41,002 nucleotides of DNA from Eggerthellaceae bacterium (GTDB lineage Bacteria; Actinomycetota; Coriobacteriia; Coriobacteriales; Eggerthellaceae), in contig JAFRLO010000005.1 of assembly GCA_017431165.1 (NCBI GenBank), positions 1 to 41,002 of the forward strand, read 5' to 3'. A program made the position numbers and the translations under genes. Numbering within the stretch: position 1 is the stretch's first letter; every line of letters starts with the position of its first letter. This document shows, one piece after another, positions 1 to 41,002 of the stretch. Under the pieces are notes generated by a model. It did no database searches, was not told the DNA's origin, and worked only from the letters and a program-made list of their open reading frames with translations.

Positions 1-80
1 GCGGCAGCCATCATGACCGGGATCACAATGCCGCGATCAATATTCTGAATGAAGCCTTGAAGATACTTGCTTCAGCTTGA
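1..80 (+). CDS. tnpB: TnpB (IS200/IS605 OrfB) transposon nuclease, C-terminal fragment
   Basis: Only the last 25 codons and two bases of a preceding codon are inside the window; the gene runs in from the left and stops with TGA at 78-80. The fragment reads GSHHDRDHNAAINILNEALK and a short tail. The DRD-x-NAA-x-NI motif is the hallmark end of TnpB/OrfB proteins: it carries the last RuvC catalytic Asp and follows the zinc finger, whose last Cys-Gly would lie at bases 1-5. TnpB is the RNA-guided nuclease of IS605/IS1341-type elements, the ancestor of Cas12. Whether a tnpA lies upstream cannot be seen. The fragment is antiparallel to the end of ribF and overlaps its reading frame, so the element has apparently inserted into ribF. 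Confidence 0.88.
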   Translation, partial: GSHHDRDHNAAINILNEALKILASA

Positions 81-967
81 TCAACTAAAACTAACCACAA
101 ACTGTACCGTGGGACACACGGGACCAGGATAAACAAAGCCTGAGGACTGAGCGAACGTGGATGACCGTCATCGAGGATATGCGCTTCGAGATTCGCCGTT
201 GCAACGTCTTCGAACATGGGAGAGACGCCAACCGAAACGGCAGCCTTGAAGGACTCGCCGTGCACGTAGGCACGAGCGCCGTATACGCCTTCTGCAATAG
301 CGAGGCAATTTTCGGGAACTATAAGGTTCGCTGTCTGGATGCCCATCTTTGCACCCTCGCCCCGCCCTTTTAGCACACGCCCCGAGACCGAATACGCATG
401 GCCGAGCAAATCATTCGCCTCGACGATGTCGCCTTCGGCTAAAGCCGCACGAATCCTCGTCGATGTAATCGGAATGCCATCGGCATCTAAAAGCTCATGA
501 GATACGACGGTCACACCGTGGCAGCTTCCCCACTCCTCCAACTGAAGGGTCGTGCCTTGTGCCTTTGCTCCGTATCTGAAGTCCGACCCAACATGAAGTC
601 CTCTAATGTTCAGAGGCTCCAAGCATGCGGATAGGAAGGTCTCAGGAGAAAGCGCGGCAAATTCACGCGTGAACGGAAGCACAAGCACGGCATCGGCCGC
701 TGTACCCAATAACGCATCGATGCGCGATGCGTTATCTGAAAGCTTCTTGAGGGAAGAAGGACGGAACAGCTCGTCGGGATCGATATCGAACGTGATGATT
801 AGAGAGCCCGTCTGCTCCATTTCCGCATGGGAACGCACCTGCTCGATAAGGTATGCATGCCCGCGGTGAAGACCATCGAACACACCCAGGCAGGCAACGT
901 AGCCGGATAGCGCCGATGCGTAATCGCGTAAACGAGCGATATCTTGGCAGACTATCAGCTTAGCCAC
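23..967 (-). CDS. ribF: Bifunctional riboflavin kinase / FAD synthetase, C-terminus replaced by transposon sequence
   Basis: RibF makes FMN from riboflavin and then FAD. The N-terminal FAD synthetase half has the nucleotidyl-transfer motif GVFDGLHRGH near residues 28-37, then GSDFRYG and ITSTRIR. The riboflavin kinase half has GRGEGAKMGIQTANL, GVYGARAYV and NLEAHILD. I chose the GTG at 967 because RibF homology starts there, GGGGG precedes it, and it overlaps truB by 8 bp. Upstream ATGs would lie deeper inside truB. After EAHILD (about base 170, residue 266) the usual DxDLYG...LR..KF segment is missing in all three frames. The frame runs on for about 48 unrelated residues through the transposon end to a stop inside tnpB. 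The protein is 314 aa, near normal length, but its last part is not RibF, so kinase activity may be impaired. Confidence 0.85.
   Translation of the reverse strand: MAKLIVCQDIARLRDYASALSGYVACLGVFDGLHRGHAYLIEQVRSHAEMEQTGSLIITFDIDPDELFRPSSLKKLSDNASRIDALLGTAADAVLVLPFTREFAALSPETFLSACLEPLNIRGLHVGSDFRYGAKAQGTTLQLEEWGSCHGVTVVSHELLDADGIPITSTRIRAALAEGDIVEANDLLGHAYSVSGRVLKGRGEGAKMGIQTANLIVPENCLAIAEGVYGARAYVHGESFKAAVSVGVSPMFEDVATANLEAHILDDGHPRSLSPQALFILVPCVPRYSLWLVLVDQAEASIFKASFRILIAAL
81..169 (+). mobile_element. Probable right end of the TnpB element / 3' part of its omega (re)RNA
   Basis: This stretch lies between the tnpB stop codon and the point where ribF homology starts (about base 170). In IS605-type elements this is where the right end and the scaffold of the guide RNA sit. 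A perfect 5-bp hairpin is visible at 107-121 (CCGTG, loop GGACA, CACGG), and a second short inverted repeat GATGAC/GTCATC lies at 162-172, across the presumed junction. The exact element boundary is inferred from where RibF-like coding stops and could be off by several bases. The base sequence immediately right of it would act as the RNA guide and lies in ribF. Confidence 0.5.
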
Positions 968-1970
968 GTGACACCCCCACAGAGAAGATGGTTTTCGCAT
1001 TGAAACGCCCCCGTGCTGCGTCATATGCATAGATCGCTTTCAACGATCCGTCACTCACAACGCTGATCTGCTCCCCATCGACAGGAGGAGTATCTGCAGA
1101 TGAAAGCAAGGATGAGCATGCATCCATGCGCTCCTCGTAGGTTGCATCATGCAAGACGAACAACTCGACATCGCCTAAATCGAGCGGATTCCCGTTTTTG
1201 AGCTTTGATTTCCGCTCCCCATTCGCGAATGCAACGCGGAAGCCCAGAAGCTCCACAGGATCGAGCGCTACATCCTCTTGGCATTCTTCAAGCGAACCGA
1301 GTGTATGGCATTCTTCGATTCCAAGCGAGCCTACACGGGTTCTACGAAGCGATGCGATATGCGCGGGGCACGAAAGCATCGCCCCCAAATCACGAGCAAG
1401 CGCGCGAATATACGTCCCCGAAGAGACGGTGAATGTTACATCCCAATTCACATAGCCTGTATCTTCGTCGAATGAGATGCCGACGAGATCCACATCATAG
1501 ACCGTGATCTCGCGCGGCTCAAGTTTGATTTCCCGGCCTGCACGGGCAACCTCGTATGCCTTTTTACCCGCAATCTTGATTGCTGAATACGCAGGCGGAA
1601 TCTGCAACTGGAATCCGACCATACTCGCCAGGCATGAGCGCGCAACGCGAGCCTCGCTGACTTTGGATGGAACCGAAGCGGTTTCCGTAATTAAACCCAT
1701 AGCATCGAACGTATCGGTTGCTGCGCCGAACACAATGCGCGCATCATAGGCCTTATCGTGACCGACGAGGTATTGATCGAGCCTTGTCGCCGGTCCGATG
1801 CAAATGGGAAGAACGCCGGTTGCCAATGGATCTAGCGTGCCCGTGTGCCCGACACGGCGCTCTCCAAAAATGCGACGACATGCATTCACCACGTCGTGCG
1901 AGGTCATCCCAGAAGGTTTATCGACACCGACTACTAAAGAAAGGCCCGATGCTCCTCGCGCATTCGCCAC
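960..1970 (-). CDS. truB: tRNA pseudouridine-55 synthase TruB
   Basis: TruB converts U55 in the T-loop of tRNAs to pseudouridine. The 336-aa product has the family's N-terminal signature VDKPSGMTSHDVV, the catalytic-Asp block GHTGTLDPLATGVLPICIG (the Asp of GTLDP is the nucleophile), then YDARIVFGAATDTFD, IPPAYSAIKIAGKKAYE and the GTYIRALARDLG segment. A C-terminal extension follows. Translation starts at a GTG two bases after the nrnA stop, so coupling with nrnA is likely. The 3' end overlaps the ribF start by 8 bp. The order rbfA-nrnA-truB-ribF is conserved in many bacteria and supports the call. Confidence 0.95.
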   Translation of the reverse strand: MANARGASGLSLVVGVDKPSGMTSHDVVNACRRIFGERRVGHTGTLDPLATGVLPICIGPATRLDQYLVGHDKAYDARIVFGAATDTFDAMGLITETASVPSKVSEARVARSCLASMVGFQLQIPPAYSAIKIAGKKAYEVARAGREIKLEPREITVYDVDLVGISFDEDTGYVNWDVTFTVSSGTYIRALARDLGAMLSCPAHIASLRRTRVGSLGIEECHTLGSLEECQEDVALDPVELLGFRVAFANGERKSKLKNGNPLDLGDVELFVLHDATYEERMDACSSLLSSADTPPVDGEQISVVSDGSLKAIYAYDAARGRFNAKTIFSVGVSRG

Positions 1971-1972
1971 GC

Positions 1973-2959
1973 TTAACTCAATTCCTTTTCAAGCGTGGCA
2001 AGCACGCTGTTTCGGGCAGCATCCATGGTGTCGTGGATGGTAAAGCCCGAAGCGGCTACATGGCCGCCTCCGCCATACATCCTAGCGATACGAGCTACAT
2101 CGGTAGCATCTTTCGCGCGAAGGCTTCCACGAACACAACCGTCTTCGCCGCGAAGCATGCATGCGACGCGGATGCCGCGAATGGATCTCAATGTATCGAT
2201 AAGCGACTCGGCATCAGAGCGCTTCGCTCCGACAGATTCCATATCATCGCGGCTCACCCAGCTTACGACAAACTCCTTCTCGTCGTCATAAATGATGTTA
2301 CCGAGCATAATGTGCTCGAGCGAGACAGATGCGCGAGTGCGATTCTGATAAATCGATGTAGAAAGAGATGCGGGGTCGGCACCCGATTTAACCATCTCGG
2401 CTGCTGCCGAAAACGCACGCGCATCGGTATTCTGGAACTGGAATCTCCCTGTGTCAGTCATAAGCCCCACGTAGGCGCATGCGGCAATGTCGGGATCACG
2501 CTCGACCTCGAGATAACCGATAAGTTGCCAAACAATCATTGACGTCGAAGCCGCATCTGGTTCGACATAGTTAAGCTCAGATATGCGCGTATCTACCTCA
2601 TGGTGGTCAATGATGATGCGCAACGAAGCGCTCTCGAACAGCTTGGCAGCATCCCCCATGCGCTTTGCGTCTGACACGTCAACGGCGATGAAGGTATCGA
2701 CCGAACCCGTATACTCCGCAGAAGGGATGATGCCATCGAAGCCAGGTAAGCATGTAAGCGTGCTCTCATGCGGGATATCCTGCGCGAAAACGCATGTCGC
2801 GGTCTTGCCCAGCGCACGCAGAGCATTCGCTAGGGCAAGTTGGGACCCAACGCAATCGCCATCGGGGTTGACATGACCGCAGATGACGAACCCGTCACGG
2901 GAAGATAAGGCTTGCGCTATGGATTGCAAGGTCGTGTTCGTCTGTGCGCTAATCGCCAT
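1973..2959 (-). CDS. nrnA: DHH-family phosphoesterase, NrnA-like nanoRNase / pAp phosphatase
   Basis: The 328-aa protein has the DHH-DHHA1 architecture. The N-terminal DHH domain shows GHVNPDGDCVGS (metal-binding Asp residues), VDVSDAKRMG, the name-giving IDHHE and GLMTDTGRFQ. The C-terminal DHHA1 domain ends with the GGGGHVAASG substrate-binding loop. NrnA enzymes degrade 2-5-nt RNA and dephosphorylate 3'-phosphoadenosine 5'-phosphate in bacteria lacking Orn. I chose the ATG at 2959, which has AAAGG upstream. A TTG at 2977 would add six residues and sits next to the rbfA stop. The gene lies between rbfA and truB, as in Firmicutes and many actinobacteria. Confidence 0.9.
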   Translation of the reverse strand: MAISAQTNTTLQSIAQALSSRDGFVICGHVNPDGDCVGSQLALANALRALGKTATCVFAQDIPHESTLTCLPGFDGIIPSAEYTGSVDTFIAVDVSDAKRMGDAAKLFESASLRIIIDHHEVDTRISELNYVEPDAASTSMIVWQLIGYLEVERDPDIAACAYVGLMTDTGRFQFQNTDARAFSAAAEMVKSGADPASLSTSIYQNRTRASVSLEHIMLGNIIYDDEKEFVVSWVSRDDMESVGAKRSDAESLIDTLRSIRGIRVACMLRGEDGCVRGSLRAKDATDVARIARMYGGGGHVAASGFTIHDTMDAARNSVLATLEKELS

Positions 2960-2980
2960 CGTTTTAACCTTTACCAAGCT

Positions 2981-3382
2981 TTACAGTGCAGCATCGTCTG
3001 CAGCTTCATCTGGCATCGCATTCGCTTCTTCGATGCGAGCAATCGCCTCCGCATCCGCTGCAAGCGCATCGGCAATGCGTTGAGCCTGATCAACGGAAGT
3101 ATCTAACATAAACCGCAGTTCAGGTGCCACGCGCCATGAAAGCTGCTTTGCCATAAGGGAACGGATACGGCCGGAAGCCTTCCCAAACGCCTCGGCTACC
3201 TCGTCGTAACGTTTCGCATCAGTCGTATAGAAGACATTGCATGCGCTTCTATCGTAGCTGACCTCGCAACCAGTGATGGTAACAAGGCGAAGCCTCGGAT
3301 CGGCGATATCGAACAAAAGGATGCTCGCGATGACCTCGCGTGCCTGCTCGTTCACTTTTCTATTTGCAGAACTCTGTTTCAT
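2981..3382 (-). CDS. rbfA: 30S ribosome-binding factor A
   Basis: RbfA is a small KH-type protein that binds immature 30S subunits and helps mature the 5' end of 16S rRNA. The 133-aa product has the usual layout: an N-terminal helix with RKVNEQAREVIASIL, the DPRLRLVTITGCEVS strand, a central region in which the chain AFGKASGRIRSLMAKQL leads to the LRFMLDTSVDQAQRI segment, and an acidic Ala-rich tail rich in Glu/Asp. It lies 34 bp downstream of infB in the same direction. Confidence 0.93.
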   Translation of the reverse strand: MKQSSANRKVNEQAREVIASILLFDIADPRLRLVTITGCEVSYDRSACNVFYTTDAKRYDEVAEAFGKASGRIRSLMAKQLSWRVAPELRFMLDTSVDQAQRIADALAADAEAIARIEEANAMPDEAADDAAL

Positions 3383-3416
3383 CTGCTTCCTATCATAAAC
3401 GCGTACTTTTACGCAC

Positions 3417-6197
3417 TTACTCGGTGCGTTGCACTTCCTTGATGGTGTAGCCCTCGATGGTGTCGCCTACCTTTATGTCCTGGTAGCCGGCGATGGTGAT
3501 ACCGCACTCATAGCTCTGCTTGACGCTCTTGACATCGTCTTTGAAGCGTTTGAGCGAAGCAATCGAGCCCTCGAAGATAACCATACCGTCGCGAACAATG
3601 CGGACCTTATCGTCACGGCTGATCTCACCTTCGGTGATGTAACAACCAGCGACCGTTCCGACTTTGGGAACCTTGAAGGTCTCACGAACCTCTGCAACAC
3701 CTGTGTCTTCTTCAACGATATCAGGTGAGAGAAGACCGACGCGTGCAGCGTTGATGTCCTCGATTGCCTGGTAGATGACACGGTACAAGCGAATATCGAC
3801 ATGTTCCTTTTCGGCCTGCTGACGGGATTTGCCGGTCGGACGAACGTTGAAGCCGATGATGATGGCATCGGATGCCGCAGCAAGTGTGACATCGGTCTCG
3901 GTGATGCCGCCGACGGCAGAATGGACGATGTTGATCTTGACTTCGGACTGATCCATCTTGTTGAAGGAATCGCGCAACGCCTCGATGGAACCCATCACGT
4001 CTGCCTTCACAATGAGGTTCAAGTCGGTCTGTTTGCCAGCCTCGATGCGGCTGAACAGATCATCCAAGCTCATATGGGATTTAACTTCTTGCTCCGCGAG
4101 GCGGGCACGCAATGCGCGCTCTTCAGCAAGCTTGCGTGCATCACGCTCGTCCTCGAAGACCCTGAATTCATCGCCCGCAGTCGGAACGCTGCTCAGGCCG
4201 ACGACCTCAACAGGATCGGCAGGTCCAGCGGATTTGACATGGTTGCCCTTCGGATCGATAAGCGCACGGACGCGACCATGGCTCATGCCGGCAACAACAG
4301 CGTCTCCCGTATGCAGGGTACCGCGTTGCACCAGAACCGTAGCAACCGGACCGCGGCCCTTATCGAGATTCGATTCGATGACGAAGCCGCTAGCAAGCGC
4401 ATCGGGATTCGCCCTCAATTCAAGGACGTCTGCCTGCAAAAGAATCGTCTCAAGCAGATCGTCGATATGGAGTTTTTGCTTTGCAGAGACATCGACGAAC
4501 ATGTTGTTGCCACCCCATTCCTCAGGGATGACACCGTATTCAACAAGTTCATGGCGAACTCGCTCAGGATTCGCGCCATTCTTATCGATCTTATTTACCG
4601 CAACGACGATCGGCACTTCGGCAGCCTTCGCATGATTGATAGCCTCAATAGTCTGCGGCATGACTCCATCATCGGCAGCAACAACCAAAACGATGACATC
4701 GGTGACCTGTGCTCCACGTGCACGCATGGCAGTGAACGCTTCATGGCCAGGGGTATCGATGAACGTAATACGGCGATCGTCGATCTCGACAACCGATGCG
4801 CCGATATGCTGGGTAATGCCACCAGACTCGCCCGCTGCGACGCCCGTATGTCGAATCGCATCTAGCAAGGAGGTCTTGCCATGGTCAACATGGCCCATGA
4901 CAGTGACGACGGGAGGACGAGGCTTGAGATCATCGTCGGAATCATGGTAGACAACGGCAAATTCCTCTTCCGGCGAGACGACACGGACCTTACGCCCTAA
5001 GTCATCTGCAACGAGCTCGATAAGATCGTCGCTCATGGATTGCGTCAGCGTGAGCACCGTGCCGAGCATGAACAGACGCTTGATGATCTCGTTCGGTTGC
5101 ACGCCGAGCAATTCAGCGAGCTTGGAGGCAGATGATCCTTGCGGAACCTCGATCGTGGAGGAATCAAGCACCAAACTTGGGTCGATTCCACGCTCGATAG
5201 CTTGAGCCTCAGCGCGCTCGCGCGCCTCAGCCTGACGCTTCTCCTTGCGCTTCTTGCGGCGCCCTTCGCCTTCATGCGAGGCAGCAGCTACGACTGCACG
5301 GGCTTCCGCAAGCACCTTATCACGCTGCAGTTTCTCCGCTTGGACGGCCATTTGAGCGTAACGATCCTCGCTTTTGTCCTGTTGCATCTGCTGCTCGAGC
5401 TCGGGAACAGAGGGCTCGAATTGGTATTGACCCGACTTCTTGCCCTTCTTCTTGCCCTTGCCTTGCGGCTGGACAACCTGTTCCTTCTGAGCCTTAAGGC
5501 GATTCTGCTCCGCTTCGATTTGCGAAAGAAGCGAATCGAATTTAGCCGCAGGCTTTGCTGTGATAACCGGCGCGGGCTTCTTCTCGGGCTCTTCTACAAT
5601 GGTATCGGTTTCGGAAGCGATCGGCTTAGAGGTCTTCTTTCCTGCGCGATTGCGCAACGACTCCTCAACTGCCTTCTTCTTGGCGACTTCTTGCGCGTTC
5701 TGAGCCTCCCGTGCGCGCTGCTCAGCTTCAGCGCGTTCACGCTCGACTCGTTCTTTCTCATTCTGAATCTGCTCTGCCAAGCTTGCGAACAGCGAGGGAG
5801 CTTCCTGCTTCACAACAGGACGCTTCTGCTGCTGCTCCTTCTCAGCAGGACGTGCGGCCTCTTGAACGGGAGCAACGCCCGTCCTGCGTGCACGCTCCGC
5901 CTCGCGTGCCTTAAGCTCTGCCTCGACTGCAGCGCGGCGCGCTTTCGCTTCTTCAGCCTTCTTCGCCTCAGCCTCGTCTTTCTGTTGCTGAAGCTTCTTG
6001 GCCTCTTCGTCGTCAAGCTGACCCGTGCGCTGCTTGATCTCCGGCTCCAGGTTTTTCCTGATTTTGTTTACGTAGGCATCCGCGAGCATACTGGCATGGC
6101 TTTTCGCAGGGATCTTCATCTCGATCAGACGATCGAGCAGTTCCTTGCTCGTCATACCGAATTCTTTTGCTAGCTCATGAACACGCATTCCGGCCAT
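3417..6197 (-). CDS. infB: Translation initiation factor IF-2
   Basis: IF-2 is the GTPase that positions initiator fMet-tRNA on the 30S subunit and promotes subunit joining. The 926-aa protein starts with an IF2-N module ([20 protein letters not shown]). A long, highly charged Glu/Ala/Lys/Arg/Gln linker follows to about residue 320, then a second IF2-N module ([20 protein letters not shown]). The G domain begins near residue 430 with [12 protein letters not shown] (G1), DTPGHEAF (G3) and NKID (G4). The beta-barrel and C-terminal fMet-tRNA-binding domains follow. I chose the ATG at 6197 because GAAGGAG lies 6-7 bases upstream; an upstream TTG at 6212 overlaps that site. Confidence 0.97.
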
Positions 6198-6223
6198 ATG
6201 TTTCTCCTTCAAACCGGTCGAAG

Positions 6224-6505
6224 TTATAAGAGCTGTAAGCCCTGTTCTCTGATGCGATCATACGCATCAACATCTATCTTCATTTTCAAAGCACGCTCGA
6301 AAAGTCGCGTCTTAACCGCCTTCTCGAGACACTCCGCACTGCACACATACACCCCACGACCGGCTCCACGGCCAGTCACGTCGATTTTAACGGATGCAGG
6401 TTCGTCATCATGCAGAACACGCATGATGCGGAGCATCTCGCCTTTCGCCGCGGTATTACCGCATGCAGCACAGCGACGTTGCGGTGTATGGTTCGAGCGA
6501 CCCAC
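6224..6505 (-). CDS. rnpM: YlxR-family RNA-binding protein (RnpM)
   Basis: A small 93-aa protein of the DUF448/YlxR family, encoded between nusA and infB as usual. It opens with the family signature PQRRCAACG, contains VDVTGRGAGRGVYVC-like residues (here KIDVTGRGAGRGVYVC) and CSAECLEKAV. The Cys pairs and Arg-rich patches are typical. In Bacillus and Clostridium the family binds RNA and has been reported to modulate RNase P. The gene starts 9 bp after the nusA stop and ends 26 bp before the infB ATG, so it is cotranscribed with both. Confidence 0.88.
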   Translation of the reverse strand: MGRSNHTPQRRCAACGNTAAKGEMLRIMRVLHDDEPASVKIDVTGRGAGRGVYVCSAECLEKAVKTRLFERALKMKIDVDAYDRIREQGLQLL

Positions 6506-6514
6506 GAAAACCCC

Positions 6515-7729
6515 TTACAGACTGACTTCCAACGATGCATGGATACCGCAGTACTTGCTTCCAGGACGTGCATGGTTGCGACAACGAACACCGTCAACGC
6601 TCACGTATGCACATGCGGCATCGACTTCGGTCTTGTCATCATCTTCGTCGATGAGGATGTTCTCATCGAGCGGCTCGCCTGCAAACGATGCGCTCTTGAT
6701 GTCGATGTGCCAACCCGTCAGCCTCGCGGCGAGACGAGCGTTTTGACCTTCCTTACCGATGGCAAGGGAGAGCTGATCGTCGGGAACGATGACCGTCGCA
6801 TAATGGTTCGCCTCATCGACAGAAACCCTCGTAACACGTGCAGGGGAAAGCGCATTAGCAACATATTTCGCAGGATTGTCATCCCATTGAATGACGTCGA
6901 CGCGTTCGTTGCGGAGCTCCTCGACGACCATGCGCACTCGGCTGCCCTTCGGGCCGACGCAAGCACCAACCGGATCAAGGTTCTGCTCACGTGAGTAGAC
7001 GGCTATCTTGGAACGAGCACCAGGTTCGCGGGCGATCGACTTTACCTCGACGAGACCGTCGTAGATCTCGGGAACCTCGATTTCAAACAAACGGCGAATC
7101 AGGTCGGGATGCGTACGGGACACGATGATAGACGGACGCGCTTGGTCTCCACGGGTCTTCGGCTCATCGGAATTCGGATCGCGCACTGCAATAATCAGCA
7201 CCTTCAAGCGTTGATTGTGCTTATACCGTTCGCCGTTCGGGCGCTCGTTGCGCTCGCCTGGATACTTCCTCGCATCGTAATGCGGAAGCTCAGCCTCAAC
7301 ACCTTCGCGAATCTTGATGATCGTGAAATCGGGCGTGCCCTGCAAAACGGTACCGGTTACCAAATCGCCCACACGACCTCTGAATTCCTCGAAGATCGAC
7401 TGACGGCCAGCTTCACGGACAATGGACGCGATAACGCTCTTGGCGTTCTGAGCCGCGATGCGGCTGACATCGTTCGGGGTGACGTCGCGCTCTTCGAACT
7501 CGGTGAACTCGCCTGTCTCCGGATCGGGGTCGCCTACGGGAACGAGTTCGTAGACGTAGATGTGACCGGTCTGACGGTCGATTGTCACGCGAGCATCCCA
7601 CTCGAGATTCAAGATGTGCTGATAGCTCTTTGCGAGGGAGGCCTCAAGGCGCTCGATAAGGTAAAACTCGTCGATCTTGCGCTCATGTGCAAGTGCCTGC
7701 AATGCCTCGATCAATTCTGATGTTGCCAC
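6515..7729 (-). CDS. nusA: Transcription factor NusA with an extra C-terminal Cys/His mini-domain
   Basis: NusA binds RNA polymerase and RNA and controls pausing, termination and antitermination. The 404-aa protein has the N-terminal RNAP-binding domain (to about residue 130), an S1 domain (VGDLVTGTVLQGTPDFTIIK), and two KH domains with RTHPDLIRRLFEIEVPEI, GACVGPKGSRVRMVVEEL and LSLAIGKEGQNARLAARLTG. After an acidic linker it ends with CAYVSVDGVRCRNHARPGSK followed by YCGIH: C-x9-C, then YC-x2-H, a possible small zinc knuckle that standard NusA lacks. The start is a GTG preceded by AAAGGAAAG. It lies 18 bp downstream of rimP. Confidence 0.95.
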   Translation of the reverse strand: MATSELIEALQALAHERKIDEFYLIERLEASLAKSYQHILNLEWDARVTIDRQTGHIYVYELVPVGDPDPETGEFTEFEERDVTPNDVSRIAAQNAKSVIASIVREAGRQSIFEEFRGRVGDLVTGTVLQGTPDFTIIKIREGVEAELPHYDARKYPGERNERPNGERYKHNQRLKVLIIAVRDPNSDEPKTRGDQARPSIIVSRTHPDLIRRLFEIEVPEIYDGLVEVKSIAREPGARSKIAVYSREQNLDPVGACVGPKGSRVRMVVEELRNERVDVIQWDDNPAKYVANALSPARVTRVSVDEANHYATVIVPDDQLSLAIGKEGQNARLAARLTGWHIDIKSASFAGEPLDENILIDEDDDKTEVDAACAYVSVDGVRCRNHARPGSKYCGIHASLEVSL

Positions 7730-7747
7730 GATGTCTTTCCTTTCAAC

Positions 7748-8221
7748 TTATCTGCTGAAATCAATGATGCCCTTTACGTTGGCACGCTTGATCTTCTCAT
7801 ATGGTATGGTCGCCTCGTTCGAAGCGTCATCGCACACTGTGATGCCCGCATCGTCCGCCGCCGTAAGCGTCGCCGTCCAGTTCGCGCGACCGTTTACAGC
7901 TTCGCTCGCCCTTACGACAACGGTGGAGCCGACGAAGCGCTTGAAATGCTCAGGCGTGCGCAACGGACGATCGATGCCTGGTGAGGAAACCTCGAGCACG
8001 TAGGCCCCAGGGAATGGATCGATCTCATCCATGAGATCGTTTATCCACTTCTGAGAGCGCGTGAGCTCGTCGAAATTCACGCCATTAGGCGCATCGATAT
8101 ACACGCGAATCGTCGGTGATTTGCGTGCACCCGTCACTTCAACTGTCACAATCTCTATGCCATGCTCATCTGCATGCGCCTCGAGCGCATTCAGCAAGCC
8201 CTGTTCCGTTTTCGTCAACAC
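7748..8221 (-). CDS. rimP: Ribosome maturation factor RimP
   Basis: RimP assists 30S subunit assembly, at the central pseudoknot of 16S rRNA. The 157-aa product has the N-terminal alpha/beta domain (GIEIVTVEVTGARKSPTIRV, then YIDAP), the diagnostic DPFPGAYVLEVSSPGIDRPL segment, and a C-terminal SH3-like barrel ending in YEKIKRANV. The start is a GTG preceded by a strong GGGGAGG site 8-9 bases upstream. It is the first gene of the rimP-nusA-rnpM-infB-rbfA-nrnA-truB-ribF operon, which is preceded by a structured leader. Confidence 0.93.
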   Translation of the reverse strand: MLTKTEQGLLNALEAHADEHGIEIVTVEVTGARKSPTIRVYIDAPNGVNFDELTRSQKWINDLMDEIDPFPGAYVLEVSSPGIDRPLRTPEHFKRFVGSTVVVRASEAVNGRANWTATLTAADDAGITVCDDASNEATIPYEKIKRANVKGIIDFSR

Positions 8222-8241
8222 GCTTCACACCTCCCCTAGAT

Positions 8242-8286
8242 AAAAAGAAAGCGGGAAGAACCCACTTTCTGAAACGGTTAGAAAGT
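8242..8286 (-). promoter_or_regulatory. Attenuator in the rimP-nusA leader: terminator with competing antiterminator arm
   Basis: On the minus strand a terminator hairpin is visible: arm 8261-8269 (GAAAGTGGG as transcribed), loop 8256-8260, arm 8247-8255 (CCCGCTTTC), then five U at 8242-8246, about 20 bases before the rimP start. The 5' arm can instead pair with an upstream segment at 8280-8286 (ACTTTCT with AGAAAGT, 7 bp, loop of 9). The two pairings exclude each other, as in an attenuator. NusA-dependent termination in the leader of its own operon is known in Bacillus subtilis; a similar role here is inference. Confidence 0.65.
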
Positions 8287-8339
8287 TGTCGGTAACCCAC
8301 TGCACCAAAACAAGCGCATCATCGTGCGTTACAGGAAGC

Positions 8340-8348
8340 TTTATACCA
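8340..8348 (-). promoter_or_regulatory. Extended -10 promoter of the rimP operon
   Basis: The minus strand reads TGG-TATAAA, an extended -10 element, with no clear -35. Transcription would start near 8333 and give a leader of about 110 bases that includes a long imperfect stem (GTAAC near the start with GTTAC near 8291) and the attenuator. The remaining bases up to the ispH stop (8349-8425) contain alternating GC-rich inverted repeats but no U-tract terminator that I can identify. Confidence 0.45.
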
Positions 8349-8425
8349 TATAAGTACCGTGTGCGCTAGTGTAAACAAACAAGCTACACAGTGCGCGCGC
8401 GAATATGCGGCGAAAGGATTGTAAG

Positions 8426-9268
8426 CTAGAATCCACAAAGCGTATCGACTACCTCATCGATTTGGTACTGGGGAGTCGATGCGCCTGCAGTCACGCCAAC
8501 GGTCTCGCAGCCCTCAAACCATTCGGGACGGAGCTCCTCCCATGATTCGATATGGAACGTCTTCGCCCCTTCGGAAGTGCATATTTCTGCAAGGCGCGTG
8601 GTATTCGCAGAATTACGTCCCCCGATGACGACCATGGCGTCAACCCGTTTGGATAACTCGGATGCGGCCTCTTGACGCTGGCGCGTCGCTCGGCAAATCG
8701 TATGTGCGAGGTCGGCTTCGCTTCCGCGCTCGCGAATACCCTCCAATACATCTTCGAGCGCATCGAAGGTTTGCGTCGTCTGAACGACCACACCTACAAC
8801 TTCGGAAAGCGTATTCGGAAGCTCATCTGCGCATGAAACAACCATGACCGTGGTTCCCGACAGCATGCCATACGCCTCGAGAGCGTCGACCTCCGGATGA
8901 CCCTTCTCCCCTACGATGACGAGCATATCATGCTCGGTTCCGAGACGCTGTGCGGCCTTCTGAGCACGCAGGACATAAGGACATGTCGCATCTACGACCG
9001 ACAAGCCGGCATCGTCAATCTGCTCTCGAACCTTCGGAGTGATCCCATGGCTCCGCACGAGAACCGACTTCGTTTTAATATCTGACACCGCTTCAGCAAT
9101 GGAGATCCCCGCCTGCTCGTATTTTGCAACGACGATAGGATTGTGGATCAGCGGACCGAGCGAGGTTATGGGAGTAGCCTGTTTGATAGTCTCGTCAGCC
9201 ATATTAAGCGCACGTTGCACTCCGTAGCATGCACCCGCAAACTCAGCTTCGATAACAGTAAGACCCAT
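8426..9268 (-). CDS. ispH: 4-hydroxy-3-methylbut-2-enyl diphosphate reductase
   Basis: IspH (LytB) is the iron-sulfur enzyme that performs the last step of the MEP pathway and yields IPP and DMAPP. In the 280-aa protein the three cluster cysteines are recognisable in GACYGVQRAL, VDATCPYV and TICRATRQRQEA. Substrate-binding histidines lie in SLGPLIHNP, RSHGI and VGEKGHPEV, and the VGGRNSANTTRL loop is present. I chose the ATG at 9268, two bases after the plsC stop, because the family begins with the MGLTVIEAEFAG strand. An ATG farther upstream would overlap plsC. It is the last gene of the long minus-strand series. Confidence 0.94.
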   Translation of the reverse strand: MGLTVIEAEFAGACYGVQRALNMADETIKQATPITSLGPLIHNPIVVAKYEQAGISIAEAVSDIKTKSVLVRSHGITPKVREQIDDAGLSVVDATCPYVLRAQKAAQRLGTEHDMLVIVGEKGHPEVDALEAYGMLSGTTVMVVSCADELPNTLSEVVGVVVQTTQTFDALEDVLEGIRERGSEADLAHTICRATRQRQEAASELSKRVDAMVVIGGRNSANTTRLAEICTSEGAKTFHIESWEELRPEWFEGCETVGVTAGASTPQYQIDEVVDTLCGF

Positions 9269-9270
9269 AT

Positions 9271-10107
9271 CTAGCCCTGCAGTTCTTCCCAAGCCTTGAT
9301 GGCCTCGGCAGTCGTATGGCGTGGGATTGGATGCTCGGCGAACACGGCAGTGTAATCTTTATCATCCGGGAAAAGCGAAGCCATATCGACCTTCTCAGGA
9401 GCGATTTCATAGAACAGCGCATAACACTCGCGGAGCACATACCACGTGCACGCCTCAAGACGATCCGCCTTCGGAAGGAAATCGAAGTCCTGCAATAGAA
9501 CCGGATCCCCGTATTCCACGTAGATTTTCGGGAAATGGATGCGCTCGCCCTTGTTCTTGACCTTTTCGGCATTACGGACGGTCATTGGAAGGATGGGAAC
9601 GTTGCCCGCCATGCGCACGATGAATGCGGCACCCGCATTGACCGTAGGCTTCATCGAGCCCTTATTACGACGGCTGCCCTCAGGAAGGATGCCAACGACC
9701 TCCTTGTTCTTGAGATGCTTCGCCGCACGTTTGAGGCAGGTGCGATCGGCCGTACCACGCTTGATAGGAAACGCGCCAGCACGCGAGATAGCCTGGCCTA
9801 GCCATCCGTGACCTGCCTTGAACAGCGTATCACGAGCAATGAAGCGCAGCCATTGGCTCGGACGTGATGCGCAGTACATGAGCACAACATCCAGATACGA
9901 AGTATGGTTGCTCGCCACGAGCACTCCGCATTTGCCTTTAAAGTCGCGCAGATTCTTTCGATTGATGACTTTGTAACGCCAACACACCTTGCAAATCGCA
10001 CCGACGACGACGTAGCACAAATTGCCTCCCCAGTGTGTCAGCTCGTTAGATGTGTCCTCGCCGCCAAGCGATTTATCCCACATCTCCTCTGGTTTCATGA
10101 AATGCAT
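9271..10107 (-). CDS. plsC: 1-acyl-sn-glycerol-3-phosphate acyltransferase
   Basis: The 278-aa product belongs to the PlsC/LPLAT family that makes phosphatidic acid. A hydrophobic segment near residues 28-42 probably anchors it in the membrane. The catalytic H-x4-D motif is NHTSYLD near residue 67. Further LPLAT blocks are AFPIKRGTADR and the EGSRR motif (usually EGTRS). The ATG shares one base with the cmk stop (TAATG), so translation is coupled. Plausible substrates are lysophosphatidic acid and acyl-ACP or acyl-phosphate; specificity cannot be read from the sequence. The C-terminal 80 residues after the LPLAT core are less conserved. Confidence 0.88.
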   Translation of the reverse strand: MHFMKPEEMWDKSLGGEDTSNELTHWGGNLCYVVVGAICKVCWRYKVINRKNLRDFKGKCGVLVASNHTSYLDVVLMYCASRPSQWLRFIARDTLFKAGHGWLGQAISRAGAFPIKRGTADRTCLKRAAKHLKNKEVVGILPEGSRRNKGSMKPTVNAGAAFIVRMAGNVPILPMTVRNAEKVKNKGERIHFPKIYVEYGDPVLLQDFDFLPKADRLEACTWYVLRECYALFYEIAPEKVDMASLFPDDKDYTAVFAEHPIPRHTTAEAIKAWEELQG

Positions 10108-10778
10108 TATCGTGCCTCTCGTGCAAGATCGACGATTGCTTGGACGACTTGTTCGATCGTCAAAGGAGACGAATCGAGGAGTACCGCGTCATCAGCAGGT
10201 TTGAGCGGTGAGACATCGCGCGATGAATCATACTCGTCACGTCTGATGATGTCAGCAAGCACCGCTTCGTAATCAACGGAGCCGACACCGCGCTCGGCAT
10301 TCTGGGCAACACGACGACGTGCGCGCTCTTCCGCGCTCGCGGTAAGGAACACCTTAACCTCCGCATCGGGAAACACGACAGTGCCGATATCGCGACCCTC
10401 GACGATGTAGTTGCCCGCACGCCCGATACGCTGCTGCTGGGCAACTAATGCTTCACGAACTGCAGGAACTGCAGAAACGGGGCTCACATTCTGGTCGATG
10501 CGCTGCGTGCGGATTTCACCTGTCACATCGATGCCGTCGATGAGCACGCGCTTAGGGCTCGGATCGCCTGCTTCATGCTCGAAATCGATCGTACAGGAGC
10601 GGGCAAGTTCTCCAAGCGCTTCGGCATCGTTGACATCCACACCGTCTTCTAAAGCCTTCCATGTAATGGCGCGATACATAGCACCAGTATCCAGGCACGA
10701 GAAACCGAGTTCTAAGGCCACAAGTTTGGTGACGGATGACTTGCCGGCACCGCTTGGTCCATCAATAGCGATTATCAT
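10107..10778 (-). CDS. cmk: Cytidylate kinase
   Basis: Cmk phosphorylates CMP/dCMP. The 223-aa protein has the P-loop GPSGAGKSSVTK at residues 7-18, the CMP-binding DTGAMYRAITWKAL block, the NMP-binding insert typical of bacterial Cmk, GRDIGTVVFPDAEVKVFLTA, and a lid with EERARRR. It starts at an ATG preceded by GGAGG, and its stop overlaps the plsC start. aroA-cmk-plsC-ispH is a common neighbourhood in Coriobacteriia and clostridia. Confidence 0.95.
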   Translation of the reverse strand: MIIAIDGPSGAGKSSVTKLVALELGFSCLDTGAMYRAITWKALEDGVDVNDAEALGELARSCTIDFEHEAGDPSPKRVLIDGIDVTGEIRTQRIDQNVSPVSAVPAVREALVAQQQRIGRAGNYIVEGRDIGTVVFPDAEVKVFLTASAEERARRRVAQNAERGVGSVDYEAVLADIIRRDEYDSSRDVSPLKPADDAVLLDSSPLTIEQVVQAIVDLAREAR

Positions 10779-10790
10779 GATCCAATCCTC

Positions 10791-12158
10791 CTATTCAACA
10801 CGCACAATGGGAGCATAACCCAACCGACGTGAAAACTCATCCAGGAAACCTGGATAGCTTACCGAAATCGAATCTATATCTCCAGCATCAAGACGTATCT
10901 GGACTTGGCATACAGCAGATAAAACCGCCCATGCCATCGCGATCCTATGATCGTGATGCGCAGACACCTTGATGCCGTCGGGAATCCCAAGTTTCGCTTT
11001 GCCGCTGATGAGCAGGTCTAAAGACCCGTCCTCATTCTCGACGACGCGCGCGTTCGCGCCGCATTGTGAAAGCATATCGATAACGGCAGTTAAGCGATCG
11101 CATTCCTTGAGCTTTAGCTCACCGATGTTTCGGATAAGGCTTTCTCCTGTCGCCCGAGCGCACATGATGGCGAGTAAGGGAACCTCGTCGATAAACGTCG
11201 CTGACTCGTTTGCCAGTGTTTCGCAAGGACCCACAAGCTCAGTATACGCAGCGTGGATCCGTCCATATGGTTCGGATGTGCCATCGTCGATGCATTCGAC
11301 GGAAATGTTCGCGCCCATAGCTTGCAAAGCCTTAACGAAACCTAGGCGCGTAGGATTCAGACCCACACCTTCAATCGTTAGATCGCTTCCAGGAATGCAA
11401 AGTGCAGCAGTTATCCAGAATGCCGCTGAGGAAAAATCGCCGGGAATGACTATGGGATCGTCTGGCGCGCAGGGAGTTTGCGGTCCGGTTATTTCGAAAC
11501 CATTCTCACAAGTGAGCTTTACGAGCTTGATGTCGAATGCCTCGGCAAGCCGTTCCGTATGATCGCGCGAGGCGGCAGGCTCGGTGATGCGCGAAGTTCC
11601 ACGCGCGCGCAATGCTGCGAAAAGGAGCGCCGTCTTCATTTGGGCGGATGCGACAGGCAATTCCACAGTAATCGGTTTGAGCCTCTCCGCACCGCAGACC
11701 TCGATGGGCCAAGTGCATGAAGAGCACGATAGACCCATGCTGCAAAGCGGATCGAGGAGACGCCGCATCGGGCGCGATTTGAGTGAAGGGTCGCCATCGA
11801 GACTGATCTTGATCGGGTAACCCGAGAGCATCCCGAGAATGAACCTTGCAGTCGTACCTGAATTCCCGCAATCAACCGTGCGCGCATCTTCAGGCATATG
11901 CGGCTTCGGGCCGTCAGACCCCCAACCTTCAACCATAACGGAAGCGATACCATCTTCGCCAACTGCCAAGGAGACCTTAGCTCCAAGCTTCTCTATAGCA
12001 TTAAGCGAAGAGCGTACGTCTTTCCCCCTAGGAAGACCAAAAATCTGCGTCGCTCCTTGAGCCTGTGCAGCGAAGAACAACGCACGATGCGCGATGCTCT
12101 TATCACCAGGGACGCATATGGGGCCCTTGAGGGCAGTTCGCCTATCCACGAAAACCAT
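10791..12158 (-). CDS. aroA: 3-phosphoshikimate 1-carboxyvinyltransferase (EPSP synthase)
   Basis: AroA condenses shikimate-3-phosphate with PEP in aromatic amino acid synthesis. The 455-aa protein has the N-terminal PGDKSIAHRALFFAA, the signature DCGNSGTTARFILG, the GDPSLKSRPMRRL strand, PGDFSSAAFWITAA, FIDEVPLLAI and the C-terminal LKLKECDRL with DHRIAMAWAV. The ATG lies inside the 3' end of rluB (17-bp overlap). The signature follows the GNSGT rather than the glyphosate-type LGNAGT form, as is common in non-proteobacterial enzymes. Confidence 0.95.
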   Translation of the reverse strand: MVFVDRRTALKGPICVPGDKSIAHRALFFAAQAQGATQIFGLPRGKDVRSSLNAIEKLGAKVSLAVGEDGIASVMVEGWGSDGPKPHMPEDARTVDCGNSGTTARFILGMLSGYPIKISLDGDPSLKSRPMRRLLDPLCSMGLSCSSCTWPIEVCGAERLKPITVELPVASAQMKTALLFAALRARGTSRITEPAASRDHTERLAEAFDIKLVKLTCENGFEITGPQTPCAPDDPIVIPGDFSSAAFWITAALCIPGSDLTIEGVGLNPTRLGFVKALQAMGANISVECIDDGTSEPYGRIHAAYTELVGPCETLANESATFIDEVPLLAIMCARATGESLIRNIGELKLKECDRLTAVIDMLSQCGANARVVENEDGSLDLLISGKAKLGIPDGIKVSAHHDHRIAMAWAVLSAVCQVQIRLDAGDIDSISVSYPGFLDEFSRRLGYAPIVRVE

Positions 12159-12987
12159 CCTCGTGGGCTATCGTCTCGTACAGGAGAGCGCTCTCCTCAT
12201 TGGTTATAGAACGCCAAAAACCACGAGGAAGATCTCCTAAAAGCAAAGGACCGAACGAAGGGCGATGGAGTGAAATGACGGGATGGCCTATTGCGCTAAG
12301 CATGCGCTTGACCTGCCGCTTCCTTCCTTCCCGGATGGCAACGAAAACCAGTGCCGCATCCTTAAAGCTCTTAGAAGAGATCCTACCATCAGCGCAACCC
12401 TCATCGAATGCACGTTCCACCTCGGCAGCCCCCATAAGCGCAAGCGCTTCCTCACGTGCAGTCCCCTCAAGCAACTCAACCTCGCAAGGCTGCGTCATGC
12501 CATCATCAAGCTGGATGCCTTCGCGCAAAGAAGCGAGTTCTTTCAAAGAAGGCATGCCATCGACGAGCGCATAATAGGATTTCCGCACATGATGACGCGG
12601 GTGGAGCAAGGCATGTCCGAGCTTGCCATCCGTTGTGAAGAGCAATAGCCCTGTCGTATCGAAGTCAAGTCTTCCAACAGGGAAAAGAGATGGATGAGCA
12701 TCGATTGGCACCAAGCTTGCAACACAAGGACGGCCTTGAGGGTCAGACATGGTTGTCACGTAGCCCGATGGTTTATGAAGCATAATGGTGATCGTTTCAT
12801 CGGGAAGAGATACAAGCTCCCCATCGACCATGACGATATCTTTACCGGCAAAAACCTTCACGCTCAAGTCGCTCGCGACCACTCCGTTCACGCTTACACG
12901 GCCCGCCCTGATCAAATCCTCGCACCCGCGACGGCTTCCCAAGCCGCAGCGCGCAAGGAAACGGTTCAGCCTGATTGCATCATCCAT
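12142..12987 (-). CDS. rluB: 23S rRNA/16S rRNA pseudouridine synthase of the RsuA/RluB family
   Basis: The 281-aa protein begins with an S4 RNA-binding domain (IRLNRFLARCGLGSRRGCED). A pseudouridine synthase domain follows with the catalytic block VGRLDFDTTGLLLFTTDG (Asp nucleophile in GRLD), HPRHHVRKSYYALVDG and the REGRKRQVKRMLSAIGHPV segment. RluB modifies U2605 of 23S rRNA in E. coli; assignment to RluB rather than RsuA/RluE rests on the usual scpA-scpB-rluB gene order seen here. The start ATG is 14 bp after the scpB stop and has a weak ribosome-binding site. The 3' end overlaps aroA. Confidence 0.88.
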   Translation of the reverse strand: MDDAIRLNRFLARCGLGSRRGCEDLIRAGRVSVNGVVASDLSVKVFAGKDIVMVDGELVSLPDETITIMLHKPSGYVTTMSDPQGRPCVASLVPIDAHPSLFPVGRLDFDTTGLLLFTTDGKLGHALLHPRHHVRKSYYALVDGMPSLKELASLREGIQLDDGMTQPCEVELLEGTAREEALALMGAAEVERAFDEGCADGRISSKSFKDAALVFVAIREGRKRQVKRMLSAIGHPVISLHRPSFGPLLLGDLPRGFWRSITNEESALLYETIAHEDGFRG

Positions 12988-13001
12988 CGCAGAATTACCG
13001 C

Positions 13002-13727
13002 TTATTCATCATCGGTCTCGAACACAAGCGAACCGAAGTCTATCTTTTCAACCAAACCAAGCTGGGCGGCAAGAGCATCTGCAAGAGACTGCTGGACGTT
13101 GATCGATTCGAGATTATCGAGCGCCTGCTCAGGTTCGGTAGCACCATCGTAGTGGGCTATGCTCAATCGCTCGTTGATGAATGCCCGCGTCTCCTCATCG
13201 GGAGCGAATTGCTCGAGCGGCGGCAAATCGTTGATGCTTGCCAAACCGAACTTCTCGAGGAAGGTTCGCGTGGTCGTGTACAGGATGGGATTACCCGGTG
13301 CATTCATCGTGCCAGCTTCGCGGATGAGCCCTTTCTCAATCAACGAAGCGATTGGACTATCGGAGATCACACCACGGATGGCAACGATAGAGGCACGTGT
13401 GACAGGCTGCGTGTACGCCACGATGGCAAGCGTCTCCAAAGCCGCTTGCGAGAGTTTGCGCGTATCCCAAGAGAGCACGTACTCATTCAAGAGCTCATGA
13501 TAGATGGGTTTGGTATACAAGCGCCATCCTCCGGCAACCTCCCGAAGCTCGATGCCGCGACTATCGTCCACAAGGGATTCCTTGAGCGCAGAGACAGCCT
13601 GTTCGGCCTTCACCAGATCGACTTCGAGCATATCTGCCAAGGTGATAGTGCTCACAGGCTCATCACTGACGAAAAGCAGCGCTTCGATTGCGCCCGCAAG
13701 CTGATCTTCCTGTAAACCTTCGAACAT
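13002..13727 (-). CDS. scpB: Segregation and condensation protein B
   Basis: ScpB is the winged-helix kleisin partner of Smc-ScpA in chromosome condensation. The 241-aa product shows the family blocks GAIEALLFVSDEPVS, GGWRLYTKPIYHELL, LSQAALETLAIVAYTQPVTR and IRGVISDSPIASLIEKGLI, followed by the RTFLEKFGLASINDLPPL tail. The ATG at 13727 is preceded by AGGGGAG at an ideal distance; a GTG at 13745 would place that site inside the gene. The start lies 10 bp after the scpA stop. Confidence 0.93.
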   Translation of the reverse strand: MFEGLQEDQLAGAIEALLFVSDEPVSTITLADMLEVDLVKAEQAVSALKESLVDDSRGIELREVAGGWRLYTKPIYHELLNEYVLSWDTRKLSQAALETLAIVAYTQPVTRASIVAIRGVISDSPIASLIEKGLIREAGTMNAPGNPILYTTTRTFLEKFGLASINDLPPLEQFAPDEETRAFINERLSIAHYDGATEPEQALDNLESINVQQSLADALAAQLGLVEKIDFGSLVFETDDE

Positions 13728-13737
13728 CGATACTCCC

Positions 13738-14532
13738 CTAATCACTCATAATGACGCCATCATATTCCGATTCCTTCGGGGCGACGTATTCGCCGCTTCC
13801 CTCAACGTAGCGGATGTCGATATCGCCATACTGCTTGCGCTGCTTCATAGTCACCATGCCGCGCTTGTAGAGCTCGAGCACAGCGAGGAAATATACAACC
13901 TTTACCGGAACAGGTGTATCATCGTGCACCAGATCGTTGAACTTGATCTGTTTCTCATCGCGAATACGTCCGTGAATCGACTTGACGAAACTCTCAACTG
14001 GAATAGGTTTTGCAGCGATGTGCTCGGATTCGAGCAGGAACGCCTCTCGTCGCGCAATCGCAGACGCAGCAAGCTCGGAAAGGTCGGTGAGTTTCACCCG
14101 CTCGAGGTAGTCGGGCATGACATTAGCAAACTCGACACCAGGTCCTATCAGGCGAGCGAATCGATTCGCTTCATCCTTATAGCGGAATTCGAGATTCGCT
14201 GCTGCATTCTTGAATTGCTTGTACGTGAACAAGCGCTCGACCAAGATGTCGCGAGCCTCGCTCGGTGCAAGCGCTGCGACATCCTCATCAAGCTCATAGG
14301 AGTCGTTCGGAAGCAGGCTTTCCGCTTTAATCTTGAGCAAGGTAGCGGCTACGAGCAGAAAATCGCTTGCCACATCCAAATCGAGATTCTTCATCGAAGA
14401 GATTTCGGCGAGGTATTGATCGATGATCTGCGTGATCGAAACGGTGCCGATATCGACGCGCTGCTTGCTCACCAAATACAGCAGCAAGTCGAACGGACCT
14501 TCGAAACTCTCGATGCTGACCTTGTATACCAT
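13738..14532 (-). CDS. scpA: Segregation and condensation protein A (kleisin)
   Basis: ScpA bridges the Smc heads. The protein (264 aa from the ATG at 14532) starts with the typical IESFEGPFDLLLYLVSKQRV, followed by TQIIDQYLAEI, the DVASDFLLVAATLLKIKAES motif and a C-terminal winged helix containing VVYFLAVLELYKRGMV. A TTG at 14556 would extend it by eight residues into the preceding protease gene; the ATG fits the family start (VYKVSIESFEG) better. It is translated just after the site-2 protease gene (13-bp gap). Confidence 0.92.
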   Translation of the reverse strand: MVYKVSIESFEGPFDLLLYLVSKQRVDIGTVSITQIIDQYLAEISSMKNLDLDVASDFLLVAATLLKIKAESLLPNDSYELDEDVAALAPSEARDILVERLFTYKQFKNAAANLEFRYKDEANRFARLIGPGVEFANVMPDYLERVKLTDLSELAASAIARREAFLLESEHIAAKPIPVESFVKSIHGRIRDEKQIKFNDLVHDDTPVPVKVVYFLAVLELYKRGMVTMKQRKQYGDIDIRYVEGSGEYVAPKESEYDGVIMSD

Positions 14533-14545
14533 GCTATGCCATACC

Positions 14546-15232
14546 TTATAACTCAAATGGAATCAGCAGATTAGCAATGTTGCCAGCCGTAACATCCAAG
14601 TAAATCCCTATAGGATTCACATTGAGGACATACGGCAAGACCAAGACGATGATCATGAACACCGGCAGAGCATACTGCTGGATACGATAATACTGCGGTA
14701 AGAAGCGCTCAGGCAGTATGAACGCGAAGATCGATGAGCCATCGAGGGGCGGAATGGGAAGAAGGTTAAAGAACATCAGATACAGGTTGATGAGCACGAA
14801 CATCGGCAGGAACATGAGATAGAAGTTCTGGAAGAAGGAATTCGCAAGCATAGCCTGGCCGTTCGAGCCCGTAACGAGAGGCCACAATGCCCATGTAATG
14901 CCTGCGCCGATAAGCGCAAGAACAAGATTAGCTGCCGGTCCTGCAAGCCCAACGATCAAGTCTCCGCGACGCTTATCCTTGAAATACATCGGGTTATAAG
15001 GTACAGGCTTCGCATAGCCGAATACAGGCCAACCCATCATCATCAGCAAAGCGGGCATAATGACCGTTCCAAAGGGATCGATATGCTTGAGAGGGTTGAG
15101 CGAAAGCCTCCCTGCGCTCTTCGCTGTCGGATCACCGAGCCTATACGCCGCAAACCCATGCGAAACCTCGTGGAGTACGATGGCGGGACTGAAGCTCAAG
15201 AGGCTGCAGACAATGTAAGCAATATTGAACAT
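14546..15232 (-). CDS. Site-2 protease family (M50) intramembrane metalloprotease
   Basis: A 228-aa polytopic membrane protein. The first transmembrane segment (residues 1-25) contains the zinc-binding HEVSH motif (HExxH). NPLKHIDPFGTVIMPALLM follows, the signature of the small M50 group without a PDZ domain (YwhC/Rv2025-like). The third zinc ligand is probably the Asp of the PPLDGSSI segment near residue 170. Substrates of this subgroup are mostly unknown. It sits between trmL and scpA, a neighbourhood conserved in several Gram-positive lineages, and no substrate is suggested by the context. Confidence 0.85.
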   Translation of the reverse strand: MFNIAYIVCSLLSFSPAIVLHEVSHGFAAYRLGDPTAKSAGRLSLNPLKHIDPFGTVIMPALLMMMGWPVFGYAKPVPYNPMYFKDKRRGDLIVGLAGPAANLVLALIGAGITWALWPLVTGSNGQAMLANSFFQNFYLMFLPMFVLINLYLMFFNLLPIPPLDGSSIFAFILPERFLPQYYRIQQYALPVFMIIVLVLPYVLNVNPIGIYLDVTAGNIANLLIPFEL

Positions 15233-15285
15233 ATCAGTCAGTGTACCCTAATGCTCAAGCCCTAAACGATATGGGCAGTAAATAT

Positions 15286-15747
15286 CTACAGAAGCCCTTC
15301 GAATCCCTGTTGGCGTAACGCCTCGTATACCCCGATTGCAACAGCGTTACTCAGGTTCAGGCTCCGAAGACCTTCGCGCATCGGGATGCGTACGCAACAA
15401 TCCTCATACGCATCCATGAACTCCTCATCAAGTCCTGCACTTTCTCGTCCGAAAACAAGATACGCCTCGGTACCGTACAGTACATCTGAGTATGACTTCT
15501 CGGCTCGTCCAGTGAACAAGTGCAACTCATCTTCCCCATGTTCTTTAAGGAAGGCATCCAGACACGGCCAGCGCACTACTTCGACCTTGTCCCAATAATC
15601 GCAGCCAGCGCGGGAAAGATTCCTCTGCGTCAGCCTAAATCCCAAAGGCTCGATCAGGTGCAGTCGGGCTCCCACGCATGCGCAAGTGCGCGCGATATTG
15701 CCTGTGTTCTGGGGAATCTCTGGTTCGACGAGGACGACGTTAAGCAT
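15286..15747 (-). CDS. trmL: tRNA (cytidine/uridine-34-2'-O)-methyltransferase
   Basis: A 153-aa SPOUT methyltransferase that 2'-O-methylates the wobble base of tRNA-Leu isoacceptors. Family blocks visible are LVEPEIPQNTGNIARTCA at the start, HLIEPLGF, VFGRESAGLDEE and the C-terminal trefoil-knot segment RIPMREGLRSLNLSNAVAIG. The length is that of the minimal TrmL. The ATG lies 2 bp after the abcF stop with GGAG about 12 bases upstream, so it is probably coupled to abcF. Confidence 0.93.
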   Translation of the reverse strand: MLNVVLVEPEIPQNTGNIARTCACVGARLHLIEPLGFRLTQRNLSRAGCDYWDKVEVVRWPCLDAFLKEHGEDELHLFTGRAEKSYSDVLYGTEAYLVFGRESAGLDEEFMDAYEDCCVRIPMREGLRSLNLSNAVAIGVYEALRQQGFEGLL

Positions 15748-15749
15748 GC

Positions 15750-17849
15750 TTATGACATCTCCTGGTGACGTGCGAGCTCGGCCTCAATCTGCTCGGTTAG
15801 CTCTATCCATTCGTCCTCAAGCGCTGCAATACGCTGCTTGAGGCGCGCATGCTCGCCTATGACATCGGTGCTTTTAGATTCGTTAATATAGAAATCAGGA
15901 TCCGAGAATAGCTCAAGTATTTCAGCCATGCGAGCATTATCACGCGCGAGCTGCTCATCGAGCTCGGCCAACCTCTTGCGCTGGTTTTTTAATGCTGCAT
16001 ACACGCGATTACGCGCCTCTGCTTCCCTGCGCTTCTGCTCTTTGGACTTCGGAGCACTTGAGCGAGGCTCTGTGATTACCTGAGGCATCGCGCCATCTGC
16101 CTTCTGCTGCCCCCGTCGGTTATTAACACGCACGACGGTTTTCTTAGAGCCAGACGAAGCGACCGTCTCAACCTTCGAGGTTGCCTTTCGTAGCTTCTGC
16201 GAATCCATCAAATCATCGATGATCGAACCATCCTTCTGCGCCGCCTCGTTAAGCTGTGCGCTCTTGAACAGATAGTAGTCGGAATCGCCATCGAACATGG
16301 TCGCCTTACCTGGTTTGATTTCTAGGATGCGATTTGCAACGCTTCTGATGAGGTGACGGTCATGGGTGATGAACAATATGGTCCCATCGAAAGTCTTTAG
16401 TGCCTGCTCCAGAATGTCCGCGCTCGCGATATCCAGGTGGTTCGTCGGTTCGTCAAGGCACAGGAGAGGTGTCGGAGCCACAAGCATCTTAGCAAGAGCA
16501 AGGCGGCTCTTCTCGCCACCTGAAAGCACGCTAACCTTCTTCTCGACATCGTCGCCGGTAAACAGAAACGCACCGAGAAGGGAACGCACTTGGGAGATGC
16601 TCCAACCAGGAGCTGCATTATCGAGTTCCTCAAAGACGGTATTCCCTGAAGTTAGATCCTCGAGCTGATGCTGAGCATAATAGGTCTTCGTCACACGCAC
16701 ACCGTACTTGACCGTTCCCGTATCAGGTGCAAGCACACCGGCAATCATCTTAAGCAGCGTAGATTTTCCCGAACCGTTCGGACCCACAAGCGCTATCTTG
16801 TCGCCACGATACATCGTGAAGTCGAAATCCTCGTAGACGACGATATCGTCATATCGCTTGGAAATGCCCTTCGCCTCGACGACCATATCCCCCGTACGCG
16901 GCGGCTGCACGAAATTGAACTTGACGGTCTTCCTCTCTTCAGGAAGCTCAATCAGCTCCGCTTTGAGCTTTTCAAGACGCGCGGCGCGTTCCTGCGCCTG
17001 CCTCGCCTTGGTGGCCTTATAACGGAAGCGCTCGACGAACGCTTCAAGGCGGCGCATCTCCTCGATCTGCTTCGTACGTTGCGCTCGAAGACGCTCAATG
17101 CGCTCAGCACGCGTCTTCAGATATGCAGAGTAGTTTCCCTTGTACAGATTGATCTGGCCGTTATCGACCTCTGCAACACGGTCGACCATGTTGTCCATGA
17201 AGGCTCGATCGTGGCTGACGACGATGACCGTTCCTGAATAGCCTTTGAGAAAGCCTTCGAGCCAGGTAACGCTCTCCAAATCGAGATGGTTCGTTGGCTC
17301 GTCAAGCAACAGCACCTCGGGGTTTCTAATCAGAAGCTTCGCCAACGCGATGCGCATCTGCCAACCACCTGAGAACTCCGTCGTCATCCTAGAGAGGTCG
17401 GGTTCCTTAAAGCCGAGACCGAACATGACCTGGCGGACTCTCGCCTCAAGAGTATAGCCACCAAGGTTCTCGTACAAATCCCGAGCGCGACCGCATGCAG
17501 CGAGCGTTTTCTCATCAGGATTCTCCCCAAGCGAGGCCTCAAGTTCATGGAGCCTCCGCTCGGCAGCGAGCACTTCCTCCTGGGAGCTTAAGACCTCTTC
17601 GAAAATGGGGTTTTCGCCCATCTCGATGGCTTCTTGCTCGAGGTATCCAACTTGTGCCCCCTTTGCGAGCACCACCTTGCCCTCGTCGGGATAATCTTCC
17701 CCGCTAATGATGTTAAGGAGCGTTGTCTTGCCTGCACCATTAGGACCGACAAGCGCTAAGCGATCGTATTGTTCGAGACGCAGATTCTCACCCGAAAACA
17801 GCGTTCGGCCTCCGAAGGATTTGGAAATCTGTTCAAGCTGGAGAATCAT
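15750..17849 (-). CDS. ABC-F family ATPase (ribosome-associated type)
   Basis: A soluble 699-aa protein with two ABC domains and no membrane segments. Domain 1 has Walker [13 protein letters not shown] near residue 35, signature [13 protein letters not shown] and [11 protein letters not shown]; domain 2 has [25 protein letters not shown] and [11 protein letters not shown]. The inter-domain linker (about residues 240-310) is helical, Arg/Lys/Glu-rich and the place where ABC-F proteins contact the ribosomal P-site tRNA. The last 60 residues form a predicted coiled coil. It resembles the housekeeping YdiF/YheS-like group more than the short antibiotic-resistance ARE types; that subgroup choice is tentative. 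No clear ribosome-binding site precedes the ATG. Confidence 0.9.
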
Positions 17850-17887
17850 CTGATCTTATCGTGTGCTTCCTGTTTCATCTATGCATC

Positions 17888-17922
17888 AAAACAGGTCAGG
17901 CGAAACACATCGTCTGACCTGT
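17888..17922 (-). terminator. Intrinsic terminator after the CAT-anticodon tRNA
   Basis: On the minus strand a 12-bp stem (ACAGGTCAGACG with CGCCTGACCTGT, one wobble) encloses an 8-base loop and is followed by TTTTG. It begins 9 bases after the tRNA 3' end, so it would end the tRNA transcript before abcF. Confidence 0.8.
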
Positions 17923-17930
17923 AAACACTC

Positions 17931-18005
17931 TGGTGGGCCCAGCAGGACTCGAACCTGCAACCAAGGGATTATGAGTCCCCTGCTCCGCCATTGAGCTATA
18001 GGCCC
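17931..18005 (-). tRNA. tRNA with anticodon CAT, probably Ile2 (lysidine type) rather than elongator Met
   Basis: The minus strand folds as a complete 75-base tRNA with an encoded CCA end. The acceptor arm GGGCCTA pairs with TGGGCCC, the anticodon arm is GGGGA-CTCATAA-TCCCT, and the T arm GCAGG-TTCGAGT-CCTGC is perfect. The anticodon is CAT. The C4-G69 and C5-G68 acceptor pairs and the CTTGGT segment after the anticodon arm resemble bacterial tRNA-Ile2, whose C34 is changed to lysidine by TilS; elongator tRNA-Met cannot be ruled out by eye. A terminator follows at 17888-17922. Confidence 0.9.
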
Positions 18006-18041
18006 GCACTTCTGCATCGGCTATTCTACTACAATGCGCGC

Positions 18042-19088
18042 TTAATACACCATGCCCATCGCCTCGCGGACCTCATCAAGCGTATGTTGGGCGATCTCGT
18101 TGGCCTTGCGATTGCCCTCATGCAGCACATCCTTGATGTAACCCATGTCAGCCAGTAGCTCTTCCCTACGCTCTCGATGTGGAGCCAAGAAAGCGTTGAC
18201 AGCTTCAGTCACGAAAGCTTTGAGCGCACCTGCACCGGAAGAACCGATCTCTTCAGCGATGTCGTTCTCGGTACGCCCCGTACACAGCGCAGCGGTCGTA
18301 AGCAGCGCCGAAACACCTGGTCGGTTCTCCTTGTCGAAGAAGATCGTACGCTCGCTATCTGTCTGGCTCTTCTTGATGAGCTTCGCTGTTTGGTCTGCAG
18401 TCGCACCGAGCATAATGGAGTTACCGTAGCTCTTCGACATCTTACGGCCATCGAGACCGGGAATCTCTATGGCATCAGAAAGGATACCCGCGGGTTCACG
18501 GAACACTTTGCCATAACGCTTGTTGAAACGACGGGCGACCTGACGCGTCAGCTCGATATGCGGAAGCTGGTCTTTACCGACCGGGACGATATTCGCCTTG
18601 CAGAACAAGATGTCGCATGCCTGATGAACCGGGTACGTCAAAAGCAGACCCGTAAGCTCATGCCCGCTCGCTTCTTGCTCGGCCTTCACGGTCGGGTTGC
18701 GCATAAGCTCCGCCTCACTCACGAGCGAGAGGAACGGAAGCATCAACTGGTTGCATGCAGGAATGGCAGAATGCGTGTAGATGATGGTCTTTTCGGGGTC
18801 GATGCCTGCAGCTATGTAGTCTGCAACCATGTTGTACACGTTATCTTGGATATGCTCGGTGGTGTCACGGTCGGTGATGACCTGATAGTCCGCGATCAAC
18901 ACCATGCAATTGATACCGAGATCCTGCATGTGGACACGATTCAAGATGCTCCCGAAGTAGTGCCCAAGGTGCAACCGCCCTGTAGGACGATCACCTGTGA
19001 GCATGTAGTATTTGCTCGGATTCACCTCAAGATCAGCGCGAATCTTGTTCGAGCGCTCGAGGCTTGCCTGAAAGCTATCGGTGGACAT
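18042..19088 (-). CDS. trpS: Tryptophanyl-tRNA synthetase
   Basis: A class Ic synthetase of 348 aa that charges tRNA-Trp. The HIGH motif appears as RLHLGHYFGS (residues 38-47, after TGDRPTG), and the KMSKS loop as RKMSKSYGN near residue 216. Other family blocks are VLIADYQVITDR, LTYPVHQACDILF and VPVGKDQLPHIELTRQ. The ATG is preceded by AAAGGAAG. No T-box or other leader structure is visible in the 84 bases before it; a sigma70-type promoter is. Confidence 0.96.
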   Translation of the reverse strand: MSTDSFQASLERSNKIRADLEVNPSKYYMLTGDRPTGRLHLGHYFGSILNRVHMQDLGINCMVLIADYQVITDRDTTEHIQDNVYNMVADYIAAGIDPEKTIIYTHSAIPACNQLMLPFLSLVSEAELMRNPTVKAEQEASGHELTGLLLTYPVHQACDILFCKANIVPVGKDQLPHIELTRQVARRFNKRYGKVFREPAGILSDAIEIPGLDGRKMSKSYGNSIMLGATADQTAKLIKKSQTDSERTIFFDKENRPGVSALLTTAALCTGRTENDIAEEIGSSGAGALKAFVTEAVNAFLAPHRERREELLADMGYIKDVLHEGNRKANEIAQHTLDEVREAMGMVY

Positions 19089-19172
19089 AAAAACTTCCTT
19101 TTAATTCTTGGGAAAACCCTCCGTGCAACGCGCGTGCCGAACGCGACAAGTGCCCGCTCGCAGCGCCCGACA

Positions 19173-19200
19173 AGTATACCACGCGCACCATAGGCAGCAA
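19173..19200 (-). promoter_or_regulatory. trpS promoter
   Basis: The minus strand has TTGCTG (19195-19200), a 16-base spacer and TATACT (19173-19178). TGG immediately precedes the -10, making it an extended -10. The -35 overlaps the U-tract of the terminator of the gene before it. The predicted leader is about 80 bases. Confidence 0.55.
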
Positions 19201-19233
19201 AAAGCCCTCCGCTGCCTGAACGGCGAAGGGCTT
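19199..19233 (-). terminator. Intrinsic terminator of the UroD-like gene
   Basis: On the minus strand AAGCCCTTCGC pairs with GCGGAGGGCTT (a U-G wobble only in this orientation) and is followed by TTTTT ending at 19199. It lies 36 bp after the stop of the methyltransferase gene and separates it from trpS. Confidence 0.8.
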
Positions 19234-19269
19234 AGATCCGTCAAATGCGACTAGATGCAGCTTAGCTGA

Positions 19270-20364
19270 TTAGTCGGGCCACTTGGCAAACGCCTTGCGC
19301 GATTCAGCATAAAGCGCCTTGCGATATGCGGGCTGCTGGCACGCAACATCATACATGCTGATGTAAGGAACCTTGCCCGGCGTGTTGCAGAAGCGATCGA
19401 CATATCTCTTCGCAGCTGCAATCTGATCCTCTTCGGACCACTCTTCAGTAACGAGGTCAAGAGACGGCGGCAGGATGATCTTATCGCCATAGAGCTCCCA
19501 AAGCTCTTCATTGCCGTTCATGCGCTGCGGGGTCCAGCTATCCCAACCAGCAGCGATGATGTTCGGGGTTTGCACCTGGCCCGATTTACCGCAGGAGTGA
19601 AGCTCAGCAAAAAGCCCGAGTTCATGCACATGATCGGTGAACTTGCGCATTGCAGGAACAATCAAACGCTCGGCGACATCGGCATTGAACAGGGCGCTCG
19701 CCTGAGAACCCCAGTCATCATGGACATAAAAGCCATCGATGTGGTCGTAGTATTTCACGAAGTGATCGACGATATCGATGTAGAGATCAGAAAGAGCCAT
19801 CATCAGCTCGGCGACGGCGTCTTCCTGGTCCTCGTCGAGCAGCGCGAAAGCGGCATCCTCGAAGCCCATGAAAGAAATCAGACGCTCGAACCAACCGGTG
19901 AAGAGCCACGGCTGGACGAACTTATCGTTATTGAGGAACTCCTTATTCTTCTCTGCGGAACCAGCCCAATCCCAAGAATCGACATCCGGGAAGGTAAGGA
20001 CATCCTTCCAATCGTTGACATCGTCGAATAACTGCGTTCCCGGAATGACCATGGAACCATGCGCTTCGGGCTCATAGATCCACTCGACACCAAAGATGTC
20101 GGGGCCACCGGCTTCTTCAACAGCGTTGAACGGCTCACCGTCGACGACCATGCCACGTGCGATGTTCTCAGGGATAACGCGTGGGTTGAACATCATGGTA
20201 TCTTTGCTCGAAACAAGCCAGATCGGATGCTTCTGATACGTGGCAATGACGGCCTCGCGCTGTGTGACTGGATAATTGAAGTGCGCATAATCGACAGGAG
20301 TCTTGCGGCTCTTCGGCTCGATTGAAACGACTTCCAGCTCTTTTTCGTCAAACGGGATACCCAT
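19270..20364 (-). CDS. UroD-fold (MtaA/CmuA-type) cobalamin-dependent methyltransferase-like protein
   Basis: A 364-aa protein of the uroporphyrinogen decarboxylase fold. True HemE has conserved RxxGR-type substrate motifs that I do not see. Instead it has LHSCGKSG near residue 253, the His-x-Cys zinc ligand pair used by the MtaA/MtbA/CmuA methyltransferases, and a late Cys (VACQQPAY) that may be the third ligand. Many Coriobacteriia and clostridia carry multiple such proteins for methyl transfer from methoxy or methylamine compounds. No corrinoid protein or activator gene is next to it, so substrate and partner are unknown. I chose the ATG at 20364, which has AAGGAG upstream; a frame extension upstream lacks homology. 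Confidence 0.78.
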   Translation of the reverse strand: MGIPFDEKELEVVSIEPKSRKTPVDYAHFNYPVTQREAVIATYQKHPIWLVSSKDTMMFNPRVIPENIARGMVVDGEPFNAVEEAGGPDIFGVEWIYEPEAHGSMVIPGTQLFDDVNDWKDVLTFPDVDSWDWAGSAEKNKEFLNNDKFVQPWLFTGWFERLISFMGFEDAAFALLDEDQEDAVAELMMALSDLYIDIVDHFVKYYDHIDGFYVHDDWGSQASALFNADVAERLIVPAMRKFTDHVHELGLFAELHSCGKSGQVQTPNIIAAGWDSWTPQRMNGNEELWELYGDKIILPPSLDLVTEEWSEEDQIAAAKRYVDRFCNTPGKVPYISMYDVACQQPAYRKALYAESRKAFAKWPD

Positions 20365-20454
20365 GTGAGGATCTCCTTTCGAAAGATGGGTTCTTACGTT
20401 AGCATTTTTTGCACCAAGACAATATATCACAAGATGCACGAAATGCGCTTCGTC

Positions 20455-20483
20455 TTGCGTATGAAGACAAAATCGTCTAAGAT
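20455..20483 (+). promoter_or_regulatory. tRNA-Val promoter
   Basis: TTGCGT (20455-20460), a 17-base spacer and TAAGAT (20478-20483) lie about 29 bases before the mature tRNA 5' end, a sensible distance for a short 5' leader. Confidence 0.55.
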
Positions 20484-20511
20484 TCGTATGCGCACGTGAA
20501 AGTGCACCTTC

Positions 20512-20586
20512 GGTCGCTTGGCTCAGCGGGAGAGCATCGCCTTCACACGGCGGGGGTCACTGGTTCAAATCCAGTAGCGACCACCA
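20512..20586 (+). tRNA. tRNA-Val (anticodon CAC)
   Basis: A 75-base cloverleaf: acceptor GGTCGCT pairs with AGCGACC, D arm GCTCAGCGGGAGAGC, anticodon arm TCGCC-TTCACAC-GGCGG with anticodon CAC (reads GTG), T arm ACTGG-TTCAAAT-CCAGT, and an encoded CCA end. It is transcribed alone from its own promoter and followed by a terminator 10 bases later. Confidence 0.96.
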
Positions 20587-20596
20587 TGAATTTGCT

Positions 20597-20629
20597 CAGG
20601 TCAGACTCATTTTTCGTCTGGCCTGTTTT
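20597..20629 (+). terminator. Intrinsic terminator after tRNA-Val
   Basis: A 10-bp stem (CAGGTCAGAC with GTCTGGCCTG, one G-U pair in RNA) and a 9-base loop are followed by TTTTA. The stem is nearly the same sequence as the terminator after the other tRNA (17888-17922). Confidence 0.8.
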
Positions 20630-20655
20630 ACTTTGTTGCTTAGAAAGGCGGATAG

Positions 20656-21474
20656 ATGAGAATCCTTCCTATCGAGAGTCTTGATGCAACGGGACTCGTG
20701 CGCACCGCATGTACCGCGCTCGGTGAAGGACCATGGTCATACGGCGAGGAAGGCGCAACCGAAAACTTCGAAGCTCTTGCCGAAGCGATAGGCGTCCGCG
20801 ATGCCCATCATATGGTGCGCGTCAACCAGAAGCACACGGCGAATATCAGGGTCGCAACCATCGATGACGGGGGCCGGGGCATCTACTATCAACACATTGA
20901 AGCCCCGCGCGCCTTCGAGTCGGCAAGCTTCGATTTCAGGCTGGGAGATGGCATCGACGGCCTGATCACAAACACGCCAGGGCTTACGTTGTGCACGACG
21001 GAGGCCGACTGCGTCCCCGTCTTTTTGCTCGACCCAGTCACGAGGTCCATCGGCATGATCCACAGTGGGTGGCGTGGCACAGCCGCACTGATCAGCAAGC
21101 GCGCCATCTCACTCATGACTAGCTATTTCGGGGCGAACCCGCGCGACATCATCGCCGTCCTCGGACCGTGCATCTGCAAGGATTGCTACGAAGTCGGACC
21201 GGAACTTGTTGGGGATTTCGAAATCTTCTTCGCGCCAGAGCGCATCGAAGAGATCTTCATGCCGCACGGAGATGGCAAATACCTGCTCGACGTGCCGAGC
21301 GCCGTGCGCATGACCCTTCAAGATTGCGGTGTGAGAGAAGAGAACATCACCATGCCGTTCGAATGCACCTGCCATGGCGCGCATTTCTCCTCGTATCGGC
21401 GCGACCACATCCCGCACGACCGGATGCTAACTGCCATCGTGCTTGCTGAGTCGCACGATTCCTCAATGTGTTAG
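20656..21474 (+). CDS. pgeF: Laccase-domain multicopper-like protein, PgeF/YfiH family
   Basis: The 272-aa product has the blocks of the DUF152/YfiH family: VNQKHTANIRV, TEADCVPVFLLDP (metal-ligand Cys), IGMIHSGWRGTAA (metal-ligand His) and GPCICKDCYEVG. Members are purine-nucleoside phosphorylase/adenosine deaminase-like zinc enzymes, and in E. coli PgeF removes wrongly incorporated residues from peptidoglycan precursors. Which activity applies here cannot be read from sequence. The ATG follows AAAGGCGG. It stops 1 base after the convergent LysR gene's stop begins (4-bp overlap); I see no terminator between them. Confidence 0.88.
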   Translation: MRILPIESLDATGLVRTACTALGEGPWSYGEEGATENFEALAEAIGVRDAHHMVRVNQKHTANIRVATIDDGGRGIYYQHIEAPRAFESASFDFRLGDGIDGLITNTPGLTLCTTEADCVPVFLLDPVTRSIGMIHSGWRGTAALISKRAISLMTSYFGANPRDIIAVLGPCICKDCYEVGPELVGDFEIFFAPERIEEIFMPHGDGKYLLDVPSAVRMTLQDCGVREENITMPFECTCHGAHFSSYRRDHIPHDRMLTAIVLAESHDSSMC

Positions 21475-22370
21475 AAGATGCGGCTCTCTTCGGGAATTGA
21501 TCGAATCGCCTCGACGAACGAGCGGACATCCTCTGTCGGCTCCTTCGCGTAATACAGGCAATAAGGGACGGTCTTGTTCCATCGGACGTCGACGGTTTTC
21601 ATGGATGGGTGCACATCGCGCCAAATCTCCTTGCTGAGCAGGATGTCGCCGCGCAACGCGCACTCGTTGAAGATACCGATGCTGTAGTGTTCGAACTCCA
21701 CGAATTCGACACCGATTGCAGATTCCGCGATCTCTTCGCGTGCGGAATCGATATAGGGATTACCCGGCCTGCGGATGCGGATTCGCCTTCCACTGAGCTC
21801 AGAGACATCGACGATGTCGCGGTCGGCGAGCTCGTCGCTGTATGGCACTGACAGGCACAGGTTCGGGTTGCCGATAATCGTGCAAGAGCAGAGACGCTCG
21901 GCTTCCTCACCCATGTAGATCGAGCTGACGATATCGATATCCGTCCCGATGCTTTTGATGGCGTGAAGAAAGTCCTCATAGGTATCAACAATGGGAATCA
22001 GCTGGATGTTCATGTCGGTACGCTGCAAGAATACTCTGTGACATCGCTCGAGCACGCGCTGCCCCGCTCGTGCTCCTCCGATACCGAGGCGGATCAGCTT
22101 GCTTTCGCGCTTCTCGCGGCGCTTTGCTTCGTCGACAGCCATATTGCACTGCGCAATGATATCCTTGGCGTCTTCGAGGAAGCATTCACCGTTCGACGTG
22201 AGGCATATACCCTTATTGGAGCGATCGAAAATAGAAATGCCTATTTCGGCTTCGAAGGCATTGACCTGCTTGATGAGCGCTGGTGTGGAGTAACCGATCT
22301 CTTTTGCGGCTTTGTTAAAACTACCATATTCAGCAACGGCAAGCAGAGTATCGAGTCGTTTATCGTACAC
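21471..22370 (-). CDS. LysR-family transcriptional regulator
   Basis: A 299-aa LTTR. The N-terminal helix-turn-helix spans about residues 5-60 (TLLAVAEYGSFNKAAKEIGY, TPALIKQVNAFEAEIGISIF and DRSNKGICLT). A linker helix and a periplasmic-binding-protein-like effector domain follow (LIRLGIGGARAGQRVLERCH onward). It starts at a GTG with GAGGAA upstream and is divergent from the radical SAM gene across a 196-bp gap with palindromes. The usual LTTR pattern makes the divergent gene its first candidate target. The effector is unknown. Confidence 0.92.
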   Translation of the reverse strand: MYDKRLDTLLAVAEYGSFNKAAKEIGYSTPALIKQVNAFEAEIGISIFDRSNKGICLTSNGECFLEDAKDIIAQCNMAVDEAKRREKRESKLIRLGIGGARAGQRVLERCHRVFLQRTDMNIQLIPIVDTYEDFLHAIKSIGTDIDIVSSIYMGEEAERLCSCTIIGNPNLCLSVPYSDELADRDIVDVSELSGRRIRIRRPGNPYIDSAREEIAESAIGVEFVEFEHYSIGIFNECALRGDILLSKEIWRDVHPSMKTVDVRWNKTVPYCLYYAKEPTEDVRSFVEAIRSIPEESRIF

Positions 22371-22403
22371 AGTTAGTTTCCTCGCAATTTATTTTAACTT
22401 TTA

Positions 22404-22439
22404 GTTATAGCATTATAACAGATTATGCCATTCTGCATA
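22404..22439. promoter_or_regulatory. LysR-type operator/promoter region between the divergent genes
   Basis: Two palindromes lie side by side: GTTATA-GCAT-TATAAC at 22404-22419 and TATGC-N6-GCATA at 22424-22439, the latter having the T-N11-A shape of LTTR boxes. The first overlaps a minus-strand extended -10 (TGT-TATAAT, with TATAAT at 22412-22417) that would drive the LysR gene, so autoregulation is likely. I do not see an equally clear promoter for the plus-strand radical SAM gene. Confidence 0.5.
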
Positions 22440-22566
22440 GGAATCCCGAACAGTATGCTTAATACGGAAGAGGTATTCCTTTCCAACCTTATAGATCGAA
22501 ATCGACCTCTTCCCCTGCGACGCATTCGATCAAGACGCCGCAGCATATGCTGAAAGGAGATTGGCC

Positions 22567-23532
22567 ATGACATTCATCGATCCCCCTGGCGTACCCGCAA
22601 CTCACCAAAGGCGCACGCACGGGCCACGCTTTGCAAGCCCAGTGAACTCCCCTTCCTACGAATGGAACGACCACACGCAGTTCCTCGAAGTGACACGCGG
22701 TTGCTCGCATAACGGATGCCGATTCTGCACTTTCTATAAGAACGTGCCCTACAGCAAAGCCCCGCTCGAAGACGTCGAATACTATCTCGACTATTTGGCC
22801 ATGTGCGATAAGAAAACGCCGATTACCAGGGTGTTTTTGCAGGGATCGAATGCGTTCCACCTGTCGTACGACGAGCTCATGGAGCTTGCGGAGATGATGT
22901 ACGCGCACCTGCCGCACCTCGAAAGCATCGGCGGCTATGGCCGAATGAGCGACTTGCGAGACAAGTCAGTTGAACAGGTTCGCAAATTGCACGAAACGGG
23001 TTTCGAGCACTTCTATTTCGGCGTTGAAACCGCTGATGATACGCTGCTGGAATTTATGAACAAGGGCTATGATGCAGCCGAATTGTACGAAGCGGGCTAC
23101 AAGCTCAAAGAGTCTGGCATGCCCTGGGTGTGCGGCCTTATGTTCGGCTTGGGCGGGCATAACTACGGTGATAGCCACGCCATCAAGAGCGCCGATTTCG
23201 TCAATGCGATCGAGCCGGGCATCGTTACAGGCACCTCGCTCACGTTAGTATACGATCATTACACACAAATGGTGCCGCGGCTTTTGAAAGACGTGCAAAG
23301 CGGCCTGTTCGAAGAGGCGGGGGAAATCGAGCGTTACGAGGAACTCCGCACCTTCATCGAGCATCTTAACGTGCACACGCTATTCTCAAACGATCATTCT
23401 ACGATGCCCTACAGGTTCACCGTAAAGCTTCCCGATCAGAAGGAACACGTTCTCGAAAGGCTGGATGACATCATCAAAGAGGGCGATGAGGTGTCGATGG
23501 CACGTTTCAGGGCATCTGTCATGGAGGTGTAA
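22567..23532 (+). CDS. Radical SAM protein with CX4CX2C cluster motif
   Basis: The 321-aa protein binds a [4Fe-4S] cluster and SAM. The cluster motif is GCSHNGCRFC (Cys46, Cys51, Cys54), i.e. CX4CX2C and not the usual CX3CX2C; the GC-S/T-HN-x-C-x-FC form is typical of one uncharacterised radical SAM group in anaerobes. VFLQGSNAF and GGYGRMSDL are plausible SAM-binding strands, followed by HFYFGVETADDTLL and GLMFGLGGHNYGDS. I chose the ATG at 22567 because AAAGGAGA precedes it; a TTG at 22561 is closer to that site. The product is unknown; the divergent LysR regulator suggests inducible expression. Confidence 0.87.
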   Translation: MTFIDPPGVPATHQRRTHGPRFASPVNSPSYEWNDHTQFLEVTRGCSHNGCRFCTFYKNVPYSKAPLEDVEYYLDYLAMCDKKTPITRVFLQGSNAFHLSYDELMELAEMMYAHLPHLESIGGYGRMSDLRDKSVEQVRKLHETGFEHFYFGVETADDTLLEFMNKGYDAAELYEAGYKLKESGMPWVCGLMFGLGGHNYGDSHAIKSADFVNAIEPGIVTGTSLTLVYDHYTQMVPRLLKDVQSGLFEEAGEIERYEELRTFIEHLNVHTLFSNDHSTMPYRFTVKLPDQKEHVLERLDDIIKEGDEVSMARFRASVMEV

Positions 23533-23707
23533 ATCGTGCAAGCGAATACTCGGCAGCAAGCTCCGTGCCGGTTACCACATGCTTTTCGCCTGCACGGCAA
23601 AGCCGAGTGCCTTCCGTAGAAGCGCAAGGCCATGCATGCATCCGGACAAGGGTTGCATGATCGGGGTTGGGAAATCGAACCCACTGATTTCAGTCGGGCA
23701 AACATGT

Positions 23708-23713
23708 TAATAT
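23708..23713 (+). promoter_or_regulatory. Candidate extended -10 promoter of the activase operon
   Basis: TGT-TAATAT is followed by a run of seven T and lies 46 bases before the GTG start of the giant activase gene. No convincing -35 is visible. The rest of the 226-bp gap after the radical SAM gene shows no gene I can support. Confidence 0.35.
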
Positions 23714-23758
23714 TTTTTTACGGGAAACGTCCATTTGACATAAAAGAGAAAGGTTTGA

Positions 23759-26700
23759 GTGGCTTACCGCGTTGGCATAGATGCTGGGTCGAAGACCCTC
23801 AAGGTCGTCGTTTTAAACGATGACGATTCCCTTGCGTTCAGCATCTATCTCCGTCATCGTTTCGACATCGCCACCCGTCTCGCACAGACCATCCATGACG
23901 TATGCTGGCGCTTCGGCGACATCGATTGCACAATCGCGATTACCGGATCAGCGGGCATCGAGGTCGCGCAATGGCTCGATCTCCCATTTGTCCAGGAGGT
24001 CATCGCCACTACGAAAGCGGTCCAGACGATTATTCCCGATGCTGACGCCGTCATAGAGCTTGGCGGCGAGGATGCGAAGATCATCTACCTTTCGGGAGGC
24101 CTCGAGCAGCGTATGAACGCCACATGCGCAGGTGGAACCGGTGGCTTCATCGATACCATAGCCTTCATGCTCGGCATCCATACGAAGGAATTCAGTCAGC
24201 TCAGCATGGGCGCTTCGCACATTTACCCCATCGCTAGCCGATGCGCCGTTTTCGCGCAGACCGATGTTCGCCCGCTACTCAATGCAGGCGCCAACAAAGC
24301 AGATATCGCAGCAAGCGCACTCGAAGCCGTCGTCCGCCAAACCTTGGGTGGGCTTGCCTGCGGGCGCCCCATCCGCGGCAAGGTCGTATATCTTGGCGGA
24401 CCATGCGAATTCATCCCTGACCTCGTCAGGCGTTTCAACATGGCGCTCAAACTAGAGCGCAATATGGGTATTAAACCCAAAGATGCGCATCTGTTTACGG
24501 CGCAAGGCGCAGCGCTCTATGGCGGAGAACAAGCCGATGCTCCCCTCGTGCGTCTGTCGGATTTGGAAGCTCGTCTGCTCGAGCAGAACCAACCAGAAGA
24601 CGATTTGCCGAGACTGCGTCCGCTCTTCACCTCGCAGGCGGAACTTGAAGAATTCAAGACCCGTCATGCCCAGACCGCTGTATCCACTTCGCATGTTACT
24701 TCGTATGAGGGTTCCCTCTACGTTGGCATGGATGCAGGTTCCACGGCTATCAAGCTCGCATGCGTGAGCGAAGACGGCAGGCTTATCTATTCGGATAACG
24801 AGCCAACAGAAGGCGATGTACTGGAAACATCGCGCAAGATGCTCAAGACGATGTATAGGAACCTGCCGCACAGCTATTCCGGCGAGCAGTTCTACACCAT
24901 CGAGCACGCTACGGTCACGGGCTATGGCGAGGACCTTCTCCGCGCGGCGCTCGGCTTCGACTCAGGAGTCGTCGAAACGGTCGCGCATACGAACGCGGCA
25001 TTGCATTTCGACCCAAAGGCGAGCTTCGTCCTCGATATCGGCGGACAAGACATGAAGGCCATTTGGATCAAGAACGGCATGGTGCAGGAAACCGTGCTCA
25101 ACGAGGCATGTTCGTCAGGATGCGGCTCCTTCATCGAGGGAACAGCATATTCGCTGCGCTCCACCCCAAGCAAATTCAGCGAAGTCGCGCTCAAGGCGAC
25201 CGCGCCGATCGACTTGGGTACCAAATGCACCGTTTTCATGACCTCGCGCGTGCGCCACGCACAGAAAATCGGCGCATCCATGGGCGACATCGCTGCAGGC
25301 ATCGCCTACTCGGTCGTGCAGAATGCATTGTTCCGTATCATCGGCATGAGCAATATCGACAGCATGGGAGATCATATCGTCATCCAAGGCGGTACCTTCA
25401 TGAGCGATGCTGTGCTGCGCGCTTTCGAACTGATTTCAGGAAAAGAGGTTATCCGCCCCGGATGCGCGCATCTCATGGGCGCACTGGGAGCTGCTCTCGT
25501 TGCGCGCACACGCGCAAAAAGCATGGAGGTTGCATCGGGCAAAGACCATAATGCGAACCACAGTGCTTCCCAATTGCTTTCAGCCCAGGAGATCGATCGG
25601 ATAAAGCCGAAACGCACGTCGTCAACATGCCCAGGATGCCAGAACTCCTGCGCAGTCACGGTAATCGATTTCGGTAACGGACGCTCTTATGTGAGCGGCA
25701 ATCGCTGCGAGTGTGCCTACCAATACTTCGAAATAAAGAAAAACGATACCGAAAAAAAAGAAATGCCCCCTAACGCCATCGCGCTGAAGCAGAAACTCCT
25801 GAAACGTTATGAATCGGTTCTGCGCAGTGAGCAGTCCGATACCGGATCTGCCATACGCATCGGCATCATGAATACCCTAAATACTACCGATCAACTCCCA
25901 TTCTGGCATACGCTGCTCACCGAGTTGGGGCTTGATGTGATAGTCGTTCACTCCTCGCCTGAAGATGCGGCAACGCGCAACCGCACAGGACTCGAGACGA
26001 TTCCCTCTGAAAGCGTTTGCTTCCCCGCCAAACTCTCGCACAGCAGACTATTCGCATTGTTGGAAGCAGGTGCCACGCACATCCTGATGCCCAAATATGT
26101 CCGCGGGCGCCGTTGTCCTGTACGCTGCGAATACGTTGACGCGCTTTGCGACGGCATCAGCGCTTTCGATATAGAGCAACCAGGCTTCATCACTCCGGTG
26201 CTTTCGAAGATGACCATGCTCGAAGCCGAACAGTCTCCCGAGGATCGCGAAAGCATCTTTAATTGTTTGGCTCCCCTCTTCAGCGAGGAAGCTCCTCTTT
26301 CACACGAGGCTTTCCAAGCCGCACTCGAGACGGCCTGGGAAGAGCAACGCAGCTTCCACGCCATGGTTAAGAAAGGCAATGACAGAGCTTTGACGTGGTC
26401 AAAGCAGCCTGGCAACCATGGCGCCATTCTCGTGGGGCGTCCCTATCACATCGATCCGGTGCTTTTGCATGAAATCGATGATATGTTGCAAGGCCTCGGC
26501 TTCTCTGTGGTATCACCGCTCGAAATGAACTTGCCCGAGCTCGACAGCAAACCCGATTATCATGCTGCCAAACCTGCACTACGTGCAGCCAAGTTCATCC
26601 AGAATCGTCCAAACCTGCACATGATATGCTTGGAGTCGTTCGGTTGTACGTATGACGCCCTCTCTCTTCCCGAAGTTCAGCAGGTCTTAAACGAAACCGG

Positions 26701-27220
26701 GCAATTCTTCACCGGTCTTAAGATCGACGAAATCGCAGATATGGCGCATATCCGCATCCGCCTGCGTACTTTAGCGGAAACCATCTTTTTGTCGGAATCG
26801 AACACGCCAATCGATATCTCCGAAGACATCGGAACGCACATGTTCGAGAAACCACGCACTGAATTCACGAAGCATGAGTTCATCAAGCGGGACGATGTCG
26901 CGCCAGTTGCCCCAGATTCAAATAAGGAGGATAACAAGCCGAGCACCAAAACCACGCCCGCTCCGCTCAACTATCCCAATAGGAATAATTTCATAGCTCA
27001 CAATTCTTTAGGCTCTGCTGCACCAGCTGCCCAGCGTGTATGGGGTACCCCCTATATGCCTAAGGAGGCGCATGCGGCGATTGAAGAGGCGGCGAAGAAA
27101 TTCGCGCCACCTGTTCTTGCCGACAAAGCGCCAGAAACCACACTTGAGCCAGCAGGTAAAACGATACCGCCCATGCCTCGCTCCTTCATCGATAAACTGA
27201 AATCAGGGATGCTCCGATGA
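23759..27220 (+). CDS. Giant 2-hydroxyacyl-CoA dehydratase activase-related protein (two ASKHA domains plus DUF2229/HgdB-like part)
   Basis: The 1153-aa protein contains two BcrA/BadF/HgdC-type ATPase domains. The first (about residues 3-270) has GIDAGSKTLKVVV and the cluster-ligand loop TCAGGTGGFID near 120. The second (about 319-600) has VGMDAGSTAIKLA, EACSSGCGSFIEG near 450 and CTVFMTSRVRHAQKIG. A Cys block CPGCQNSC...CEC follows near 625-660, then a DUF2229-like region from about 700 and an HgdB-like stretch (VGRPYHIDP near 889). A Pro/Ala-rich low-complexity tail covers about 1045-1130. Activases of this fold use ATP to inject an electron into 2-hydroxyacyl-CoA dehydratases or benzoyl-CoA reductases. 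Translation starts at GTG after AGAAAGG. It overlaps the next gene by 4 bp (ATGA). Confidence 0.88.
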   Translation: MAYRVGIDAGSKTLKVVVLNDDDSLAFSIYLRHRFDIATRLAQTIHDVCWRFGDIDCTIAITGSAGIEVAQWLDLPFVQEVIATTKAVQTIIPDADAVIELGGEDAKIIYLSGGLEQRMNATCAGGTGGFIDTIAFMLGIHTKEFSQLSMGASHIYPIASRCAVFAQTDVRPLLNAGANKADIAASALEAVVRQTLGGLACGRPIRGKVVYLGGPCEFIPDLVRRFNMALKLERNMGIKPKDAHLFTAQGAALYGGEQADAPLVRLSDLEARLLEQNQPEDDLPRLRPLFTSQAELEEFKTRHAQTAVSTSHVTSYEGSLYVGMDAGSTAIKLACVSEDGRLIYSDNEPTEGDVLETSRKMLKTMYRNLPHSYSGEQFYTIEHATVTGYGEDLLRAALGFDSGVVETVAHTNAALHFDPKASFVLDIGGQDMKAIWIKNGMVQETVLNEACSSGCGSFIEGTAYSLRSTPSKFSEVALKATAPIDLGTKCTVFMTSRVRHAQKIGASMGDIAAGIAYSVVQNALFRIIGMSNIDSMGDHIVIQGGTFMSDAVLRAFELISGKEVIRPGCAHLMGALGAALVARTRAKSMEVASGKDHNANHSASQLLSAQEIDRIKPKRTSSTCPGCQNSCAVTVIDFGNGRSYVSGNRCECAYQYFEIKKNDTEKKEMPPNAIALKQKLLKRYESVLRSEQSDTGSAIRIGIMNTLNTTDQLPFWHTLLTELGLDVIVVHSSPEDAATRNRTGLETIPSESVCFPAKLSHSRLFALLEAGATHILMPKYVRGRRCPVRCEYVDALCDGISAFDIEQPGFITPVLSKMTMLEAEQSPEDRESIFNCLAPLFSEEAPLSHEAFQAALETAWEEQRSFHAMVKKGNDRALTWSKQPGNHGAILVGRPYHIDPVLLHEIDDMLQGLGFSVVSPLEMNLPELDSKPDYHAAKPALRAAKFIQNRPNLHMICLESFGCTYDALSLPEVQQVLNETGQFFTGLKIDEIADMAHIRIRLRTLAETIFLSESNTPIDISEDIGTHMFEKPRTEFTKHEFIKRDDVAPVAPDSNKEDNKPSTKTTPAPLNYPNRNNFIAHNSLGSAAPAAQRVWGTPYMPKEAHAAIEEAAKKFAPPVLADKAPETTLEPAGKTIPPMPRSFIDKLKSGMLR

Positions 27221-27948
27221 ACAAGCTGCATATTGACACCACGTTCGTCGACGAGGCCCGCGCTGGAAGCGTTAGGGCATTCGCATGCTTCGAGCAGGGC
27301 GATTTGGAAGTGTCGCGAATGTTCACGAGCGATTTATGTTACGCGGTTGCCGTACTTGCAGGGCGAACGATTCGTTTGGTTTCCACGGCGATGGAAAACG
27401 GTAAAGAGCTTGACCGTCTCGTTGTGCCCGCAATTTGCCAGAAGTGCGTGCTCGAAGGCCTCGCAGGCATAGTTAAACGTGCAATCGGAACATGCCCTGA
27501 ACTAGAGTGGGTTGATGAATGGCCAGGCATCTTGGAAATAATGAGCGCAGAACATGCTGAGAAAGGCGAAGAACAAGAAAACGAAAATACCACCAAAGTG
27601 GGCATCATCGGTACTGCGCCGCTATGCTTCGAGCCCTTCCTGAACGACCATATCGCAAAACTCATCAAAAGCTTAGGATATACGCTCGTCTATCCGCGCC
27701 CTGAAAGCCTTTTCACCGATGATGTGCGCTATGAAGATGAATTGGCACGCTTCGTAGAACTTGGAGTGCGCAAGGTTATCTATTTGCAAAGCTTCGGCTG
27801 CCTGAAAGGACACGTGCATGCACGCGGAGCGCTTCATGGCCTTGCTAAGAAGTTCCCAGAGCTGCACATTACCGTGCTTGACTACGATGCAGAAGCATCC
27901 TCGCTCAATCGCGAGAACCGTATCCGGCTCGCATTAGGATTGAACTAA
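27217..27948 (+). CDS. HgdB/CoA-dehydratase-activase-associated protein (C-terminal partner of the giant activase)
   Basis: The 243-aa product is translationally coupled to the giant activase (ATGA overlap). Its second half (GYTLVYPRPESLFTDDVRY, YLQSFGCLKGHVHARG, LDYDAEASSLNRENRIRLAL) resembles the C-terminus of acyl-CoA dehydratase activase-related proteins. In other anaerobes these sequences are often fused as the end of a single chain of about 1400 residues, so this looks like the split-off last segment. The first half carries several Cys (CYAVAV, CQKCVLEG, GTCPE) that could bind a cluster or zinc. Its exact role is unknown. Confidence 0.75.
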   Translation: MNKLHIDTTFVDEARAGSVRAFACFEQGDLEVSRMFTSDLCYAVAVLAGRTIRLVSTAMENGKELDRLVVPAICQKCVLEGLAGIVKRAIGTCPELEWVDEWPGILEIMSAEHAEKGEEQENENTTKVGIIGTAPLCFEPFLNDHIAKLIKSLGYTLVYPRPESLFTDDVRYEDELARFVELGVRKVIYLQSFGCLKGHVHARGALHGLAKKFPELHITVLDYDAEASSLNRENRIRLALGLN

Positions 27949-27950
27949 TC

Positions 27951-29705
27951 TCACGCTTGGTAGAGCGCTTGCGCATGAATGCCGAAGGTTTTTGCCATGC
28001 GATACCACAGATAGAGCCACTCGCCCACCGGGTCACCGGTCCGATCCTTATACAGGGCCCAAACGAACCAATAATACGCTGACAAACCTACATACGCCAT
28101 ACAATGGCGAATCTCCGAAGGATCGGGGTCGCGCTGGAAGTATTCTCGTATAGCATCTTCTGCCTCAGGGATGCCATAATCCGAGCAGCAGATGAACGTT
28201 CCCAAATCGCTCGCATAATCCGACATTGCGGAGTATTCCCAGTCGATGAGGTCCATACCCTCGGGATGAACGAGGAAATTGGGTGCGTAGAAATCGTTAT
28301 GGCACAGCACGAACGGAACATCATCCGATTTCACGCATTTGTTTAAGAATTCCGCACGCTCAGCAAGCTCATCGAAGTCGGCGAAGGATACCTTCCCAAG
28401 AAGTTCGACGATCTCAAGGGCATTCTGATACACATCGAACGTGAAACTCGACTTGGCGCCCGATTGATGCAGCTTTCTGCCGATAGCCATAGCTGTCCTA
28501 ACGTGCTCCACGTTGTGGTAATCGAATTCAATGCAGCCCTCGATGAAGCGGGAGATCTTCCATCCCGTCTTCGGATCCTCGAAAACGAACGTGCGGTCGA
28601 TGCCGAGATCGCGCGCGACGCCCTGCGAGTACGCTTCGCTTTCCCTGCTGATGATCGCATCGGTACCTGTTCCAGGATGGCGATACACATACGGAATGCC
28701 CTTGGCTTCAAAACGAACGGAAAGATTCGTGAGACCTTGTTTGATTGGCTCGAACTTCTTCACGTCATCGCGCTCGCATTCCAATACCGAGCAGATGTTG
28801 TCCAAAATCCCCGAATCAACGTTCTCGATGAAATGGGGATCGAATCCGCGAAGCTCATCGAGCGAGTCGAATTCCCAAATCGCGTCCGACGGGTATTTCC
28901 TGATGCGCATCGGGAGCTCGGGAATATGTTCGGCATAGATGTCTTCCCAGAGCTTGCCTGCTGTTTCTGGATTGTCGTATTCGCGTTCAAGGATTTCAAC
29001 GAATTTCTTCGCGTAGGATTCATCCCAATAAGCATGCCCGAGCATGACCCATGAATCCGCGCCCCCGACCTTCACATCAACGATCATACCACCTTTGCCT
29101 TTGGTGGTTAGACAATACTCATCGGTCGGTCCATTACGATATTCGGAGGCATAATATGAGTCGTAAACATACTTCTCGAAAGGATTGATGCTGAAGTAGT
29201 CGTCTGACGAGCAAATGTAGGTGTTACCCAAAATGCCCTCAACTCTCTTGATGGTAGAGTTGTTATTCCTCGTAGCATACTCATCGTTGGTGACAAGCTT
29301 GACGCCGAAGGCGTCTTCAAGATAGAAGAACTCCTCCTTCTTATAGCCGATGACAACGGTGATGTCATCGATTCCAGCATCCTTAAGCTGTTCGATCTGC
29401 CGCTCGATGAGAACCTCTCCGCGAACGGTGAGAACGCCCTTTGGGCGCTCATAGGAAATCGGCGCGAAGCGGGATGAAATGCCCGCAGCCATAATGACAG
29501 CATTCTTAACCTTATACGGCTCCAAAGCCGCGAAGCCTTCCACGCTCACAGCCCCCGAGGCGTCAAGAAGGCCTTGGGCAGTTAAAGACTTAATGGTGTT
29601 GTTGACAGTACCGATAGAAACGCTGTTTGCACTTGCAATCTCCCGTTGCGTGCGGCCGGGGTTCTTATACAGAGTGTTAAGCACGCAAAACTCGTTGTAA
29701 TTCAT
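27951..29705 (-). CDS. Winged-helix / LicC-like nucleotidyltransferase / LicA-like choline-ethanolamine kinase fusion (copy 1)
   Basis: The 584-aa protein joins three parts. Residues 1-60 form a winged helix (PGRTQREIASANSVSIGTVN with a wing to residue 60). Residues 65-300 form a sugar/choline-phosphate nucleotidyltransferase (AAGISSRFAP, ERPKGVLTVRG, ICSSDDYFS). Residues 310-584 form a choline/ethanolamine kinase of the aminoglycoside-phosphotransferase fold (LCHNDFYAPNFLV, LIDWEYSAMSDYASDLG). Two-domain LicCA proteins make CDP-choline in Treponema; the extra DNA-binding domain suggests a self-regulating enzyme. The ATG at 29705 has AGG 6 bases upstream; a TTG at 29720 is possible. It is preceded by a strong promoter wrapped in ATGTTC/GAACAT half-sites. 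Substrate (choline, ethanolamine or other) is inferred, not shown. Confidence 0.85.
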   Translation of the reverse strand: MNYNEFCVLNTLYKNPGRTQREIASANSVSIGTVNNTIKSLTAQGLLDASGAVSVEGFAALEPYKVKNAVIMAAGISSRFAPISYERPKGVLTVRGEVLIERQIEQLKDAGIDDITVVIGYKKEEFFYLEDAFGVKLVTNDEYATRNNNSTIKRVEGILGNTYICSSDDYFSINPFEKYVYDSYYASEYRNGPTDEYCLTTKGKGGMIVDVKVGGADSWVMLGHAYWDESYAKKFVEILEREYDNPETAGKLWEDIYAEHIPELPMRIRKYPSDAIWEFDSLDELRGFDPHFIENVDSGILDNICSVLECERDDVKKFEPIKQGLTNLSVRFEAKGIPYVYRHPGTGTDAIISRESEAYSQGVARDLGIDRTFVFEDPKTGWKISRFIEGCIEFDYHNVEHVRTAMAIGRKLHQSGAKSSFTFDVYQNALEIVELLGKVSFADFDELAERAEFLNKCVKSDDVPFVLCHNDFYAPNFLVHPEGMDLIDWEYSAMSDYASDLGTFICCSDYGIPEAEDAIREYFQRDPDPSEIRHCMAYVGLSAYYWFVWALYKDRTGDPVGEWLYLWYRMAKTFGIHAQALYQA

Positions 29706-29751
29706 AGAAATCCTGTTCAATAGAAAGCATCCATCAATGCACTATTGAGCG

Positions 29752-29794
29752 ATTGTATGTTCAGAAATTTTGAAAGTCAATAAATTGTGAACAT
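29752..29794 (-). promoter_or_regulatory. Promoter and operator of kinase fusion copy 1
   Basis: The minus strand has TTGACT (29775-29780), a 17-base spacer and TACAAT (29752-29757). The inverted half-sites ATGTTCA (29757-29763) and TGAACAT (29788-29794) bracket the -35; the first abuts the -10. A repressor bound there would block RNA polymerase. Matching half-sites occur upstream of kinase fusion copy 2 and of the phosphodiesterase gene. Confidence 0.65.
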
Positions 29795-29864
29795 CGCCAC
29801 GGACACGGCACAACATAGGCGTATTCGGGTGTATTCACAAATGAAATGGATTGTGGATATAGAT

Positions 29865-30641
29865 CTAATCGACTTCGAATGGATCGGTGCTTGAGCCGTA
29901 TGGCGTCCTTCCAGTATCGTTTAAATCGAAGATTTCGTTATAGAGACCGGTGAATCTTGTATCCCACCAACGGTCGACATGACAATGACCATGGAACCAC
30001 CGCTTAAACGAAAGACGGTCTGCAAGGCTTTGAAGCCAATCCGTATTGTCGTCAGGCTTAAGGATGAAAGGCCAATCCGGGTCGATCTCGCGCAATGCCG
30101 TTGACGGAGCATCGTGCGTAAGCACGTAATCAACATGCCAGTTGCAGGCTTCAAGTTGCTTTTCGGCATAATCGCGCTCTTCGGGACTAGGTACCTCCTG
30201 AGACCACCACGATTCCCCTTCAGTGCGTTTTGCCTTGTCAATCGAATGCGCACCGCCCATAGCGAAGAAGATAGAGCCATCAATATCAAAGGTTTCCCCG
30301 CGCATGAGATGCATGACGTGCTCGCGGATTCGCTGCACACGCCCTCCGTGCCACGTATCTATCGGGTATTGCTCAATGAGGTCGAAGTTCTCATGATTGC
30401 CATCGATCCAAAGGGTCGTGTAAGGCCGCGCTTCGAACCAATCGAGCCATCGCTCGTCTTCCTGCCATGCGAGATACGCATCCTCGCCCGCGGATTCCAG
30501 CGTACAAGGAGGTGTCCAGATGAATCCGAAATCACCTAGGATGATGAGGTAGTCATCCCGCGTTAGCCCATGATCGTCGAAACGAACGACCTTATCGATA
30601 TCGATGACGTTGTGGGTATCCCCCGTTAGGAAAACCGCCAA
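29865..30641 (-). CDS. Calcineurin-like metallophosphoesterase
   Basis: The 258-aa protein has all metal-binding blocks of the family: GDTHN (residue 7), LGDFGFIW, DGNHENFD, VLTHDAP and WFHGHCHVDR. It has no signal peptide and is probably cytosolic. It starts at TTG with only a weak GGGACGG upstream; no better start is available because the GDTH motif begins at once. It lies 42 bp downstream of the glycerophosphodiesterase gene and may be coexpressed with it. The substrate is not predictable; the context would fit a phosphomonoester or phosphodiester in phospholipid head-group turnover. Confidence 0.87.
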   Translation of the reverse strand: MAVFLTGDTHNVIDIDKVVRFDDHGLTRDDYLIILGDFGFIWTPPCTLESAGEDAYLAWQEDERWLDWFEARPYTTLWIDGNHENFDLIEQYPIDTWHGGRVQRIREHVMHLMRGETFDIDGSIFFAMGGAHSIDKAKRTEGESWWSQEVPSPEERDYAEKQLEACNWHVDYVLTHDAPSTALREIDPDWPFILKPDDNTDWLQSLADRLSFKRWFHGHCHVDRWWDTRFTGLYNEIFDLNDTGRTPYGSSTDPFEVD

Positions 30642-30683
30642 TGTGCAAACCGTCCCGTTCGAATCGAAGTAGCTTCGACTTGA

Positions 30684-31544
30684 TTACAGATGCGCTTCGA
30701 AGCTATCGAAGATGAATCCCTTAAACCCTTGGGCACGTGCTTCATCGAGCTCCGTCTGGCTCTTGAGCGTCCAGGCGAAGCAATCCAGATTCGAAAGCTT
30801 CTTCATGGCGGCGAATGTCAGCTGACCCGAGGACTTAAGTTCATAGGAAAGGAAATTCGGACGGCAAAGCACATTAGTGAACATGCCGGACAGCGCTATA
30901 CGGTTGATGATCGATTGCCCTTCGCCATCAGCGATGAAATCCTTAGAGAGGATGCCGCGCGGCACTTCGGGACGATTCTTCATCCACCACTGGAGCGCAA
31001 ATGGATTAAACGATTGCACGACATAGACGCCTTGATAGGAGTCGAGTTCTTCAGCGGTCTTGGCAGAAATCGTAGCCACATCATCTCCGGCTTCGCCCTT
31101 GATTTCCACAAGCAGCGGTACCTTGCCAGCAATCAGGTCGAGCACCTCGCGCAGCGTTGGAATATGCTCGTCAGTCCCGAAAACGCGACACTGGGCCAGC
31201 TCGGCATCGGTCATCTCCTCGACATTCTTATCAACGCCGCTCGTACGAAGAAGACTCTTATCATGCAGGACGACAGCGGTACCATCAGCTGTAACTTGCG
31301 TGTCGATTTCAATAGCATAGCCATGGTCGATTGCGCGTTGGAAAGCGGCGAGCGTGTTCTCGGGCGCGTCTGAGTCGTTATCGAAATAACCGCGATGCGC
31401 AATCGGCTGCTCAAAGAACGGTTGGAGCTTCTGCGTTGCCGGTTCACCGGGCATCTTCAAAAAAACGGTAGCCGCGAAAAGCACGACCACGATGACGCCC
31501 AATACGATTGGCCAACGCCTCTTCTTCGCATGCTTGCCTGCCAT
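30684..31544 (-). CDS. Membrane-anchored glycerophosphodiester phosphodiesterase
   Basis: The 286-aa product has a Lys/Arg-rich start followed by a single hydrophobic segment (about residues 13-29) and so is probably anchored with its catalytic domain outside. The GDPD domain has IAHRGYFDNDSDAPENTLAAF (catalytic His and Glu-Asn), IEIDTQVTADGTAVVLHD (metal-ligand Glu and Asp, catalytic His), VEIKGE and the C-terminal WTLKSQ segment. GDPDs release glycerol-3-phosphate and an alcohol such as ethanolamine or choline from deacylated phospholipids. The ATG at 31544 has AGGGGAG upstream. Its position between two kinase fusions and an EutH gene suggests it supplies head groups. Confidence 0.9.
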   Translation of the reverse strand: MAGKHAKKRRWPIVLGVIVVVLFAATVFLKMPGEPATQKLQPFFEQPIAHRGYFDNDSDAPENTLAAFQRAIDHGYAIEIDTQVTADGTAVVLHDKSLLRTSGVDKNVEEMTDAELAQCRVFGTDEHIPTLREVLDLIAGKVPLLVEIKGEAGDDVATISAKTAEELDSYQGVYVVQSFNPFALQWWMKNRPEVPRGILSKDFIADGEGQSIINRIALSGMFTNVLCRPNFLSYELKSSGQLTFAAMKKLSNLDCFAWTLKSQTELDEARAQGFKGFIFDSFEAHL

Positions 31545-31571
31545 CACGCTCCCCTTTCACGATACTTAAGC

Positions 31572-31597
31572 ATGTTCACTATACCATGATGGAACAT
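31572..31597 (-). promoter_or_regulatory. Promoter/operator of the phosphodiesterase-metallophosphoesterase pair
   Basis: An extended -10 (TGG-TATAGT, TATAGT at 31578-31583 on the minus strand) is flanked by ATGTTC (31572-31577) and GAACAT (31592-31597). These are the half-sites seen upstream of both kinase fusions but 14 bases apart, with centres about two helical turns apart. The remaining bases to 31655 show no gene. Confidence 0.5.
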
Positions 31598-31655
31598 CGC
31601 ACGTCGATGTGACGAAACTTGTGCATTATAGTTAGATCTTAATAGATGAAGATGA

Positions 31656-32702
31656 TTAATCGAGCTTCATATCGCCTTGCTGGATGAGACCCGCCTTGCG
31701 CATCGCGAAGGCAACGATCCAGCTGATGACTGCAGGAAGAACGAAGCATACGAGAAGCATACCGAGCCATTCGAAGGCGCCTGGCGTGATTCCATCTGCG
31801 ATCCACCCGCTGTACAGCCCGATAGGACCGACGAATCCGCAGGTGCCCATGCCGGACGCGATGGCAGGCCCGTTTTGCTGCATGGCGAAAACGCATGTTG
31901 CAATCGGTCCGCATACTGCAGCTGCCACGGTCGGCGGGACCCAAATCAAAGGTTTACGCATGATATTGCCCATCTGGAGCATCGAGGTTCCGATGCCCTG
32001 AGATACGATGCCTCCCCATCCGTTATCGATGAAGCTAATAACGGCAAAACCGACCATTTGCGCGCAACAGCCCGCGAGCGCGGCACCACCCGCAAGACCT
32101 GTCAGGCCAAGGGCAGCACAAATAGCAGCTGAAGAGATCGGAAGCGTCAACGCCATGCCGACGACCACTGCAACGAGGATGCCCATGAAGAAGGGTTGGA
32201 GTTCGGTTGCCCACATGATGAAGTTACCGATTGCGGTCGCGATGGCTCCGATGCCCGGCCCGATAAGAAGAGCAAGCGCGCAACCTAAGCCAACGGTGAC
32301 AGCAGGGGTCACCAAGATGTCAACCTTAGTCTCCTTTGAAACCACCATTCCGAGTTCTGCGGCGATAATGGCTATAACTAGCACGGCGAGCGGACCACCC
32401 GCGCCTCCTGCGGAATTAGCCGCATAGCCGACGACGGCAAGAGAGTATAAAACGAGCGGGGATGCCTTCAAAGCATATCCGATCGCGACCGCCATCGCAG
32501 GACCCGCGACCGCTGTCGCGAACGCGCCGATATCGTTGAATACCGTGACACCGGACAAGTTGCCGATCGTGTTGAAGATGGTGCCAATCAAAAGCGAGGC
32601 GAACAAACCTTGCGCCATAGCTGATAAAGCATCGATCGCATATCGCTGAAAGCTGATTTCGATGTCTTTACGCTTCAAGAAGTCTTTTACCGCTGCTGCC
32701 AC
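31656..32702 (-). CDS. PTS EIIC-like membrane protein without phosphotransferase partners
   Basis: A 348-aa, highly hydrophobic protein rich in Gly/Ala with about nine or ten predicted membrane segments. Its sequence pattern (IDALSAMAQGLFASLLIGTI near the start, ILVTPAVTVGLGCALALLIGP in the middle, MRKPLIWVPPTVAAAVCGPI, FVGPIGLYSGW) matches the PTS_EIIC_2 family, a distant EIIC group. No EIIA or EIIB gene lies next to it, as often in this family, so the transported substrate and energy source are open. I chose the GTG at 32702 (GAAGG upstream); a TTG at 32738 is the alternative. It is flanked by independent genes in the head-group region. Confidence 0.72.
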   Translation of the reverse strand: MAAAVKDFLKRKDIEISFQRYAIDALSAMAQGLFASLLIGTIFNTIGNLSGVTVFNDIGAFATAVAGPAMAVAIGYALKASPLVLYSLAVVGYAANSAGGAGGPLAVLVIAIIAAELGMVVSKETKVDILVTPAVTVGLGCALALLIGPGIGAIATAIGNFIMWATELQPFFMGILVAVVVGMALTLPISSAAICAALGLTGLAGGAALAGCCAQMVGFAVISFIDNGWGGIVSQGIGTSMLQMGNIMRKPLIWVPPTVAAAVCGPIATCVFAMQQNGPAIASGMGTCGFVGPIGLYSGWIADGITPGAFEWLGMLLVCFVLPAVISWIVAFAMRKAGLIQQGDMKLD

Positions 32703-32822
32703 GTACAACCCTTCTTTCTTTGCCCATCTACGCTTCAATTGTCGCAGAACTTGGACATGATTTGCCCATCGTAGGCGAAAGCGAAACGGTTAAGCGCTGA
32801 AAGGCACACTGATGACGAAAAG

Positions 32823-32854
32823 AAAGCGCAATGCGTATAATCGCATTGCGCTTT
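32823..32854 (-). terminator. Strong terminator of the kinase fusion 2-eutH operon
   Basis: A perfect 13-bp inverted repeat (AAAGCGCAATGCG, 6-base loop, CGCATTGCGCTTT) is followed on the minus strand by CTTTTC. It begins 32 bp after the eutH stop. The rest of the 183-bp gap to 32702 shows no gene. Confidence 0.8.
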
Positions 32855-32885
32855 ACTCTCTCGATGTTGCTGTCAAAAGAAGTGT

Positions 32886-34142
32886 CTAGCCTTCCATCAG
32901 CTCCTCAAGCACGTCGGCACTTTCCTCACTCTGGCCCTCCGCCAAAGCCTCCTCTTCCTCGAGCTGGCGTGCCTTCTTGAGAGCGAGCCAATATGTGAAC
33001 ACAACGGCAAGCACTGCAGCGACAAGCTTACCAATAAAGAGCGGAGCGATAAGCGTGGGCTGATACGTCGCGCAGAACGAAAGGTGATCACCGATAATGA
33101 ATGAGCCGCACACGGCGAATGCAGCCGTTTTCACTTTATCTTCAGCACGCATGTCCTTCATCATCGGGAAAAGGGCCAAGGCATTTGCCGCAGTTGCAAG
33201 GATACCGGCGATGGCAAGATCGCTTAGATGGAACAATCTTCCAATCGCGCCTAAAGGCTTAGCCAGATAGGTCCTGATGAGATAAACCATCGGGAATGCA
33301 CCCGCAAGCATCATCGCAACGCAACCTATGACCTCAACGCATTGCGAAAGGTGCTCGGCATCATACGCAATCAACGGCTCGAAACCCCAGCCCGTCCAAA
33401 TCAACGATGGCAAACCTGTAAACTGCTCGACGATGCTTATGATCAGTACGGTACGAGCGGCATAGTCGATGAACTTACCGAAAACGGTGAATCCTTTGAT
33501 CATCGCATTGGGAACAAGCTTCAATCCGATAGCGATGAGCACGCAGATGACCGTGAGCGGAATGAGGTTCGCGCACATCGGAAGCCACTGCATGGCGAGC
33601 TGGTATGTCGCCTCAGCATCTGCGCTAATGAACTCACGGATCATCGGTTCGGAGATAAGGCATATAGCACTGGCCACGAAGACGCCAATCGGAATAGAGA
33701 GGAAGCCGCACATGATGCCCAGAGCGAAATACTTCTGATCCTTCTGCTTGATCATGCGCAAACCGATTGGAACCGAATAGACGATCGTCGCTCCAGCCAT
33801 GAAACCAGTGAACATCGCCATGATCCAGCTTTCGCGCGTTGCCGCAAGGAGATCGGCAGACTGGTATCCACCCATATCGGTCGCGATGATGGTGGTCGAA
33901 GCGAGAGCGGGATCAGCACCAACCAACTGGAATGCAGGAAGAGAAACCATCTCAAGAAACGCCGACAAATAGGGAATCGAAGCGAAGATGCCGGCAACAG
34001 AAATGAAAATCGGGCCAAGAGCATAGATGCCCTCGACGAATTGCTGTCCCAGACCACTATTGGGCCTTACCATCGAGGCGATGCCGCCTGCGATCATGCA
34101 TGCCATCATGATGTAGACGATGATGGTACCTATAATTTCCAT
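32886..34142 (-). CDS. eutH: Ethanolamine permease EutH-like transporter
   Basis: A 418-aa polytopic membrane protein, about ten hydrophobic segments, with the EutH hallmark IIATDMGGYQSADLL in the first quarter and SFIIGDHLSFCATYQPT near the C-terminus, followed by a cytosolic acidic tail. EutH imports or facilitates diffusion of ethanolamine. No ethanolamine ammonia-lyase (eutBC) or microcompartment genes are nearby. It lies 48 bp after kinase fusion copy 2 in the same direction and shares its terminator, so it probably feeds a kinase rather than catabolism. The ATG has AAAGGA upstream. Transport of choline or a related amino alcohol is possible. Confidence 0.85.
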   Translation of the reverse strand: MEIIGTIIVYIMMACMIAGGIASMVRPNSGLGQQFVEGIYALGPIFISVAGIFASIPYLSAFLEMVSLPAFQLVGADPALASTTIIATDMGGYQSADLLAATRESWIMAMFTGFMAGATIVYSVPIGLRMIKQKDQKYFALGIMCGFLSIPIGVFVASAICLISEPMIREFISADAEATYQLAMQWLPMCANLIPLTVICVLIAIGLKLVPNAMIKGFTVFGKFIDYAARTVLIISIVEQFTGLPSLIWTGWGFEPLIAYDAEHLSQCVEVIGCVAMMLAGAFPMVYLIRTYLAKPLGAIGRLFHLSDLAIAGILATAANALALFPMMKDMRAEDKVKTAAFAVCGSFIIGDHLSFCATYQPTLIAPLFIGKLVAAVLAVVFTYWLALKKARQLEEEEALAEGQSEESADVLEELMEG

Positions 34143-34190
34143 AAGGTTCTTCCTTTCAAACGAAGCTGGAACACTTCAAAACGGTCAGGA

Positions 34191-35963
34191 TTACGATAGG
34201 TTGTAGAGTTCTTTGCTGAGTGCGAGGTAATGACATGCCTTGTGGTACCACATGCTCATGTCATCAACGACAGTGCCATGCCACTCCGTGTAAATCGCCC
34301 ATACGTACCAATACCAGAGACAAAGCGCGAGCACGGCATAATAGAAACGCACTTCCGCATCAGACAATTCATGCCCCTCATATGCGCTAGCGAGTGCAAG
34401 GTACTGTTCGTCCGAAAAGTCGAGGCTCACTGTATAGTCTGCGATATCCGCTGCGGGCCAATTCATTCCCGCATACTCCCAATCGATGAGGTGGATCTTC
34501 CCAGTATCCTCTTTAAGGAAGTTCCAGAACCATACGTCATTGTGGCAAAGCACCCTCTCATGCCCTTCGGCTTTTACTGCAGCGTCAAGCGCTTTCATCT
34601 CGTTATGCATATCGCTGAAGGCGGAGAAGTCGTAATGGTTTTTCTCGAGATGCCTAATGTAGAACTCGGAATTCGGAATGAAGTCCATCTCCCATTCGCA
34701 TGTCGCTTTGAGATCATGAAGCTTATGGATCATCTCTAAAGCAACTTTCTGATCGCCTTCGATGTCATACGGGTCGATGTAGTCATAATTCTCGATGCAT
34801 TTGCTGAGCTTGCAACCGGTTTTCGGATTTACTGAGACGATCGACTCGTCCAATCCGAGCTCCGCCGCGAGCTTTTCCGCCTGCGCTTCAGCCTCACGAC
34901 TCAAGAACAGCTCGGTTTGCTCGCCGGGATATCGGTAGATATATGGGCAACCATGTACTTCGAACTTGAAGGACACGTTCGTCAAACCGATCTTCATCGG
35001 TTCGAATTTCGACAAAACGGAAGGTGCGCATTCGAGTTGCTCGCAGATATCCGCGATGATTGCGGAATCGATGTTGTCATCGAAGCTTTCATCGAACTCG
35101 CGGACTTCGTCAAGCGAATCGAACTCGTAGATCACTCCCTCGCCATAAGGACGGGGATACATGTTGATCTTCTTCAGGCAGCCACCTAAAACCTCTTCCC
35201 AGAGCATCTGGGTCGTCGATTCCTTCCGATACTCCTTAACCAGATGCTTCTTGAATATGGCTGCATCCTTCTCAAGAAAACAGCATGGTCCAACCAGGCC
35301 ATACTCGTCCTCCGAATACATGCGAAACTCGATGAATTTGCCACGTTCATTAGCTGTATACCCGAATTCGGTCGTAAGACCCTTGACCATCTTCGTCGTA
35401 TAGTTCGACGTATAAGAATACTTTTCGAAGATGTTCTCCGCGAAATAGTGGTCAGAGGCACACACGTACGTGTTGTGCAGCTTGTCTAAGACCAGCATTA
35501 AAGATGAAGTATTGTTCTTTTGCCGGTACTCGGGATTCTCGATGAAATCGACCCCGTATTTTTCACGCAGATAGAAGAATTTCTCACGCATGTAGCCAAC
35601 GACGATCGTTATGTCCTCGACACCAATCTCGCGAAGCTGAAGGATCTGCCGCTCGATAAGGGGCATTCCTTTAACGACAAGCAAGCCTTTCGGCTTTTCA
35701 ATCGATAAAGGAAGGAATCGCGTCGAGGAGCCCGCTGCAAGAATAATCGCATTCTTGATACGATACGGCTCAATCGCCTGATAGCCTGCTTCGGTTACAC
35801 CGTATGATTCATCGATGTACCCTTCAAAAAGCAACTCGTTAATCGCAGTGTTCACAGTACCAAGTGACAGACCGCTCGCATTGGCGATCGCGCGCTGTGA
35901 ATCAAATGGTTTAGAAGCAAGGACGCATTGCTTCAATACCTCAAAATTCCGCCTTTTCAACAT
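34191..35963 (-). CDS. Winged-helix / LicC-like nucleotidyltransferase / LicA-like kinase fusion (copy 2)
   Basis: A 590-aa paralogue of the 27951-29705 product with the same three-part order. The winged helix covers residues 1-63 (PFDSQRAIANASGLSLGTVN). The nucleotidyltransferase (about 68-305) has AAGSSTRFLPLS, EKPKGLLVVKG and CASDHYFAE, where copy 1 has SSDDYF. The kinase (about 320-590) has LCHNDVWFWNFLKE and HLIDWEYAGMNWPAADIAD. The ATG has AAGGA 6 bases upstream and an in-frame stop four codons before it, so the start is firm. It is cotranscribed with eutH. The leader contains a tandem repeat. The different residues in the two nucleotidyltransferase sites may mean different substrates. 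Confidence 0.85.
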   Translation of the reverse strand: MLKRRNFEVLKQCVLASKPFDSQRAIANASGLSLGTVNTAINELLFEGYIDESYGVTEAGYQAIEPYRIKNAIILAAGSSTRFLPLSIEKPKGLLVVKGMPLIERQILQLREIGVEDITIVVGYMREKFFYLREKYGVDFIENPEYRQKNNTSSLMLVLDKLHNTYVCASDHYFAENIFEKYSYTSNYTTKMVKGLTTEFGYTANERGKFIEFRMYSEDEYGLVGPCCFLEKDAAIFKKHLVKEYRKESTTQMLWEEVLGGCLKKINMYPRPYGEGVIYEFDSLDEVREFDESFDDNIDSAIIADICEQLECAPSVLSKFEPMKIGLTNVSFKFEVHGCPYIYRYPGEQTELFLSREAEAQAEKLAAELGLDESIVSVNPKTGCKLSKCIENYDYIDPYDIEGDQKVALEMIHKLHDLKATCEWEMDFIPNSEFYIRHLEKNHYDFSAFSDMHNEMKALDAAVKAEGHERVLCHNDVWFWNFLKEDTGKIHLIDWEYAGMNWPAADIADYTVSLDFSDEQYLALASAYEGHELSDAEVRFYYAVLALCLWYWYVWAIYTEWHGTVVDDMSMWYHKACHYLALSKELYNLS

Positions 35964-36002
35964 AGTGTTTCCTTAGGTTTCGCTAATTAATCTATGAAAT
36001 TG

Positions 36003-36086
36003 TAGGTAGTGCTAGGTAGTGCTAGGTAGTGCTAGGTAGTGCTAGGCAGTGCTAGGTAGGTAGTGCTAGGTAGTGCTAGGTAGTGC
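36003..36086. repeat. Tandem 10-bp repeat, eight copies, in the kinase fusion 2 leader
   Basis: The unit TAGGTAGTGC occurs four times from 36003 to 36042, once with a C for T (36043-36052), then after a 4-base partial unit (TAGG, 36053-36056) three more times (36057-36086). The array ends 40 bp before the start codon and lies between promoter and gene, so it is transcribed as GCACTACCTA repeats. A near-perfect short-unit array of this kind is prone to slippage. Confidence 0.95.
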
Positions 36087-36131
36087 AAATGCCGCGTTAA
36101 AACACTTAGAACCCAAAACGCAGCATGTGCA

Positions 36132-36179
36132 ATAATACATGATGTTCATTTTTGTTGCTAACAAAACATATAATGAACA
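36132..36179 (-). promoter_or_regulatory. Promoter and operator of the kinase fusion 2-eutH operon
   Basis: Half-sites ATGTTCA (36142-36148) and TGAACA (36174-36179) are almost the same as those before copy 1 and 25 bases apart. Inside lies a second perfect inverted repeat, TTTTGTT-GCT-AACAAAA (36150-36166). A minus-strand -10 candidate TATTAT (36132-36137) with TTAGCA 18 bases upstream would start RNA near 36125, a leader of about 160 bases containing the tandem repeat. The AT-rich stretch 36180-36321 shows no gene or further structure that I can support. Confidence 0.5.
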
Positions 36180-36321
36180 ATATATTATTCGGCGAAGAAC
36201 AGCTGTCAATTGAACTCTTCCTCAGGAATCTTCTTTACCCAAAACGAAACTAAAAATTGCCGATTAAACATGCAATGATTATTTATCTGAAGAATTAGCT
36301 TGGTATCCGATTCCGAATAGC

Positions 36322-36356
36322 AAAATGCGGCAGCTCGCAATAGTGAACTGCCGCAT
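36322..36356 (-). terminator. Intrinsic terminator of the MarR gene
   Basis: ATGCGGCAG pairs with CTGCCGCAT around a 14-base loop (arms 36348-36356 and 36325-36333) and is followed on the minus strand by TTTTG. It lies 40 bp after the MarR stop codon. Confidence 0.75.
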
Positions 36357-36396
36357 ACATGGTTGGAAATAGATTCGTTTATTTTAAAGCGATCCC

Positions 36397-37044
36397 CTAT
36401 GATTCGGACTTATCCATGTCATCCTCCGATTGCTTGCAACAGCGACCATGAGGACGCGGGCGATGCTTTTCAAGTTCGGCACCTATCTTATCGAGAATGC
36501 CACCCAATTGTTCCTTCTCTTCCTCGGAGAGGATTGCAAGGATATCGGTTGCTGCAAGCGCATGACGTTCTGCGATCTCGGCGGCATGGGTACGTCCAGC
36601 GTCCGTCAGCCAGACCTCGATAGCACGTCCATCGGTTTCAGACTTTTTCCGCTCAACCATCTCGAATTCCTCGAGCTTCTGAAGCATAGCGCCAAGGGTT
36701 TGCGGACGGATTCCAAGCAAAAATGCAAGTTCCTTCTGGTTAATACCTTCTTTCATGGCAACAGCAGTCAGCACACGAGCCTGCCCTTGACGATGACCTC
36801 CCCTACGAGGTCCATGACCGTGACCGTGTCCGTGGCACACATGCGATTCGGGAGCGCCTTCGGCTGGAAACTCAGGATGCCCCTCTGGCCCGCAAGGACG
36901 AGCAGACCCGCCATGGTGGGCATGCGGACCCTTATGTCCATGATGACCATGCTTCTTACAGAACGGACCCCCGTTATCGATATGACGCAAGATCATTCCG
37001 GTACGAACAAGCTTATCCATAAGTTCTTCGTTGTTGATAGCCAT
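36397..37044 (-). CDS. MarR-family regulator with a His-rich N-terminal insert
   Basis: The 215-aa protein has a MarR winged helix (about residues 88-165: RVLTAVAMKEGINQKELAFL, RPQTLGAMLQKLEEFEMVER and KKSETDGRAIEVWLTDAG). Between helix 1 and the winged helix it carries a 50-residue segment rich in His, Gly and Cys (HGHHGHKGPHAHH, CHGHGHGHGPRRGGHRQG), a plausible metal- or haem-binding tether. The tail has a further HGRCC. The ATG at 37044 has AAAGGAAG upstream. Its promoter is covered by palindromes, so it likely represses itself; no other target is obvious within the window. Confidence 0.87.
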   Translation of the reverse strand: MAINNEELMDKLVRTGMILRHIDNGGPFCKKHGHHGHKGPHAHHGGSARPCGPEGHPEFPAEGAPESHVCHGHGHGHGPRRGGHRQGQARVLTAVAMKEGINQKELAFLLGIRPQTLGAMLQKLEEFEMVERKKSETDGRAIEVWLTDAGRTHAAEIAERHALAATDILAILSEEEKEQLGGILDKIGAELEKHRPRPHGRCCKQSEDDMDKSES

Positions 37045-37064
37045 ATTGCTTCCTTTCAATTAAT

Positions 37065-37146
37065 AAGTATGCTTACTTTTTCCAGTTTGAATTATAGTAA
37101 GGTTCCTTATTAAGTCAAGATAATATTGAAGAATAGTAAGCTTACT
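37065..37146 (-). promoter_or_regulatory. MarR gene promoter with three palindromic operator candidates
   Basis: The minus strand has TTGACT (37113-37118), a 16-base spacer and a perfect TATAAT (37091-37096). Three related inverted repeats surround it: AAGTA-TGCT-TACTT at 37065-37078, TAAGG-TT-CCTTA at 37098-37109 within the spacer, and the perfect 12-mer AGTAAG-CTTACT at 37135-37146. The shared core is (A)GTAAG/CTTAC(T). This layout is typical of MarR autorepression. The adjoining bases to 37222 show nothing else. Confidence 0.7.
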
Positions 37147-37222
37147 TATAATCTTCACATAGCTACCAAACGTGCGCCATCGCTTCAGGTGATATTCAGA
37201 GCCTGTAGGATGCTAATCAACT

Positions 37223-37259
37223 AAGGAGCGCCCTCGGCGATTGCCGAGGGCGCTCCTTT
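37223..37259. terminator. Strong hairpin terminator after the molybdoenzyme operon
   Basis: A perfect 16-bp stem (arms 37223-37238 and 37243-37258) with a GATT loop carries AAGG/CCTT at its base. It lies 27 bp after the small-subunit stop. The U-run is short in both directions, so termination efficiency is uncertain. Confidence 0.6.
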
Positions 37260-37285
37260 CGTCGAGGCCTAAAGCTTTGCAGGTC

Positions 37286-38089
37286 TTATGCGGAAGCGTC
37301 TATAACACCTACATAGAGGTCCTCTGAACTGCAATCTGCATCAACTTCGATCGTCTTGTTCGGCGAAATGAGACGGATCGTGTAAACGGCAGGATCAACT
37401 TGGTCGAACTTGAAGTCACCGAAATCATCGGTTTCAAGCTCTGCAACGAGCGTTCCGTCTGCAGCAAGCAGCTCTACTTTCGCGCCGATAACAACCTCGT
37501 CTTCGGCAAGGTCGACAAGTGTACCAACGACAAAGCGCTTCGGCACGTTCAGATACCAAATCTTAGAACCAATAGCCTTGCCAAGTTCGGAAGGCTCTGC
37601 GCCGATGGCTTTCGCTTCTTCTGCATCCATGAAACGCAGTGCTTCCGTAGCGCAGGCATCTACGCAACGAGGAACTTCCCATCCGTTATCAAGCAAGTGA
37701 GCGCAACCTGTGCACTTTTGTGCCAAGCCTAACCCCTCATTCCAGTAAACAGCATTGAACGGGCAAGCCTCGACAAGACCTTCGATACCCTTAGCCTTCT
37801 CGGGATCGATGATAACGAGCCCGTCATCGCGACGATAGACCGCGTCTGGAGCAATCTCAATCAGGGCGCATTTCTCGCAATGGTTGCACCATGTGTGCTC
37901 ATAAGTCACTTTGACCCAGGGCACCTTACCGCGTTCGCGATCTTGGACCTTCATCCAGAATTGGCCGATAATTGGCTGTGCTTCGGCGTAAGGTGGCCAA
38001 GCTTGATCGCAATGCTCGTCTTTACAGGCAACTTGGCAACCGCGGCAGCCATTGCAGCGGTTGTAGTTGAAAACAAATACCTTTCCCAT
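37286..38089 (-). CDS. Iron-sulfur small subunit of a transhydroxylase-like molybdoenzyme
   Basis: The 267-aa protein starts with a four-cluster-type ferredoxin domain: CNGCRGCQVACKDEHC, WCNHCEKC, EACPFNAVYWNEG and CTGCAHLL...CVDAC. In the second block the usual CP is replaced by AP (IEIAPDAV), so one canonical ligand is missing. The last 80 residues form a transthyretin/CNA-B-like beta domain (VVGTLVDLAEDEVVIGAKVE, LETDDFGDFKF). This combination and length match the beta subunit of Pelobacter pyrogallol-phloroglucinol transhydroxylase rather than DmsB. The ATG at 38089 follows a purine-rich GGGGGGAG, 16 bp after the large-subunit stop. It probably passes electrons to or from the large subunit. 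Confidence 0.85.
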   Translation of the reverse strand: MGKVFVFNYNRCNGCRGCQVACKDEHCDQAWPPYAEAQPIIGQFWMKVQDRERGKVPWVKVTYEHTWCNHCEKCALIEIAPDAVYRRDDGLVIIDPEKAKGIEGLVEACPFNAVYWNEGLGLAQKCTGCAHLLDNGWEVPRCVDACATEALRFMDAEEAKAIGAEPSELGKAIGSKIWYLNVPKRFVVGTLVDLAEDEVVIGAKVELLAADGTLVAELETDDFGDFKFDQVDPAVYTIRLISPNKTIEVDADCSSEDLYVGVIDASA

Positions 38090-38105
38090 GATCTCACTCC
38101 CCCCT

Positions 38106-40712
38106 CTAATCCTCGATGTAGGCTTTGGCGAGCAAACCGTTGACATCATCATAAGCGCGCCCGAATTGCTCGGGATACTGCTCGGCGAGCGCTTTGACAT
38201 CGACTTTCTCAATGCCGACCAGGAAGCTGTTCGTCACCTCTCCCGCGGCGTTCTTGGAAGTCGTAGCATTCGGGCAGATGAGGTTATTCGCTCCGCCGCG
38301 ATCCAAGCCGCCAGTACCGGCGACAATCGAGTCGATGCGGGCACCATGGTCTTGATACAGCGCACCCGGCATGATGCGCTCGGTCACCCTAACACCGCCG
38401 AGGACGCTGCCACGCTCATTGAACAAGCGCGCGATATCGCCATTTGCCAATCCTAGTTTCTCGGCATCGACGGGGTTCACCCAGATAGGCTCATACATAT
38501 ACCCATCGGGACCCTTCACCTTGCAGGTTTCGATTTCGCGGAACCAGGGGACGTCATCCATTTGAGCATGCACACGCCAGCGCGGATGGTTGGTGACGAG
38601 CAGGAACGGATAGTCTTTCGCACGCTCGCTTGAGATGCGTTCCTTATGCTCTTCGGTCTCCTCAATCCACTTGGGATACGGACCGCGCACATCATCATCT
38701 GGGAAGAAGCGCGCGAGCGTCGAGGAATAGTATTCGATTTTGCCTGAAGGCGTTTGGAGCTTGTTCGATTCGGGATCATCATGGAAAGCGATGAGGCCCG
38801 CAGGCGTATTCTCCCAATCTGGATTGACGGGACCTGCCCAGAACTTCTTCTCCATCAAGTCTTCCCACGTGAAGTCTTCGGGGATGCCGCTTTCATCGAA
38901 AGCCTTGCGAATCGTCTCCTCGTGGGTCATACCCCTCATGAATTTGTTGCGCAGACCCTCGTACTTCCCACCGAAGCGCTCGAGGGCACCCGCTATATCG
39001 GCCACTATTTCAGCATCCGAACGTGCCTCACCGACTGGATCAATCGCAACATCCTCCACGTAGTACAGCGGGAACTGCCCAGCAAGGCTATCCGTCGTGA
39101 TATCGCTGCATTCGAAAACCGTCTTCACAGGCAGGATGATATCGGCGAAAACCGTGTCGTTTTCCATCCATGGATGCTGAACGAGAACGAATTCGATGGA
39201 TTCGTGGCGCAATGCCTCCTCGTAGATGTTGCCTCCGTTCCAGCATGTTGACCAGCATGGCGCATCCGCCCAGATCATATGCAAGCGCTCTTCGCCCTCA
39301 CGTGGGAACTGGAACTTGAAGAACTGATCCTCGCGTGGGTACGTGCAGATACCGTGGCCATACCAACTGATTGGCGGATTGAGAATTGCCTGCGGTATAA
39401 GCGTCTTAATGATGTGACGGTTCGGCTCCTCGCCGGCGAGGTCCCATCCATGGTAAGCCGCTTCGTTCGAGGGTACGAAGACAGGCTCCGGAAGCGGCGA
39501 CATCGACAGCATGCCGAGCATTGTCCATTCGATGAATTTGATCTGATGCTTGCCTGGACCGCCGATACCTTGCATACCATGCAGAGCTACTTCGAGGCGT
39601 GCAGGCTCATGGGCGAATGCACCGCGGATGAAACCACCGCCATTGCTATGCGCGGTCGATACGTTGTGCTTAGCCCAATAGCGCGCAAATGCTTTGATCT
39701 CCCACGATGGAACGCCGCATTTGCCTTCCGCCCATTTCGGTGTTTTGGGTTCTCCATCAAGATCGCCCAATACATACTGCTCAAACCATTCGAAGCCGAC
39801 GGCATGCGTTGCAATATATTCCTTGTCGTACGTATCTTCGGTTAGCCACACGTACGCGATAGCAAGTTGCAAAGCAGCGTCGGTATTCGGAAGAACGGGA
39901 ATCCACTTGTCGGCATGGCAGGCAGCGCCGTAATTGACGTCAGGGCAGACATAAATCGATTTCACACCGATCTCGTTGAACCAGAAGCACATGCGCGAAG
40001 GCTGTTGACCGTTCCAGCCCCACGTGGTTGTCTCGGGATCGCAGCCCCAGAACAATACGGCATCTCCATTTTGCGTGATATCACGGAAAGTACCGTTAGC
40101 GAACGTGCATTGCCCGAGGGGCTCCATGCCCCACATATGCTTGGCACCCCAATACCAGCCGTCCCAGCTGTCAGGCTGGCGTGCCTGAATGGTTGAACCA
40201 CCGCAATATGCAAGCATTTCTTGTGGACAGCCATGCGCACCAGATGCGACCTTACCTTCGCCGTGTCCTTCGGCTTGGCAATAGATGGAATGATTTCCGT
40301 ATTCATCATGAATACGCTTGATCTCATCGGATATGATCTCGAGCGCTTCATCCCAGGATATCTTGCGATATTTCGAGATACCGCGGTTCTGCGGGTTGCG
40401 CTCGCCCTTCGGATCCCAATCCACGCGGATGAGCGGCGAAGGAACGCGGTTACCAGAGTAAGCGCGGTTCTTATAAGCAATCGAGAACGGCGGAATCAGC
40501 GTCTTGAATCCCGGTTCGAATACATGCCCATCTTTTTCGAGATAGTAGTAATTGAGCTCTTCCTTGGTATACGACTCGTCGAGGTGCAGTGGCCTGATTC
40601 GCACAATCCTGCCGTCCTTGACATCCACGCACGAAGTGTTCGAGTTGATCGCGAAACCGCAGAAGCCAAGATTTTTCAACACCGTCTTATCTGCTATTTT
40701 TCCTGATGACAT
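38106..40712 (-). CDS. Molybdopterin oxidoreductase large subunit, pyrogallol transhydroxylase / catechol dehydroxylase-like
   Basis: The 868-aa protein belongs to the DMSO reductase family and binds bis-MGD. By pattern it matches the pyrogallol hydroxytransferase alpha subunit: DPKGERNPQNRG, KISWDEALEIISDEI, the active-site PDSWDGWYWGAKHMWG near residue 180 (in the Pelobacter enzyme this Asp-Ser-Trp supplies the Mo-ligating Ser and catalytic Asp), and DRGGANNLICP near the end. No N-terminal [4Fe-4S] motif (CX2CX3C) is present, as in that enzyme. No Tat signal is visible, so it is cytosolic. In gut Eggerthellaceae relatives of this type remove hydroxyls from catechols; the substrate here is unknown. 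The ATG has AAAGGAG 7 bases upstream. Confidence 0.87.
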   Translation of the reverse strand: MSSGKIADKTVLKNLGFCGFAINSNTSCVDVKDGRIVRIRPLHLDESYTKEELNYYYLEKDGHVFEPGFKTLIPPFSIAYKNRAYSGNRVPSPLIRVDWDPKGERNPQNRGISKYRKISWDEALEIISDEIKRIHDEYGNHSIYCQAEGHGEGKVASGAHGCPQEMLAYCGGSTIQARQPDSWDGWYWGAKHMWGMEPLGQCTFANGTFRDITQNGDAVLFWGCDPETTTWGWNGQQPSRMCFWFNEIGVKSIYVCPDVNYGAACHADKWIPVLPNTDAALQLAIAYVWLTEDTYDKEYIATHAVGFEWFEQYVLGDLDGEPKTPKWAEGKCGVPSWEIKAFARYWAKHNVSTAHSNGGGFIRGAFAHEPARLEVALHGMQGIGGPGKHQIKFIEWTMLGMLSMSPLPEPVFVPSNEAAYHGWDLAGEEPNRHIIKTLIPQAILNPPISWYGHGICTYPREDQFFKFQFPREGEERLHMIWADAPCWSTCWNGGNIYEEALRHESIEFVLVQHPWMENDTVFADIILPVKTVFECSDITTDSLAGQFPLYYVEDVAIDPVGEARSDAEIVADIAGALERFGGKYEGLRNKFMRGMTHEETIRKAFDESGIPEDFTWEDLMEKKFWAGPVNPDWENTPAGLIAFHDDPESNKLQTPSGKIEYYSSTLARFFPDDDVRGPYPKWIEETEEHKERISSERAKDYPFLLVTNHPRWRVHAQMDDVPWFREIETCKVKGPDGYMYEPIWVNPVDAEKLGLANGDIARLFNERGSVLGGVRVTERIMPGALYQDHGARIDSIVAGTGGLDRGGANNLICPNATTSKNAAGEVTNSFLVGIEKVDVKALAEQYPEQFGRAYDDVNGLLAKAYIED

Positions 40713-40735
40713 ACTCCATCTCCTTTCTCTATCCA

Positions 40736-40791
40736 TGCAGACAATCCGGGACCTGATCCTCGGCATGCAGGAAAAGGAGGAGGCAAGATGA
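40736..40791 (+). pseudogene. Possible 3' tail of a foreign gene coupled to the response regulator
   Basis: A short plus-strand frame (TIRDLILGMQEKEEAR at its end) stops with TGA overlapping the next ATG (ATGA). Before about 40735 the same frame is antisense to the molybdoenzyme gene, so only the tail of a protein, if real, is left. It is followed directly by AAGGAGGAGG, a strong ribosome-binding site. The tail is too short to identify. Confidence 0.3.
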
Positions 40792-41002
40792 AGCTATTAC
40801 TGGCAGAGGACACCATAGACCTGAACCGGGCCACCTGTGCCATTCTCAGCCATGAGGGACACGAGGTCATAAGCGCCTATGATGGAGAGGAGGCCCTCGA
40901 GCATTTACGGAAGGACAGCTTTGACTGCATCATCCTGGACATCATGATGCCCAAAAAGGACGGGATCGAGGTCCTGCATCAAATCACTAAAATCATAGTC
41001 TA
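40788..41002 (+). CDS. Response regulator receiver domain, N-terminal part (runs off the window)
   Basis: The 71 visible codons begin MKLLLAEDTIDLNRATCAIL and contain DCIILDIMMPKKDGIEVL, with the phospho-acceptor Asp in the LDIMMP block near residue 52 and the acidic pair AED at residues 6-8. This is a CheY-type receiver of an OmpR-like regulator. The upstream AAGGAGGAGG is ideal. Codon use (many CTG/GAG/AAG/CGG) looks clostridial, unlike the neighbouring Coriobacteriia genes. The last eight codons no longer resemble a receiver domain (HQITKIIV) and are AT-rich, so the gene may be broken or joined to other DNA at the right edge. Confidence 0.8.
   Translation, partial: MKLLLAEDTIDLNRATCAILSHEGHEVISAYDGEEALEHLRKDSFDCIILDIMMPKKDGIEVLHQITKIIV

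Follow-up and report, generated by a model that had tools for sequence, protein, structure and literature searches.

Little is known of the way in which lic-type pathways sense supply, and the question has a wider bearing in that surface phosphocholine and phosphoethanolamine of bacteria bear on host recognition and persistence. A stretch of 41,002 nucleotides from an Eggerthellaceae bacterium (contig JAFRLO010000005.1 of assembly GCA_017431165.1; hereafter the window) raises the question of whether activation of an amino alcohol and control of the genes involved could reside in one protein. In a preliminary description, made from the nucleotide sequence, the window was proposed to carry two self-regulating fusions, each consisting of a DNA-binding winged helix, a LicC-type nucleotidyltransferase and a LicA-type kinase, around a set of genes for head-group scavenging.

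Architecture and surroundings of the two fusions

Fusion 1 (27951..29720, minus strand; 589 aa from a TTG start, an alternative ATG start being possible at 29702) and fusion 2 (34191..35963, minus strand; 590 aa), the latter directly upstream of eutH, are each a single open frame with the same three domains, divergent in sequence (39% mutual identity). In fusion 1, the winged-helix domain (aa 1-70; 29511..29720, minus strand) was recognised by Pfam as MarR_2 (aa 6-53, 35.2 bits against a cut-off of 27) and carries the recognition helix ..SIGTVNNTIK.., the cytidylyltransferase domain (aa 70-300; 28821..29513, minus strand) gives NTP_transf_3 from aa 74 and matches 1jyl, and the kinase domain (aa 301-589; 27954..28820, minus strand) gives Choline_kinase/APH at aa 324-544 and matches 4r7b. 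In fusion 2, HTH_24 is matched at 23.8 bits (cut-off 21.9) and Choline_kinase at 61.4 bits, together with NTP_transf_3, the winged helix being above the family cut-off in both fusions. The closest solved structures are Streptococcus pneumoniae LicC (1jyk) for the cytidylyltransferase part (E 4e-38 and 2e-31 for the two fusions) and the choline kinases 4r77/3dxq for the kinase part (E 3e-25 to 8e-20). An AlphaFold2 model of fusion 1 (pLDDT 93.3, pTM 0.83) matched LicC (1jyl; Z 32.3, 228 residues aligned) and LicA (4r7b; Z 27.1, 279 residues aligned) in a fold search, and its modelled winged helix has helices at residues 8-19, 25-32 and 36-48, with pLDDT 93-96 from residue 11 onward. The winged helix alone gave none among the matches listed for this model, a list filled by the two enzyme domains, and this is no argument against the winged-helix fold. 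The three-part architecture first proposed is supported. As for a family name, GntI guanitoxin-kinase was rejected, since the model scores 65-72 bits where 357 is its cut-off; database records name related proteins merely 'phosphotransferase' or 'NTP transferase domain-containing protein'.

We found the three-domain fusion in Coriobacteriia, Actinomyces, Gemella, Streptococcus oralis, Clostridia and on one Lacticaseibacillus plasmid, and this form is thus not peculiar to this lineage, as had been supposed, but widespread in Actinomycetota and Bacillota. In the open-access literature searched, we found no description of a winged-helix LicC-LicA protein.

Four genes, all on the minus strand, lie between the two fusions: a possible calcineurin-like phosphoesterase (29865..30641; PF00149 18.9 bits, which is below its cut-off), a GDPD whose N-terminus has a hydrophobic stretch (30684..31547; PF03009 91.9 bits), a PTS_EIIC_2 membrane protein (31656..32738; PF13303 291 bits) and EutH of the ethanolamine permease family (32886..34142; PF04346 380.9 bits), 48 bp downstream of fusion 2. 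Of the genes named in the preliminary description, EutH and the GDPD, there called surface-anchored, were recovered, the phosphoesterase falls under its cut-off, and the unspecified membrane protein turned out to be PTS_EIIC_2. The phosphoesterase and the PTS_EIIC_2 protein are neighbours only; the GDPD, for which head-group release is possible, is a neighbour within the genus and is not conserved with fusions elsewhere. A MarR-type gene is also located nearby (36397-37059).

In two congeners, the segment carrying operator 2, fusion 2 and eutH (about 32818..36386) is absent from the same place, the alignments breaking at 32817|36387 (locus L155) and 32991|36920 (locus L156), and fusion 1 is present in both. 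Fusion 1 is the core copy of the genus and fusion 2-eutH is an accessory cassette, and the notion of two fusions enclosing a scavenging set as one unit is not supported. A plasmid search gave no close copy of fusion 2 (best 40% identity) and phage records gave none of fusion 1 (28-35% identity in unannotated faecal contigs), and therefore no vehicle was found for the cassette.

A predicted operator shared by fusions and permeases

The fusion 1 promoter is bracketed by an inverted repeat, TGTTCA-N24/25-TGAACA, which is also found upstream of fusion 2. At fusion 1, the predicted operator TGTTCA-N24-TGAACA (29758..29793, minus strand) is an exact match in a genome-wide scan and overlaps a sigma-70-like promoter (29752..29780, minus strand) with TTGACT, a spacing of 17 and TACAAT, a consensus match for which shuffles give 0.8, and the downstream operator half stops next to the -10. 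For the fusion 2-eutH operon, the motif scan identified TGTTCA-N25-TGAACA (36143..36179, minus strand). The window's own genome holds the exact motif in 3 places, with no match for a backward-pattern control, and a relaxed motif in 4 places, of which the fourth is GC-rich, against 2 for its control. On composition and recurrence only, the GC-rich genome-wide matches seem to be conserved coding sequence or chance hits. A TGTTCC-N12-TGAACA stretch ahead of the GDPD gene (about 31600-31570) differs in spacing and was left out of the operators.

The third exact site is located on another contig, before two genes, one for a membrane protein of 65 aa and one for an NCS1 permease, and relatives of this pair adjoin a fusion in clostridia. 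In the window's own genome, the predicted regulon comprises fusion 1, the small membrane protein-NCS1 pair and fusion 2-eutH as an accessory operon. Sites in two further genomes lie ahead of genes for substrate-binding proteins whose nearest matches are 2-aminoethylphosphonate binders. Linkage to transport is common, 78 of 103 fusions having a permease of the EamA, NCS1 or EutH family no further than 1.5 kb away.

Two congeners keep the operator half-sites with a changed spacer. On a wider scale, the motif is found upstream of 55 of 102 fusion loci against 0.27 expected from dinucleotide shuffles, counts that are not independent because the loci are related by descent. Of the 21 operons that begin with the permease gene, 19 have the motif ahead of it (0.135 expected). 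Sites are located before fusions or permease-fusion operons from Coriobacteriia to clostridia, streptococci and one Lacticaseibacillus plasmid, that is, in both Actinomycetota and Bacillota; on this plasmid, of Lacticaseibacillus paracasei, the motif is at the fusion start and genes for LicD and a BCCT transporter adjoin. The motif accompanies 54 of 63 fusions with an ..N-type helix and none of the 8 without a recognisable helix motif; the remaining nine ..N-type fusions gave no motif in the stretch searched, and some of them sit inside longer operons. In two copies the helix is changed (GLATVN) and the half-site is a matching GTTCG, though such cases are few. Self-regulation as predicted in the preliminary description is well supported by the putative operator at both fusions, its conservation across phyla and its absence from fusions without a recognisable helix. 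Operator binding by the fusion protein and repression as its effect are inferred, with a presumed ligand releasing or strengthening this binding.

Catalytic residues, substrate and end use

Residue alignment indicated that K28, D107 and E216, the catalytic residues of LicC, are kept in fusion 1, and the catalytic residues are also kept in fusion 2. The LicA-like kinase fold is present with the catalytic residues T29, D176, N181, D194 and E196, and the fusion 1 kinase retains, in addition, Y197, W251 and W254 of the LicA pocket, which is partly kept, with V178 changed to Y and E213 to C. The predicted role of the fusions in CDP-amino-alcohol synthesis, as proposed at the outset, is supported by the LicC- and LicA-like folds and the intact catalytic residues. 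None of the LicC phosphocholine contacts D105, W136 and D192 is kept in either window copy: fusion 1 has S, Y and E, and fusion 2 has A at 105, F at 136 and E at 192. As the amine contacts D105 and D192 are replaced, the activated compound may be something other than phosphocholine or phosphoethanolamine.

LicD-type transferases are candidates for the use of the product. In the window's own genome, LicD is encoded on another contig, not near the fusions (G000:C42:7987-8667), and it is encoded in 18 of 18 fusion-bearing genomes against 10 of 378 others, so that a predicted CDP-amino-alcohol user, whose absence would have spoken against the pathway, is encoded in the window's own genome and in every other genome with a fusion. 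The LicD-family transferase mf1 accepts CDP-ethanolamine (PMC11982090).

Taken together, the fusions are best read as NadR-like enzyme-repressors that feed LicD-type surface decoration, an interpretation that we consider likely. The computations themselves show the domains and their catalytic residues, the operator together with its conservation, the linkage to permeases, the co-occurrence with LicD and the accessory nature of fusion 2-eutH. The C-terminal kinase would phosphorylate an imported amino alcohol, the presumed substrate, and the central domain would couple the phosphate ester to CMP from CTP. The N-terminal winged helix, probably as a dimer, would bind TGTTCA-N24/25-TGAACA at its own promoter and at that of the cognate permease gene, and LicD-type transferases would use the CDP-amino-alcohol to decorate a surface glycan, the presumed final acceptor.

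It is improbable that the winged helix is a structural or dimerising module only, with a separate regulator acting at the repeat. A protein other than the fusion could read the operator, and the MarR-type gene is close by; however, the site tracks the fusion through phyla and gene orders with no common second regulator seen, is missing where no helix motif is recognisable, and follows the change of helix in the few GLATVN copies. Fusion 2 may have diverged to another substrate or be mainly a sensor, which is possible, if somewhat doubtful, and compatible with the enzyme-repressor reading for fusion 1. Its end branch in the tree is very long (2.94, placement unsure), its pocket is unusual (W178, S213, A105, F136) and its presence in the genus is accessory, but it retains its catalytic residues and an intact operator, and eutH follows immediately downstream.

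With regard to the substrate in the window, ethanolamine, though unproven, appears most likely, ahead of choline, because of the permease neighbours and the pocket residues. The linked permease is EutH, found in 4 of 22 related genomes and beside a fusion each time, and not EamA, the family to which we take LicB to belong and which is linked in many relatives. That the same enzyme-repressor acts on choline, with CDP-choline as the product as in the Lic-1 pathway, is rather unlikely: the nearest solved relatives act on choline, the choline-pocket aromatics of LicA are kept, the many relatives with EamA also retain LicC W136, and the plasmid-borne fusion adjoins a BCCT transporter, but the window copy clusters with copies linked to EutH and NCS1 and has the same Y178/Y136 pocket as these, the cassette permease is EutH, and LicA E213, a contact of the quaternary amine (PMC4364537), is replaced by C or S. 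We give equally little credence to a membrane phospholipid, instead of a surface glycan, as the target of the CDP-amino-alcohol as we do to a separate regulator. Treponema denticola is known to make lipid by way of CDP-choline, as cited in PMC7368946, and lipid head groups had been suggested in the preliminary description; LicD, however, tracks the fusion, and the same two CDP-alcohol transferase genes are common to related genomes with and without a fusion. The genus encodes a PssA-Psd-like pair, its extra CDP-alcohol transferase reading as PssA because it adjoins a phosphatidylserine decarboxylase-like gene, and in the genus and related genomes no CDP-alcohol transferase assignable to the fusion pathway was seen.

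As a broader proposal, we tentatively suggest, with somewhat less than even confidence, that an unrecognised family of trifunctional enzyme-repressors controls ethanolamine uptake and CDP-activation for LicD-dependent decoration in gut Actinomycetota and Bacillota, that the operator code is shared between these phyla, and that NCS1 with its small membrane partner is a new kind of amino-alcohol transporter. If true, uptake, activation and gene control would be coupled by one protein, the pathway would be easy to find by fusion and operator, and the transporters predicted would include NCS1 with its small partner, EutH in an anabolic role and 2-aminoethylphosphonate-like ABC systems.

Comparison with known systems

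PntC-AEPT and other LicC-like phosphonate-tailoring fusions (PMC6697681) likewise join a LicC-like domain to a second enzyme, and Tde-PntC resembles the window fusions in having Glu at the LicC D192 position, but the partner of PntC-AEPT is an aminotransferase, with neither kinase nor winged helix, and PntC has Glu at the D105 position where the window fusions have Ser or Ala. Ethanolamine catabolism by eut differs in that EutB (ethanolamine ammonia-lyase) was found in 0 of 20 genomes, the window's own genome being 66.6% complete, and EutH only beside fusions. LicCA of Treponema combines LicC and LicA activities in one protein and feeds phosphatidylcholine synthesis; to our knowledge, it has no winged helix.

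The Lic-1 system (LicA, LicB, LicC and LicD) of Streptococcus pneumoniae and Haemophilus influenzae resembles the fusions in kinase and cytidylyltransferase folds, catalytic residues, permease linkage and the presence of LicD in the genome. In Lic-1, however, LicA and LicC are separate and without a DNA-binding domain, whereas each fusion joins the two in a single chain that also carries a winged helix, and has a conserved operator; the permease of the window regulon is EutH or NCS1, and the LicC amine contacts differ.

NadR has the domain order DNA-binding, nucleotidyltransferase and kinase. In enterobacteria, it is a repressor, NMN adenylyltransferase and ribosylnicotinamide kinase (PMC7221760), and it shares with the fusions the joining of these three functions in one chain and a salvage pathway with linked transport. 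The catalytic families and the pathway are unrelated, the fusions carrying LicC- and LicA-like domains in place of the NMN adenylyltransferase and ribosylnicotinamide kinase, and the enzyme-repressor proposed here would, if true, be a direct parallel to NadR by analogy and not by homology.

Domains and fold of the two fusions

Two fusion genes, fusion 1 (27951-29720, minus strand) and fusion 2 (34191-35963, minus strand), were identified in the window as single open frames, and their products, sharing 39% identity, each carry a winged helix with a score above its Pfam cut-off, together with an NTP_transf_3 domain and one resembling choline kinases. Among solved structures, both come closest to S. 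pneumoniae LicC and to LicA/choline kinases, and the confident AlphaFold2 model of fusion 1 (pLDDT 93.3, pTM 0.83) superposes on LicC over 228 residues (Z 32.3) and on LicA over 279 residues (Z 27.1). Both copies retain the LicC and LicA catalytic residues named in PMC6697681 and PMC4364537. The open frames, Pfam domains and LicC/LicA fold matches confirm the three-domain architecture proposed in the preliminary description.

Putative operator repeats and their predicted targets

An inverted repeat lies upstream of each gene: operator 1, TGTTCA-N24-TGAACA (29758-29793), whose half-sites flank the sigma-70-like promoter of fusion 1 on both sides, and operator 2, TGTTCA-N25-TGAACA (36143-36179), upstream of fusion 2, for which the promoter assignment is uncertain. 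In a scan of the window's own genome assembly (1.2 Mb, 66.6% complete), the exact motif was found at 3 places against 0 matches for the backward control; the relaxed motif added one GC-rich place. In three congeneric genomes the half-sites are kept while the spacers between them diverge, supporting selection on the half-sites.

The same repeat precedes fusions of related genera, and was detected near 55 of 102 fusions vs 0.27 in dinucleotide shuffles, the loci in these operator counts being related by descent and thus not independent events. It accompanies 54 of 63 fusions with an ..N-type recognition helix, 1 of 29 with an ..S-type helix and none of the 8 without a recognisable helix motif. 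For many ..S-type fusions, in clostridia, the permease is the first gene of the operon, and in 19 of 21 such permease-first cases (0.135 expected) the repeat, sometimes reading TGCTCA..TGAGCA, precedes either the permease gene or the small gene ahead of it, so what separates the two types is mainly gene order rather than absent sites.

The third own-genome site, on another contig and conserved in both congeners, lies upstream of a gene pair encoding a 65-aa membrane protein and an NCS1 permease; a similar small protein together with an NCS1 permease is found next to the fusion in clostridia. At locus L053 a 65-aa membrane protein (5796-5993, minus strand) is encoded directly 5' of an NCS1 permease, as are proteins of similar sequence at clostridial loci such as L109, L113 and L116; no Pfam family matched this small protein. 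Genomes G346 and G271 carry further sites upstream of substrate-binding protein genes, nearest to the 2-aminoethylphosphonate type below the curated cut-off. Self-regulation, suggested earlier, is better supported than could then be known, given this conserved repeat upstream of fusions and permeases.

Pathway context and probable substrate

Of 103 fusions, 78 have an EamA-, NCS1- or EutH-family permease within 1.5 kb, part of the copies being labelled by hand. LicD is present in all 18 fusion genomes vs 10 of 378 others in a 396-genome phylum sample (18/18 vs 1/17 within the order), and many fusions lie in clusters for surface polysaccharide that also contain LicD, glycosyltransferase genes and a flippase-like gene. 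A Lacticaseibacillus paracasei plasmid carries, in order, rhamnose genes, LicD, a fusion with the operator repeat at its start, a nucleotidyltransferase and a BCCT transporter. CDP-ethanolamine is usable by a LicD-family enzyme (PMC11982090). Of 22 genomes, 4 have EutH (32886-34142 in the window), always beside a fusion, and EutB was found in none of the 20 searched, which points to uptake feeding synthesis rather than catabolism.

The window copies carry S or A at LicC D105, E at LicC D192, and C or S at LicA E213. Actinobacterial EamA-linked copies mostly have F178/W136; Eggerthellaceae EutH/NCS1-linked copies and a bacillar NCS1-linked group mostly have Y178/Y136, a large clostridial group being the exception to this rule of permease and pocket residues. 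Because fusion 1 clusters with the Eggerthellaceae EutH/NCS1-linked copies (SH-aLRT 97) and EutH is linked to the locus, we lean towards ethanolamine as the substrate.

Other fusion loci showed additional gene arrangements. Kinase-less shorter paralogues with a nucleotidyltransferase adjoin fusions at L051 (9942-10913, its winged helix recognised by Pfam), L052 (11481-12395), L048 (9540-10328) and L047 (8743-9558). A TagD-like cytidylyltransferase joined to a GFO/IDH-type oxidoreductase in one protein is encoded near fusions at L049 (12296-14728), L065 (5443-7875) and L055 (9449-10804), with an adjoining PhnW-like aminotransferase at L049 and L065, and possibly serves a second CDP-activated surface substituent. 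Octopine-dehydrogenase-like and amidohydrolase genes stand beside the fusions of L069, which has neither recognisable helix motif nor operator, and L048; at L068 only the amidohydrolase gene does.

Distribution and relation to known systems

The paired locus had been considered specific to this lineage, which is wrong: fusions and repeat occur in related genera, in clostridia and on the Lacticaseibacillus plasmid, and two congeners possess fusion 1 and lack fusion 2, the operator 2-fusion 2-eutH segment missing at the syntenic place in both. Fusion 2 has a very long tree branch and its placement is unsure. Its leader, part of this accessory segment, contains a 10-bp unit (TAGGTAGTGC) repeated 8 times in tandem at 36003-36086, downstream of operator 2 and before the start codon. 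At the genus level, fusion 1 has the GDPD, phosphoesterase and PTS-EIIC genes as neighbours; none was seen as a conserved partner in the other fusion loci compared. The core of the finding is sound: by analogy, the fusion would resemble NadR in its way of working, and its predicted chemistry is that of the Lic pathway.
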